This document shows positions 1 through 43,836 of a stretch of DNA of 43,836 nt, one piece after another (positions within the stretch are counted from its first letter, which is position 1; each line of letters starts with the position of its first letter). The notes under the pieces are model-generated. The model was not told the origin of the DNA and made no database searches. It saw only the letters and a program-made list of their open reading frames with translations. The translations under genes and the position numbers were made by a program. The stretch is from a virus. Where the stretch lies: positions 1 through 43,836 of IMG/VR virus record IMGVR_UViG_3300008450_000085; one strand, written 5' to 3'.

Positions 1-114
1 CAGGAGGTTGGGAGTTAATTGGCACCGTTATTACCCAAGGAGCAAACACGGTTGAGTTTACGGGAATTTCAGGGTATCAGACCCTTCGGGTTCACATGCG
101 CTATTCTGATACTG
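1..114. repeat. Contig-end overlap, left copy
   Basis: These 114 bases are identical to 43723-43836. The copies lie inside one gene whose frame continues across the junction, so the simplest explanation is a circular assembly with a k-mer-sized overlap. A real short terminal repeat is less likely. The non-redundant genome is 43,722 bp, from a circularly permuted or circularised phage molecule. Confidence 0.95.
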
Positions 115-515
115 GATTGAATACTAATGAGCAATGCAATATTATGGCAAATAATGTTACGGCGTCAACAAGTGTAAACGCTATTCTTCGTACACTAGGA
201 CCTACTTTTAGTCCGTCAAATGCTACTGGGCGTGAAAGTTTTGCTTGGGTTATTTCAAACGGTGTGACTTGGTGCCACGCATGGATAGAATTTGCTGGAG
301 CAGACCTAAACGTTTTGCCAAATTCTAGGTCAGTACATTACAGTTGCAATCCAGCGGCGTCAGCAACCCAAGAATTTGCGATCTGTGCTGGCAGGCAAGC
401 CGACGCAGGTGCAATAACCAGTCTAAAGTTCGTTGCACGACTTGATTTACTAACTCAGACTTGGGTTGACGGCACTCGTATCACCTTGTACGGCTTGAAA
501 GCGTTTGGTGTGTAA
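3..515 (+). CDS. Tail-fibre-like protein 1, 3' part (gene begins at 43476)
   Basis: This is the downstream part of a gene that starts at ATG 43476 and crosses the contig junction in frame. The joined product is about 253 residues. Its last residues (LYGLKAFGV) resemble the ends of the next two proteins (LYGQKKL, LYGFKK), and the N-terminal parts are also alike, so the three are tandem paralogues. By position after the tail-tip genes they are probably minor tail or receptor-binding proteins of the virion. No enzymatic motif is visible. The stop codon overlaps the next start (TAATG). An ATG at 96 is internal and has no good ribosome-binding site. Confidence 0.8.
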   Translation, partial: GGWELIGTVITQGANTVEFTGISGYQTLRVHMRYSDTGLNTNEQCNIMANNVTASTSVNAILRTLGPTFSPSNATGRESFAWVISNGVTWCHAWIEFAGADLNVLPNSRSVHYSCNPAASATQEFAICAGRQADAGAITSLKFVARLDLLTQTWVDGTRITLYGLKAFGV

Positions 516-1300
516 TGCCTAACACTTCGCGCCTTTCGTTTCCGTATCCAGTAGACTCTGCCGCGATTGACGTGCCGAGTGATTTGCAATCGCTCGCAAC
601 CGCCATTGACGCAAAACTTAATACGACTACTATTACGACGACCAAAGGTGACCTGCTTCGGTTTGACGGAACCGACCCGCAAAGATTGCCAGTCGGAGCG
701 GATGGCTATGTACTCGCGTCGGATTCGTCCGTAGCGAACAAAGTCGTATGGGCGACTAGTGGAACGAATCCCGTCCCAGCAAATGGCTGGTACAGGATTG
801 CAAGCAACGTGACTTCTGGCTCGGCGGCAACTGCGGTGACGTTCTCAAGTATTCCGCAGACATACACCGACCTTATGATTATCTGGTACATGGTCGTAGC
901 AACGGGCAGCCCGTCAATTAACATGACGTATAACGGGACGTCAACTACAGGAACCGAAAACACCCATGCGGCGGCTTTGACGGCGGCAAGTGCTACTATA
1001 ACATCGCAAGTTAACACTGCCCTCCGTAATTTTTTAACATGCGCGTTTACTACAGCGCCATCGGGAATGCACGGGCGTGCTATTATTCCAAATTATACAG
1101 AAGCGATTACAGCAAGCCGCGCAAGACAAATTTTCTGTTATGCATGCGGCGTTTCGGCTACAGGCGTGACTTACTACTTGGGCGCGGGCAGCGATGATCT
1201 TGCGAAAGACGGAATAACGTCAATCGTTCTCACAGCAAGCGTGGCTAGCAGCATCGGCATTAATTCGCGTTTTGACCTATATGGGCAAAAGAAACTGTAG
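515..1300 (+). CDS. Tail-fibre-like protein 2
   Basis: 261 residues, second of three tandem paralogues. The N-terminal segment (MPNTSRLSFPYP, then a DVPSDLQSLA motif) is the type found at the start of many phage fibre proteins. It is followed by a TTKGDLLRFDG / LPVGADGYVLASDS segment shared with the neighbours. The C-terminal half is beta-rich, with repeated small and hydroxyl residues and a GAGSDDL segment, and ends LYGQKKL. The role is inferred as host recognition or adhesion at the tail tip. The start is set by the TAATG overlap with the preceding gene. Sequence differs most from its siblings in the C-terminal part, as expected for receptor-binding domains. Confidence 0.75.
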   Translation: MPNTSRLSFPYPVDSAAIDVPSDLQSLATAIDAKLNTTTITTTKGDLLRFDGTDPQRLPVGADGYVLASDSSVANKVVWATSGTNPVPANGWYRIASNVTSGSAATAVTFSSIPQTYTDLMIIWYMVVATGSPSINMTYNGTSTTGTENTHAAALTAASATITSQVNTALRNFLTCAFTTAPSGMHGRAIIPNYTEAITASRARQIFCYACGVSATGVTYYLGAGSDDLAKDGITSIVLTASVASSIGINSRFDLYGQKKL

Positions 1301-1309
1301 GAGTAAATT

Positions 1310-2077
1310 ATGCCAAACACTGCACGAGGTATCTCATATCCAAGTCCGTCTGACAGCGTAGACATTGCAGGCGATATGCAAATACTTGCCGAAACAACAG
1401 AAACAGCGTTGTCTACGTTTAACTACAACATGACGGCGGCAGGTGACATTCTCACGAGGAGCGCAAGTGCGACCGCCCCGCAACCTGTCGGGGCAAACGG
1501 CGCAATTCTTATTGCCGATTCAACGACGACGACAGGGCTGGCGTACTCTATTAGTGCCAAGGGATACCCTGCGATGGTGCCAATAGCCACTACGCTATTA
1601 TCGGGTGCATCAACGACAATCAGCGACATCCCGCAAACTTATGATGATTTGCTCGTCCGCCTAAAACTGAGGGCTACTGGCGGCACGGAACTTGCGTTGA
1701 CTTGGAGCGGCGCCACCGCAGCAAGTTACTATAGATGCGGCTTCACGCAGCGATCAAATGCAGCAATGAGTTCAAATGGTTATGGAGGTGTTGGACTCGC
1801 GTCAGTTACTACGCTAACAAATAACGCTGCAGTCGGCTCTGCAACTAATAATTACGGATATACAATTTGGGAGTTCCTCGTTATAGACTATTCATCAACG
1901 GTATACCCCAAAAATTGGCTAGGCACATACGCGGGACAAGATGGCAACAATCCGAATTCAGGGGGCATAGGCGGCGGCAATCAGGGCACAGCGGCTATCA
2001 CATCAATTACACTTGCTGCAACTGCCAGCACGTTTGCTGCAGGTTCTACCGCAGAACTTTATGGGTTCAAGAAGTAA
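1310..2077 (+). CDS. Tail-fibre-like protein 3
   Basis: 255 residues, third paralogue of the tandem set. It starts MPNTARGISYPSP with a DIAGDMQILAETTE segment equivalent to that in genes 1 and 2. A central PVGANGAILIADSTTTTGL motif is nearly shared with gene 1. The C-terminal half has a Gly/Asn-rich loop (GQDGNNPNSGGIGGGNQG) before the closing LYGFKK. The Gly-rich loop resembles exposed fibre-tip loops, but this is inference. A clear ribosome-binding site (GGAG, 6 nt upstream) sets the start. Probably a virion tail-fibre or receptor-binding component. Confidence 0.75.
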   Translation: MPNTARGISYPSPSDSVDIAGDMQILAETTETALSTFNYNMTAAGDILTRSASATAPQPVGANGAILIADSTTTTGLAYSISAKGYPAMVPIATTLLSGASTTISDIPQTYDDLLVRLKLRATGGTELALTWSGATAASYYRCGFTQRSNAAMSSNGYGGVGLASVTTLTNNAAVGSATNNYGYTIWEFLVIDYSSTVYPKNWLGTYAGQDGNNPNSGGIGGGNQGTAAITSITLAATASTFAAGSTAELYGFKK

Positions 2078-2090
2078 GAAGGAGAATATA

Positions 2091-2321
2091 ATGTCAAAGC
2101 CAATCGTTTCAGAGTTTAATTGCACTACAGGCGTATTGACGACGCGTGAAATGACGGACGAGGAGTACGCGGCGCATCAGATTATTGCAAAAGAGAACGA
2201 GGAAAGTCGTAAAGCCCAAGAAGCCGCGGATGCAGAACGAGCAGCCGCTGCCACTTCCGCTGCTGCCAAGTTGGCTGCGCTGGGTCTGACTCCAGACGAA
2301 ATCGCTGCATTGCGCGGCTAA
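2091..2321 (+). CDS. Small protein after tail fibres, possible fibre-assembly or structural accessory
   Basis: 76 residues starting MSKPIVSEFNC. The start is chosen for the AAGGAG seven bases upstream; a longer frame beginning at 2013 lacks a site and overlaps the fibre gene. The N-terminal TGVLTTREMTDEEYAAHQ motif is typical of short proteins encoded next to phage tail fibres. An Ala/Glu-rich helix follows, and the end (LGLTPDEIAALRG) looks like a short amphipathic helix. Function is not established. A chaperone or minor structural role next to the fibres is inference from position. Confidence 0.6.
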   Translation: MSKPIVSEFNCTTGVLTTREMTDEEYAAHQIIAKENEESRKAQEAADAERAAAATSAAAKLAALGLTPDEIAALRG

Positions 2322-2324
2322 TAT

Positions 2325-2726
2325 ATGCCAGCGCGGATTGACAAGTACGAAGCCGTTTCGCGCTGGATAGAACAAGCCAAGCCACAACTTGGACTTGGTG
2401 AGTGGCGCGTCGTTATTAGCCGCGAGCCAGCGGCTGATGATTGCTACGCAGAAACGCAACTGCATGATCAGTCGCAAAACGCCACCATTGCGCTTGCTCA
2501 TAAATTTTGGTCAATGTCGCCAGAGGAGCAGCGCGTAACGCTCGTCCACGAATTACTGCACCTAGATACTTGGCGGTGCAGTCAAATGGTAGACCGACTC
2601 AAGGACGTTCTTGGCTCAATTCCGTGGACAATGTTTGAGCCACTTTGGGAGGATGAGTGGGAGCGACTGATTGACCGCCAAGCCGTCCGAATAGCGCAAC
2701 AGTTTCCTGAATGTGACTTTAGGTGA
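2325..2726 (+). CDS. HExxH-containing putative zinc metallopeptidase-like protein
   Basis: 133 residues, soluble. HELLH at residues 75-79 within a VTLVHELLHLDTW helix is the classic zinc-binding, catalytic glutamate motif of metallopeptidases (gluzincin/SprT-like type). The C-terminal helices carry acidic residues (EPLWEDEWE) that could supply a third ligand. It lies between the fibre genes and the lysis genes with a 4-bp gap upstream. Substrate is unknown; a virion-maturation, wall or host-protein target is possible. Small HExxH proteins in phages are usually uncharacterised, so the call rests on the motif alone. Confidence 0.5.
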   Translation: MPARIDKYEAVSRWIEQAKPQLGLGEWRVVISREPAADDCYAETQLHDQSQNATIALAHKFWSMSPEEQRVTLVHELLHLDTWRCSQMVDRLKDVLGSIPWTMFEPLWEDEWERLIDRQAVRIAQQFPECDFR

Positions 2727-2738
2727 TATAGTTGCGCC

Positions 2739-3008
2739 ATGACTGACCCAACACTCAGCAACGGTAACGGAAACGGCGTGCAGCGCGCCACGCTCCAAGA
2801 GGTTTATCGTGCCGTTGACGCCCTGCGCGGGGAGATTAAAACTGACTTGAATCGCCTATTTGATTTACTTGACTCGCATAAAACGGACATGGGTAGGATT
2901 GAGCGCGACTTGGCTTCGTTGCAGGCTCGCCTAGCCACTATTAGCGCAATTATCAGCATTTTGATTCCAATTGCAGGAGCCGCACTCATTCGGGCGTTTA
3001 TCGGATGA
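2739..3008 (+). CDS. Coiled-coil, single C-terminal TM protein; XhlA-like lysis accessory
   Basis: 89 residues. Residues 18-62 form a heptad-like coiled coil (LQEVYRAVDALRGEIKTDL onward). They are followed by one hydrophobic membrane segment (about 66-86, ISAIISILIPIAGAALIRAF). This is the layout of hemolysin XhlA / holin-accessory proteins. The gene overlaps the C39-like peptidase gene (ATGA), and an LLH-type holin follows. The likely role is membrane association in the lysis cassette; a second holin or anti-holin is the alternative. Confidence 0.55.
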   Translation: MTDPTLSNGNGNGVQRATLQEVYRAVDALRGEIKTDLNRLFDLLDSHKTDMGRIERDLASLQARLATISAIISILIPIAGAALIRAFIG

Positions 3009-3586
3009 CGCTCCGTATCCGCAGCCAGATTCCTCTTACGGAAACGGCTGGCTTAAAGTGGATGGACGACTGCGGACCTACGAGCCTTGCCATGGCAATC
3101 GGCTGGGCGAGCAAGTACGCCAAGTTCCCGACGGAAAAAGAGGCGTGGGAAATGGTGGGCAAGGCAGGACGTGTTGACCGACCCGACAAGGGCGATGGCA
3201 CAAGTTTTGCCCATCTCATCAAGGCGGCAAAAAAGTACGGCGCAACATATGAATATGTGCGGACGTGCCCAGATATGCTCCGCAAGGCAAAAGCAGGTGC
3301 TGCCATTATCTTGGCAATCCAAGCCTCAAAAATCGTCATCCCAACGCGGGCACTTTCCAAGTGGCAGAAAAAGAGTTTTGCCAAGAAGCCTGATAACTAT
3401 TCATACGGGCACTACGTCGTCCTCGCGCACGACGGGCAGGGGTGGCTTTATGCCTGCCCGACGATGGATGCCAAGAAAGAGGGTGCCGTACGCCTCACGC
3501 AGCCTGAAGTAGATATGCTTTCCCTATCCAAAGGCGTATTTCCTCCACCTGCGGTGGCTTTTAGCGTCAAAGATGTGGTAGATTAA
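3005..3586 (+). CDS. C39-like cysteine peptidase, putative endolysin
   Basis: 193 residues, no signal peptide. DDCGPTSLAMA near residues 21-31 gives a catalytic-type Cys23 in the CGPTS context of C39 / papain-like peptidases. GHYVVLAHD gives His136, and a following CPTMDA segment supplies a candidate Asp155. The protein is embedded between two membrane-protein genes typical of a lysis cassette. That makes cleavage of peptidoglycan cross-bridges at the end of infection the best guess. It would need a holin to reach the wall. A head-maturation or bacteriocin-type peptidase role is less likely given the neighbours. The start overlaps the upstream stop (ATGA). Confidence 0.6.
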   Translation: MTLRIRSQIPLTETAGLKWMDDCGPTSLAMAIGWASKYAKFPTEKEAWEMVGKAGRVDRPDKGDGTSFAHLIKAAKKYGATYEYVRTCPDMLRKAKAGAAIILAIQASKIVIPTRALSKWQKKSFAKKPDNYSYGHYVVLAHDGQGWLYACPTMDAKKEGAVRLTQPEVDMLSLSKGVFPPPAVAFSVKDVVD

Positions 3587-3591
3587 CTCAT

Positions 3592-3933
3592 ATGGATAGC
3601 GAACTAGTTAGTATTTTGCTCAACGCTTTGGTGCCTGCCCTTGTAACGGCGGGCATCGCGGCTGCGGGCTATATTGCGCGGCTCGTTATTCAGTTCATTA
3701 AGGCTCGGACGACCAAGGAGCAGTATGCAATCCTTCAGGCACTCGCCGTTGATGCGGTGCGCGCCGTAGAGCAGACTGCAAAGTCTGAGGAAGGCAAAGC
3801 CAAGTTCGTCAAGGCTAAAACACTCGTGGAAGCGCAACTACTCAGTCGTGGCATCCGACTAGAAACGGACGTCATCGCCGCAACAATTGAGGCTGCGGTG
3901 TATAAGGAGTTTGGCAAAGTTATTGACCTGTAA
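3592..3933 (+). CDS. LLH-family-like holin
   Basis: 113 residues. An N-terminal membrane segment (about residues 5-35, LLNALVPALVTAGIAAAGYI) is followed by a charged helical domain. That domain has the pattern of phage_holin_6 (Lactobacillus LL-H holin family): a DAVRAVEQTAKSEEGKAKF stretch and an ending with paired helices. Holins form membrane lesions that release or activate the endolysin. The neighbours are the C39-like peptidase just upstream and the coiled-coil membrane protein before it, together a lysis cassette. The ATG at 3592 has only weak ribosome-binding sequence, so translation may depend on upstream translation. Confidence 0.65.
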   Translation: MDSELVSILLNALVPALVTAGIAAAGYIARLVIQFIKARTTKEQYAILQALAVDAVRAVEQTAKSEEGKAKFVKAKTLVEAQLLSRGIRLETDVIAATIEAAVYKEFGKVIDL

Positions 3934-3951
3934 GGTCAGGAGGGGAGGCAC

Positions 3952-4188
3952 ATGTCAATCGTTGACGAGATTCGTTCACTCAACATGAAGCCTGGACCGC
4001 TGTGCGGTTGGCGCAGGCTGATTGATAGCGTTTCAGCAGAAGAAGCCAAAGAACTTAACGGCGCGTTAATGTCTAACGACATTACATACGGCGCAATCGT
4101 GCGCTGGCTCAAAGAGAAAAAGAACATCCGAATGAGCGAAGGTGTCCTTGGGCACCACAAGAGGGGAGGTTGCACATGTCAGAGATAA
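3952..4188 (+). CDS. Small basic protein of unknown function, possible DNA-binding
   Basis: 78 residues. The start has an excellent site (AGGAGGGGAGG). Helices around DEIRSLNMKPGP and AIVRWLKEKKNI are followed by a basic, Cys/His-rich end (LGHHKRGGCTCQR). The ITYGAIVRWLKE segment resembles the recognition part of a helix-turn-helix. The end of the gene overlaps the following phosphoesterase gene by 13 bp, so the two are translated together. No family is recognised with confidence. Confidence 0.6.
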   Translation: MSIVDEIRSLNMKPGPLCGWRRLIDSVSAEEAKELNGALMSNDITYGAIVRWLKEKKNIRMSEGVLGHHKRGGCTCQR

Positions 4189-5210
4189 ATGAAGAACTAA
4201 AACTTCTCACGCAACTGGAGGATTTGCGCTCGGCGCATGGACGGACGCTCCGCGATTTGGAAAAGGCTCGCGTCCGAAAAGAAGAATTGGTTGATGCAGT
4301 CTATCGGGCAGCCAAGGATGCAGCAGCGGCACTCACTATCAAAGACGTAAAGGCTCCGCCGACAGACGTACGCAAGAGGGCTGAGGAAGTCGTTGTGCCG
4401 ATGGTGAGCGATTTGCAGTTGGCAAAACTCACGCCCGATTACAACTCTAAAGTATGCGAACAGCGCATGGAAGCCTATGCGCAAAAGATTTGCGACTTGG
4501 CAGATATTCAGCGCAGCGACCACCCAGTCCGCAAGGCGCACGTCCTACTTCTTGGAGATATTATTGAGGGCGCACTCATCTTCCCAGGGCAGTCGTTCCT
4601 CGTAGACGCAGGACTGTATCGGCAAGTGACGGTGGACGGTCCACGAATTCTCGTGAACTTCTTCCGCAAACTTCTCTCTCACTTTGAATCCGTAGAAGTC
4701 ACCGCCGTTATCGGAAATCACGGACGTATCGGCGGACGCAGTTCTAGGGACATGGACAAGGAAGATAACGCTGACCGAATGCTCTACAGGATTGTTCAGA
4801 CGATGTTTGAAACGATGGGCGAAAAGCGCATCAAGTTCACTATCCCTGACGGAGCGCGGGAGTCCAACTGGTACGCAATCGCTGAAGTAGGCAAGTGGAA
4901 GTGCCTGTGCCTTCATGGTGACCAAATGCGCGGGCATTCAGGGCTGCCATGGTACGGCTTCCAAAAGAAGATTAATTCATGGGCATCAGGTGCATTGCCA
5001 GAGGACTTCAATGCGGTGGCGATGGGACATTGGCACCAGATTGCCTCCATCCCGCTCAACAAGCGGACGGTGTTTGTAAACGGCTCAACAGAGTCATACA
5101 ACACCTACGCGCAGGAGCAGTTGGCGGCACAATCCGACCCAGCGCAATGGACGCTCTTCGTTTCGCCAACAAAGGGGCAAGTAACGGCGCAGTATCAGGT
5201 CTGGCTATAA
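4176..5210 (+). CDS. Calcineurin-like metallophosphoesterase
   Basis: 344 residues. An N-terminal coiled coil (residues 1-50) precedes a metallophosphoesterase fold. The metal-ligand motifs are in order: SDLQ (about 78), GDIIEG (about 127), GNHGR (about 180), HGDQ (about 246) and GHWHQ (about 282). Such phage proteins hydrolyse phosphodiesters or phosphomonoesters, and some act on DNA like SbcD/Mre11, but no partner SbcC is seen here. ATG 4176 is chosen because GGGGAGG lies 6-8 bases upstream; a TTG six bases earlier gives only two more residues. It is the last gene of the rightward lysis/late unit and converges on a minus-strand operon. Confidence 0.8.
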   Translation: MSEINEELKLLTQLEDLRSAHGRTLRDLEKARVRKEELVDAVYRAAKDAAAALTIKDVKAPPTDVRKRAEEVVVPMVSDLQLAKLTPDYNSKVCEQRMEAYAQKICDLADIQRSDHPVRKAHVLLLGDIIEGALIFPGQSFLVDAGLYRQVTVDGPRILVNFFRKLLSHFESVEVTAVIGNHGRIGGRSSRDMDKEDNADRMLYRIVQTMFETMGEKRIKFTIPDGARESNWYAIAEVGKWKCLCLHGDQMRGHSGLPWYGFQKKINSWASGALPEDFNAVAMGHWHQIASIPLNKRTVFVNGSTESYNTYAQEQLAAQSDPAQWTLFVSPTKGQVTAQYQVWL

Positions 5211-5249
5211 AAATTGGGGCGGTGAGCAAGTTGCCCTGCCCGCCGCCCC
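5208..5249 (-). terminator. Intrinsic terminator of the minus-strand operon
   Basis: On the minus strand a 7-bp perfect stem (5243-5249 with 5216-5222, GGGGCGG/CCGCCCC) is followed directly by AATTTTTAT. This is a normal rho-independent layout placed about 35 bases after the stop of the 5284-5646 gene. Confidence 0.7.
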
Positions 5250-5251
5250 GA

Positions 5252-5274
5252 AACGCCACCAACTAAGGGGCGTT
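5252..5274 (+). terminator. Weak hairpin after the phosphoesterase gene
   Basis: AACGCC (5252-5257) pairs with GGCGTT (5269-5274) across an 11-nt loop, followed on the plus strand by ATAAATATAT rather than a T-run. It may help end rightward late transcription where it meets the convergent operon. The evidence is only the stem and its position. Confidence 0.35.
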
Positions 5275-5283
5275 ATAAATATA

Positions 5284-5646
5284 TCACGCCGACTTGAATA
5301 GCGCCTTCTTATTTTCGTTGCCGCAATACGTTTCTACATACCCGCCGAGGAGTTGCTTGCCTGCGATTGCGACCCGATAGCCGCAGCCCGTGCATTCAAA
5401 CTCGCCCACAGACTCCACAACTGTTTGTGTTTCAATGCGAGTGTCTGACGAAAGGCGATACTGGTGGATAGCCGACTTGGGGTCGGTGCGTCGCTCAATC
5501 TTGTAGCCGCGCTTCCGCAGTTCCAAGATACGTGCGCCAAATCTTGAGCCACCAACCGCAGGGTGGAGGAGTTCGGCTCCGCGCACCCATGCACCATCCG
5601 CTCCGCGTAGCGTTTCTAGGACCCTGTCTGCTTGCGTCTTAGGCAT
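5284..5646 (-). CDS. Winged-helix/HTH protein with C-terminal Cys motif
   Basis: 120 residues from ATG at 5646, preceded by GGGAG. A longer frame to 5793 runs through the upstream gene and lacks a site. Residues 1-50 (TQADRVLETLRGADGAWVRG, then a GARILELRKRGY segment) match the pattern of a phage helix-turn-helix / winged-helix domain. A C-terminal ECTGCGYR ... TYCGNE pair of Cys-x2-Cys-like knuckles could bind zinc. Transcription regulation of the adjacent divergent control region is a natural guess. It overlaps the upstream minus-strand gene by 8 bp. Confidence 0.6.
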   Translation of the reverse strand: MPKTQADRVLETLRGADGAWVRGAELLHPAVGGSRFGARILELRKRGYKIERRTDPKSAIHQYRLSSDTRIETQTVVESVGEFECTGCGYRVAIAGKQLLGGYVETYCGNENKKALFKSA

Positions 5647-5980
5647 ATTGCTCCCACCCTTCCTCATACGACCCGTCAGGGTAGTTACTGAAATACTCCG
5701 CATGCCACTTGGCATGCTTGCCAAACTCCTTGATGCACCGTGCCCTGAAACGGAGTGCGGAGTTTCGGTCTGCGTACTCCTGATTGTCGTCATGACCCGC
5801 TGCCTTGTTCTCCAGTTTGTTGATGAGCCAGTCCAACTGCACGAGGTTCAATCGGACGACCTTGGTGCTGCACATTGCGCCCCAGAACCTCATCCCTGCG
5901 GAGGTGTTCTGCGACATGGACGCCTGCTCTAGCCAACGCACTTGGCTAGTTCGGACTTTAAACTCCACCTTTGGTTCCAT
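5639..5980 (-). CDS. Conserved-type phage protein of unknown function
   Basis: 113 residues starting MEPKVEFKVRTSQ. The start is fixed by AAAGGAGG just upstream; an upstream ATG at 6082 lacks a site and would contain the promoter. The protein is hydrophilic and has two regions: a SAGMRFWGAMCSTKVVRLNL segment and an Arg/Trp/Tyr-rich C-terminus (HAKWHAEYFSNYPDGS). No catalytic motif is seen. It is the first gene of the only minus-strand operon, under a TGGAAC/TATCAT promoter, and is co-translated with the winged-helix gene. Confidence 0.65.
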   Translation of the reverse strand: MEPKVEFKVRTSQVRWLEQASMSQNTSAGMRFWGAMCSTKVVRLNLVQLDWLINKLENKAAGHDDNQEYADRNSALRFRARCIKEFGKHAKWHAEYFSNYPDGSYEEGWEQYA

Positions 5981-6001
5981 TGCGCCTCCTTTGCTCAGCG
6001 T

Positions 6002-6053
6002 GCCCACCTTCGGGGCATACATAAATGATAGAACCTTCTCATCAGATGTTCCA
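6002..6053 (-). promoter_or_regulatory. Minus-strand promoter P0 with 5' leader hairpin
   Basis: On the minus strand, TGGAAC (6048-6053), a 17-bp spacer and TATCAT (6025-6030). The predicted transcript starts near 6018, and a hairpin GCCC-CGAAGGT-GGGC (6016-6002) begins within three bases. AAAGGAGG and the ATG at 5980 follow. The same order occurs at the plus-strand promoters. The leader is nearly the same as that at 17117-17145. Confidence 0.75.
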
Positions 6054-6155
6054 CCCAGCCCCCGAACACCAATCTGCGGCATTTTGCCCTAGGAGGCTCA
6101 GAGAGCGGGGTTTTAGGCGTTGCCCCAAGGATATAGGTGTTCTCGTAGAACTACC

Positions 6156-6284
6156 GTGAGAATGCGGGAAAACCAGCAAGATGAAAGCCCCCTCTGAGCC
6201 GCATGAGAACGCATGATTCATATGAGCCGAATATGAGTAGGGGGTCTACGAGGGGGGCTGCGAGAGAATGCGGGAAAACCCGCA
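6156..6284. repeat. Direct repeats of GAGAATGCGGGAAAACC
   Basis: Copies are at 6156-6174 (GTGAGAATGCGGGAAAACC) and 6264-6284 (GAGAATGCGGGAAAACCCGC, then A). A third lies far away at 14458-14481. In the second and third copies the repeat forms a small hairpin TGCGGG-AAAA-CCCGCA, while the first copy breaks the stem (CCAGCA). Confidence 0.7.
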
Positions 6285-6381
6285 GAGAGCAAGGTGAGAA
6301 AATGTCAACCCGCAGGGGGCATGCGTGGGCACACTCTCTCATAAAAGGTCAACCCTGAAGCGGGCAGCCCGCAAAACAGGG

Positions 6382-6433
6382 TGGAACATTTATGAATCAG
6401 TAGCCATAATCATTACAGAGCCCCAATGAGGGG
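6382..6433 (+). promoter_or_regulatory. Promoter P1 with leader hairpin
   Basis: TGGAAC (6382-6387), 17 bp, CATAAT (6405-6410) within an AGTAGCCATAAT context shared with P2 and P3. The predicted start is near 6417. A CCCC-AATGA-GGGG stem (6421-6433) follows, then AAGTTGGAAGGAG and the ATG at 6456. Confidence 0.75.
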
Positions 6434-6455
6434 TTTAAGTTGGAAGGAGAAAAAC

Positions 6456-6800
6456 ATGAACGCACACAAGGGAGCAACCGAGGCACAGATTGAGGCACTT
6501 AACAAGTTCATGGAAGTCGCTCAGACGAAGGTAGATGAATACAACGCGCAATACAGCCATATGGATGGCAAGCGCAGCATCCTCCGAGCGCAGTTCGGAC
6601 GCAAGTATGTGAAGGTGATGCAGTTTGATGATTTCTACGTTGACGGGCGAACGTATTGCTACGTAGACCTTGCAACAGGCAGCATTCTTAAGCCAGCAGG
6701 ACGCTACGGAATTCAGGACAAGATTGAGCGCGGCAACATTTACCGCGCAGACAATGGCGCAAGCGGCGTTAATTGGTTTGGCGCGGTTTACGTCCGATAA
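6456..6800 (+). CDS. Early protein of unknown function
   Basis: 114 residues from MNAHKGATEAQ; GGAAGGAG precedes this ATG. A frame extension to 6426 would begin in the leader hairpin. The N-terminal third is a helix (TEAQIEALNKFMEVAQTKVD). The rest is a compact alpha/beta-looking domain rich in Tyr and Gly (YVKVMQFDDFYVDGRTYCYV, then a DLATGSILKPAGRYG segment). First gene downstream of P1, so likely abundant early after infection. Family not recognised. Confidence 0.7.
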   Translation: MNAHKGATEAQIEALNKFMEVAQTKVDEYNAQYSHMDGKRSILRAQFGRKYVKVMQFDDFYVDGRTYCYVDLATGSILKPAGRYGIQDKIERGNIYRADNGASGVNWFGAVYVR

Positions 6801-6809
6801 CAAGGAGAG

Positions 6810-6833
6810 GGGCGGGGGCGAAAGCCCTCGCCC
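6810..6833 (+). other. Intercistronic GC-rich RNA hairpin with GAAA tetraloop
   Basis: A 10-bp stem (6810-6819 with 6824-6833, one G-U pair) closed by a GAAA tetraloop lies between two early genes and just before AGAAGGAGG. There is no T-run, so it is more likely an mRNA stability or processing element or partial terminator than a full terminator. Similar hairpins lie at 14895-14920 and 11788-11815. Confidence 0.6.
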
Positions 6834-6846
6834 AGAAGGAGGCATT

Positions 6847-7101
6847 ATGGCAACAATGATTGAGGCACAGGGCACGAATTGCAGCAACTGCGGCAAGAGC
6901 GGGTGGGTGTTTGAGTTCACCAAGTGCCACGAGGCATGCCCAACCGTTTACTGCGACGTGTGCATTCAGAAGTACCCAGAGGCAGCAGGGCGGCTCGCCG
7001 CGCTTGACGCAGAGATTGCCGCGATGAGAAATGCTCATTGCGATGACGACTGCGCTCTGACGGGCGAGCAGTTGCGCCGCAACGCTGAGGCGCAAGCATG
7101 A
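6847..7101 (+). CDS. Small Cys-rich zinc-finger-like protein
   Basis: 84 residues starting MATMIEAQGTNC, with AGAAGGAGG upstream. Cys pairs CSNCGKSGW, CHEACPTVYCDVC and a later CDDDC give two to three possible zinc knuckles. The C-terminal half is helical (EAAGRLAALDAEIAAMRNA). A treble-clef or zinc-ribbon fold and nucleic-acid or protein binding are plausible, but function is unknown. It shares an ATGA overlap with the next gene. Confidence 0.65.
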   Translation: MATMIEAQGTNCSNCGKSGWVFEFTKCHEACPTVYCDVCIQKYPEAAGRLAALDAEIAAMRNAHCDDDCALTGEQLRRNAEAQA

Positions 7102-7268
7102 TGCCCGAGCAAGACATCTGGTTTGACTTGGCAATGGGTTGTGAATACGTCCTACGCATGGATGAGCGACGCGCTCGCAGGGCGCAAAAGGCGTTGTATT
7201 GGTTGCAGCGCACCAAGGGCATAGACCTCACGCGCGTTGCCGAGTTGGCAGAGCAGTTGTGGGGATAG
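7098..7268 (+). CDS. Small early protein
   Basis: 56 residues from the ATGA overlap at 7098 (or 55 from the adjacent ATG at 7101). It begins MMPEQDIWFDLAMG and is helical and Arg-rich (MDERRARRAQKALYWLQR). Its placement by overlapping stop/start, its length to a natural stop just before P2, and absence of any competing frame support it as real. Function unknown. Confidence 0.55.
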   Translation: MMPEQDIWFDLAMGCEYVLRMDERRARRAQKALYWLQRTKGIDLTRVAELAEQLWG

Positions 7269-7270
7269 GG

Positions 7271-7321
7271 TGGAACGGGCTACGAACAGTAGCCATAATA
7301 TGAGTAGCCCCAGATAGGGGC
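7271..7321 (+). promoter_or_regulatory. Promoter P2 with leader hairpin
   Basis: TGGAAC (7271-7276), 17 bp, CATAAT (7294-7299). The predicted start is near 7306 and the perfect hairpin GCCCC-AGATA-GGGGC (7307-7321) begins at once, followed by AGTTGGAGGAGG. It shares the AACAGTAGCCATAAT-type block with P1. Confidence 0.75.
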
Positions 7322-7340
7322 ACAGTTGGAGGAGGCGAAA

Positions 7341-7769
7341 ATGAGCAAGGTCAAAGTAATCGTAGATGGACGCGCAACGCTAGAAGTTTCAGAGCCAAGC
7401 ACCGATTGGCGAGAATCGCGCCGAACTGGTGACTTGTATGAAGACCTCAAGGTTGAGGTCGGTGGTCATCAGGTTGACTTGGGTGAATATGCCGATGCAA
7501 TTGCAGGCAAGAACCCATGGTTTGAGAATGGTGACGACGGCGAGGCGTTTGAGAAGTGGCTTAAGGTGCGCAACGGAGTAATCCGAAGCGTACAGCGCCA
7601 AGTCTTGAAGCATATCGCGCCCGATATCGCCAAGGCTCCGTGGGTTCCAACGTGCAGCAATACAGGCAAAGGTTGCTGCTGCTCACCGCACTTTATCCTG
7701 CGAGCGTCCGAATACCGCGGACGAACCGCATGGCTTAAGGGCACAGTCCTCGTAGACATGAGCGCATAA
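7341..7769 (+). CDS. Early protein with Cys cluster, unknown function
   Basis: 142 residues from MSKVKVIVDGRA; GGAGGAGG six to eight bases upstream sets the start. The N-terminal part is beta-rich with acidic loops. The C-terminal part has CSNTGKGCCCSPH, four Cys and one His within 13 residues, probably a metal site, followed by a beta-rich end. First gene after P2. No family recognised. Confidence 0.65.
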   Translation: MSKVKVIVDGRATLEVSEPSTDWRESRRTGDLYEDLKVEVGGHQVDLGEYADAIAGKNPWFENGDDGEAFEKWLKVRNGVIRSVQRQVLKHIAPDIAKAPWVPTCSNTGKGCCCSPHFILRASEYRGRTAWLKGTVLVDMSA

Positions 7770-7782
7770 GGAGGGGGCGAAG

Positions 7783-8103
7783 ATGTTGCCAATTATTATT
7801 GAAGAACCGCAAAGTGAAAACGGACTTGCACGCTATGTCATTCACGAGATTGATTTCCAGCGCAATGGAGTCAGCGGTGAAGGCTTTTATGTGGTGCGGT
7901 TCTGGTACACCGAGATTGAGAATGCGTACGAAGGACTCTCGGAGCATACGGAACACAAACTCATCGGCGTATTGTTCAACGACCCGTCTTGCACGGCGAT
8001 TGTTGACCCTGCCGACTTGCAGAGCCATTGGCGCGGGGATAGGTTCGCCACGGCGCTACGCGAAGCAGTCGTAACGCATGAGGGATACAACCCATGGCAG
8101 TAG
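7783..8103 (+). CDS. Early protein of unknown function
   Basis: 106 residues, start supported by AGGAGGGGG. Predicted beta-rich N-terminal half (YVIHEIDFQRN, FYVVRFWYTEIENAYEG) and a helical C-terminus (RGDRFATALREAVVTHEG). It overlaps the next gene by 10 bp, showing an operon. No motif is recognised. Confidence 0.65.
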   Translation: MLPIIIEEPQSENGLARYVIHEIDFQRNGVSGEGFYVVRFWYTEIENAYEGLSEHTEHKLIGVLFNDPSCTAIVDPADLQSHWRGDRFATALREAVVTHEGYNPWQ

Positions 8104-8375
8104 AAACGCGCTGCTTCGGCTGCAATGAGGAACTGAACGCAATGATGCTTGCAATGGCAGCCAATGACGGCTACTTGATTTGTATGCCGTGCGTTAAGGC
8201 GAGAGCCAAGGCTGGCACGAATGGCGGCAAATGCGTATGCGGAAAGCGCAAGCGCAGGTTGACGTATAAGGCGACGCATTTTAACAACCGCGTATTACGC
8301 GAGTGGTACGAATGCGTCCGCTGTTTCGGCAAAGTAAGTAAGGAGGCAGGAAAGTATGACAACGCCGCTCGCTGA
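8094..8375 (+). CDS. Zinc-ribbon-like small basic protein
   Basis: 93 residues. Four Cys pairs (CFGCNEE, CMPC, CVCGKRKRR and CVRC) suggest two zinc-binding units, and the linker is strongly basic (KCVCGKRKRRLTYKATHF). Possibly binds nucleic acid or host RNA polymerase, as small phage zinc proteins often do, but this is inference. It overlaps genes on both sides (10 bp and 20 bp). Confidence 0.65.
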   Translation: MAVETRCFGCNEELNAMMLAMAANDGYLICMPCVKARAKAGTNGGKCVCGKRKRRLTYKATHFNNRVLREWYECVRCFGKVSKEAGKYDNAAR

Positions 8376-8550
8376 ATGCTGGGATTGCAAAGATGGAATC
8401 TTTGTGCCCGATGAATGCGTCGTAGGATTCTGGCATCAAGGTGACTTTTATGCATGGGCGAAGAAAGATGAGAACGTAGTCGTGTATTGCTTGAGTTGCG
8501 TGCCCGAAAATACGTTTTTGGCAATTCCGAGAAAGGGAGGAAAGTCATGA
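8356..8550 (+). CDS. Small Cys-containing early protein
   Basis: 64 residues; AGGAGGCAGG upstream of the ATG. ECWDCKDG and YCLSCVPEN form a likely four-Cys zinc site bracketing a Trp/Phe-rich middle. It ends in ATGA overlapping the next gene. Function unknown. Confidence 0.65.
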   Translation: MTTPLAECWDCKDGIFVPDECVVGFWHQGDFYAWAKKDENVVVYCLSCVPENTFLAIPRKGGKS

Positions 8551-8657
8551 ACGACAAGGAGTGGTGGAATGAACTGACACTCGGCGATATCATTAACGGC
8601 GTAATTGGATTCGTCCTCGTGTGGGGATGGATAACCCTCATGTGGTTGGCATTTTAG
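8547..8657 (+). CDS. Very small membrane protein
   Basis: 36 residues, below usual gene-finder cutoffs. The start is the ATG of an ATGA overlap with a GGGAGG site upstream. A charged N-terminus (MNDKEWWNELTLGD) is followed by one membrane segment rich in Val, Ile and Trp, ending LMWLAF. Insertion into the host membrane early in infection is likely. Superinfection exclusion or modulation of a host membrane protein are guesses. Confidence 0.6.
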   Translation: MNDKEWWNELTLGDIINGVIGFVLVWGWITLMWLAF

Positions 8658-8666
8658 GGAGGCGAG

Positions 8667-9146
8667 ATGGCAATACTGACAAGTACGTCATTTAACGACG
8701 AACGCCGCGAAACGGCAATCAAGGTTCTGGACGTTGATACGGAAGCGCATGCGGGCACGACCTACATGACGTTTTCGGTCGCAGGGACAATCGGTGGCGT
8801 TTTGTACGACGAAGTGTGGTACGGCATTGCCTACAAGCACTTTAAGGATAGTTCCGTCTGGTTTAGCCTCTCATTAGGCTATAACCCGACAGCAGCGAAT
8901 GACGTTTTGCCACCTGCGAAGTTTGAGTCGCTGTTTGATACGCCCCGCAATGAAATGCCAATGGCATTTACGTTTACGGCGCGCGGCGTAGGCGAACACG
9001 ACGCAATGGCACTAGCAGCCATTGGAATTGAGATGCGCGCCCTACTTGAAGACTGTCATATGGTTGACCAATTTGGCGAGCGCATTCATGTACGAGATAA
9101 CCGCGACTGCGAAAGGAGCGAGCATGGCAAAGCGATTAAGGGCTAA
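8667..9146 (+). CDS. Early protein of unknown function
   Basis: 159 residues, start with GGGAGGCG upstream. Mostly beta-rich with aromatic residues in the first half (TTYMTFSVAGTIGG, then a SSVWFSLSLGYNP segment), and a helix around DAMALAAIGIEMRALLEDC. The C-terminal 23 bp overlap the next gene. It could be a single-domain beta protein; no family recognised. Confidence 0.6.
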   Translation: MAILTSTSFNDERRETAIKVLDVDTEAHAGTTYMTFSVAGTIGGVLYDEVWYGIAYKHFKDSSVWFSLSLGYNPTAANDVLPPAKFESLFDTPRNEMPMAFTFTARGVGEHDAMALAAIGIEMRALLEDCHMVDQFGERIHVRDNRDCERSEHGKAIKG

Positions 9147-9603
9147 CCCTGCGCTGCCGATGTGCCCGACGCATGACCACGGAAACATTTACTCGTACGA
9201 AGCGGATGACGGCGAAATGGGCTATCGCTGCATCCATCAGGAACATGACCCTTTGTGGGGGTCAGGCGAGCAGTTGTTGCGAGCGGCAACGCGTAACCGA
9301 TGGAGTTACGACGAGTTGCAAGCAGCGGCTGGAAACAAAAAGGACAGGCAAATGACCCGTCCGCAAGTAGTTAAGGAGGACGCAATGGACGCAACAGTAG
9401 CAACGCCAACGGATACGACTAGCGGAAACATTTCCGAAGTCGTCAGCGCGGCGAAGGCAAAGGGAATGTCAATGAAAGACCTCGCTACAAAGGCGAACGT
9501 CAATCTCGGCAGCATCTATAACGCCTTGCGCGCTCATAAGACAGGCAAGGTCATTTATTCGGCAAAGTTCATCGCCGCACTTACGGGTGCGTTGAAGGAC
9601 TGA
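9124..9603 (+). CDS. Cys/His N-terminal domain fused to a helix-turn-helix
   Basis: 159 residues from ATG 9124 (GAAAGGAG upstream). Residues 1-70 hold CPTHDHGNIYSYEADDGEMG and CIHQEHDP, a possible one-zinc finger with a helical tail. Residues 88-159 contain a clear helix-turn-helix (MKDLATKANVNLGSIYNALR), the layout of XRE-type regulators. A strong internal site (TTAAGGAGG) precedes ATG 9385 in the same frame, so a separate 72-residue HTH protein may also be made. A regulator of the early or late switch is plausible. Promoter P5 lies at the end of the gene. Confidence 0.6.
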   Translation: MAKRLRANPALPMCPTHDHGNIYSYEADDGEMGYRCIHQEHDPLWGSGEQLLRAATRNRWSYDELQAAAGNKKDRQMTRPQVVKEDAMDATVATPTDTTSGNISEVVSAAKAKGMSMKDLATKANVNLGSIYNALRAHKTGKVIYSAKFIAALTGALKD

Positions 9604-9657
9604 GTTGGAGGGGCTATAATCAATTAGTGCGGGGCGTTTCCAACTGCGCCCCGCACT
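9592..9657 (+). promoter_or_regulatory. Promoter P5 with 11-bp leader hairpin
   Basis: TTGAAG (9592-9597), 17 bp, TATAAT (9615-9620). The predicted start is near 9627, and a perfect 11-bp stem AGTGCGGGGCG/CGCCCCGCACT with a 10-nt loop spans 9626-9657. There is no T-run after it, so it is a 5'-end hairpin rather than a terminator. It drives the recombination/replication operon. Confidence 0.75.
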
Positions 9658-9681
9658 TAATGCTTGGCAGGAGGTACGACA

Positions 9682-10473
9682 ATGAGTCGTTGCTTTGATA
9701 GTAATCATCTGAGTTATTCGCGCGACCGAGTGTTTGATGAGTGCCAATTCAAGGCGCACATTCACGATAAGGGCTTGGTCAAAGGCACAGTCAACGCGAA
9801 GATGTTAATTGGCTCCGTCGTTGACGCGTACGTTTCCGCCGCACTTGCGGGCAGTCCAATTTCGGAAGAAGACGCGTGGAATAATACGTTGCGAGAAATG
9901 GAATCTCGCTACAAGGTTATTTTGCCAGAGCCATTGGCGGCAATGGAAACGTCGCATAATTTCATTCTCGTCGCAGACAAAGAAGTCATTCCTGTGCTGC
10001 GCGATGAAGTAGTTGAGGCGCAACCTGAATGGCATTTTGAGATTGACGGCGCGCAATACCATGCGCACCCAGATTTCATTACGCGTGGCGGGGCTATCCT
10101 TGACCTAAAGACCACCTATCGCAGTATTGATGCGCAACGCGTTCATATTGACGGTCAGTTAACCGCCTACGCGTACGCATATACGACGCAGTTCGGAAAA
10201 TTGCCCACGCAAGTCGGATTAGTCGGCTTGGTGAGTAAGCGGACTGGAGTAACGCAGGAGTCCTTTATGGGCTACAGGTCGCAAGCGCAGATTGACGCGT
10301 GGCTTGCCGACACTAAAACGCGTCTAGCAGCACGGAGGTGGAGCGAAGAATCTGGAGAGTTCTTACGGCAAGGCAGGGTATCAACCTTTGCCTGCAACGG
10401 TTGTGCCGTACAGCCAACTTGCCCCTCGTGGGCGGGTACAAACTTGGCAATTGATAGCACGCTTGGAGAGTGA
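9682..10473 (+). CDS. Cas4/RecB-like PD-(D/E)XK exonuclease
   Basis: 263 residues from ATG 9682 (CAGGAGGT upstream). The N-terminal SYSRDRVFDECQF carries the first Cys of an iron-sulfur site. The catalytic HPDFITRGGAILDLKTT segment (about residues 132-148) gives the D...DxK core of the PD-(D/E)XK fold. C-terminal CNGCAVQPTCPSW supplies three more Cys. This four-Cys layout is that of Cas4/AddB-type nucleases with a 4Fe-4S cluster. With Sak4-like ATPase and SSB directly downstream it would resect double-stranded ends for single-strand annealing or strand exchange. Confidence 0.75.
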   Translation: MSRCFDSNHLSYSRDRVFDECQFKAHIHDKGLVKGTVNAKMLIGSVVDAYVSAALAGSPISEEDAWNNTLREMESRYKVILPEPLAAMETSHNFILVADKEVIPVLRDEVVEAQPEWHFEIDGAQYHAHPDFITRGGAILDLKTTYRSIDAQRVHIDGQLTAYAYAYTTQFGKLPTQVGLVGLVSKRTGVTQESFMGYRSQAQIDAWLADTKTRLAARRWSEESGEFLRQGRVSTFACNGCAVQPTCPSWAGTNLAIDSTLGE

Positions 10474-10474
10474 A

Positions 10475-11383
10475 ATGAGTAACTTGGCAAACATTTTTCA
10501 TCGCCCAGATAAGGTTCGCCCTCGCGTAAAGGCGTTGGTGTTCGGGGCTTCAGGAGTAGGCAAGACGTATTTGGCGCTGTCTGCTCCCGCAAAGGTCGCC
10601 ATGATTGACACGGAGGCAGGCTCGTCGTTCTACGCCGACCGAGGGCTGTCCTCGTATGAAGTCATGCACACCAAGACCTTTAAAGAAGTCCGAGATGCAG
10701 TACGCGCACTCGCGGCGAATAAGGGCGAGTTTGAAACACTCGTCATTGACCCAATCACAACGATTTGGGAAACGCTACAGGATGCGGCGGCGTTGGCGCG
10801 ACAAAAGAAGCGCAACTCCGTAGACGAAGTAGACCTTGAGTTGCTTGACTGGAGCAAAATAAAAAGGCTTTACAAGTCATTGCTCACAGATATCGTCAAC
10901 TTGCCGATGAACGTCATCGTTACGGCGCGAGAAAAGGACGAAGTAGAGAAGCGCGGAAGCGAACTCGTCAAGGTTGGGCACAAGCCCGATTGCGAAAAGG
11001 GCACGGTGTACGCCTTTGATAGCGTCATCCGCCTTGTAGCAACGCCTGAGGGTCGCAACGCGGTCATTCTCAAAGACCGAACGGGCGCAACTGCCAAGGT
11101 CATTGAGAATCCGACGTTCAATACGCTCTTTCCATTCGTCGGTGCGCCGTCGGAAGGCATTGAGAGAAAAACGATTGACGAGCAGGCAGCAGCGGTGACG
11201 GATGAGAATGAAGTCCTCACCGATGTAGCAGGCGATGAATTGGCAGCAGAGGCTCGCGCAGCGTTTGCCCTCGCTGGAATTGAGGAGTCGTCCGTCCTTA
11301 CAAAGAAGGGCTGGGATAGCCTAGAAACCGCTCCCGCGACTCCGCTCCGTGCGGCAATCGCTTGGGCGCGGAATAAGCAGTAG
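10475..11383 (+). CDS. Sak4-like RecA-fold ATPase
   Basis: 302 residues from ATG 10475, one base after the nuclease stop; the longer frame back to 10388 runs through the nuclease gene. Walker A GASGVGKT (residues 24-31) follows a beta strand, a DTE segment sits near 45, and Walker B LVIDPITTIWE is near 89-99. The layout fits phage AAA_24/Sak4 single-strand annealing or recombinase-like proteins. The gene neighbours (exonuclease, SSB) give the usual three-gene recombination set. The C-terminal 80 residues are acidic and helical, possibly an SSB- or DNA-contact tail. Confidence 0.75.
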   Translation: MSNLANIFHRPDKVRPRVKALVFGASGVGKTYLALSAPAKVAMIDTEAGSSFYADRGLSSYEVMHTKTFKEVRDAVRALAANKGEFETLVIDPITTIWETLQDAAALARQKKRNSVDEVDLELLDWSKIKRLYKSLLTDIVNLPMNVIVTAREKDEVEKRGSELVKVGHKPDCEKGTVYAFDSVIRLVATPEGRNAVILKDRTGATAKVIENPTFNTLFPFVGAPSEGIERKTIDEQAAAVTDENEVLTDVAGDELAAEARAAFALAGIEESSVLTKKGWDSLETAPATPLRAAIAWARNKQ

Positions 11384-11391
11384 GAGGACAT

Positions 11392-11778
11392 ATGGCAACA
11401 GTCAATAAGATTCTTTTGCTTGGCAACGCAGGCAAGGATGCAAAGCAGTCGCAAACGAGCAAGGGTACGCCCATCACCTCGTTTAGCCTTGCGACGCATC
11501 GCAACAAGAAAGTTGGCGAAGGCTGGGAGCAGATTCCAGAGTGGCACAGCGTCATTTGCTACGGCAAAGTCGCAGAAAGTGCTGCGCGAGTCGCTAAGGG
11601 TAATCTCGTGTACGTTGAGGGCAGACTTCAGAAGAATGATTCTGAAAACGCATTTGACCCGTACTTCGTGATTGCAAACTCCATTCAGGTGATTAGTAAG
11701 CCGCAAAGTCGGGACGACTATGACGGTGGTGAAAAGGCGAGCATCCCAGTCGTTGACTTGGAAGAATTGCCTTTCTAG
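11392..11778 (+). CDS. ssb: Single-stranded DNA-binding protein
   Basis: 128 residues, an OB-fold SSB: KILLLGNAGKDAK at the start, then a PITSFSLATHRN strand and the WHSVICYGKVAES motif, and VYVEGRLQKND. The C-terminal tip is DLEELPF, the acidic peptide that recruits DNA-processing proteins. It protects ssDNA in phage replication and recombination. AGGAGG lies 5-6 bases before the ATG. A strong hairpin follows the gene. Confidence 0.92.
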   Translation: MATVNKILLLGNAGKDAKQSQTSKGTPITSFSLATHRNKKVGEGWEQIPEWHSVICYGKVAESAARVAKGNLVYVEGRLQKNDSENAFDPYFVIANSIQVISKPQSRDDYDGGEKASIPVVDLEELPF

Positions 11779-11787
11779 TGGAACTTG

Positions 11788-11815
11788 GCGGGGCGAGGAG
11801 CCATCCTCGTCCCGC
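11788..11815 (+). other. Intercistronic GC-rich RNA hairpin after ssb
   Basis: A 12-bp stem (11788-11799 with 11804-11815, one G-U pair) closed by a GCCA loop, between ssb and the replication gene and immediately before AGGAG. No T-run follows. Such a structure can stabilise the upstream ssb message end or attenuate read-through. Confidence 0.6.
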
Positions 11816-11828
11816 ACAGGAGTTGAGA

Positions 11829-12575
11829 ATGAAGCCAGAAGAGTCGGAGGCAATGATGGCGTGGTTACGAATTGAGTCTGGAATGCCCCGCGATAGTAAA
11901 GTCGCGGAACTTTCCTCGGATGAGTCGCGGTGGGCGTACATCGTCCTACTTTGCGCAGCAAAAGAACAAGAGGGTCACTTTGCAAGTTGGCAGCACCTAG
12001 AGGCGTGCGTGCCGCAGAAATTTTGGAAGTGGTTGCCTGAAATGATTGAGGTTGGGCTACTGCAACGAATCACCGATGAGGGCGATGAGTCCAAGGCGCA
12101 CTTTCAGGTTGCCAACTGGGATAAGTATCAACGCCCGTATGACCCGAATAACGCGATGCGGGTCGCTCGCAGCCGTGCAAAGAAGCGTGACGGTAATGGC
12201 GAGGACATGGACGTTACAGACATGTCCGCTAATGGTCTACGGTACGATACAGTACGGGACGATACAAATACAGATACGGTAAAGCCACTCACCGATAGGC
12301 AAAAGATTCTGAAGTGGCTCTCGGATGAGGGCATGCAGAAGCCTGTCGGTTATGTCATGACAGATTTGATGGATATTCTCAAGGCATATGGATACGACAA
12401 GACTATCGCTGCGTTGACCTATGCACGTTCGTCAGGCAATAAGACCACGAAGGCAATGGTGTCGGCGGCAGAGTCCAGTTTCAGGCGCAAGCCTATGACG
12501 ACTACTTCGCGGGCAGCAACGCCAAGTGATGTAAGCGTGTATGACTTTGGTGACGATGATGCGGAGCAGAACTGA
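11829..12575 (+). CDS. Replication initiation / replisome-organiser-like protein
   Basis: 248 residues from ATG 11829 (CAGGAG upstream). The N-terminal 90 residues (WLRIESGMPRDSKVAELSSD, then ESRWAYIVLLCAAKE and GHFASWQHLEACV) match the winged-helix pattern of phage replisome organisers (DnaD/Rep_org-like). A basic central linker (MRVARSRAKKRDG) follows, then a C-terminal helical domain (DRQKILKWLSDEG). It would bind the phage origin and recruit the loader. The TGATG overlap with the DnaC-like gene supports a two-gene initiation unit. Confidence 0.65.
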   Translation: MKPEESEAMMAWLRIESGMPRDSKVAELSSDESRWAYIVLLCAAKEQEGHFASWQHLEACVPQKFWKWLPEMIEVGLLQRITDEGDESKAHFQVANWDKYQRPYDPNNAMRVARSRAKKRDGNGEDMDVTDMSANGLRYDTVRDDTNTDTVKPLTDRQKILKWLSDEGMQKPVGYVMTDLMDILKAYGYDKTIAALTYARSSGNKTTKAMVSAAESSFRRKPMTTTSRAATPSDVSVYDFGDDDAEQN

Positions 12576-13180
12576 TGCTTCCTGAACGCTACGCCAATGT
12601 GCCTGCATTGCGCGATATGCCCCTAAGCGCATTCAAAGATGGGCAGCAGGGTGCGCGAGAGGCTCTGATTGAGTTTTTGGAAGACAAGGCAGCAAGTGTC
12701 GTCCTTATCGGCGGTGTCGGGAGCGGTAAAACGCACCTCGCAGCAGCAACCTACAAGTCATTCATTGCGCTTGATGACCCGAAGTTAGGCTTGCAGTTTG
12801 AAGATGGCACGACGCATCGCTTCAAACGGCATATGTGCTTTGTTAACGTTCCGAAGTTCATCGCGGATATCAAACGCGGCTTTGGATACTCCGCAGGTGA
12901 TAATGCGCAAGTTGCGCAGATTGAGCATTTGCTTGATAAATGCTCGTGCGTCGTACTTGACGACCTTGGGGCAGAGCGCCCGACAGACTTTGCCAATGAG
13001 CAACTTTTACTGCTCATGGACGGGCTATACAACCGCCGCGCGCGCATTCTTGCGACAAGCAATGTGAAAATGTCGGTGTTGGCAGAAACGGGCGGTGCGC
13101 GACTTGTCAGCAGGCTATCCGAAGGTGCTAAGGTTACTAACGTGGTAACACGCGACCTTCGGGTGAGCAATGGGAAATGA
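12575..13180 (+). CDS. DnaC-like AAA+ helicase loader
   Basis: 201 residues. Walker A GGVGSGKT (46-53), Walker B CVVLDDLGAE, and downstream ARILATSN (sensor 1) and RLVSRLSEGA (arginine-finger region) give the DnaC/IstB AAA+ pattern. It should load the host replicative helicase, as no phage helicase or polymerase is present. Overlaps the replisome-organiser gene (TGATG) and the RusA-like gene (11 bp). Confidence 0.8.
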   Translation: MLPERYANVPALRDMPLSAFKDGQQGAREALIEFLEDKAASVVLIGGVGSGKTHLAAATYKSFIALDDPKLGLQFEDGTTHRFKRHMCFVNVPKFIADIKRGFGYSAGDNAQVAQIEHLLDKCSCVVLDDLGAERPTDFANEQLLLLMDGLYNRRARILATSNVKMSVLAETGGARLVSRLSEGAKVTNVVTRDLRVSNGK

Positions 13181-13631
13181 CAAACGAGAGGCTGTGCCTT
13201 GGCTTTCCGTTTTTATCAGCGGCAAGCCAATTCCGCAGGGCAACCTGACGGGATTTGTGGCAGGAGGCAAAGTCGTGTTGCGTCATTCCGATAATCGGCT
13301 CATCGCATGGAGGGGCTATGCGGCGGGTATTCTGGCGCAGCACGCGCCGTCACCATTGACTCATCGTCCAATTGCCGTGCAAGCGGTGTACTACATCCCG
13401 CGCCCAAAGTCGCACTACAAGTCTGACGGAAGCCTCCGCGCGACCGCACCTGAACATGTCACAAGCCGCCCTGACCTAGACAAGTATCTACGCGCCCTTT
13501 TGGACGCAATACAGATTAGCGGCATCATCAAAGACGACAGCCAAGTGTGCGCGCTTGCAGCAGTCAAGATTTATTCCGACGACAAAGAGGGCGTAGAAGT
13601 AGAGATTGAGCCGCTAGACCTCGCCCAATGA
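13170..13631 (+). CDS. RusA-like Holliday junction resolvase
   Basis: 153 residues. FISGKPIPQGN near the start and the acidic core TSRPDLDKYLRALLDAI ... IKDDSQV (about residues 98-126) are the RusA family signature, with the metal-binding aspartates D102, D104 and D122/123. It would cut four-way junctions before packaging. Part of the overlapping replication operon. Confidence 0.85.
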   Translation: MGNDKREAVPWLSVFISGKPIPQGNLTGFVAGGKVVLRHSDNRLIAWRGYAAGILAQHAPSPLTHRPIAVQAVYYIPRPKSHYKSDGSLRATAPEHVTSRPDLDKYLRALLDAIQISGIIKDDSQVCALAAVKIYSDDKEGVEVEIEPLDLAQ

Positions 13632-14077
13632 TGTCGCTTGTTTTGTCCATCGCGATGCTGTTTACGCCGCATCCACCTGCGGATGACCTCTCAGTACGGA
13701 CGATAAACGGCGTAGCGACGTGGTACGACGCGAGTAAGAACTTCGCATGGTATACGCAAGCGCCGCGCAAAGGCGCAAAGTCGCGCAATCAAGATGGCGC
13801 ACCGTATAAGTTCTACGCCGCAGCAGGTCCACGAATGCGCAAACTTGCGCCGTTTGATTGGGGCGAAAAGCCTTATCGGGTAATTATCACAAATCTAAAA
13901 ACCAACATTGCTATTGTTGCATGGGTCGTTGATACCTGCGGCTGCCGAGGCGGGTCGCAAGAAAAACTTATTGACTTGTCGCCTGCTGCATTCACGGCGC
14001 TTGGTGTCAGTCTTGGGAGGGGTATACAAAAAGTACGCGTGGAAATTCTCACGCCGTACGCAACAGGCGCGAGATGA
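13628..14077 (+). CDS. Secreted double-psi beta-barrel (RlpA/expansin-like) protein
   Basis: 149 residues. A short N-terminal hydrophobic run (MMSLVLSIAMLFTPH) looks like a signal or anchor. It is followed by a DPBB-like domain: GVATWYD, a VIITNLKTNIAIVAWVVDTC strand pair, and LIDLSPAAFTALGVSLGRGI before VRVEIL. This is the pattern of RlpA/expansin barrels, which act on or bind cell-wall glycan, although the usual DRGP motif is replaced by DTCGC. It is placed oddly among replication genes. It could affect the wall or periplasm early, or be a host-derived acquisition. Confidence 0.6.
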   Translation: MMSLVLSIAMLFTPHPPADDLSVRTINGVATWYDASKNFAWYTQAPRKGAKSRNQDGAPYKFYAAAGPRMRKLAPFDWGEKPYRVIITNLKTNIAIVAWVVDTCGCRGGSQEKLIDLSPAAFTALGVSLGRGIQKVRVEILTPYATGAR

Positions 14078-14391
14078 AGCGTACTCGCCTAAGGCGCAAA
14101 CCGCACAAAGACCCTGTAACGGCAGACATGCGCACGAAAATTCTAGAACGTGACGGCTGGACGTGCGTTGCGCCACTTCTCGGTGCTTCTTCAGAGTGCG
14201 CCGACCGCTGGGGTTCACGTAATAACGACGACTTAACTCTTGACCATGTACGCCAACACGCGATGATGGGCAAACGCGCGCCAAGCGATGAGCGTCATCT
14301 TGTTACACTTTGTTGGCATCACCACCTAAACGGATGGGCGACTGCGCATCGTGAACTGCTGCGTGAATACCTGAACCGCATCAACTCATAG
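14074..14391 (+). CDS. HNH endonuclease
   Basis: 105 residues. RTKILERDGWTCVA begins the HNH fold. LTLDHVRQH gives the first catalytic His, and HLVTLCWHHHLNGW the last His residues, with Cys residues for a structural zinc. A stand-alone HNH between replication genes and a control region may be homing-type or assist packaging or recombination; terminase-associated HNHs usually sit next to terminase instead. Overlaps the upstream gene (ATGA). Confidence 0.75.
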   Translation: MKRTRLRRKPHKDPVTADMRTKILERDGWTCVAPLLGASSECADRWGSRNNDDLTLDHVRQHAMMGKRAPSDERHLVTLCWHHHLNGWATAHRELLREYLNRINS

Positions 14392-14457
14392 AATCCCGCG
14401 CTCTCGCATGGGTTCTCGCAGACAATGTAATCATAGTGCCCCCCCTATGAAACATGC

Positions 14458-14481
14458 GTGAGAATGCGGGAAACCCGCAAA
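14458..14481. repeat. Third copy of the GAGAATGCGGGAAA repeat
   Basis: GTGAGAATGCGGGAAACCCG, continuing CAAAA, matches the copies at 6156 and 6264. It forms TGCGGG-AAA-CCCGCA. It lies 58 bases upstream of P3, a layout comparable with the copy upstream of P1. Confidence 0.7.
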
Positions 14482-14538
14482 ATCGCTGTTCTCGCAAGGT
14501 GGATTCAGCCCCCTTCTAGCCCCCTTCCAACTTGGGTG

Positions 14539-14601
14539 TGGAACTTATGAAAGGCTGTAGCCATAATTGCAGTAGAGCCCGAAGCGCAAGCAGGCAGGCT
14601 C
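14539..14601 (+). promoter_or_regulatory. Promoter P3 with leader hairpin
   Basis: TGGAAC (14539-14544), 17 bp, CATAAT (14562-14567) in a TGTAGCCATAAT context. The predicted start is near 14574. A GAGCC...GGCTC stem (14575-14601) with an inner GC-GCAA-GC element begins at once, then AAGTTGGAAAAAGGAGG. Confidence 0.75.
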
Positions 14602-14623
14602 AAGTTGGAAAAAGGAGGCAAAA

Positions 14624-14887
14624 ATGTGCAGCCGAAGCAGCATCTACAAGACGGTCGCCGAAGTAATTGGCGACATGAAGGGCACCGCAAAGGTTGCGGG
14701 CATCACCAAGTTTGACACGCTCACCGTTGATGAAGTCATGGACACGGTTGCAGTTGCACTCGCCCATGCGCTCGTCCAGAACGATGAAAAGTGCAACGCA
14801 AAGTCATTCAAGGCTCGCTACGACGCAGCGACGACCAAGGCTGCAACGCCAGCCGAAGTTGCCCAGATTGAGGCGGTTAACGCGTAA
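14624..14887 (+). CDS. Early protein of unknown function
   Basis: 87 residues, AAAGGAGG upstream. Mostly helical (IYKTVAEVIGDMKGTAK, DEVMDTVAVALAHALVQ) with an Ala/Thr-rich C-terminal helix. First gene after P3, so probably strongly expressed. No motif recognised. Confidence 0.7.
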   Translation: MCSRSSIYKTVAEVIGDMKGTAKVAGITKFDTLTVDEVMDTVAVALAHALVQNDEKCNAKSFKARYDAATTKAATPAEVAQIEAVNA

Positions 14888-14894
14888 GGCAGAC

Positions 14895-14920
14895 GGGGCG
14901 GGGGCACTTGCCCTCGCCCC
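14895..14920 (+). other. Intercistronic GC-rich RNA hairpin
   Basis: An 11-bp stem (14895-14905 with 14910-14920, one G-U pair) closed by ACTT, between the first and second genes after P3. It is nearly the same as the hairpin at 6810-6833, which sits between the first and second genes after P1. AGTTGGAGG follows. Confidence 0.65.
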
Positions 14921-14938
14921 AAACAGTTGGAGGCAAGT

Positions 14939-15340
14939 ATGAACAAGTTGCATGAAATGTATAAGGCGATTCACGACGAGGCTCATGCGGCAGGCATGGC
15001 AGCAGGCACAGCCAAAGTTCCCGTGCCGATGATTGTTGGTGAGTCCAAGGGCTTTGTTGGCACGGCAGCCAATGAAATTGATTACGCGAAGCCGACGTAC
15101 TACGTCGCAAGCGGCGTGTGCGGCTTTGCGTGGGTTGTTATTGAAAATGGACGCAGCGGGTACGCCCGCTGGGTGAAAAAGAACGTCAAGAACAGCCACA
15201 AAAATTATTACGGCGGCTGGGCTGTTTGGGTTAATGAGTTCGGGCAGTCAATGGAACAGAAAGAGGCGTACGCAGATGCATACTCCGAAGTCCTGAAAGC
15301 GCATGGCATTGAGGCAATGCCGCAGTCACGGATGGATTGA
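14939..15340 (+). CDS. Early protein of unknown function
   Basis: 133 residues starting MNKLHEMYKAIHDEA; AGTTGGAGG upstream sets this start. An N-terminal helix with an Ala/Gly/Met-rich stretch is followed by an aromatic, beta-rich domain (TYYVASGVCGFAWVVIENG, YYGGWAVWVNEFGQS). The pattern resembles small conserved proteins of actinobacteriophages, but no function is known to me. Confidence 0.65.
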   Translation: MNKLHEMYKAIHDEAHAAGMAAGTAKVPVPMIVGESKGFVGTAANEIDYAKPTYYVASGVCGFAWVVIENGRSGYARWVKKNVKNSHKNYYGGWAVWVNEFGQSMEQKEAYADAYSEVLKAHGIEAMPQSRMD

Positions 15341-15361
15341 CCGCAAGCGCGGACATATAAT
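15333..15361 (+). promoter_or_regulatory. Probable promoter P6
   Basis: TGGATT (15333-15338), 17 bp, TATAAT (15356-15361), followed by a short leader with AAGGAGG before the ATG at 15382. It fits the promoter family by spacing, but the -35 box is weaker and no leader hairpin follows. Confidence 0.5.
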
Positions 15362-15381
15362 TGGAGTAGAAGGAGGCAGTT

Positions 15382-15615
15382 ATGAACATGAACGAGAACG
15401 AACGAGTCAAGTGCAAAGGTTGTGGCATCAGGCTAAAGCAACCATACGTTGCACTTAGCCGATATGACAACAAGACGGCAATTTGTCCCGAATGCGGAGT
15501 CATTGAGGCAAGCATTCAGTTCAATGCAATGCTGGCAGGCAGGAATCCAAAGACGGCACTTCGCTATTTTGGACTTGAGGGTTTCAAGATTGAACAGGAG
15601 GCTCCAAATGCGTGA
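15382..15615 (+). CDS. Zinc-finger-like small protein
   Basis: 77 residues with CKGCGIRL and CPECGVIE, a four-Cys zinc ribbon in the first half. The rest is helical (FNAMLAGRNPKTALRYFG). AAGGAGG precedes the ATG. It overlaps the next gene by 8 bp. Nucleic-acid or protein binding is likely; target unknown. Confidence 0.65.
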   Translation: MNMNENERVKCKGCGIRLKQPYVALSRYDNKTAICPECGVIEASIQFNAMLAGRNPKTALRYFGLEGFKIEQEAPNA

Positions 15616-15760
15616 AAAGCCGAAAGTCATTACGTCCTTGCGCACGAAGACAGACTACGAGCGCGAGGAGGAAAAGATGCGCCGCCATGAAATGAAAGTG
15701 CTGTGGTTCCTCTATGGAACGACGACCGCATTCCTCATTTGGATTTGGTCGCATGTATAG
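15608..15760 (+). CDS. Small single-TM membrane protein
   Basis: 50 residues from ATG 15608 (CAGGAGG upstream). A charged helical N-terminus (TDYEREEEKMRRHEMK) is followed by a C-terminal membrane segment (VLWFLYGTTTAFLIWIWS). It overlaps genes on both sides by 8 bp. Function unknown. Confidence 0.6.
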   Translation: MREKPKVITSLRTKTDYEREEEKMRRHEMKVLWFLYGTTTAFLIWIWSHV

Positions 15761-16211
15761 GACGCTAGACGAGCCGACCGTTCGCGGTGAAGTTGACCCA
15801 GACCTACTGCCCGTGCTTCAGGACTATTTTGGACTGATTGGCATGCATGCGGCAGTAGATATTCTGGCGCAACTTGACCCCGACAAGGAAGTGATGGGTG
15901 CGACGAGGGTGCGCGTGAATGACGCGCAAGACATCGTAACCGACTGGCAGGTGCTGTCGCCGCAAAGCCGATTTATGTCGGCGGTGATGGTCGTAGGCAT
16001 CCGCAGCGGGTTGGTCATGACGTTGCCTCAAGACTACAACCCGAACAGCGCGCATTGGACGGAGTGGGTTGGCAAGCAGATGAGCCATTGGGATGAAACG
16101 ACTCGCCGCAGTATGCAGCGTTATGCCATTGACGTGGTTGTGGCGGCGCATGCGGTGGTGGAGTTAATCAAAGAGGGAACAGAAGGAGGCGGGCATGAGC
16201 AAATTAACTGA
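15753..16211 (+). CDS. Early protein of unknown function
   Basis: 152 residues from MYRTLDEPTVRG; the overlap with the previous gene suggests coupled translation. The first part is acidic and helical, with HAAVDILAQLDPDKE. The second includes a QSRFMSAVMVVGIRSGLVM strand/helix region and a C-terminal helix AIDVVVAAHAVVELI. No catalytic motif is seen. Confidence 0.6.
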   Translation: MYRTLDEPTVRGEVDPDLLPVLQDYFGLIGMHAAVDILAQLDPDKEVMGATRVRVNDAQDIVTDWQVLSPQSRFMSAVMVVGIRSGLVMTLPQDYNPNSAHWTEWVGKQMSHWDETTRRSMQRYAIDVVVAAHAVVELIKEGTEGGGHEQIN

Positions 16212-16530
16212 ATGGACGGAAGAGGCAGTTGCAACCGACGGGTTCGGCTCAGTGATGAGGCTGTTTCCGACGGGGCAAAAAGACAAGCGCGTTTATGCGG
16301 TGTACGAGAACGACTTTGTTGGCGTTTACGGCTCGCCGCTTGATGCCTTGCGAGGCACGAACAAACTTGGCGTAATTAGCCGCTTGGAATGGGACGAGCA
16401 TGACCGCGCAGGAGAGCATGGCGCATGCTCGCTTTGCGACGATACGCATATGGTCACGCAAACCCTTGCAGACTGGCGCACGACGCTAAGTGAAATCGTT
16501 GAAGAACAATACAAAGTGAAGGAGGCTTAA
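16195..16530 (+). CDS. Early protein of unknown function
   Basis: 111 residues, start with AGGAGGCGGGC upstream and a 17-bp overlap with the previous gene. Beta-rich first half (KRVYAVYENDFVGVYGS), a CSLCDD Cys pair and a helical end. A single Cys pair is insufficient for a zinc site unless it dimerises. Function unknown. Confidence 0.6.
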   Translation: MSKLTEWTEEAVATDGFGSVMRLFPTGQKDKRVYAVYENDFVGVYGSPLDALRGTNKLGVISRLEWDEHDRAGEHGACSLCDDTHMVTQTLADWRTTLSEIVEEQYKVKEA

Positions 16531-16531
16531 C

Positions 16532-17056
16532 ATGGGTTACGACGTTAGCGGTTCAGGCGAGATTACAATTCCAGCACAAAATATTGAGGCGGCGTACGGT
16601 GCAATTCTTGACTTGAACCGTCTGCCCGACGACGCAAAGCGCGGCGGTTCTTGGAAAGAAGGTGAGCGCGTTAGTTCACATTTTTCATGGATGCCCGCAG
16701 ACTTGTCGGAGTTTAAGTCGCTAAATTCACTCCTTGAGGCGCTCGGCTTTGAATGCGCCGTAGAAAAAGATGGCGTTACAGTACTTAACTATCCAAACAG
16801 TAAAACGGGTCAAGAAGAAGTTTTCTTTGCGGCAATCGCTCCGTACGTTGAGTCAGGCGGCTATATGTTTTGGGATGGCGAAGACGGAGCATACTGGAAG
16901 TGGACGTTCGTAGATGGGCAAATGTTTGAGCATGAAGGCATTCGTGAATATTCGGATGGCACGCCTGTGACCATTGCAACCTATGTGCAAGGACAATTGG
17001 CAATGTACGAAGCCGTTCACGACATGTTCAAACTTGCTACGAAAACAGAAGGATGA
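16532..17056 (+). CDS. Conserved-type phage protein, unknown function
   Basis: 174 residues beginning MGYDVSGSGEITIPA, a start seen in several phage proteins of unknown role. The middle holds a predicted ferredoxin-like alternation (SLNSLLEALGFECAVEKDG). The second half is Trp/Tyr/Gly-rich (GGYMFWDGEDGAYWKWTF). Acidic overall, soluble. Last gene before P4. Confidence 0.6.
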   Translation: MGYDVSGSGEITIPAQNIEAAYGAILDLNRLPDDAKRGGSWKEGERVSSHFSWMPADLSEFKSLNSLLEALGFECAVEKDGVTVLNYPNSKTGQEEVFFAAIAPYVESGGYMFWDGEDGAYWKWTFVDGQMFEHEGIREYSDGTPVTIATYVQGQLAMYEAVHDMFKLATKTEG

Positions 17057-17078
17057 AAACGCAATTGAAAAATGCGGG

Positions 17079-17130
17079 TGGAACTTTGTCATAAAAGGTT
17101 CTATAATCATATTATGCTCCGAAGGTGGAG
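17079..17130 (+). promoter_or_regulatory. Promoter P4 with leader hairpin
   Basis: TGGAAC (17079-17084), 17 bp, TATAAT (17102-17107). The predicted start is near 17114. A CTCC-GAAGGT-GGAG stem (17117-17130) and GAGCAAAGGAGG follow. The leader is almost the same as that of minus-strand P0, including the GAAGGT loop, so the two probably arose by duplication. Confidence 0.8.
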
Positions 17131-17151
17131 ATGCAGAGCAAAGGAGGCAGG

Positions 17152-17925
17152 ATGAAGGCGAAAAAGATAATTAGCCTAAGCGATGTGAACGGCATGTGGG
17201 TTCGCATTACTGGGCACACGGAACGAAAAGACTTGATTCGTAAAATGAAGAAAGTCCTTGCCAATGAGCGTGCGTTCCGATTGCACGAAATCCACATCAA
17301 GCCACGCGACGTAGACGGCGGGCATTTCCGCAGCGGAACAATTGTATGCGGCTCATTTAAGACATTTTTGCACGAACTGGCGCACGCACAAACGCCATCG
17401 TATTGCAGCCACAAGTACGGAACGTGCGCGTGCAGCCATAGCGTTTCGTTTCACCGCGCGGCATTTACGCTTTACGGTAAGTACTTGACAAGCAAAGAGG
17501 CTAAGGAGGCGCGGCATAGCGAGTATGGATACCACGCAAACAATGCAGGCAAGGCTGCGGGCGAGTTCCGCAAGCGTGCAGAATTCCTACGATGGAAGCG
17601 AAGACGGCGTAACGTTAACTCCGAAGTCCGCGCAACCATTGTCAAGACAGATGAGGACATTGCGCAAGAAAAGGCGGCACGCGACCATAACCTCAAGGAA
17701 GTCAAATGGGCACTTGAACGGTTGCAGGAACTTACGCAGGAACGCTACACCATCCGTTGGTTCGGCAAGCGCAGCATGATGCATTACAAGCAGACGACCC
17801 ATGACGGCATCGTCCAAGAAGGCTGGAGGCGTTCAGGTAAAGGCATGAAGGCGTTTGTATACAAAGACGGAACAGTCCGCAATCTAAGCAACAAAGTATT
17901 GATGAAAGTAGAGGAGGCAGAATGA
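17152..17925 (+). CDS. HELAH-motif putative metallopeptidase-like protein
   Basis: 257 residues from ATG 17152 (AAAGGAGG upstream). A basic N-terminal half leads to TFLHELAHAQ (HELAH at 74-78), a zinc/catalytic-Glu motif. Downstream His (H87, H96, H101) and a Cys cluster (CSHKYGTCACSH) could add ligands. The C-terminal half is a long, very basic helix (FLRWKRRRRNVN) suggesting nucleic-acid contact, ending in a beta-hairpin-like region. A SprT-like DNA-protein protease is one possibility. Overlaps the next gene (ATGA). Confidence 0.55.
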   Translation: MKAKKIISLSDVNGMWVRITGHTERKDLIRKMKKVLANERAFRLHEIHIKPRDVDGGHFRSGTIVCGSFKTFLHELAHAQTPSYCSHKYGTCACSHSVSFHRAAFTLYGKYLTSKEAKEARHSEYGYHANNAGKAAGEFRKRAEFLRWKRRRRNVNSEVRATIVKTDEDIAQEKAARDHNLKEVKWALERLQELTQERYTIRWFGKRSMMHYKQTTHDGIVQEGWRRSGKGMKAFVYKDGTVRNLSNKVLMKVEEAE

Positions 17926-18326
17926 GTAAGGTTGGACTTTATGTAACAGGTGAACGCGACGGCGCACGCGCAGCCATCAAGAAGGTGGACATGCCGCAAA
18001 CAGACGGCGCAACTATCCGCAAGATGGTAGACGGCTACATGGAAGTTGCCGCGCGCGGCGACATTGCAGGCGTGCCATGCGTCCTTATCTGCGACGAAGA
18101 GGGCAGGGTGCGCGCTGACAGGTTTATTAACTGGGCTGCGGCTGACCTTGCGACGACTATGACGCAGAACCCGCAATGGCTGTTTATGGGCATCTATGGC
18201 GATTGCGTCTTGCTCCGCGACGGCGAGGAGGACTGGCGGGCATTTACGGGCGAGGAGGTCAGTACCGTCCTAGCACAACTCTACGATGGCGGCTTTAATG
18301 TACTTGACGACGAACTTCGGGTATAG
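17922..18326 (+). CDS. DUF3846-like protein
   Basis: 134 residues. The segment TIRKMVDGYMEVA, then VLICDEEGRVRADRFINWAA and LFMGIYGDCVLL, has the order of conserved elements in DUF3846 (a strand with DEEG, an Asn before an Ala helix, and a G-x-Y-G-D strand). Such proteins are common in phages and conjugative elements and their role is unknown. Last gene of the P4 unit before a strong hairpin. Confidence 0.55.
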   Translation: MSKVGLYVTGERDGARAAIKKVDMPQTDGATIRKMVDGYMEVAARGDIAGVPCVLICDEEGRVRADRFINWAAADLATTMTQNPQWLFMGIYGDCVLLRDGEEDWRAFTGEEVSTVLAQLYDGGFNVLDDELRV

Positions 18327-18334
18327 TCATCTAC

Positions 18335-18369
18335 GCCGTCTGCGAGGCTGCCTCCGCTTCGCAGGCGGC
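18335..18369 (+). other. RNA hairpin between early block and modification genes
   Basis: An 11-bp stem GCCGTCTGCGA/TCGCAGGCGGC (18335-18345 with 18359-18369, one U-G pair) and a 13-nt loop lie just after the 18326 stop. No T-run follows, only CTCCTTTGTGG. It may be a weak terminator or RNA-processing site marking the boundary of the modification module. Confidence 0.55.
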
Positions 18370-18393
18370 ACTCCTTTGTGGTAAGGTGCAGCC

Positions 18394-19611
18394 ATGACTG
18401 AGGCATTCCGCAACCGCATTGTCGGTGAAGGCGAGGAGTTGGCAGACCAACTACTGGCTAATCCTTCCAATTGGCGCATTCATGGCGCAGGGCAACAGGC
18501 ATCGCTTGATGCCGCCATTGAACGGCTAGGCTGGATTCAGCGAGTCGTAGTAAACGTTACGACAGGGCATTTGGTTGACGGACATTTGCGCGTGATGTTG
18601 GCAATGAAGCGACGCGAACAAAAAGTTCCCGTCCTGTACGTTGAGTTGACTCCTGAAGAAGAAGCCTACGCCCTCGCCACACTTGACCCTATTGCAGCAA
18701 TGGCAGAAGCCGATACCGCCAAGTTAACCGCATTGCTGTCATCACTTGGAGCGGTGGACGACGCACTAACGCATGTGCTTAATCAGACAGCGCAGATGGC
18801 AGGCGCGGCATTTACTGCGGACGGATTAGAGGACTTGTCGCTGCCAAGCGGCACACTCGTACGCCCAAAGACGAAGCCTGATGTCATCTTCACGTTTAGC
18901 CAAAGCGACGGGGCATGCTGCACCGCCGTAGACGCAGGCTTGTTATACGGAACGCGTAGCACCAAGTCAACGCCATGCGAACGACATCGCTCTGAGTTCG
19001 TGGACAATGAATGGAAGGGCTATGAACACGAAGTGCATGTAGGAGTCGTGGAGCAACTTCGTCCGCGCTACGCAACTGTCCTTGACTTGCTAACGAAAGG
19101 GCAATGCGAAGCAATGGGCTTGCCATACAAAACGTTTGACGAAATCATGAAGTATGCTGAGGACGTAGAGCCGTTTACAGAAAACGTCATCGTCATTCCT
19201 AAGTACGACTGCATTGCAGACATCCCAGAGAAATATATGTTGGGCTACTCGGTGCCTTCGTCCTACGGTGGCACGCCGCTTGCCTTTGACCGCTTCCGAG
19301 GTCGCCGCACGCACCTGCTAGGAGGCTCGCCTGCAAAGCAGTTTGCCCTTTGGTGCGGCTATCCAGATGAAGTCATTAGCATTGACACCAATTACATTCA
19401 CAAGGTTGCTCAGTACGGGCAGGTTGCCTCAACAGACCTTGGGCGACAGTACGGCATCGTCACGGAGCCAATGCCTGCCCTAAAGACAACTTCTATTATG
19501 GACATGGGCATTCTCAAGTCCGCCAATCACCTGTACATCGCCTTCGCCATGAGCGCATCGTTGCTTGCTGGCTTGTTTGACCCAGACTTTAAGCCTGCGG
19601 AGGGCGCATGA
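18394..19611 (+). CDS. ParB-like domain fused to putative DpdA/TGT-like DNA-guanine transglycosylase
   Basis: 405 residues. Residues 1-105 form a ParB/Srx-type N-terminal domain: NPSNWRIHG, LGWIQRVVVN and GHLVDGHLRV near 58-67. Residues 160-200 hold a small Cys unit (CC at 175-176, C195, H198). The C-terminal half contains IPKYDCIADIPEKYMLGYSV continuing PSSYGGT (269-294), then THLLGGSPAKQF (306-317) and VISIDTN (327-333). These match my recollection of DNA 7-deazaguanine transglycosylases (DpdA-type, distant from tRNA TGT, whose GGL motif would correspond to LLGG). It would exchange guanine in phage DNA for a preQ base, with the ParB part guiding DNA contact. The adjacent queC/queF/yhhQ genes support this. 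ParB domains in phages are also often fused to methylases, but no SAM motif is seen here. Confidence 0.6.
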   Translation: MTEAFRNRIVGEGEELADQLLANPSNWRIHGAGQQASLDAAIERLGWIQRVVVNVTTGHLVDGHLRVMLAMKRREQKVPVLYVELTPEEEAYALATLDPIAAMAEADTAKLTALLSSLGAVDDALTHVLNQTAQMAGAAFTADGLEDLSLPSGTLVRPKTKPDVIFTFSQSDGACCTAVDAGLLYGTRSTKSTPCERHRSEFVDNEWKGYEHEVHVGVVEQLRPRYATVLDLLTKGQCEAMGLPYKTFDEIMKYAEDVEPFTENVIVIPKYDCIADIPEKYMLGYSVPSSYGGTPLAFDRFRGRRTHLLGGSPAKQFALWCGYPDEVISIDTNYIHKVAQYGQVASTDLGRQYGIVTEPMPALKTTSIMDMGILKSANHLYIAFAMSASLLAGLFDPDFKPAEGA

Positions 19612-20729
19612 AGCAAATTAAAAACGCAATCGTAGGCTCTGCTGACGTAGACCCATTTAGCGTTGACATGAATGACGCCAACTGGCGGACGCATCCAACA
19701 GAGCAAAAGCGCGCACTAGAAGAGGCGCTTACGCGCGTCGGCTGGGTGCAGCGGGTTATTGTCAACAAAAACACCAACAGGGTCGTTGATGGTCACTTGA
19801 GGCTATCCGTCGCGCGCGCCAAGAACGAGCCAACCGTGCCAGTAACCTATGTAGACCTATCAGACGACGACGAGCGTTTGGCATTGGCGACGTTTGACCC
19901 AATTGGTTCGTTGGCGTTTGCTGACAAGGATGCACTAACCGCGCTGCTCGGCTCGCTTGACAACACCGACGAGGCAATCGGCAACATGCTGACTGAAACG
20001 GCAAAGAACGCGGGCATCATCAAGGAAGATAAGTCGCAGACAGGTGACGACGACGGTCTGGGCAAAAAGCCTCGCCCCAAGACGCACCTTGACGTTTATG
20101 TAATCGTTAACGACGATGACAGCCGCTGCTGCGCGGTTACGAGGGCAGGACTTCTATATGCGACTGAAACGCGCGAGAAGCCTTGCCGCGTTCACCCTAT
20201 TGCTCTTTATGCCCCCCGAACCCTTACTAGCGAGAGCGTGCGGGAAACACGCGCCCTGCGCTATGTAATTCGGTGCGCGAGCATAGGGTCTAGCGAGGGT
20301 GTGCTTGCTGACGAGGTGATTGCGGCAGGGGCTGAGCCTGTGTATATGCCGAGCCGTCCGCCTGTCGGCTTGCGACCTGATGCTGTCGTTGCCTATGACC
20401 TTGATGATGAGCCGTACCCTCTAGACGCACTAGGTGAGCAGCCAGTCATTTTGTTCTCGTCCGATTGCAACAAACTTGTCAATGCCATTGGCAAGGCAAA
20501 TATTGTCGGGGTAGCAAGCGCACAACCTGCGGAAGCGGCTGGTCGTGGCGAACTGATTCTGTGGGACTTGCGCGCAAAACTAGGCGGCGTTACTTCGCCA
20601 ATGCCACTAACAAATATGCCGACGGTGAGCGACTTGGGCTATCACGTCCCGAACCCAATGCCAATTGCCATTGCCCTAAACTCATCCACAATGGCGCTTG
20701 CGTTTAACGACGAGGCGGCTCTGATATAG
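19608..20729 (+). CDS. ParB-like tandem paralogue with diverged C-terminal domain
   Basis: 373 residues, ATGA overlap with the preceding gene. The same ParB domain (NWRTHPTEQKRALEEAL, GWVQRVIVN, VVDGHLRL, LATFDPIGSLA) and the same Cys unit (CC at 174-175, C193, H196) are present. The terminal region also aligns: GGVTSPMP ... DLGYHVPNPMPIAIALNSS against GIVTEPMP ... MDMGILKSANHLYIAFAMSAS. The middle lacks the SVPxxYGGT and HLLGGSP motifs, so this copy is probably non-catalytic or altered in specificity. By analogy with the heterodimeric eukaryotic TGT, it may partner the first protein. No alternative function is evident. Confidence 0.6.
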   Translation: MKQIKNAIVGSADVDPFSVDMNDANWRTHPTEQKRALEEALTRVGWVQRVIVNKNTNRVVDGHLRLSVARAKNEPTVPVTYVDLSDDDERLALATFDPIGSLAFADKDALTALLGSLDNTDEAIGNMLTETAKNAGIIKEDKSQTGDDDGLGKKPRPKTHLDVYVIVNDDDSRCCAVTRAGLLYATETREKPCRVHPIALYAPRTLTSESVRETRALRYVIRCASIGSSEGVLADEVIAAGAEPVYMPSRPPVGLRPDAVVAYDLDDEPYPLDALGEQPVILFSSDCNKLVNAIGKANIVGVASAQPAEAAGRGELILWDLRAKLGGVTSPMPLTNMPTVSDLGYHVPNPMPIAIALNSSTMALAFNDEAALI

Positions 20730-20732
20730 TGG

Positions 20733-20751
20733 CACCGACATCAAGTCGGTG
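20733..20751 (+). other. Hairpin immediately upstream of the riboswitch
   Basis: CACCGAC (20733-20739), ATCAA, GTCGGTG (20745-20751): a perfect 7-bp stem between the ParB-paralogue stop and the preQ1-I-like aptamer. It has no T-run. It may insulate the aptamer or mark the 5' end of an RNA. Confidence 0.65.
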
Positions 20752-20753
20752 TC

Positions 20754-20788
20754 CGCGGTTTGCGACCATCCCGCGATAACAAAACTAG
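20754..20788 (+). promoter_or_regulatory. preQ1-I-like riboswitch aptamer controlling yhhQ-queF-GNAT-queC
   Basis: A 5-bp stem CGCGG (20754-20758) pairs with CCGCG (20771-20775). The 12-nt loop ends in C20770, the position of the preQ1-recognising cytosine. The tail is ATAACAAAAC (20776-20785), 9 of 10 bases identical to the A-rich tail of the Thermoanaerobacter tengcongensis preQ1-I aptamer. G20764-C20785 and C20763-G20788 could form the pseudoknot stem P2. G20788 starts the GAGGGAG Shine-Dalgarno (20788-20794), nine bases before the yhhQ ATG, so ligand binding would hide the ribosome site. The downstream genes are preQ0/preQ1 genes, which makes chance unlikely. Confidence 0.8.
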
Positions 20789-20803
20789 AGGGAGAAGACA
20801 GAA

Positions 20804-21376
20804 ATGGTTCTGTTCCTAATCATCGCCGCCTATGTCGGCGTAACGCTCGCGGCTAATACATATGCCACGACGTTGATTGAGTTGCCGCTGTTCGGTGTTG
20901 TCGGTGTCGGCACGCTGTTCTTCGGCGCAACGTTCACTTTGCGGGACTGGATTCACCAGTTTGCGCATGACCAAGGGCGCGGGCGCAAGCCCGTGTACTA
21001 CATGATTGCATCAGCGGCAATCGTGAACTTCCTTGTGGCAATCGTCACAGGCGGCGAGCAGTTTGATATTCGTATCGTGCTTGCATCCTGCGCGGCGATT
21101 CTTATCGCTGAATCGGCAGACACGGAAATCTATCAGCGCCTTATCAAGAGGAACTGGTACTTGCGCGTCGCGGCATCTAACGGAGTATCCGCTCCGCTAG
21201 ATTCCATCATCTTTACGCTGCTCGCCTTTTACGGCGCGTCGTACTTTCCACAGGAACTTCTTATCCCTGTGATTTTTGGCGACACGCTAGTTAAGTGGGC
21301 AGTAGGAGGCTTGCTTGCGCTTACGAAGTCCGTACGCGACGCAGCAGGCGCAGTGCTGAAAGGACTTAACGGATGA
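20804..21376 (+). CDS. yhhQ: Queuosine-precursor transporter, YhhQ/VUT family
   Basis: 190 residues with five to six hydrophobic membrane segments. Family motifs are present: ANTYATTLIEL, FGATFTLRDWIHQFAHD, ESADTEIYQRLIKRNWYLR and SNGVSAPLDSIIFTLLAF. YhhQ proteins import preQ0 and preQ1 across the inner membrane. The start is ATG 20804, with GAGGGAG eight to nine bases upstream and the riboswitch before it. It begins an operon of overlapping genes (ATGA with queF). A phage-encoded importer would raise the supply of the modified base precursor during infection. Confidence 0.85.
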   Translation: MVLFLIIAAYVGVTLAANTYATTLIELPLFGVVGVGTLFFGATFTLRDWIHQFAHDQGRGRKPVYYMIASAAIVNFLVAIVTGGEQFDIRIVLASCAAILIAESADTEIYQRLIKRNWYLRVAASNGVSAPLDSIIFTLLAFYGASYFPQELLIPVIFGDTLVKWAVGGLLALTKSVRDAAGAVLKGLNG

Positions 21377-21819
21377 GTAACGCGGAACACTTGCAAGCAC
21401 TTGGGTCACAAGTAACGGAGTATCCGACGACGTACGATGAGTCCGTCTTGGAAAAGATTCCGTTTGACCATTCAGGCACGAGCATCGTTGAGTTGGAGTG
21501 CCCCGAATTCACAAGTCTTTGCCCAAAGACGGGGCAGCCAGACTTTGCGAACATTACGATTCGTTATCGTCCAGATAAGTACCTCGTAGAGTCCAAGGCT
21601 CTGAAACTGTACCTGTTTAGTTTCCGCAACCATGGCGAGTTCCATGAGGACTGCATTGCGCGTATTGCTAAAACGCTATACGCCCTTACGGAGCCTTTCT
21701 GGTTGGAAGTACGCGGCGATTTCACTCCGCGTGGCGGCATCAGCATTAACCCTGTAGCCGTCATTGAGCGTCCGATGCCAGTCGGCAACGAAAGCCCTCG
21801 CATCGTCGTTCCGCGATGA
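21373..21819 (+). CDS. queF: preQ0 nitrile reductase QueF (NADPH-dependent)
   Basis: 148 residues, the length of unimodular type I QueF. It carries the catalytic FTSLCPKTGQPDF with Cys50 and Asp57, the NADPH-site segment ESKALKLYLFSFRNHGEFHE (73-92) with the ES-K-x-KLY pattern, and the C-terminal RGDFTPRGGI. All key residues are present, so it should reduce preQ0 to preQ1, unlike QueF-like amidinotransferases that lack the NADPH motif. ATGA overlaps on both sides show tight coupling with yhhQ and the GNAT gene. Confidence 0.92.
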   Translation: MSNAEHLQALGSQVTEYPTTYDESVLEKIPFDHSGTSIVELECPEFTSLCPKTGQPDFANITIRYRPDKYLVESKALKLYLFSFRNHGEFHEDCIARIAKTLYALTEPFWLEVRGDFTPRGGISINPVAVIERPMPVGNESPRIVVPR

Positions 21820-22250
21820 GTATTCGCTACGACTTGGCGGTTCCAGAGGACTACGACGGAATCGCACTCGTGGCGAAGCAGGCAGTCCGCGAGTTGGGGT
21901 ACACGATGCCGCCCGTTTATCGGGCGTCAATCGCAAGTAGCGAGATGGTCGCTGCGTACTCTGACTCGCGGGTTGTCGGCTTTATTCAGTTCCATAAACG
22001 ACGCGACGGCATTGTTACGATTTATAAATTTGCCGTTGATACAGAATTACGCGGCAAAGGCATTGGTAAGGGCATGCTGGAGTTCTTGGAGCAGCGTAGC
22101 CGTTCCGTGCTTCATGCCGAAGCCATACGCCTCAAAGTCATAGAAGGAACGCCCGCCGTGGACTTTTACCACGCCGTTGGCTTTAATACGATAGACAAGG
22201 AGCCGTCTAAAAAGACGAATCTTCTCGTCATGAGGAAGGAGTTGGAATGA
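21816..22250 (+). CDS. GNAT-family N-acetyltransferase in the modification operon
   Basis: 144 residues. Motif A FAVDTELRGKGIGKGMLEF (about residues 73-91) contains the R/Q-x-x-G-x-G/A acetyl-CoA pyrophosphate loop. Motif B is AVDFYHAVGFNTIDKE (about residues 118-133). It is overlapped by queF (ATGA) and by queC at its end, so it is part of the preQ1 operon. The primary amine of preQ1 is an obvious candidate acceptor, and Mom of phage Mu shows that GNAT-fold enzymes can modify DNA bases. Protein acetylation or toxin-like roles remain possible. The acceptor is inference. Confidence 0.7.
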   Translation: MSIRYDLAVPEDYDGIALVAKQAVRELGYTMPPVYRASIASSEMVAAYSDSRVVGFIQFHKRRDGIVTIYKFAVDTELRGKGIGKGMLEFLEQRSRSVLHAEAIRLKVIEGTPAVDFYHAVGFNTIDKEPSKKTNLLVMRKELE

Positions 22251-22975
22251 AAGCAATTATCGTTGCCTCAGGAGGCATGGACAGCGCAACCGCTGCCTAT
22301 CAGTACGCACACCGAGGCTATGAACTGCACCTTGTCGGGTTTGACTACGGTCAGAGGCACGTCAAGGAACTGTCGGCACTTATGCAGGTCGGCGGCAGGC
22401 TTAACGCCCCCGTCAGCATTATTGACCTAAAGTCGCTCGGAGAGTTCCTTGGCAGGAATAGCCTGACAGGTGACAACACCGTTCCAGACGGGCATTACCG
22501 CGAGGAAACGATGCGCCAGACGGTCGTGCCTAACCGCAACGCCATCATGATTAACATCGCAGCAGGTATCGCCCAAGCCGAAAACGCCGAAAGGGTCGTT
22601 ACTGGAGTTCATAGCGGCGACCATTACATCTACCCAGACTGCCGCCCGCAGTTCGTGCGCGCGCTTGCCGAAAGTATTTCATACGCCACCGAAGGGGCAG
22701 TCGCTCTGGACGCACCGTTCCTCCACCTGACCAAGGCTGATATCGTCAAGGAAGGCGCGAGGCTAAACTTGCCGTATGAGATAACATGGAGTTGTTACAA
22801 GGGTGGCGCGCAGCATTGCGGCACATGCGGCACATGCTTTGAGCGCAAAGAGTCGTTTAACGTGGCAGGAGTACCTGACCCGACGAACTATATTCAGGAG
22901 GGCTTTGAGTGGTACAAGGGGTCATTGCCAGTAGAGAGAGCGGGACTGCCAGTCGGCGGAGAGATGGAGTCGTAG
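22247..22975 (+). CDS. queC: 7-cyano-7-deazaguanine (preQ0) synthase QueC
   Basis: 242 residues. The PP-loop ATP site SGGMDSATAA is at 8-17. FDYGQRHVKEL, the VVPNRNAIMINIAAG motif (93-107), and the zinc site with Cys183, Cys191, Cys194 and Cys197 (SCYKGGAQHCGTCGTCFERK) are all conserved. QueC converts 7-carboxy-7-deazaguanine and ammonia to preQ0 with ATP. GTP cyclohydrolase, QueD and QueE are not encoded here, so the CDG substrate must come from the host. Overlaps the GNAT gene (ATGA) and the GP88-like gene. Confidence 0.93.
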   Translation: MKAIIVASGGMDSATAAYQYAHRGYELHLVGFDYGQRHVKELSALMQVGGRLNAPVSIIDLKSLGEFLGRNSLTGDNTVPDGHYREETMRQTVVPNRNAIMINIAAGIAQAENAERVVTGVHSGDHYIYPDCRPQFVRALAESISYATEGAVALDAPFLHLTKADIVKEGARLNLPYEITWSCYKGGAQHCGTCGTCFERKESFNVAGVPDPTNYIQEGFEWYKGSLPVERAGLPVGGEMES

Positions 22976-23712
22976 CCAAGCCGCGAAAGTGGTTGCTGCG
23001 GCAAAACGCCGAACTTCGGGACATTGGCGCGTTTAACTGGACGCTGCCCGCACTAGGAGTCAAGTTAGACGACGGAAGGGTCATCAAGACCTGTCCGCAG
23101 GCTGGGGTATGCGCGCAGTTCTGCTACGCCCGAAATGGCACCTTCCTGTTCCCTACAGCGAAAAAGGCGCACGCGAATAACCTGAAGATGGTGCTAGATG
23201 ACCTCGTTGGATGGCAAAGCGCCATGATTGAGGAGTTATCACACAAGCGGTATCGGGGCGGCAAGTACGTCCGAATTCATGACTCAGGGGACTTTTTCAG
23301 CGATGAGTACCTTGAGGCGTGGATTTACATCGCCAGGGTCATCCCTGACGTGACGTTTTATGCGTACACGAAGGAAGTATCGCGCTTTAAGCGCATAGCC
23401 GACAAAGAGTATTACTCGTCAACGGCTCAGCCCGCGGGCATGCAACGACTCACCCCAAAGAACTTTCTCTACCTGTATTCGCTCGGAGGGCTAGAAGACC
23501 ACCTCATAGACTTAGAAAATGACCGCCATGCGGAGGTGTTCCCTACGGCGGAAGCACTTGAGGCGGCGGGCTACTTCAATCAGGAGGAGTCAGACTTGCT
23601 CGCAATTACCGCACCTACGAACAAAATTGGCATCGTTGCCAATAACATCCCAGCGTTCAAGAAGAAGCAAGGTGCGCTCACATTTGGGCAGCACCAAGAA
23701 AGGAAGGGCTAA
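22909..23712 (+). CDS. GP88-like Cys-motif phage protein in the modification module
   Basis: 267 residues from GTG 22909, set by an AGGAGGG site inside queC, a 67-bp overlap. A Cys motif CPQAGVCAQFCYARNGTF (about residues 61-78, C-x5-C-x3-C) is followed by GGKYVRIHDSGDFFSDEYLE, typical of phage GP88/DUF7227-type proteins. The C-terminal part is YSLGGLEDHLIDL and acidic helices. The Cys layout suggests a metal or iron-sulfur site, but no activity is known. Its place at the end of the preQ operon suggests a role in base modification or protection from it. Confidence 0.6.
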   Translation: MVQGVIASRESGTASRRRDGVVAKPRKWLLRQNAELRDIGAFNWTLPALGVKLDDGRVIKTCPQAGVCAQFCYARNGTFLFPTAKKAHANNLKMVLDDLVGWQSAMIEELSHKRYRGGKYVRIHDSGDFFSDEYLEAWIYIARVIPDVTFYAYTKEVSRFKRIADKEYYSSTAQPAGMQRLTPKNFLYLYSLGGLEDHLIDLENDRHAEVFPTAEALEAAGYFNQEESDLLAITAPTNKIGIVANNIPAFKKKQGALTFGQHQERKG

Positions 23713-23713
23713 C

Positions 23714-23869
23714 ATGGACGTTATTCAGACGTTTGCACTAGGGGCGTTTATTGGGGGCGTATTCGCTGCGCTGGGGCTTAATGCACCTGTGCCGCCTACC
23801 TTCGCAGGCTTTATGGGCATTGCGGGTTTGTTTGTCGGCTCATTTATTGTTACAATGATTAGGAAATAA
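23714..23869 (+). CDS. XapX (DUF1427)-like small membrane protein
   Basis: 51 residues from ATG 23714 (AGGAAGG upstream). Two hydrophobic segments carry GAFIGGVFAALGLNAPVPPT and FMGIAGLFVGSFIV, the G-x-x-x-G and AP-x-PP patterns of the XapX family. It is probably a small two-pass membrane protein of unknown role. Stop and terS start overlap (TAATG). Confidence 0.65.
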   Translation: MDVIQTFALGAFIGGVFAALGLNAPVPPTFAGFMGIAGLFVGSFIVTMIRK

Positions 23870-24381
23870 TGAGCGGAGAAGGCAACAGCAAGAAGACTCC
23901 TGAGCGCGTAGCAGCCATCGTACAGGCGCTACGGGCAGGCAACACGCGCCGTGCTGCGGTATCCTTTGGCGAGATTGACCATGCGACATTTTATCGCTGG
24001 ATGGAGGACGATGCGACATTCTGCGACGCGGTTCAGAAGGCAGAAGCAGATGCTGAGGTCAGGTTTGTGGCACAGGTTGCGCAAGCAGCCTCAACAGGCA
24101 CTTGGTCAGCCGCAGCGTGGTGGCTTGAGCGCAGACGAGGACAAGATTGGCGCAGGCATGAATCGCTGGAACTCACGGGCAGCCCAAATGCCCCTGTTGT
24201 CGTAAAGCAAGAAGGAAACAATCATGGCGCAAGCATTGCCGACACACTTGCCATCCTTGCAGAAATTGGAGTCATTGCCGCAGAGCCAGAAGGACAGGCT
24301 GATACGGGCATTGACCCCGAGGACGACCAAGTACGCACCGCACAAGCCGACGGCGAGGCAGGCGGCGTTTCTTCTTCTTAA
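23869..24381 (+). CDS. terS: Terminase small subunit
   Basis: 170 residues. The N-terminal helix-turn-helix (TPERVAAIVQALRAGNTRR, continuing AAVSFGEIDHATFYRWMEDD) is the DNA-binding domain of small terminases, followed by oligomerisation helices (AEADAEVRFVAQVAQAAS) and an AWWLERR motif. It recognises the packaging site and regulates the large subunit. Its last 158 bp also encode the start of the large terminase in another frame. Confidence 0.85.
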   Translation: MSGEGNSKKTPERVAAIVQALRAGNTRRAAVSFGEIDHATFYRWMEDDATFCDAVQKAEADAEVRFVAQVAQAASTGTWSAAAWWLERRRGQDWRRHESLELTGSPNAPVVVKQEGNNHGASIADTLAILAEIGVIAAEPEGQADTGIDPEDDQVRTAQADGEAGGVSSS

Positions 24382-25660
24382 CGACTTAGAGGCGCTCTAC
24401 GGGGGCGCAGCGGGCGGAGGGAAGTCAGATGCGCTCCTGATGGCGGCGTTGCAGTACGTAGACATGCCGCACTATGCCGCGTTGATTCTGCGCCGTTCCT
24501 ACACAGACCTGAGCCTTCCCGATGCCATCATGAGCCGTGCCCGTGACTGGCTTTCGGCGTACCCAGAAGTGACTTGGAACGAGTCGCGTAAAACATTCCA
24601 CTTCCCGTCTGGCGCGACGATTACGTTCGGCTACTTGGAGTCCGAGGCAGATAAGTACCGCTATCAAGGCGCAGCGTTCCAGTTCATTGCCTTTGACGAG
24701 TTGACGCAGTTCACCCGTAGCCAGTACCTGTACCTGTTTTCACGCTTGAGGCGCGGTGCTGACGCTGATGTACCTGTAAGGGTACGTTCAGCCTCTAACC
24801 CAGGCGGTATCGGGCACGAGTGGGTCTATGACCGTTTCATTCCAAAGACTAAGTTTGACGGCTCCGTAGAAATGCCCGTAGACAACGACAACCGCCCGCG
24901 TAGGTTCGTACCTGCCCGACTCCGAGATAACCCGCACCTTGACCAAGACGAATACACAAAGGCACTCGGTGAGTTGGACGCGGTAACGCGAGCGCAACTC
25001 TTGGACGGCAACTGGCTGGTTCGTCCTGAGGGCGCAATCTTTAAGGTGGGTTCGTTTATGACTGAGGACGAGTTGCCTAATCACCCGATACGCCAAGTAC
25101 GGGCGTGGGATATGGCAGCCACACCCAACGGCGGCGACTATACGGCAGGTGTGCTTCTGGCGCGAGATATGGTGTCGGGCTTCACATACGTCCGAGATGT
25201 CGTCCGCATGCAAGGGTCGCCAGCGGACGTAGAGAGGCTCGTGCAGTCAACGGCGCAGCGCGATGGCAAGTCTGTCCCTATCCGCATGGAGCAAGAACCA
25301 GGCTCATCGGGCGTGTCCCTGATTGATTATTACTCGCGTAAGGTTCTGTACGGGTATGACTTCCGAGGCGTGCGCTCCACAGGGTCAAAGATTGCGCGTG
25401 CAATGGGCATGGCAGCACAGGCGGAACGCGGGAACATTCGTCTTATCCGAGCAAATTGGAACGCGCAGTTCCTTGATGAAATGTACGCCTTCCCCGATGG
25501 CGCTCATGACGACCAAGTAGACGCTGCTACGGGAGCCTTCAATGCACTTGCAATTGGACGCGATGCGCAATCATCTAGTAGTATTGCGCCACAGAATGCT
25601 ACAATCACCAAGCGCGGCGACTTGACGCTCAAGGGCGACCGCTATGTAGACAAGAGGTAA
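24224..25660 (+). CDS. terL: Terminase large subunit
   Basis: 478 residues. TARQAAFLLL precedes Walker A GGAAGGGKS (60-68). Walker B is FQFIAFDELTQF (D158, E159). RSASNPGG is the coupling motif. The C-terminal RNase H-like nuclease has WDMAATPNGGDYTAG and HDDQVDAATGAF. It translocates DNA into the procapsid and cuts concatemers. The ATG at 24224 has AGAAGGAAAC upstream and overlaps terS by 158 bp. The Q-like motif near residue 43 requires a start well inside terS, so a large overlap is real. Confidence 0.93.
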   Translation: MAQALPTHLPSLQKLESLPQSQKDRLIRALTPRTTKYAPHKPTARQAAFLLLNDLEALYGGAAGGGKSDALLMAALQYVDMPHYAALILRRSYTDLSLPDAIMSRARDWLSAYPEVTWNESRKTFHFPSGATITFGYLESEADKYRYQGAAFQFIAFDELTQFTRSQYLYLFSRLRRGADADVPVRVRSASNPGGIGHEWVYDRFIPKTKFDGSVEMPVDNDNRPRRFVPARLRDNPHLDQDEYTKALGELDAVTRAQLLDGNWLVRPEGAIFKVGSFMTEDELPNHPIRQVRAWDMAATPNGGDYTAGVLLARDMVSGFTYVRDVVRMQGSPADVERLVQSTAQRDGKSVPIRMEQEPGSSGVSLIDYYSRKVLYGYDFRGVRSTGSKIARAMGMAAQAERGNIRLIRANWNAQFLDEMYAFPDGAHDDQVDAATGAFNALAIGRDAQSSSSIAPQNATITKRGDLTLKGDRYVDKR

Positions 25661-25662
25661 AA

Positions 25663-27129
25663 ATGGCACTGGCACTAAACGCCGATAGTTCTGCAACGGG
25701 GCTTCCAAACCCTGAGGCACTTGACCAAGAGTTTTTGCGTGAAATGGCGAGCATGGGAACGAAGCGCCTAGACGACTACCATGTTGCCGAAGATTACTAT
25801 TCAGGCGACCAAGACACAATGCTCACCGACCGCGCCAAGACGTACTTGGAGCGCAGCGGAATTGACTACCACGAAAACTATTGCGCAACCGTTGTTGATG
25901 CGCTTGCTGACCGATGCCGTGTTGTTGGCATTGATACGCCTGAGTACCCAGAACTCGGTGAATGGCTTTGGCAAACAATTTGGGATAGGAACCGACTAGA
26001 CGCAGAGCAGCATCGTTTCCACACAGAACTCCTCAAGTACGGCGACGCATTTATGGTGATGGAGTTTGATAACGCGTTGCAGGCTACGCGCATTCGTATG
26101 AACTATCCAGACATGCTCCGAGCAGATTACGTTGACGGCAAGATGGTGCGCTCAGTCAAAACATGGACGACAGACGAAGCCTCTCCAGTCAATCCTCCTG
26201 TCGGACTTTCTCCGCGCGGTCGTTCCGTTGTGCGAATGAACATTTACTACGATGACCGCATTGAGAAGTATTTCCGTACGGGCACGGATGAAGGCGGACT
26301 TTGGGCACCGTGGATTGATTACGGCGATACGGTCTTCCCAACGCCTAATTACCTTCTAGATAATCCTGCAACACCTCGCGGCATTCCTATCGTTCACTTT
26401 GCAAATATGCGCCAGCGCAAGCAGTACGGCGTAGCAGAACATCGCTCTACAATTCCGCAGCAAGACCGACTGAATAAGGAACTCGTTGACTTGTCATTGG
26501 TGATGGACACCCTTGGCTTCCCTCAGCGGTATGCAGTTGGCGTAGCAAACACCAGCGTCCTTCGCGCTGTGCCTGGAGAAGTCTGGTCATCGGAAGACCC
26601 AAACACAGCCTTTGGTCAGTTCCCTGCGGCAGACGTTGACGGAATGATTCGTGCGATTGAGAACACGATTAGCCGCATCGCTGCCCGCTCGCGCACACCT
26701 TCACACATGCTCCTCGTTTCTGGTGGCGCACCTTCAGGTGAATCGCTAAAGACGGCGGAGTCTGGAATCGTTGCGAAGGCAAAAGCACGCCACTATGAGT
26801 GGGGCGAGTCGTGGGCGCATACGCTTCGTTATGCAGCAATGCTAACGAATGAGTTTGCGCTTCCTGAAATGCGTTTCCCTATTTCGTATGACGACCTAAT
26901 GCACACGCCTATCAACGTGCAATGGGCTGACCCAGAGTCAAGGAATGAAAAGGAACATCTGGAAGCACTTGGCATGATGGCGGCGCTTGGCGTGTCGCAA
27001 CGCACAATCCTTTCTAAATTGGAAGGGATTGACCCAATGACGGAACTTGCGAATGCATCCGACGAGCAGGGTACGAGCGTTGAGGCTTTGGCGCAGGCTG
27101 TTGACCGAGGTGCTATGGGCATCGGCTGA
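25663..27129 (+). CDS. Portal protein, SPP1 gp6-like
   Basis: 488 residues. The N-terminal YYSGDQDTMLTDRAKTYLER, a wing/crown arrangement with a LIKE-helix DYHENYCATVVDALADR, and the C-terminal NVQWADPESRNEKEHLEALG match the SPP1 gp6 (Phage_prot_Gp6) portal pattern. It forms the dodecameric ring for DNA entry and head-tail joining. Two bases separate it from terL, and TGATG overlaps the MuF gene. Confidence 0.88.
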   Translation: MALALNADSSATGLPNPEALDQEFLREMASMGTKRLDDYHVAEDYYSGDQDTMLTDRAKTYLERSGIDYHENYCATVVDALADRCRVVGIDTPEYPELGEWLWQTIWDRNRLDAEQHRFHTELLKYGDAFMVMEFDNALQATRIRMNYPDMLRADYVDGKMVRSVKTWTTDEASPVNPPVGLSPRGRSVVRMNIYYDDRIEKYFRTGTDEGGLWAPWIDYGDTVFPTPNYLLDNPATPRGIPIVHFANMRQRKQYGVAEHRSTIPQQDRLNKELVDLSLVMDTLGFPQRYAVGVANTSVLRAVPGEVWSSEDPNTAFGQFPAADVDGMIRAIENTISRIAARSRTPSHMLLVSGGAPSGESLKTAESGIVAKAKARHYEWGESWAHTLRYAAMLTNEFALPEMRFPISYDDLMHTPINVQWADPESRNEKEHLEALGMMAALGVSQRTILSKLEGIDPMTELANASDEQGTSVEALAQAVDRGAMGIG

Positions 27130-28241
27130 TGCCACAGGTACTAGATAACGCCGCAGAACTGCGGAGCCTTCTCGCCCAACTAGACAACGATAGCCAAGTT
27201 TATCTCCGTAACTCGCTGCGCCGCTCTCTGATGTCGGCGTACAACGAAGGCATGAAACTTGCAACAGAGGCGGCGATGCCTGGAGCGTCACGTCACGCCG
27301 TATTCCAAGACGTTCGCTATCGCGCCTTACTTGCGCAGATAAAGGCGACTCTGGACGTATGGAATAAAGATGCCGCAGCAGGAACACGCACGATGCTACG
27401 CAACGGCATTGATGCAGCGCATAAAGTCATGAATGCTCAGATTCAGTCCATTGCGGCTCGCGGTGAAGTCGCTATCCCGTGGAACCCAATGCCGATTGAT
27501 GCGTTCGTAAATATGTCCTCGTTCACCTCGGCAGGTTCTCCCCTTGACCAGATATTCCAAGCGGCAAATGCAGGTGGAGCCGACCGAGCAGGGCAGGCGC
27601 TTCGGACGGGCGTGCTACTGGGGCGTTCATCCTCGCGCGTAGGGGCTGATTTGCAGCACGCTCTGGGCATCCCCGCATGGAGGGGGCATCTTATTGCCCG
27701 AACAGAACTCCACCGCGTCGCACGGGAAACTCAGCGAGGCATGATGGCTGCCAATGCGCATCTTTACGAAGGATGGCAATGGCGCGCCTCCTTGGACTCT
27801 ACGACGTGCGCAATCTGCTGGTCGCTGCACGGCACATTCTTCCCTGCAACGTATGGAAGCGGCGTTGATGATTGGCACGGGGCGGTAAATGCGTCTGCCA
27901 TTCCGCAGCCACCTGTGGCGTGGGCTGCCAAGCCGCGCATTCCGTCAATGATTAGTCATCCGAACTGCCGTTGTGCGATGGTGCCTCGTCCTCGTTCATT
28001 CGCAGAGATTCTTGGTGACCCTACTATCCCTGACGCGCGTCCTCCGCTTCCTCCGATGGTTAACGGGAAGTCTGCAGGTGAAGCGGCATTTGCTGGATTG
28101 CCGCGAGCCAAGCAGTTGGAGATTCTCGGTCCGCAACGCTACAAAATGTATCAAGCCGACCCAAACCTCAAGCAGTTTTTATACGTCCGCCCAAATCGCG
28201 TATGGGGCAATACGCTTGCCCTTCGCCCGCTGTGTATCTGA
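27129..28241 (+). CDS. MuF-like minor head protein
   Basis: 370 residues. The MuF-type core lies near 190-290: ARTELHRVARETQRGMMAAN, then LDSTTCAICWSLHGTFF and HPNCRCAMVP. The Cys/His motif is that of SPP1 gp7/Mu gpF domains. The C-terminus (LGPQRYKMYQADPNLKQF ... NTLALRPLCI) is the usual end of such proteins. It helps DNA delivery or assembly at the portal. It is followed directly, in the same frame, by a large ART-domain frame behind the single TGA (28239-28241). Confidence 0.85.
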   Translation: MPQVLDNAAELRSLLAQLDNDSQVYLRNSLRRSLMSAYNEGMKLATEAAMPGASRHAVFQDVRYRALLAQIKATLDVWNKDAAAGTRTMLRNGIDAAHKVMNAQIQSIAARGEVAIPWNPMPIDAFVNMSSFTSAGSPLDQIFQAANAGGADRAGQALRTGVLLGRSSSRVGADLQHALGIPAWRGHLIARTELHRVARETQRGMMAANAHLYEGWQWRASLDSTTCAICWSLHGTFFPATYGSGVDDWHGAVNASAIPQPPVAWAAKPRIPSMISHPNCRCAMVPRPRSFAEILGDPTIPDARPPLPPMVNGKSAGEAAFAGLPRAKQLEILGPQRYKMYQADPNLKQFLYVRPNRVWGNTLALRPLCI

Positions 28242-30605
28242 GTGGCACCGCGCGTTCCTCGCTCCCGCGTTATGCGACTGCCGAAAGCCACTGGAGGGGC
28301 TTGCGCATTGCCGCCTGTTCCTGGCACGACTATCTCGCAACACCTAGGACAAAACGCTGGCGCTCCCGTACCTACCCCGCCCTCAGTAACTCCTCCGCAA
28401 ACGCCAGCCCCTGCAATCAAGCCTGTAATCCCTACCGCGCCGAAGCCATTTGTGCCAACCAAAGCGACATCGTTTACGCAAAAGAACACCCGCAGTCAAA
28501 AGGGCGCGACGATTGTGGACTTGGACTACAACGGACAAATCGTAGGCTCACTAGCGCAACTGCCTAACGGTAAATGGACTGTCCGCGACGCTAACGGGCA
28601 AGGAGTCGGCAAGCAGTTCGGCACGTCATGGATGGCGCGCAAGGCATTCTCTGACTACCTGAACAGCAAGCAGGGTGTCTTGACCGCACCTATGCCTCAG
28701 CCTGCTACACCGCCTGCCCCTCCGCCTCCGCCAAAGCCTACGCCTACGCCTACGCCTCCTAGTTCAGTACCGCCAATGCCTTCGCCATTTTCACGCAAGC
28801 CACCTCCCGTCCTTTTAAAGCCAATTGCCCCGCCGCCGCCCCCAAAGCCTGTAGCAGTACCAACGCCCGCAGTTGTGGCGGCAGGCTCGCATCCCGTTCC
28901 TACGTTTGGCGTACGCGGGCTAGATACGGCGCTAGGAACAACCGCACGAACGCGCATCTTTCCCGAACTAGCCGAACGAATTACACAGATGAAAGGCTGG
29001 AACGCGCAGCGCGGTTTTGATTGGAGGCAGGTTACGCAAAAGATGGACGGCATGCCTACAGAGTGGGACGTAAAAATCAGATACAGATGGGGCAAAGAAG
29101 GCGAGAACGAAACGACGCTTGCCTCATTCGTCCGCATTGAGGGTGGCTTTAACGTAAAAATTAGTCCAGAGTTTATTAAGTGGTACAACGCCAATATTTT
29201 TCCTGACTACGCAGGACGAATGACGAGTCCATTACCAGATGAGATTACGTTTACATCCAACAACGCAAGCCGCGCAATGACGAGCGCAAAGACCTTCTTC
29301 AATCACATTATGCAGGGCAATTTCCGACCTGCCGAATACAGTGATAATATCGTCGCACGCCTGCAAGAAAAAGCCGCTGCAAAAGCACCGCTCGTATCGC
29401 AACGAACGTTTGCAACCGCCGACCAACTAGAAACGGGATATGTGCAAGGCAAAAACATTACGCGCGATTTGACTCCTGAGCAAATTATGGAGATACATAA
29501 ATTGCACAAGTCAACGGGTGACCGCACTACGAGAAATGATAGCGATGCAGGCATTGACAAAGTATTGGAATATCAAGGCTGGGCAGGGCAGTTACCGTCG
29601 CTCACCGATTTGAGAACATTTATGATGCATTTAGAAAAGGGCGACCGTATGTGGCTTCGCGGCGATACTAAAGTCGCGTATGCCTCTCAGTATAAATTTG
29701 ACCCGACGCAGCACACGGGTAAAGGCATTTTCGGTAATGGAACATACTCCGCGTCCTTTGAGTGGGGAACGTTTAAGAAACTGCCGCAGGCTCGGCTAGA
29801 CCCTGAAATGGCGCTTACGGCTGCCCGTACCGCCAACGAATACTCTAACGGCGGCTATAACGTAGAAGGTCCTGTAACGCTAGGAAGGCTCAAGCGCGTT
29901 AATGGCAAAAATGTTATGCAGCAAGGCGATTTTGAGGCACTTCTTAAGCAAGAGGCAAGTTATTGGGACGGGACGGCAGAAAACGCCGCTACCAACATGA
30001 AGGTGTTGCAAAACAAGGGCGTAGACATTCGCAGTGCAGAGTATCAAGCACTTCAAGCGCAATACGAAGCGGCAAGAGCAATGTACGACATGACCGTGGA
30101 CTCAAATGGAAAGGGAGTATATGCAGCAATGCTCGGAATTGACGCAATCGTCATTTACCCCAACGGAAGACCAAGCACAGTATCAACGCAGCGCCGCACA
30201 TGGAAAGAGATTTACGAAACCGACCCGAATTCTTATTTGCTAATCATTAACCGTAGCGCGTCGGTAATCGCGTCTGGTGATATGAACGTAATGAGTGGCA
30301 AAATGCCAACCCCGTCTAGCAAGCAAGGCGCGGTACGCAGAGCGCCGCGCCCAGCGTCATGGCAGCGATTGACACCTTTCGGCGGAACGGAAGGGAAAAT
30401 GAGCCTTGGGCAATGGTTGGAGCATATGGCAAGGATTGCAACGCAACAGCGGGGCGACACTCGTAACATAAATCTGCAAGCGCGCCTTGATGACTGGTAT
30501 CGCCGCTACGAACGCGCCGTCATCCGTGGCGGAAAAGCCGTTACAATTACATTTGAGGAATCAATGGGCTTTGAGGAACTATTCTTTAAGGGGGAAAATG
30601 AGTAA
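28242..30605 (+). CDS. Large head-region protein with Pro-rich linkers and ADP-ribosyltransferase-like domain
   Basis: 787 residues from GTG 28242, directly after and in frame with the MuF stop codon. No Shine-Dalgarno is visible at this GTG or at ATG 28272. Pro-rich linkers (about 42-72 and 150-212) flank a small domain (GATIVDLDYNGQIVGSLAQ). An unknown domain spans about 220-400. The C-terminal part has MWLRGDTKVAY (R473), GKGIFGNGTYSAS (493-505), LGIDAIVIYPNGR and YLLIINRSASVIAS. That is the R-G / G-x-G-x-Y-x-S / LNRSA pattern of ADP-ribosyltransferase toxins linked to MuF proteins. It is likely a virion-carried effector, modifying a host protein after injection. Catalytic residues need structural confirmation. 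Confidence 0.6.
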   Translation: MAPRVPRSRVMRLPKATGGACALPPVPGTTISQHLGQNAGAPVPTPPSVTPPQTPAPAIKPVIPTAPKPFVPTKATSFTQKNTRSQKGATIVDLDYNGQIVGSLAQLPNGKWTVRDANGQGVGKQFGTSWMARKAFSDYLNSKQGVLTAPMPQPATPPAPPPPPKPTPTPTPPSSVPPMPSPFSRKPPPVLLKPIAPPPPPKPVAVPTPAVVAAGSHPVPTFGVRGLDTALGTTARTRIFPELAERITQMKGWNAQRGFDWRQVTQKMDGMPTEWDVKIRYRWGKEGENETTLASFVRIEGGFNVKISPEFIKWYNANIFPDYAGRMTSPLPDEITFTSNNASRAMTSAKTFFNHIMQGNFRPAEYSDNIVARLQEKAAAKAPLVSQRTFATADQLETGYVQGKNITRDLTPEQIMEIHKLHKSTGDRTTRNDSDAGIDKVLEYQGWAGQLPSLTDLRTFMMHLEKGDRMWLRGDTKVAYASQYKFDPTQHTGKGIFGNGTYSASFEWGTFKKLPQARLDPEMALTAARTANEYSNGGYNVEGPVTLGRLKRVNGKNVMQQGDFEALLKQEASYWDGTAENAATNMKVLQNKGVDIRSAEYQALQAQYEAARAMYDMTVDSNGKGVYAAMLGIDAIVIYPNGRPSTVSTQRRTWKEIYETDPNSYLLIINRSASVIASGDMNVMSGKMPTPSSKQGAVRRAPRPASWQRLTPFGGTEGKMSLGQWLEHMARIATQQRGDTRNINLQARLDDWYRRYERAVIRGGKAVTITFEESMGFEELFFKGENE

Positions 30606-31024
30606 TGCCTACTGAACGTTTGTCAATGATTGGCGCGCGAATGAGCCGTGCTTTGGATATCGCCGCAAAAATGGCTCCGACTAAAGACGAAGTGATTAAC
30701 CTTATGTATGAGTATGAGTTCTTAGACCAAGTACCCCAGCCGTATCGCGAAATGCTCATTAACGCTGACCGCTATCTGCGAGGCGAGGACGATGAGATTG
30801 CGACAACCCCAATGCCATCTTTCAAGCGTTCCGCTATTGAGATTGCCGATCTGTATCGCCTTGGCGCAGAGGCGAAAGGCTTAAACGTCACTACGGTTGC
30901 GGTCAAGGCACGAGTATCTACGGCAAAGGTGCGAGCCTTTTATGCAGCCGAGCCGATGCCTACCGTCGTCCGTCAAAAGATTGAGAAGGCACTTAGTGAA
31001 CTCGGTGTGGTTGTTAGTGTATAG
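30605..31024 (+). CDS. Unknown protein with helix-turn-helix-like region
   Basis: 139 residues, TAATG overlap with the ART-domain gene. Helical throughout. AIEIADLYRLGAEAKGLNVT, continuing through TVAVKARVSTAKVRAFY, reads like a helix-turn-helix. By position it may be a head-assembly accessory rather than a regulator. Family not recognised. A small hairpin CCGCA-ACTT-TGCGG (31033-31046) lies after the stop. Confidence 0.55.
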   Translation: MPTERLSMIGARMSRALDIAAKMAPTKDEVINLMYEYEFLDQVPQPYREMLINADRYLRGEDDEIATTPMPSFKRSAIEIADLYRLGAEAKGLNVTTVAVKARVSTAKVRAFYAAEPMPTVVRQKIEKALSELGVVVSV

Positions 31025-31073
31025 TTAACGCGCCGCAACTTTGCGGTTGTCATATAGAGAGAGGTCATATACA

Positions 31074-31748
31074 ATGACAGAGGAAGCGCAGAAGGCGGAC
31101 GTTCAGGAAACGCCGTCAACGGCTCAGGTAGCCCCTAGCGACGAGGGCGCTCAAGTCGCGGCTCAGGAAGCCACAGAGTCCAAGCCCGAACTTGATGTCC
31201 AAGTGCTTGTGAAAGAGCGCGAGGAAGCAAAGCGAGAGGCGCAGAAACTTCGGCAGCAACTGCGCGCTAAGGAAGCGGCGGAAGCGGAAGCAGCAAAGGC
31301 TCAGATGTCTGAGCAAGAGCGGCTTGTCGCGGAAGTCACCGAATTGCGCAAGCAGGCTGAAACGTGGGCTAATGAACGAAAGGCTATCTTGGCAGAAGCG
31401 GTCGCACGCGACGCGGCAGAGAAAATCGGAATCATTGATTACCGTGACGCTTTGGCGCTCGTAAGTAAAGAAGAAATTGTTTACGACGACCTCGGCAAGC
31501 CAGAGAACCTTGACATTCTCTTTAGCAATCTCGTTAAGGCAAAGCCATATTTGGTTTCTGGTGATGGACGGCAAGTCAAGACTGCGACAGCAAATGCGTC
31601 CGCAGGGACTAGCGGTGGTCCTACCGTACGCCTGTCGTCGGAAGAACTTGAGATGGCAAAGCGTGCTGGCATTGCGCCAGAGCGTTGGGTCGCTCTTAAG
31701 GCAGTTAAGACTCTTGATGATTGGAAGAAGACTCGGGCGCAGTCATAG
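31074..31748 (+). CDS. Capsid scaffolding protein
   Basis: 224 residues from ATG 31074; GAGAGAGGTC is the weak site upstream. The first 120 residues are an Ala/Glu/Lys/Gln-rich coiled coil (VLVKEREEAKREAQKLRQQ), followed by a linker and a C-terminal basic region with SSEELEMAKRAGIAPERW and KTLDDWKKTR. This order, immediately before decoration and major capsid genes, is that of phage scaffolding proteins (Gp20/PF14265-like), which direct procapsid assembly and leave before maturation. Confidence 0.75.
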   Translation: MTEEAQKADVQETPSTAQVAPSDEGAQVAAQEATESKPELDVQVLVKEREEAKREAQKLRQQLRAKEAAEAEAAKAQMSEQERLVAEVTELRKQAETWANERKAILAEAVARDAAEKIGIIDYRDALALVSKEEIVYDDLGKPENLDILFSNLVKAKPYLVSGDGRQVKTATANASAGTSGGPTVRLSSEELEMAKRAGIAPERWVALKAVKTLDDWKKTRAQS

Positions 31749-31777
31749 CGCCTAACGAATAACAAAGGAAAAATAAA

Positions 31778-32194
31778 ATGGCAGGATTTACCTTCCGCTA
31801 TCGTCTTAGCGGCGGCGCTCCAACCATTCAGGTTCTCAAGGCGAAGGATACGGAAACCCTTACTAAGGGCGACCTCCTGAATCTTGAGACTGGAGAGGTT
31901 GACCTCGCTGCAACGGCAGACGCAAACCTTCTCGGCGTGTGCCTTGATACGGCTGCTCGTACGGACAGCACCACGGATGTTTACGTCATTACTGACGCTG
32001 ACGCTGTGTATGCAGTTTCCGATACGAACGCCCGCGTTAAGGGTGCGACGCTTGACATTTCAGGGGCGACGGGCGCACAGGGTGTTGCCGCTTCGTCCAA
32101 CAAGGAATTTGTTGTAGTTGCTCCGTCTACTGCAACCGAGGAAACGCTCGTACGCGTCAACGTTGGCAAGCATGCCGACAACAAGGCGCAGTAA
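31778..32194 (+). CDS. Head decoration-like protein
   Basis: 138 residues, AAAGGAAAA upstream. Beta-rich: LKAKDTETLTKGDLLNLETG and LGVCLDTAARTDSTTDVYVI. The pattern (capsid-stabiliser or DUF2190-like beta fold) and position between scaffold and major capsid suggest a decoration protein that binds the mature head. It carries no catalytic motif. Confidence 0.6.
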   Translation: MAGFTFRYRLSGGAPTIQVLKAKDTETLTKGDLLNLETGEVDLAATADANLLGVCLDTAARTDSTTDVYVITDADAVYAVSDTNARVKGATLDISGATGAQGVAASSNKEFVVVAPSTATEETLVRVNVGKHADNKAQ

Positions 32195-32207
32195 GGAGTA
32201 ACTGAAA

Positions 32208-33143
32208 ATGGCTTTCCATAGCAGCAACTGGAGTGAACTTCTCACTCCGCAGTTGACCGAGGCGTTCTACATCGGGTTCACCGATTCAGGTCGCCGCGCG
32301 TCAATGATTCCTAATCTTTACCGAATTGAGAATTCGGAACGGGCTTTTGAAGAGCATATCGGCGTAGGGCAGTTCTCATCGGCTGGTTGGTCGTTTGAGA
32401 AGACTGGTCGCGTCCAGTATGACGAGCGAAACAAGGGTTTCCTCAAGCGTTACACGCACGCTGAGTTCGCAAAGGGCTTCGTTGTAACTCGTAAGTTGAT
32501 TGACGACAATTTGACGGCAATCGCACTTGACGATGCAACTGACCTTGGCGACGCAGCGTTCCGAAAGCGCGAAAAGTCCGCAGCGGCTCTGTTCAACAAT
32601 GCCTTTAGCAATTCAGGCGTTGACGAGGACGGATTCGCTCTGGCAGGTCCTGACGGCGCGGCGCTCGTCTCCGATTCGCATCCGCGAAACGCAGCCGACT
32701 CCACGGGTCAGGACAACCTTTACACTCTTGCTCTCACGCGGGACAACGTCCGCACCATTCGCACGGCGATGATGCAGACGACGGATGATGTCGGTGACGT
32801 GTTGAACGTCATGCCTGACACCCTCCTCGTTCCACCTGAGTTGGAAGACGATGCACTCATCATCATTCGGTCGGCTCTTGACCCGACGACGGCGTACAAT
32901 GCGATTAACCCACAGGCGGGTCGCTTTAACGTCATGTCGTGGCACTATCTGACCACAGCGGACAATTGGTTCATGATTGACGCTGCACGAATGAAGCGCG
33001 ACCTTATTTGGTACGAGCGCATCCCAGTTGAGTTCGGTGCTGAGGAAGATTTTGATACCTTCCAGAAGAAGTTCCGAGCCTACATGCGCTACAGCCGCGG
33101 ATACCGTGACTGGCGCTGGGTCGCTGGCAGCAACCCATCGTAA
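32208..33143 (+). CDS. Major capsid protein
   Basis: 311 residues. The N-terminal arm (LTPQLTEAFYIGFTDSGRRA) and core segments are HK97-like: EFAKGFVVTRKLIDDN, TALALTRDN-like helix and LLVPPELEDDALIIIRSALD, ending SRGYRDWRWVAG. It belongs to the Mu/SPP1-type capsid group by order (scaffold, decoration, capsid). TAAGGAGTAACTG is upstream. A very strong hairpin follows the stop. Confidence 0.85.
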   Translation: MAFHSSNWSELLTPQLTEAFYIGFTDSGRRASMIPNLYRIENSERAFEEHIGVGQFSSAGWSFEKTGRVQYDERNKGFLKRYTHAEFAKGFVVTRKLIDDNLTAIALDDATDLGDAAFRKREKSAAALFNNAFSNSGVDEDGFALAGPDGAALVSDSHPRNAADSTGQDNLYTLALTRDNVRTIRTAMMQTTDDVGDVLNVMPDTLLVPPELEDDALIIIRSALDPTTAYNAINPQAGRFNVMSWHYLTTADNWFMIDAARMKRDLIWYERIPVEFGAEEDFDTFQKKFRAYMRYSRGYRDWRWVAGSNPS

Positions 33144-33170
33144 GATTGGTTTAAACTAGCGAGTGCGAAT

Positions 33171-33199
33171 GCCGCCCCGTGATATTTTCACGGGGCGGC
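33171..33199 (+). terminator. Strong hairpin after the major capsid gene
   Basis: A perfect 12-bp stem GCCGCCCCGTGA/TCACGGGGCGGC with a 5-nt loop TATTT. No T-run follows (AAACGCC), so termination may be partial or factor-dependent. It likely protects the abundant capsid message end. The downstream genes continue in the same direction. Confidence 0.6.
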
Positions 33200-33223
33200 A
33201 AACGCCTAAAGTGGAGAATTGAA

Positions 33224-33424
33224 ATGACTAAGAAGGCAGACGCGTACGAAAAGTTGTACCCAAATACGGGTATCCCTGAAGCGCAAAAGCACGAGCGAAT
33301 GGAACGACTAGAGTTTAAGGAGCGCAAGGCTGGAACAGGTCGCACGAGCGGCAGTCGCTTTATTGGTGTGCCTGACATGCCTTGGCTACACGACAAAAAG
33401 GAGAAAGAAAATGGCGCAGGCTAA
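33224..33424 (+). CDS. Small basic protein after capsid
   Basis: 66 residues from ATG 33224; GTGGAG is the upstream site. Highly charged (KAGTGRTSGSRF, WLHDKKEKEN) with little hydrophobic core. Possibly a capsid or neck accessory. It ends inside the start of the next gene (14-bp overlap). Confidence 0.5.
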   Translation: MTKKADAYEKLYPNTGIPEAQKHERMERLEFKERKAGTGRTSGSRFIGVPDMPWLHDKKEKENGAG

Positions 33425-33770
33425 GTTTAAGTTGGCACTAACCACGGACGGCGCGGGCGCAGCGTCCGCACGCACCAAGGAGCCAGTCAATGGCGAAATT
33501 GACGGCATTTACGTTGACCTCGGAACGCTAGACGCGGCAGCAGATATTACAATTGAGCAAAATGATGGCGGGGGCGCGCTTCCTGTCGCATATATCGCAA
33601 ACGCAACGACGGGCTGGTATTTTCCTATCATTACGGCGATTCACGTCAGCGGTTCGGGTACTCCTAAGACCGACGGGTACATTCCTGTCGTCGGATATAT
33701 CACTGCCAGCGTTGCTAACGGCGGTGCGGCAGCGACAGGCTCAGTCACCGTATTTGTTCACGAGGAATAA
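33411..33770 (+). CDS. Beta-rich head protein, possible decoration or head-fibre protein
   Basis: 119 residues from ATG 33411 (AAAGGAG upstream). Repeated beta strands with Gly/Ala/Thr (NGEIDGIYVDLGTLDAAAD, VGYITASVANGGAAATGSV). No catalytic residues. Its place between the capsid gene and the connector suggests an accessory head surface protein; the neck is an alternative. Confidence 0.55.
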   Translation: MAQAKFKLALTTDGAGAASARTKEPVNGEIDGIYVDLGTLDAAADITIEQNDGGGALPVAYIANATTGWYFPIITAIHVSGSGTPKTDGYIPVVGYITASVANGGAAATGSVTVFVHEE

Positions 33771-33773
33771 CTA

Positions 33774-34409
33774 ATGGGTCTATCGTACCGCTCCGCAATT
33801 CGTTTGGAGGCTGGCGATAGTGGCATATTCACACGAGATACTTTTTCAGGAACGGGCGCAAAAACCGCGTTCTGGGTTACAGGTTCGCCTATTGATACGG
33901 CGAGCGTCGTAGCATATGTCAGCGACACCGTTGTAACGGCAACAGGCTCTACGGATGGGCGCGTGGTATTTACTGCTGCGCCCGCTTCGGGCACCGATAA
34001 CGTAGACATTGCCTATCAAGCCGTAATCCTTAACGACACTAAAGTTGATGAGATTTTGCGGCAGCATGGCTTCACTTCGCCAACGGCTGAGGCAGATTCT
34101 CCTCTCACCGTAGAGTTTTATCGGGCAGCGGCGCATTTGTGCGATGCGCTTGCGAGCCATTTTGCGGGTGCAGCAGACACGAATATTGACGGCACCGATA
34201 TCAAGCGAAGCCAGATGGCGCTCGCATTCGCCAAGCGAGCAGCGGACATCCGTCAAAAAATTGCACGGGAGTTCGCCTCCATTAGTGCAATGAAGATTAA
34301 GCGGTTGGACGGCTACGCAGCACTTGATGAGGTGACGAGCGACGAGTACGGCGGAAGCGATACGAACCCGCGCCGCAAGTACTATGGCGATGAGGATGAT
34401 ATTCCGTGA
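33774..34409 (+). CDS. Head-tail connector (adaptor)-like protein
   Basis: 211 residues. A beta-rich N-terminal domain of about 80 residues (SGTGAKTAFWVTG) is fused to a helical domain (TVEFYRAAAHLCDALASHFA, MALAFAKRAADIRQKIARE). The helical part resembles gp6/gp15-like head-tail adaptors. The overlap with the next gene (GTGA) fits the neck operon. The N-terminal extension is unusual for the family. Confidence 0.55.
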   Translation: MGLSYRSAIRLEAGDSGIFTRDTFSGTGAKTAFWVTGSPIDTASVVAYVSDTVVTATGSTDGRVVFTAAPASGTDNVDIAYQAVILNDTKVDEILRQHGFTSPTAEADSPLTVEFYRAAAHLCDALASHFAGAADTNIDGTDIKRSQMALAFAKRAADIRQKIAREFASISAMKIKRLDGYAALDEVTSDEYGGSDTNPRRKYYGDEDDIP

Positions 34410-34771
34410 CCCGCATTAGCGGCACGGAAATCGTACGCGCACGAGAGGCAATCAACGACGCATACACAGAAGTCGTTACTGTTTCGCGCGCAACTCGCAC
34501 CGCTGATGGCAAAGGCGGCTGGACAAACGCATATACAAATGTTGCGCAAGTAAGCGGTCGCCTTGCCTCGCTAAAAGGCTCGGACGCAATTGCCTATGAG
34601 GGTGAACTAGGTTCATCTGAAGGCTTTGTATTGACCCTTCCGCGCGGCTATACTCTCAAGGCGGCGGACAGGATTCGCGTTCGTGGAATCACATGCGAGC
34701 CTGTAATTGATGGAAATGAAACGCCACTTCGCGTCGCAGGGCGTTGGATTTGTAGAAAGGTGAATGCATAA
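34406..34771 (+). CDS. Head-closure (stopper)-like protein
   Basis: 121 residues from GTG 34406 (GTGA overlap). AYTEVVTVSRATRTADGKGG and VSGRLASLKGSDAIA, with a strand-rich end (PLRVAGRWICRKVNA), match the short beta-barrel pattern of SPP1 gp16 / head-tail stopper proteins that close the portal channel. Its neighbours are a connector, then tail-completion genes. Confidence 0.6.
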   Translation: MTRISGTEIVRAREAINDAYTEVVTVSRATRTADGKGGWTNAYTNVAQVSGRLASLKGSDAIAYEGELGSSEGFVLTLPRGYTLKAADRIRVRGITCEPVIDGNETPLRVAGRWICRKVNA

Positions 34772-34836
34772 TGCCAAAGAAGGGCTACGCAGTAGGATAC
34801 CCAACCAAGAAGCCAAAGCCGAAAAAGGGCAAGTGA
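34771..34836 (+). CDS. 21-residue basic micro-protein
   Basis: MPKKGYAVGYPTKKPKPKKG, ending in one more Lys. It starts with TAATG overlapping the stopper stop and ends in GTGA overlapping the next gene's start, so both ends are translationally coupled. Nine of 21 residues are Lys. Very small basic genes of this kind occur between neck genes in other phages. It may bind DNA at the portal or only serve coupling. Confidence 0.55.
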   Translation: MPKKGYAVGYPTKKPKPKKGK

Positions 34837-35204
34837 AAGTAAGTTCGCGTATCCGAGTTACGAGTCGGCTATCTAATATCTCTGCCAATGCAGACAGACT
34901 CATTGATGAAGTCGTAGTCAGCGCAGCAGGGCAAATTCAGGAGATAGCGCAGACAAGCATGCACGGCAACCCGCCGTCGGCAGAGGGCGAATACCCCGCT
35001 GTCCGCACAGGATTGCTTCGCGGCACCTTGAGCCATACGCGAATTGGACGGCACCAAGCCATCACCTTTAGCCCGATGGAATACGCGCCGCATTTGGAAT
35101 ACGGCACCGTAAAAATGGGCGCTCGTCCATTCCTTCGCCCTTCTCTTGACCGCGTGAAGCCATCATTCGTCATTGCAGTAGAGCGGGCGGCACAACGCGC
35201 ATGA
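34833..35204 (+). CDS. HK97 gp10-like tail-completion protein
   Basis: 123 residues from GTG 34833 (GTGA with the micro-gene). A frame starting at 34764 has no site and overlaps the stopper gene. The pattern NADRLIDEVVVSAAGQIQEI, a PPSAEGEYPAVRTGLLRGTL segment, EYAPHLEYGTVKMGARPFL and a helical end is that of gp10/Gp17-like proteins that complete or cap the tail top. Overlaps the next gene (ATGA). Confidence 0.8.
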   Translation: MKVSSRIRVTSRLSNISANADRLIDEVVVSAAGQIQEIAQTSMHGNPPSAEGEYPAVRTGLLRGTLSHTRIGRHQAITFSPMEYAPHLEYGTVKMGARPFLRPSLDRVKPSFVIAVERAAQRA

Positions 35205-35614
35205 ACGAAGTTGATGCAGCAATCTACAGCACGCTAAACGGAGATGCGACGCTCCTGACTTCCGCCACGGGCGGCATCTGGAGAATGGTTGCACCAGAAA
35301 ATACGACGGGCGTGTATATTGTATTTCAACTTATCGGTGCGCAAAACGACCTGCATACTTTTATGACAGACAAGCGAGTCGTTTCCTTGCGTTATCAGAT
35401 TAAGGCGATTGAGCGTGGTTACTCGGCATCTACGGCTCGTACGGCTATGGCTCGGATTGACACGCTTCTGAATGACGCGGCACTATCCGTAACGCCCTTC
35501 ACTCTGCTACAATGCCGCCGAGAGGCAGCCATTCCTGATATGCTGGAACGGCTGGACAACGAAGAGGTCTATCAGCACGTTGGCGCAACGTATATTGTTG
35601 AGGTGCAAGTCTAA
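35201..35614 (+). CDS. Tail terminator / DUF3168-like protein
   Basis: 137 residues. DAAIYSTLNGDATLLTSATG at the start, a central LRYQIKAIERGYSASTARTA helix and a C-terminal strand (VGATYIVEVQV) match tail-terminator (gpU/gp17, DUF3168-like) proteins that stop tail tube growth and join tail to head. TAATG overlap with the next gene. Confidence 0.75.
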   Translation: MNEVDAAIYSTLNGDATLLTSATGGIWRMVAPENTTGVYIVFQLIGAQNDLHTFMTDKRVVSLRYQIKAIERGYSASTARTAMARIDTLLNDAALSVTPFTLLQCRREAAIPDMLERLDNEEVYQHVGATYIVEVQV

Positions 35615-35781
35615 TGGGTGATGTAACTAAGGAAACTAAGAAGTATCAGGTTCTCGTTGAGTTGTCGTATCCTGACGCGAGCGGCAAGAAGAAGACTCCG
35701 AAAGTAGGCGAGGTGGTTTCGGATATCCCAGCCATTAGCGTCAAGTGGCTCGTTGCGCAAGGCGCAATCAAGGAGAGTTGA
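35614..35781 (+). CDS. Small tail-region protein
   Basis: 55 residues from ATG 35614 (TAATG). VLVELSYPDASGKKKTPKVG and an AISVKWLVAQGAI end suggest one beta-hairpin domain. It is conserved-looking between terminator and tail-tube genes. Role unknown. Confidence 0.55.
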   Translation: MGDVTKETKKYQVLVELSYPDASGKKKTPKVGEVVSDIPAISVKWLVAQGAIKES

Positions 35782-35782
35782 G

Positions 35783-36511
35783 ATGGCATTCGGACACGGC
35801 TCAAAGGCAAAGTTGTATTTGGCAGGCGCTGACGTTTCGTCGGCGTTCTCTAGCGTTTCGGTGGCGCGTACGCGCGATACCGCCGAAACAAGTGGTCTGG
35901 GCACGACTGCCAAGACTTATATCACAGGACTAGCGGACGCAACCGTTTCTGCTGAGGGCATGTATGAGGTAAATAGCGCATCACCGCTTCAGGATGATGT
36001 GCTTAGCGGCATTCTCGGCTCCGCCAGTAAGTCAGCATTCATTCTTGCATCGCAGGGCGATACGGCTGCGGGCGACCCTGCACTTGTCGGAAAGATTGAC
36101 ACGACCTCTTATGAAATCACTTCTCCAGTTGACGGCGTAACCTCTACGGCACTTGAGTTCCAGACAACGGACGGCGCCGCCTCTGGCAAGGTGCTTGCTA
36201 ATAAGGCAGCACGCTCAGCAACAGGCGATGGAAGCGCCGTAGATAATGGCGCAGCCACTTCTAACGGGCTAATCGCCGTATTGCAGGTCTTTGCAATTTC
36301 AGGCGGCTCGCCTTCACTCACAGTCAGCGTTGAGCATTCCGCTGATGCAGTTACCTATGTTTCACTCGGTTCATACACCGCTGTAACGAGTGGAACATCG
36401 GCACAAACGATTGTTACAAGCGCCACAGTCAACCGCTATGTGCGCGCTACATGGACAATCACAGGCAGTACGCCAAGCGCAACCTTTGCTGTTGCGTTTG
36501 GGCGCAAGTAA
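35783..36511 (+). CDS. Major tail (tube) protein A with C-terminal extension
   Basis: 242 residues from ATG 35783 (AAGGAG upstream). Residues 1-130 are a tail-tube beta domain (HGSKAKLYLAGADVSSAF, TAETSGLGTTAKTYITGLAD, VSAEGMYEV) that matches the next protein. Residues about 150-242 are an added beta-sandwich (GLIAVLQVFAISGGSPSLTV, ATFAVAFGRK) of the kind displayed on tail surfaces. It probably polymerises as the tube, with the extension decorating it. Confidence 0.7.
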   Translation: MAFGHGSKAKLYLAGADVSSAFSSVSVARTRDTAETSGLGTTAKTYITGLADATVSAEGMYEVNSASPLQDDVLSGILGSASKSAFILASQGDTAAGDPALVGKIDTTSYEITSPVDGVTSTALEFQTTDGAASGKVLANKAARSATGDGSAVDNGAATSNGLIAVLQVFAISGGSPSLTVSVEHSADAVTYVSLGSYTAVTSGTSAQTIVTSATVNRYVRATWTITGSTPSATFAVAFGRK

Positions 36512-36526
36512 TTTAAGGAGTGCCAA

Positions 36527-36940
36527 ATGGCATTTAATCATGGGTCAAAGGCAAGTTTTTCAGTCAATGACGGCACAAGCCTTCGGGATTTGTCGTCGTA
36601 TCTGACGAGCGTGTCGTTCCCGCAGACGGTTGATACCGCGGAAGTTTCTGCTCTCGGCAATACTTCTAAGGCATATATCGTAGGTCTGCGCGATTCCACT
36701 ATCAGCATTGAGGGGATTTACGACCCGACGGCTGATGGCTACTTGAACACGACGGCTGGTCTTACCACCGCCACCGCGTTTGAGTATTTCCCGAACGGCA
36801 CACCAGTCGGCGGCACGAAGCCAAAGTTTTCAGGCAACTGCATTCTTACTTCGTACGAGGTCGCAACGCCCGTTGACGGCGCGGCAACCTTCACCGCTGA
36901 ATTTCAGGTTTCGGGCGCAGTTACGCGCGCGGTAGCCTAA
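36527..36940 (+). CDS. Major tail protein B, paralogue without extension
   Basis: 137 residues, AAGGAG upstream. FNHGSKASFSVNDGTSLRDL, VDTAEVSALGNTSKAYIVGL and STISIEGIYD correspond to protein A. It ends with VDGAATFTAEFQVSGAVT. It may form most of the tube, with A incorporated as a decorated minority, or the reverse. The second copy lacks the surface domain. Confidence 0.7.
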   Translation: MAFNHGSKASFSVNDGTSLRDLSSYLTSVSFPQTVDTAEVSALGNTSKAYIVGLRDSTISIEGIYDPTADGYLNTTAGLTTATAFEYFPNGTPVGGTKPKFSGNCILTSYEVATPVDGAATFTAEFQVSGAVTRAVA

Positions 36941-36970
36941 ACAAACATCACCAACTAAGGGGGAACTATC

Positions 36971-37330
36971 ATGGCTGAACTTACTAAGGTACTTACGGCG
37001 GCAGAACTTCTTGCATTTACGGAGTTGCCGACGGAGCAGTTTGAGTTGCCCAACTCAGGCGGCGTAATCGTTATTCGCGGTCTGCGTAAGTCTGAACAAA
37101 TGGATTTGCGCAAGAAGGCGCAGCAGGCAGACGGCTCATTCAATGAAAATGCGCTTGAGATTGGAATGCTTGCCGCAGGGATTGAGGAGCCAAAGTTTAC
37201 AGAGGAGCAGATTAGCCAACTCGCGCATTTGAGCGCAGGTGTCTATGACAGCATTCTGCTGCGCATTGCTGAACTTTCAGGAACGGGGGCTAACGCGGTA
37301 AAGCGCGCCGAAAAGTCGTTTCGTTCTTGA
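36971..37330 (+). CDS. Tail assembly chaperone G
   Basis: 119 residues. VLTAAELLAFTELPTEQFEL, GVIVIRGLRKSEQMDLRKK and a helical second half are typical of tail assembly chaperone G proteins located between the tail-tube and tape-measure genes. A frame-shifted extension (37329-37499) supplies the T domain. TGA at 37328-37330 ends the unshifted form. Confidence 0.75.
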   Translation: MAELTKVLTAAELLAFTELPTEQFELPNSGGVIVIRGLRKSEQMDLRKKAQQADGSFNENALEIGMLAAGIEEPKFTEEQISQLAHLSAGVYDSILLRIAELSGTGANAVKRAEKSFRS

Positions 37331-37499
37331 TAACGATTTAAGGTTCGTTTTCCGCCTAGCCCAAGACCTAGGCAAAACGGTAGAAGAATTACTCGCAACA
37401 CTCTCTGGAAACGAGTATACTCATTGGGTCGCTTACTACACTTTAGAGGCGAAGGAACAGGAGCGAGCAAGTAAGATAAAAGGCAGGGGTCGTAAGTGA
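37302..37499 (+). CDS. Tail chaperone T domain, expressed by frameshift from G
   Basis: The frame beginning at 37302 stays open to TGA 37497-37499 and encodes LDNDLRFVFRLAQDLGKTVE, continuing ELLATLSGNEYTHWVAYYTL, the T-domain pattern of phage GT chaperones. There is no start codon with a site. Relative to G the shift is +1 (equivalently -2). A UCU-UGA site at 37325-37330 resembles the prfB +1 shift site; CGAAAAG at 37309-37315 is a candidate for -2. A full GT product would be about 175 residues. Confidence 0.7.
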   Translation, partial: SAPKSRFVLDNDLRFVFRLAQDLGKTVEELLATLSGNEYTHWVAYYTLEAKEQERASKIKGRGRK

Positions 37500-40327
37500 C
37501 GGGTAAAGAAGCCGCAAGGCTATTCGTAACAGTCGGGGCGGATACTTCGTCGTTTACAAACGGCATGCGCCAAGTTCAGGGAAGCCTGAATCAGACAGCG
37601 GGCGCAGTCAATAACACGATGGGCATGTTCAAGCAATTCGCCCTCGGTCAAATCGTCGGCACCTATGCCTTGCAAGGGCTGAACGCGGCGCTCGGCTTTG
37701 CAAAAGACTCCATAATTGGCTTTAACGCCAACTTGGAGCAGGCAAATATCGGCTTTACTACGATGCTCGGCAGCGCCGAGGCTGCGACGAAAATGCTGGA
37801 CGACCTCAAGAAGTTTGCCGCAGCAACGCCGTTCCGCTTTGAGGGGCTACTAGACTCGTCCAAGCGACTGCTCGCCATGGGCTACACCGCTGAGCAAATT
37901 ATTCCAGTAATGCGGACAGTAGGAGATGCCGTCGCAGGTCTAGGCGCAGGCGAAGAAGGCATTCAGCGCGCAACTTACGCACTCGGACAAATGAAAACTG
38001 CTGGTCGCGTACTCTCGCAAGACATGATGCAGTTGACTAGCCTCGGCGTTCCTGCGTGGGATTATCTTGCTCAAGCAATTGGCAAAACGACGCCAGAAAT
38101 TCGTAAGATGGTTGAACAGGGGCTTATCCCAGCCGAGGTCGGCATTAACGCAATCATGGCGGGAATGGAAAAAGACTTTGGCGGCTTGATGGCAAAGCAG
38201 GCGCAAACGTTTACAGGCGCGCTGAGCAACATCTCCGATATGTTGCAGCAAATTGTGGCGAATGGCTTTGAGCCGTTCTTCACCGAGGTCAGTAAAGCAG
38301 CCGTTGCCCTTGCTACGTTCCTGCAATCTTCTCAGGGCTTAGAAATGATGAGAAATCTGCGGAATATCGTCGGGCAAGTCGTTGACGTAATGAAAACAAT
38401 TATTCCGACCGTCGCTGGCGTCGTCGGCTCATTCGTAGGCTTCATTGCAGCGAACCCAATTATTTTGCAAGTAGTTGCCGCGCTTATCGGTCTACGCGTT
38501 GCGCTAGTAGGGCTATCTATCATCACAGGCGTTATCAATATGATTCGCACACTTGCTGCCGTTATGGGCGCCGTACGTGCAGCGTTTCTCGTAGGCGGCG
38601 CTGTTCAAGGTTTCACGACGTTAATGATGGCGCTCGCACCTACCCTCGTCGCTGCTACGGCAGGATTTAGCGGGGCGGCGGCTGCTGTTGGCGCATTTAC
38701 GATTGCACTTCTCGCTAACCCAATTACTTGGATTGTCCTTGCAGTAGTAGGCGTTACTGCCGCAATCGTGACGCTCGGCAGCGCGTTTGATACTTCAGCC
38801 GAACAAGCAAAACGTTCGGCGGAGATGACGACTGACTCATGGAAAGAAACCCATCGCTATTTGACGGGGTATAACGGTGCAGCAGTCCTAGAGGCAAGCA
38901 AAGCAGGCGGCGCGTACGGCACGTCATATGCCGCAGGCGTTACAGGTACGGGACCAGCCCAATACGCCGCTGGCAGTTATATCGCAGGCGAAGCAGGGCG
39001 CGGGCTAAAGGAAACGGGCGTTCCAGCCGCTGCCGCAGCAGGTCAAGCCGTCGGCGCTACGTTTGGCAAAGAAATGCAGTCTGCTGCAATGGTTGCATTC
39101 CGCGCTGGAGAAAAAGACATTTCAGGCAGCGCGACCGATACGGCGAAGACGTGGCAGCAGGCTCTTGAAGAAGCCATTAAAAATATGAACATGGGCAACG
39201 CAAACGCTGCTGTGGGTAAAAAAGTTAAAGAAGCATTTAGTATTAACCCAGCCGTATTGCGCGATACGCTCATGGCGGGAATTGGTGGCGTTTCAAGTGG
39301 CTTAAAGGGTATTGCCAACGGAGCGATTAATAACCTATATCGCGCTGGGGTGAGCGACAAATTCGCTGCGACCCTAAAGCCAAAGGGCAAGGCGATTTAT
39401 CAAGGATTCGTAGACCTTAAAGCCGCGATGGTGCAAGGCGCTCAGGAAGCCGTGAACGCCGCCAAGAGTAAATTGCAAAGCCTGCAAGCCGTTCTAGACG
39501 ACCTAAAGCAGAAGATGAGGTCGTATGCAGAAGACATTAAAGATAGCCTGATGAGTAGTGTCGGGCTGCGACAAATCAGTATGGCAGAAGAGTTTGACGA
39601 ACTTGCTACGCGAGTAATTAGTAGTGTTACAACGATTAAGAACGGAATTGCAAAAACAGTGGCGCAAATTAGCATGAAGCCCATTTTGAAAGATGCAGGA
39701 TATGTAGTAGACCAATTTAAGCAGCGCGTAGATAAAATGAAGGCGTTTATCACTAATTTGCAATCACTCCGAGCAGCGGGACTTAATGCCACGGTTATTA
39801 AAGACATTATTTCTATGGGTGCTGAGGAGGGCGGCGCGATGGCAGCAGCACTTGCGCAGGGAGGCAAGGCTTCTATTGACCAACTTAACGCATTGCAAAA
39901 AGAAGCGAGCGCAATGGCGGGCGTATTTGGAAGCATGATGGGAACAGATGAATTCGGTGCGCAAATTTCAGCAGCAGAGGCAGCGGTTAAGAAGCAACAG
40001 AAAAAGGTCGGAGCCGCGGAAGGTGCCCTTGCTGAGGCTATAGGCTTTGACCCAATTGCGGCAACTGAAGAAGCGCTTGCTAATTTGAAAAAGGGTACGG
40101 GTAAAAGCACTGGCACTAAAAAAACGACGACTGCGACAACCACAACTACCAACAATGCCCCTGCGGTAACGGTATCAAATCTCAATATCTCACTGCCAAC
40201 ATTTGCTGGCTATGGCGCAGGCGAACAGGCGCAAGAACGCATGATGGCAGCACGAGTGGCGGCTGAGGTCGCTAAGGCACTGTCCAAGATAACCGTAGTT
40301 GCCAATAACGGGTACGTTCTCAGATAA
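37496..40327 (+). CDS. Tape measure protein
   Basis: 943 residues from GTG 37496, which overlaps the T-domain stop. N-terminal RLFVTVGADTSSFTNGMRQV and GFNANLEQANIGFTTMLGSA, then AAATPFRFEGLLDSSKRLLA, are the phage tail-length tape-measure (TP901-type) motif. Hydrophobic segments lie near 305-350 and 375-430. A Thr-rich linker precedes the C-terminal end. By about 0.15 nm per residue a tail near 140 nm is predicted. It is exported to the cell on infection. Confidence 0.88.
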   Translation: MTGKEAARLFVTVGADTSSFTNGMRQVQGSLNQTAGAVNNTMGMFKQFALGQIVGTYALQGLNAALGFAKDSIIGFNANLEQANIGFTTMLGSAEAATKMLDDLKKFAAATPFRFEGLLDSSKRLLAMGYTAEQIIPVMRTVGDAVAGLGAGEEGIQRATYALGQMKTAGRVLSQDMMQLTSLGVPAWDYLAQAIGKTTPEIRKMVEQGLIPAEVGINAIMAGMEKDFGGLMAKQAQTFTGALSNISDMLQQIVANGFEPFFTEVSKAAVALATFLQSSQGLEMMRNLRNIVGQVVDVMKTIIPTVAGVVGSFVGFIAANPIILQVVAALIGLRVALVGLSIITGVINMIRTLAAVMGAVRAAFLVGGAVQGFTTLMMALAPTLVAATAGFSGAAAAVGAFTIALLANPITWIVLAVVGVTAAIVTLGSAFDTSAEQAKRSAEMTTDSWKETHRYLTGYNGAAVLEASKAGGAYGTSYAAGVTGTGPAQYAAGSYIAGEAGRGLKETGVPAAAAAGQAVGATFGKEMQSAAMVAFRAGEKDISGSATDTAKTWQQALEEAIKNMNMGNANAAVGKKVKEAFSINPAVLRDTLMAGIGGVSSGLKGIANGAINNLYRAGVSDKFAATLKPKGKAIYQGFVDLKAAMVQGAQEAVNAAKSKLQSLQAVLDDLKQKMRSYAEDIKDSLMSSVGLRQISMAEEFDELATRVISSVTTIKNGIAKTVAQISMKPILKDAGYVVDQFKQRVDKMKAFITNLQSLRAAGLNATVIKDIISMGAEEGGAMAAALAQGGKASIDQLNALQKEASAMAGVFGSMMGTDEFGAQISAAEAAVKKQQKKVGAAEGALAEAIGFDPIAATEEALANLKKGTGKSTGTKKTTTATTTTTNNAPAVTVSNLNISLPTFAGYGAGEQAQERMMAARVAAEVAKALSKITVVANNGYVLR

Positions 40328-41844
40328 TGGCAATTCAGACGCTCCGACCGAATGCAACCGTTAGCGGTGCTGGCAACTTCACCTTAACGGGTGGTGCAGG
40401 TTCCGCCCATGCAACGCTAAACGATAATTCCGACGCAACGTTTCTTGCTAATGCGACATCAGGCGTCGCCACCCTAGTTCTTGATAATGGCACCTATACG
40501 GCGACATCAACGGATACGTTCCGCCGCGTACGAGTACGGGCGCGCGTCCTTTCTCCGACGGTTGAAGGGCGAGTCAATATCAACCTTGGTGCGCGGCAAG
40601 CGGGTGTCGTCAAGTATTTGGCTGCGCTTTCTATTCGCGGGCAGTATGCCTCCATTACAACCCTAACAGGCGCGTGGCTTTCCGTATCACCATTTGGCTC
40701 GGCATGGACGCAAGATGATATTGACTCAATCCGAGTCCAAATTACGGAGTACGAAACTGGAGCGAACGATACAAATATCTATGAAATTTACGTTGACGCG
40801 GATATCGCGACTCAGCCAATCACCTCCGTAACCTCTCCGACTGGAACGGTAACAGATACCGCGAAACCTGAAGTCGCATTTACATATACTGACCCTGATG
40901 CCACAGACGAACAGGCGTTTTATCAGGTTAAGATTTTTACTGCCGCGCAATACGGCATCGTTGGGTTTGACCCTAGCAATTCACCTGACAGTTACGATAG
41001 CGGCACCGTATCCTCTACCGACCAAACGCACGCAATTACTTCATACTTGGACAACGCCACTTATCGGGCGTACGCTCGCGTGGGTAAAAGCCTTGGCGGT
41101 GCTACATTTTGGAGCGAATGGGCGTTTTCAGGCTTCGTCCTGAACGTAACGCGTCCAACCGCGCCGACCCTTACCTCGTCATGGTCGGAAGGCAATAGCA
41201 GGGCAACCTTGACCGTTACGGGAACGGCGGTCGTCGGTTTTGACTATCAATACTTTGAGTTGGAGCGAAGCGTAGACGGGGGCACTACATATGAAACGGT
41301 GCGAGGCGGCGACGAACTTTATCCCGACGTTTCGTTCGCGGCATCTGCGTACGACTACGAAGTAAAGCGCGGCATTACCGCCAAGTATCGCGCCCGAAGT
41401 ATTGGCATCACAGGTACCGCTTCGGCAAACTCTGCCTACAGCACCGTAAGCAATCTTGCAATTACTTCTGATAGTAAGTTTTGGTTGAAAGCGGTTAGCA
41501 CGCCTGCGCTGAATTACGGCGCAGCGACGGTCTTGAATAGGCTCGGAATTACGGTAGAAGAAAATCTCGGCGTGTATCGTCCAATTGGGCGCACGCTTCC
41601 AATCGTCGTTTCTGGGACGATTAGCGGCTCAGACGGGCAGTTAGAAATCGTGACTACGACTAGTGCGGCATGGGATGCCGTGTATGCCCTTTCTGTTTAC
41701 CAGTACACCGTATTGCTCCAAGAGCCGACAAATGACCAAAAATACGTTCGTTTTATTAGTAGGGACTGGGAGGAGCAGTTGGTTGGTGCTATTAAACAGC
41801 GCATTTTGCGAATTAACTACGTTCAAGTAAATGCGGATGAATAG
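40327..41844 (+). CDS. Minor tail protein with beta-sandwich/FN3-like repeats
   Basis: 505 residues. The N-terminal domain (NFTLTGGAGSAHATLNDNSD) is beta-rich. Central segments (TDTAKPEVAFTYTDPDATDE and HAITSYLDNATYRAYARVGK) have the pattern of fibronectin type III repeats. The C-terminal part contains LNYGAATVLNRLGITVEENL and a SRDWEEQLVGA tail. It probably forms the tail-tip baseplate or a side fibre. TAATG overlap with the tape measure. Confidence 0.65.
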   Translation: MAIQTLRPNATVSGAGNFTLTGGAGSAHATLNDNSDATFLANATSGVATLVLDNGTYTATSTDTFRRVRVRARVLSPTVEGRVNINLGARQAGVVKYLAALSIRGQYASITTLTGAWLSVSPFGSAWTQDDIDSIRVQITEYETGANDTNIYEIYVDADIATQPITSVTSPTGTVTDTAKPEVAFTYTDPDATDEQAFYQVKIFTAAQYGIVGFDPSNSPDSYDSGTVSSTDQTHAITSYLDNATYRAYARVGKSLGGATFWSEWAFSGFVLNVTRPTAPTLTSSWSEGNSRATLTVTGTAVVGFDYQYFELERSVDGGTTYETVRGGDELYPDVSFAASAYDYEVKRGITAKYRARSIGITGTASANSAYSTVSNLAITSDSKFWLKAVSTPALNYGAATVLNRLGITVEENLGVYRPIGRTLPIVVSGTISGSDGQLEIVTTTSAAWDAVYALSVYQYTVLLQEPTNDQKYVRFISRDWEEQLVGAIKQRILRINYVQVNADE

Positions 41845-41846
41845 CC

Positions 41847-43232
41847 GTGTACAAAACAAGCCAACAGTATAAAGAGGCAATTAGGCAAAGCCACCGCACT
41901 ACCACAATTGCAGAGGTGTTTGACCCTAACGGGGCAAAATTACTGACTTTGTACCCGCACGACGGGTCGGTTTTAGTTGACAGTAATGCGAGGGTTCGCA
42001 GAAGCCTGCAACTCTCTCTTGCCGCACCGCGCCCGATTCTCGTAAGTACGGACTCTGCATTCGTGTATAGCCAGATTGCCGTCGCATATGCAACCTACAA
42101 TGCATTAGCAGCCGCGTATGCAAACTACGGGCAAGCAGCCGTATCTGGAAATATTACGACGACGGTCGTAGACCCTGGCATTGTTCCTGATAACGCAGCA
42201 GATGCGCTGTTGCCCTACGGCAATGAAATTAAAGTTAGCCGAGGTGTAGAGGTTACTATTCCTAATCCTTTGACCTATGCAGAGATTGTTAGCAACTACG
42301 CAACATATAACGCGCTTGGTGCCATTGTTACTTATGGGCAACTTAAAACGACTAACCGAGGCACGACAGCGTTTGAAATGATTCCACTTGGCGTGTTCGT
42401 CATCACTGAAGTGTCATTTCAGGAAGCCGACGGCGGCATACAGGTACAGATTGCTGCCGTTGACCGCAGCATCAAAGTTTCTCGCGCCAAGTTAACTGAT
42501 ATTTATCAAATTACCTCTGGAACTAACGCAGGAACGGCAATTGCTGAACTGCTGCAAAATAGATACCCCGATATTGCTTTGTCGTTTAGCGATACTGCCG
42601 CGACCTTGAATGCAACCTATTTAGGTTCGGATACGAGTAGCGACCCATGGGCAGACGCGCAAGATATTGCGCAATCGGTCGGCATGCGGCTTTACTTTGA
42701 TGCTAATGGTATTTGCGTACTAGAGCCGCAACGCGACTACCTCAACGTAACTCCCGACGCCTCATATCAAGACGGAGAACTTAACGTGGTTACGGACGTT
42801 TCGCGGCGCATTAGCGTGCAGGATACATACAACGCAGTAATCGTGGCAGGAGAAGGCTCAGGAAACACCAGTAGCATTTTCAGAGGTGAAGCGTACGATG
42901 ATGACCCTGCAAGCCCGACCTACCGCTACGGAAAGTACGGCATCGTTCCGTATTATTACTCGTCTCCAAATATCGTAACCGCTGCGCAGGCTGCAAACAC
43001 CGCCGAGTCGCTTTTGCTACAATTGCGCGGGGCGACAGAGGAAATTGCATGGACAAATATTAGTGATGCCTCGCTTGACGTAGAAGACGTGGTGCGGTTA
43101 ACTAACGCAGGCACAAAAGTAGACCAAGTGCTTGTAGTAGACTCGTACACGTTACCGCTACAGCCCGACCAGCCCATGTCGGCTCGGGCACGGCTCGTTA
43201 GGACACTTGCAGGGGAGGCGCTCGGGGCATGA
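41847..43232 (+). CDS. Minor tail / baseplate protein, DUF5047-like
   Basis: 461 residues from GTG 41847. YKEAIRQSHRTTTIAEVFDP begins the pattern of DUF5047 tail-tip proteins, followed by beta-rich structural domains. A 20-residue repeat-like pair (YATYNALAAAYANYGQ and YATYNALGAIVTYGQ) lies in the first half. The C-terminus has SLDVEDVVRLTNAG and PLQPDQPMSARA. It likely forms the hub linking tube and fibres. Confidence 0.65.
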   Translation: MYKTSQQYKEAIRQSHRTTTIAEVFDPNGAKLLTLYPHDGSVLVDSNARVRRSLQLSLAAPRPILVSTDSAFVYSQIAVAYATYNALAAAYANYGQAAVSGNITTTVVDPGIVPDNAADALLPYGNEIKVSRGVEVTIPNPLTYAEIVSNYATYNALGAIVTYGQLKTTNRGTTAFEMIPLGVFVITEVSFQEADGGIQVQIAAVDRSIKVSRAKLTDIYQITSGTNAGTAIAELLQNRYPDIALSFSDTAATLNATYLGSDTSSDPWADAQDIAQSVGMRLYFDANGICVLEPQRDYLNVTPDASYQDGELNVVTDVSRRISVQDTYNAVIVAGEGSGNTSSIFRGEAYDDDPASPTYRYGKYGIVPYYYSSPNIVTAAQAANTAESLLLQLRGATEEIAWTNISDASLDVEDVVRLTNAGTKVDQVLVVDSYTLPLQPDQPMSARARLVRTLAGEALGA

Positions 43233-43468
43233 GTACAAGAACTGTAGACCAGTTTATCAGGGCGCTCTCAAAAACCGCCGAGTCGCCACGCCTGCACTAT
43301 GGCGTAATTGTCTCCGCCGCCGCAGGGACGGCGACCATTAGGGTATCAGGCGGCACAACGGAAGTCACGGGAGTGCGGTACCTCGCTGACGTTACCCCCA
43401 CCGCGGGAAATGTCTGTGTGATATTATCCCAAGGAAGCGACCTCCTCATCATCGGTACATTGACCTAG
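43229..43468 (+). CDS. Small tail-tip protein
   Basis: 79 residues, ATGA overlap with the baseplate gene. The segment LHYGVIVSAAAGTATIRVSG, then a VTGVRYLADVTPTAGN loop, is an OB-fold-like or spike-type beta pattern of small tail-tip proteins. It ends LIIGTLT. Role inferred from position and the length. Confidence 0.6.
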   Translation: MSTRTVDQFIRALSKTAESPRLHYGVIVSAAAGTATIRVSGGTTEVTGVRYLADVTPTAGNVCVILSQGSDLLIIGTLT

Positions 43469-43475
43469 GAGAAAG

Positions 43476-43836
43476 ATGCCAACGACAGCAAAAGGGCTAC
43501 GGTATCCATCGGGGACAGATGCCCCCGATATTGCTGCCGACCTTGCAGAACTCGCCTCAGACGTTGACGCCCTCATCGGCAACACGCCGCTCATGACGAA
43601 AGGCGATCTGCTTGCCTACTCTACGGCTGAAACGCGGCTCGCAGTTAGCGCTACTAACGGTGACGCATTAATTGCCGACTCAACGCAGGCAACAGGGCTG
43701 CGATGGGGAAACCCCGATTTAGCAGGAGGTTGGGAGTTAATTGGCACCGTTATTACCCAAGGAGCAAACACGGTTGAGTTTACGGGAATTTCAGGGTATC
43801 AGACCCTTCGGGTTCACATGCGCTATTCTGATACTG
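43476..43836 (+). CDS. Tail-fibre-like protein 1, 5' part (continues at 3-515)
   Basis: Start at ATG 43476 with TAGGAGAAAG upstream. It begins MPTTAKGLRYPSGTDAPDI, the same fibre N-terminal pattern as the next two genes, with a MTKGDLLAYST and a DALIADSTQATGL segment. It is cut by the contig end and continues from position 3 after removing the 114-bp overlap. Confidence 0.85.
   Translation, partial: MPTTAKGLRYPSGTDAPDIAADLAELASDVDALIGNTPLMTKGDLLAYSTAETRLAVSATNGDALIADSTQATGLRWGNPDLAGGWELIGTVITQGANTVEFTGISGYQTLRVHMRYSDT
43723..43836. repeat. Contig-end overlap, right copy
   Basis: Identical to bases 1-114; see the left copy. Removal of one copy closes the circle without changing any frame. 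Confidence 0.95.

Follow-up and report, generated by a model that had tools for sequence, protein, structure and literature searches.

A ParB-fused DUF6610 protein in a viral preQ operon as a likely DNA guanine transglycosylase

The virus analysed here possesses a gene, P0001, an open frame of 405 aa at positions 18394-19611 of the plus strand, whose product is likely a DUF6610-type phage DNA guanine transglycosylase with a built-in ParB-type DNA-binding domain. Sequence and structure prediction support a ParB domain, a TGT-like barrel with three Asp residues, and an operon for preQ import, synthesis and reduction, and the enzyme domain very probably exchanges DNA guanine for the 7-deaza base preQ1. 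The earlier note on this DNA had proposed a ParB-type domain fused to a DpdA-like transglycosylase, and the joining of a ParB domain and a transglycosylase-like domain in one chain was borne out. Phage 7-deazaguanine DNA modification is already known; what is new is the lineage of ParB-fused DUF6610 predicted transglycosylases in bacterial viruses, together with the dead tandem copy carried by this phage.

The window, namely the whole stretch of DNA that was analysed (a virus record of 43.8 kb), carries P0001 as the first gene of a run that continues with P0002, a YhhQ-type transporter, QueF-II, a GNAT acetyltransferase and QueC, while terminase and tape-measure genes lie downstream of the run (Table 1). 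Neighbouring genes overlap by 4 bp at every junction but one, P0001 and P0002 included, and the sole exception is a 74-bp gap between P0002 and the YhhQ gene. The scores of the YhhQ, QueF-II and QueC assignments exceed curated cut-offs, and the three genes together are predicted to provide preQ1 from a host or imported precursor. FolE, QueD and QueE were not found among the subset of window ORFs scanned against family libraries, an absence to be read as provisional. Since the operon contains YhhQ, QueF, GNAT and QueC, preQ1 is the likely substrate of P0001. A protein with a CPQAGVCAQFC cluster, encoded at 22909-23712 and with homologues directly upstream of the fusion in loci L021 and L025, may belong to the same pathway. 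The terminase large subunit (24224-25660) is closest to those of the archaeal virus psiM2 and Gordonia phages (46-47%), which is an odd mix for predicting the host.

Table 1. Positions in the window of the predicted domains, active-site residues and genes of the P0001 run.
Feature	Position	Strand	Basis
N-terminal ParB/sulfiredoxin-like domain, P0001 residues 1-~118	18394..18747	+	PHROG ParB/MTase families; Foldseek
TGT-like TIM barrel (DUF6610), P0001 residues ~152-400	18847..19593	+	Pfam PF20314; AlphaFold model
Asp204 at the end of strand 3, putative general acid/base (counterpart of TGT D102)	19003..19005	+	invariant 32/32; model
Asp231 at the end of strand 4, putative base-recognition residue (counterpart of TGT D156)	19084..19086	+	invariant 32/32
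Asp331 at the end of strand 8, putative nucleophile (counterpart of TGT D280)	19384..19386	+	invariant 32/32
P0002, ParB domain and degenerate TGT-like barrel that lacks the three Asp	19608..20729	+	31% identity to P0001
YhhQ-type queuosine precursor transporter	20804..21376	+	Pfam Vut_1; TIGR00697 above cut-off
QueF-II nitrile reductase (preQ1 synthase)	21373..21819	+	TIGR03139 above cut-off; CPxTxxPD and ESKALKLY motifs
GNAT acetyltransferase, possibly preQ1-acting	21816..22250	+	Pfam Acetyltransf families; 4-bp overlaps with neighbours
QueC, preQ0 synthase	22247..22975	+	TIGR00364 above cut-off

The first ~120 residues of P0001 match PHROG ParB families with E-values down to 1e-13, and a Foldseek search against the PDB matched this domain to ParB-N (5k5d) and Noc (7nfu), which places it in the ParB/Srx fold and agrees with the domain type claimed in the earlier note. 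Its GxxR nucleotide-binding box reads DGHLR, as it does in P0002, while many fusions carry AGN(H/G/K)T instead. It is reasonable to suppose that the ParB domain finds, or docks on, DNA; it is not needed for the chemistry, since HVTV-1 gp69 and L023, both DUF6610 proteins, are devoid of it. ParB domains are frequently fused to DNA methyltransferases (PMC12783734), and such fusions (PHROG 498) resemble P0001 in that a ParB domain of the same kind precedes a DNA-modifying enzyme, but this enzyme is a methyltransferase, whereas base exchange is proposed for P0001. The ParB domain of P0001 is also 53-58% identical to the ParB regions of Stenotrophomonas phage proteins. Two such proteins annotated as DNA methylase (L076:4974-5705 and L077:3974-4723) were rejected as full methyltransferases, because the products are only 243-249 aa long and consist of a ParB domain and a short tail.

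Residues 178-346 of P0001 match Pfam DUF6610 (PF20314) with 121.9 bits (E 3.4e-35, gathering cut-off 27), and the two C-terminal motifs, LGYSVPSSYGGT at residues 283-294 and HLLGGSP at residues 307-313, are conserved family-wide, so that the motifs are not chance occurrences. An AlphaFold model of P0001 was made with 32 sequences, taken from the window, from virus contigs and from a single contig of a haloarchaeal genome; its mean pLDDT is 83.8, with blocks of 90-99 from residue ~201 to ~340. Nearly all the best matches of the C-terminal domain in a Foldseek search against the PDB are TGTs (E 6.5e-5 to TGT), and residues 153-399 align with TGT 2pwu over 224 residues (VIA-align, Z 13.6, rmsd 3.7); the predicted fold is thus the TIM barrel that the earlier note had anticipated. 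However, the fold alone is no proof of TGT kinship, because TIM barrels are common and the unrelated barrel 6w6a reaches Z 13.2 over 182 residues (VIA-align).

As for the suggested likeness to DpdA, the transglycosylase part is supported by the TGT-like predicted fold, the Asp positions and the preQ genes in the operon, but the sequence is not that of a DpdA. No match to P0001 was found with the DpdA families (PHROG 887/7068, NF041059 and the PADLOC DpdA model), and the protein belongs to DUF6610 instead. P0001 has no match to the Pfam TGT model PF01702, and a scan of 24 records with this model was empty too, a negative result that is uninformative, as even the established phage DpdA of CAjan escapes it, and phmmer of P0001 against PDB sequences gave no match. 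Comparison by hhalign of DUF6610 with TGT and DpdA produced weak matches (E about 0.08-0.11), while the accepted phage DpdA1-TGT pair, with E 0.08, did no better than DUF6610-TGT (0.08). With the DpdA2 of Vibrio phage nt-1 (YP_008125322), a single-sequence template, hhalign gave E 0.36 over 18 columns, and a single-sequence DpdA2 search over nine records, which had no positive control, was empty. Bacterial and archaeal TGTs (PF01702) share with P0001 the TIM barrel and the Asp residues at strands 3, 4 and 8, but they act on tRNA, carry a zinc site, have no ParB domain and show no detectable sequence-family match to it. No literature on DUF6610 was found among open-licence papers.

Asp204, Asp231 and Asp331 are invariant in all 32 DUF6610 domains aligned, as are Gly311 and Gln316, and Lys270 is nearly so. 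In the P0001 model the three Asp residues terminate strands 3, 4 and 8, the positions held in TGT by D102, D156 and D280 (numbered as in Zymomonas), and their predicted roles are assigned from TGT chemistry. According to the hhalign alignments, in which strands 4, 6, 7 and 8 of DUF6610 and TGT are in the same register, Asp231 shares a column with the TGT Asp, and Asp331 with the Asp of both TGT and DpdA. The TGT zinc site (CxCxxC...H), which lies after the nucleophile, is absent from P0001, and there is no Cys beyond D331. The Cys unit pointed out in the earlier note does exist (CC...C...H, formed by C175, C176, C195 and H198), but it was rejected as the TGT zinc site on account of its wrong position and its presence in only five of the 32 relatives (the window, L012, L013, L017 and L021) in addition to P0002; it may represent a lineage-specific structural metal site.

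The tandem paralogue P0002 can be aligned with P0001 end to end, and its model (pLDDT 73) comprises a ParB domain (Z 12.8) and a TGT-like barrel (Z 10.1), but all three catalytic Asp residues and the HLLGG motif have been lost. No barrel of the P0002 type was found elsewhere in the viral contigs scanned. On the simplest reading, by analogy, P0002 is probably a non-catalytic pseudo-enzyme partner of P0001, for which the eukaryotic QTRT1/QTRT2 pair, catalytic and non-catalytic, respectively, provides the model, with QTRT2 as the pseudo-enzyme analogue. Alternatively, P0002 might be a decay product left after duplication, but an intact reading frame, the retained Cys unit and the overlap of 4 bp favour a functional protein.

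When P0001 and P0002 were used as single sequences to scan viral contigs, nothing was returned, while an alignment-based profile scan succeeded and yielded 46 loci from viruses and 5 from genomes. One branch (support 99/99) unites seventeen fusion sequences and also includes one unfused member, L023. Genes for preQ synthesis or YhhQ are close by in all 15 fusion lineages with readable flanks, compared with one of nine unfused bacterial-virus relatives (Fisher p 1.2e-5, in which near-identical sequences were grouped by eye and independence is overstated because the lineages are related). The DpdA1 profile found nothing in the window, the other IMG/VR fusion contigs or HVTV-1, and the only fusion carriers in which it revealed a second enzyme are mycobacteriophages Funsized, Knocker and Rinkes (L003, L007 and L008), where the ParB-DUF6610 fusion and DpdA1 stand in one operon as two putative base-exchange enzymes; the DUF6610 protein is therefore not the sole candidate in these phages. 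Their gp1 is similar to P0001 in combining ParB with DUF6610 and in being the first gene of a preQ operon, but it is annotated only as a ParB-like nuclease, is accompanied by the separate DpdA1 and, unlike P0001, has no paralogue.

Halovirus proteins HVTV-1 gp69, HCTV-5 gp68 and HCTV-1 gp64 are also members of DUF6610, and their genes adjoin FolE and QueE/QueD/QueC/QueF. Similar to P0001, they have the same three Asp residues and preQ gene neighbours, but they are only ~25% identical to it, come from archaeal viruses and carry an acidic N-terminus in place of ParB, and no tandem pseudo-enzyme comparable to P0002 was noted at their loci. A DpdA4 group has reportedly been described for archaeal viruses by Cui et al. 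in 2023, and DUF6610, including HVTV-1 gp69, is probably this DpdA4. Three further DUF6610 copies, with a Cys-rich C-terminal tail, are present on contigs of the haloarchaeon Saliphagus infecundisoli (L060-L062). The DNA of HVTV-1 contains 88,607 dPreQ1 per million nucleotides, ~30% of G, and no DpdA had been recognised in this virus as of 2019 (PMC6884629).

Arbiter (Rosebushvirus) and Bipper possess a standalone ParB-like gene, a proposed DpdB, directly upstream of DpdA. Like P0001, Arbiter gp1-gp2 and Bipper gp1-gp3 bring a ParB-like protein and a transglycosylase together, here in a preQ0 operon, but as two polypeptides and with an enzyme from another sequence family (DpdA1). The hallmark of DpdB in bacterial dpd systems is that preQ0 insertion requires it along with DpdA. 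Rosebush DNA has ~28% of its G as dPreQ0. DpdB is a ParB-superfamily protein generally accompanying DpdA, and the first gene of such an operon was suggested to be a DpdB homologue in a genome paper (PMC6392294). Given these separate ParB-DpdA neighbours and the DpdB literature, the fusion reads as the two-gene ParB/DpdA pair in one chain; the PADLOC DpdB model found no match in P0001, and the likeness is at the superfamily level only.

Coupling of DUF6610 to GNAT genes or domains also occurs in L031 (7440-9926), L032 (7055-7375), L034 (7693-7995), L039 (7591-7896), L041/L042 (L041:4219-4536) and L058 (4916-6673). L031 encodes a fusion of GNAT, DUF6610 and a C5 methyltransferase, and in L032 and L034 the GNAT-like ORFs are short, degenerate in appearance and below the Pfam threshold. 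The GNAT of the P0001 operon could possibly modify the amine of preQ1 by acylation, which we offer as a lead only; no literature on a GNAT acting on preQ1 in DNA was found among open-licence papers.

Taken as a pathway, YhhQ would import a preQ precursor, QueC would make preQ0, and QueF would reduce preQ0 to preQ1. The ParB domain would dock the enzyme on DNA, a role that has been proposed elsewhere for the separate DpdB, with P0002 as the putative ParB-carrying partner. Asp331 would then attack C1' of deoxyguanosine and expel guanine, Asp204 would serve as the general acid/base, and preQ1, bound with Asp231, would replace guanine; the modified phage DNA could subsequently resist host restriction. 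A bolder version, in which P0001 and P0002 build a nucleotide-gated clamp from their ParB domains that moves the catalytic/non-catalytic transglycosylase pair along phage DNA for processive or site-directed exchange, and a new hypermodified base arises through acylation of preQ1 by the GNAT, appears improbable.

Other functions of P0001 have to be weighed against this assignment. As a tRNA-acting transglycosylase, it would salvage preQ1 into host or phage tRNA, with ParB as an unrelated passenger, and the TGT-like barrel, whose best solved matches are tRNA enzymes, would be compatible with such a role. However, neither a tRNA-binding PUA domain nor the TGT zinc site is present in P0001, the ParB domain belongs to a type that is frequently joined to DNA methyltransferases (PHROG 498; PMC12783734), and HVTV-1, a halovirus with DUF6610, carries dPreQ1 in its DNA, which makes action on tRNA very unlikely. 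Even less credible is a ParB-like protein of the usual partition or nuclease kind whose C-terminal domain is unrelated, despite the mycobacteriophage annotation as "ParB-like nuclease domain protein" and the matches to ParB PHROGs, because the C-terminal half is a DUF6610 domain with a TGT fold and invariant Asp residues, DUF6610 occurs without ParB too (L023 and others), and it is tied to preQ genes in the fused lineage.

The DUF6610 barrel might instead be a partner of the inserting enzyme, or one that processes the base by removing or altering it, with an unrecognised DpdA elsewhere acting as the inserter. The co-occurrence of the fusion and DpdA1 in Funsized, Knocker and Rinkes is in favour of such a division of labour, and virus contigs may be incomplete. 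We nevertheless judge it unlikely, as the DpdA1 profile was empty in the window, in the other fusion contigs and in HVTV-1, the DNA of which is modified, and the catalytic triad fits the TGT pattern.

As a DNA guanine transglycosylase, the fusion would be a natural single-chain version of the suspected partnership between ParB (DpdB) and DpdA, and it opens the choice of target sites by DNA transglycosylases to direct testing. Together with its dead tandem copy, P0001 might form a catalytic/non-catalytic pair that acts on DNA. Finally, proteins so far annotated as "domain of unknown function" or "ParB nuclease" would become a testable group of phage DNA base-exchange enzymes.

Follow-up and report, generated by a model that had tools for sequence, protein, structure and literature searches.

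The window, as we call the whole 43,836-nucleotide stretch analysed here (IMG/VR record IMGVR_UViG_3300008450_000085), contains a tightly packed phage gene cluster (18394-22975) whose genes overlap by ATGA, except at a sole gap of 74 bases. This gap holds a predicted hairpin (P0), a candidate preQ1-I aptamer and the Shine-Dalgarno sequence of yhhQ, with aptamer and Shine-Dalgarno together spanning 20754-20794. The features are listed here with strand in parentheses.

18394..19611 (+): protein with a ParB-like N-terminal part and DUF6610 (PF20314, 3.4e-35), a candidate DNA transglycosylase (TIM barrel) from its fold matches and the presence of the family in HVTV-1
19608..20729 (+): ParB-like paralogue, ~30% identical to the preceding protein, encoded just upstream of the putative riboswitch
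20731..20753 (+): P0 hairpin, GGCACCGAC-aucaa-GUCGGUGUC, predicted by folding, directly 5' of the aptamer
20754..20758 (+): P1 5' strand CGCGG, in which G20758 is the pocket-floor G5 (RF00522 alignment and residue check)
20759..20770 (+): loop UUUGCGACCAUC, 12 nt, last base C (RF00522 alignment and residue check; base roles from PMC8752633); U6 and U7 are 20759-60, G9, C10 and A12 are 20762, 20763 and 20765, and U16 and C17 are 20769-70
20771..20775 (+): P1 3' strand CCGCG (RF00522 alignment and residue check)
20776-20785 (+): A-rich tail AUAACAAAAC
20776..20784 (+): A-rich L3 AUAACAAAA, with A28-A30 at 20782-20784 (RF00522 alignment and residue check)
20785..20788 (+): predicted P2 3' strand, C31 U32 A33 G34 (position-by-position match to the Can type I structure)
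20788..20794 (+): Shine-Dalgarno GAGGGAG of yhhQ, 9 nt 5' of the ATG at 20804 (sequence and folding)
20804..21376 (+): yhhQ (yhhQ/Vut_1), a queuosine precursor (preQ0/preQ1) transporter and the gene that would be directly controlled (PF02592, 2.4e-15; TIGR00697 above cut-off; start conserved in the related contig L001)
21373..21819 (+): queF, a B. subtilis-type preQ1 synthase (QueF-II), overlapping yhhQ by ATGA (TIGR03139 above cut-off; PDB 4f8b, 1.3e-42)
21816..22250 (+): GNAT acetyltransferase, ATGA overlap, no Shine-Dalgarno of its own seen in the sequence (PF13673, 4.8e-15)
22247..22975 (+): queC, preQ0 synthase, ATGA overlap, with a strong Shine-Dalgarno of its own, AGGAAGGAG (PF06508, 7.8e-62; TIGR00364 above cut-off)

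The YhhQ, QueF-II and QueC assignments all lie above the NCBIfam curated cut-offs. The phage QueF should make preQ1, since it retains the reductase active-site motifs CPKTGQPD and ESKALKLY and matches the B. subtilis-type enzyme so strongly. We found no QueD (PF01242) in the record, and therefore the earlier pathway steps would come from the host. The GNAT protein encoded between queF and queC could acylate the preQ1 aminomethyl group or the modified base; the L001 operon has no GNAT gene. After queC, at 22909-23712, there is a gene for a GP88-family protein (PF17338) with a Cys-rich motif, conserved in L001 and in L137.

A preliminary description of this DNA had proposed a preQ1-I aptamer from a 5-bp stem, a 12-nt loop ending in C and an A-rich tail. 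All three are present in the sequence, and the proposal gains from a significant full-length match to the covariance model RF00522 (PreQ1), which covers 20749-20794 and model positions 1-45 of 45 with a score of 26.9 bits. This is the sole match in the record (E = 4.3e-5 over the entire 43.8 kb), and a 301-bp stretch compared with all 4227 Rfam families gives E = 0.0012. Nothing is reported in the window at the Rfam gathering thresholds; the score falls below the RF00522 gathering cut-off of 39 bits, which is a curators' threshold and not a structural feature. A search for the P1 and loop signature followed by an AACTA tail found this site and no other in the window, and gave no match when the full 43.8 kb was shuffled 100 times with dinucleotide composition preserved.

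The five pairs of P1 join 20754-20758 with 20771-20775, the closing pair G5-C18 being G20758-C20771. Three signatures define type I elements (PMC11625349, PMC8752633): the 5' strand of P1 is followed by UU, its 3' strand is preceded by UC, and the tail contains CUA. Here UU lies at 20759-60, UC at 20769-70 and CUA at 20785-87, and types II and III, which have AC before the P1 3' strand, were ruled out by that UC. In the Can RNA the first preQ1 is contacted by G5, U6, C17 and A30 and the second by U7, U16 and C31 (PMC8752633). Of the 18 bases that the published type I structure singles out, 16 are the same in the window, both ligand-site cytosines included: C20770 corresponds to C17, the alpha-site specificity base, when mapped onto the published base roles (PMC8752633), and C20785 to C31, the beta-site specificity base, by match to the Can structure. 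Both sites retain their specificity bases (U6, U7, U16, C17, A30 and C31), and with them all of the second-site contact bases U7, U16 and C31. The two bases that differ are both ceiling positions, C8 to U (20761) and A11 to G (20764); of the C8-A12-U32 ceiling triple, A12 and U32 are present and position 8 is U, and L001 has C8. Judged by these bases the element is a preQ1-I riboswitch of the type I subclass. The solved type I examples bind two preQ1 (PMC11625349, PMC8752633), and by analogy two preQ1 molecules are probably bound cooperatively here, with the qualification that the second ligand site may be altered, because of C8U and A11G in the window and U16C in L001.

In the Can RNA, P2 is built from A12-U32, G9.A33 and C10-G34, of which C10-G34 is a hypothesis of the authors (PMC8752633). 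By residue match to that structure we predict the pairs A20765-U20786, G20762.A20787 and C20763-G20788. The last P2 base, G20788, is also the first Shine-Dalgarno base, and P2 gets no further into GAGGGAG. The earlier suggestion that P2 includes the start of the Shine-Dalgarno thus holds for the first G only, and the rest of the motif lies outside P2. Because P2 reaches the Shine-Dalgarno at this one base, its occlusion would be incomplete or indirect, like that in the Can riboswitch; 'indirect SD occlusion' is listed for type I (PMC11625349, PMC8752633). We found no terminator-like hairpin with a U-run between the aptamer and the start codon, so translational control is the likely mode, and transcriptional control was dropped as a first choice for the same reason.

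Repression of yhhQ translation by preQ1 is the likeliest mechanism that the sequence suggests. Without ligand, the P0 and P1 hairpins would form, the Shine-Dalgarno would be free and yhhQ would be translated; this step draws on the predicted ligand-free fold, in which simple folding retains both hairpins and the Shine-Dalgarno stays unpaired. With enough preQ1, probably as two stacked molecules, the tail CUAG would dock on the P1 loop and create P2; this would hold C31-G34, tuck away the start of the Shine-Dalgarno and reduce initiation at yhhQ. Translational coupling at the ATGA overlaps would account for part of the reduction in the genes further downstream. The preliminary description had named yhhQ, queF, the GNAT gene and queC as the regulated genes; their identities are borne out, but direct control would be confined to yhhQ, since queF and queC have Shine-Dalgarno-like sequences of their own (none was seen for the GNAT gene), and any control of the three later genes would run through coupling. 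In this mechanism preQ1 would repress the genes for its own import and synthesis, an end-product feedback suggested by the gene functions, since YhhQ imports preQ0/preQ1, QueC makes preQ0 and QueF reduces preQ0 to preQ1.

The P0 hairpin is predicted to be very stable, with a folding energy of -14.4 kcal/mol, matched by none of 200 shuffles, and occupies the space between the stop codon of the upstream gene and the aptamer; it may be an insulator that prevents ribosomes finishing the upstream gene from running onto the aptamer. The start codon of yhhQ lies in the loop of a further small hairpin (20797-20814, GACAGAA-AUGG-UUCUGUU), which is not clearly present in L001.

The related phage contig L001 (IMGVR_UViG_3300044631_001280), with YhhQ 71% and QueF 77% identical, is the only relative in which we found the element. 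It lies at 5390-5435, between a ParB-like gene and yhhQ, and scores 19.6 bits with RF00522, which is not convincing alone because AT-rich viral contigs give chance RF00522 matches up to ~22 bits; the case for this copy would be carried by position and pairing. In the alignment the P1 pair 20757-20772 is G-C in the window and A-U in L001, a compensatory change. The L001 loop retains UU..G..A, ends in C as in the window and has C in place of U16, and its tail keeps AAACUA. A hairpin of different sequence stands in the same place as P0 (5372-5394; -9.2 kcal/mol, with 13 of 200 shuffles as good).

Besides L001, 35 other queF-bearing virus records were examined, and no convincing RF00522 copy was found beside queF. 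A scan of 23 IMG/VR contigs with a related queF gave a convincing syntenic match in L001 only, and 13 annotated phage records, Funsized and 12 others selected by QueF similarity, had no convincing match beside queF. A weak match of 14.7 bits overlapping the queF start in contig L019 was judged to be chance. Two further contigs, L038 and L039, found by searches with YhhQ, the ParB-like protein or TerL, have yhhQ with no gap and no element, and the contigs of close TerL relatives end before the riboswitch site. Across all IMG/VR contigs, a strict type I pattern gave two matches that represent one independent motif, inside a phage structural gene, and a looser pattern gave 66 matches, two of them with all five P1 pairs. 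One of these two (L080, 9310-9340), a terminator-like hairpin that precedes a thyX-like gene, imitates the preQ1-I signature, and the other gave no hit with RF00522 at an E-value of 0.05; these pattern scans yielded no further genuine case. A 35.8-bit RF00522 match was seen in an unverified 214-kb 'Staphylococcus phage' record (L053, OR844990.1 108005-108051) at a distance of 20 kb from queF, and this part of the record may be of bacterial origin.

What the preQ1 would be used for is suggested by the genes directly upstream. The full-length ParB-DUF6610 model has TGT among its best fold matches (E ~3e-4, TM < 0.5), the model of the DUF6610 domain only matches generic TIM barrels, and sequence comparison of DUF6610 with E. 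coli TGT gave no match. No DpdA of known type was recognised in this phage. DUF6610 adjoins yhhQ or queF in L001, L038, L039 and Mycobacterium phage Funsized, and it is present in HVTV-1 and HCTV-1; the Funsized cluster further encodes QueC, QueD, QueE, FolE and an annotated DpdA-like protein. The DUF6610 coordinates are 18394-20729 in the window, 3010-5360 in L001, 1026-1700 and 6428-8227 in L038, 321-1544 in L039 and 33848-34561 in HVTV-1 (NC_020158); the proteins often have a ParB-like N-terminal part and once, in L038, are fused to a DNA methyltransferase-like part. In HVTV-1 DNA dPreQ1 stands at ~30% of G, and no viral DpdA was recognised there (PMC6884629). That the ParB-DUF6610 protein is a transglycosylase using a preQ base would be a reasonable guess. 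Because the ParB-DUF6610 genes are adjacent and the family occurs in HVTV-1, with its proven dPreQ1 DNA, we lean somewhat towards a riboswitch that serves DNA modification. The preQ1 would then most likely end up in phage DNA, and the enzyme that puts it there would be either the adjacent ParB-DUF6610 protein or one supplied by the host. From this arrangement we would infer what the preliminary description called 'feedback control of genome modification'.

A possible objection is that the riboswitch is real but that the preQ1 supply is for queuosine in host tRNA, not for phage DNA. Bacterial preQ1 riboswitches normally serve tRNA queuosine (PMC11625349), and for some phages with preQ genes and no DpdA a boost of host queuosine has been suggested (PMC6884629). 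We consider this use unlikely, though worth keeping in mind, given the ParB-DUF6610 genes directly upstream, the recurrence of DUF6610 beside queF/yhhQ in L001, L038, L039 and Funsized, its presence in HVTV-1 and HCTV-1, and the replacement of ~30% of G by dPreQ1 in HVTV-1 DNA (PMC6884629).

Other objections concern the RNA itself. It could be a degenerate or re-tuned preQ1-I descendant that now binds one preQ1, preQ0 or a GNAT product, as the score below gathering, the changes C8U and A11G here and U16C in L001, and the acetyltransferase in the operon might suggest; we find this improbable, since the specificity bases of both sites are intact and L001 keeps the element in an operon without the GNAT gene. 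Less probable still is a chance resemblance, with two ligand-free hairpins that happen to lie close to a ribosome-binding site. The motif is short, its score is sub-threshold and chance matches to the signature occur elsewhere in viral contigs, but the strict scan of all IMG/VR contigs found a single independent match, in a structural gene, whereas the present element precedes genes for preQ1 supply, recurs in L001 with a compensatory pair, and has its site in none of the shuffles. We are thus highly confident that the window encodes a preQ1-I aptamer that would act on yhhQ translation.

Like the known preQ1-I type I elements (RF00522; Carnobacterium antarcticus, H. influenzae, N. gonorrhoeae), it has a 5-bp P1, a 12-nt loop starting with UU, UC before the P1 3' strand, an A-rich L3, a CUA tail, a predicted P2 reaching the Shine-Dalgarno and a placement before que/transporter genes. 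It differs from the solved type I (Can) in U at 8, G at 11 and one extra L3 base, and from known type I elements generally in its score below gathering, the P0 hairpin just upstream and its phage setting. With type II (B. subtilis, T. tengcongensis) and type III (E. coli) it shares the alpha-site C and the predicted H-type pseudoknot, although the Bsu type II element controls transcription via a terminator and the phage element has none. The glutamine riboswitch of methylophage Melnitz (PMC9004378) is likewise phage-carried, but belongs to another RNA class with another ligand and targets a tmRNA gene, whereas the target here is a biosynthesis and import operon. The phage 7-deazaguanine DNA modification clusters (9g, Dp-1, HVTV-1, Rosebush; PMC6884629) likewise place queF/queC genes in phages, and DUF6610 is common to this phage, HVTV-1, HCTV-1 and Funsized; in Dp-1, Funsized, phi38:2, Mufasa8, the Nanhaiviruses and HCTV-1, queF is not accompanied by a convincing RF00522 match.

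Riboswitches have been called rare in phages (PMC9004378), and the phage examples in the literature we searched relate to a photosynthesis gene or to glutamine. We found no report there of a phage preQ1 riboswitch, an absence that is weak evidence because few subscription journals were covered; a preQ1 review has no mention of phages (PMC11625349), and the paper on phage 7-deazaguanines has no mention of riboswitches (PMC6884629). The RNA class is already known and the phage setting is unusual, and we regard a new member as credible. The fullest reading, that the virus meters preQ import and synthesis for DNA hypermodification through a cooperative two-ligand preQ1 riboswitch, so that supply follows consumption, seems to us evenly poised. 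The element is small and testable, with a known structure, and the transglycosylase that has escaped recognition in viruses such as HVTV-1 may be sought among the ParB-DUF6610 proteins. If true, a preQ1 switch would show a phage balancing a modified-base precursor against its use.
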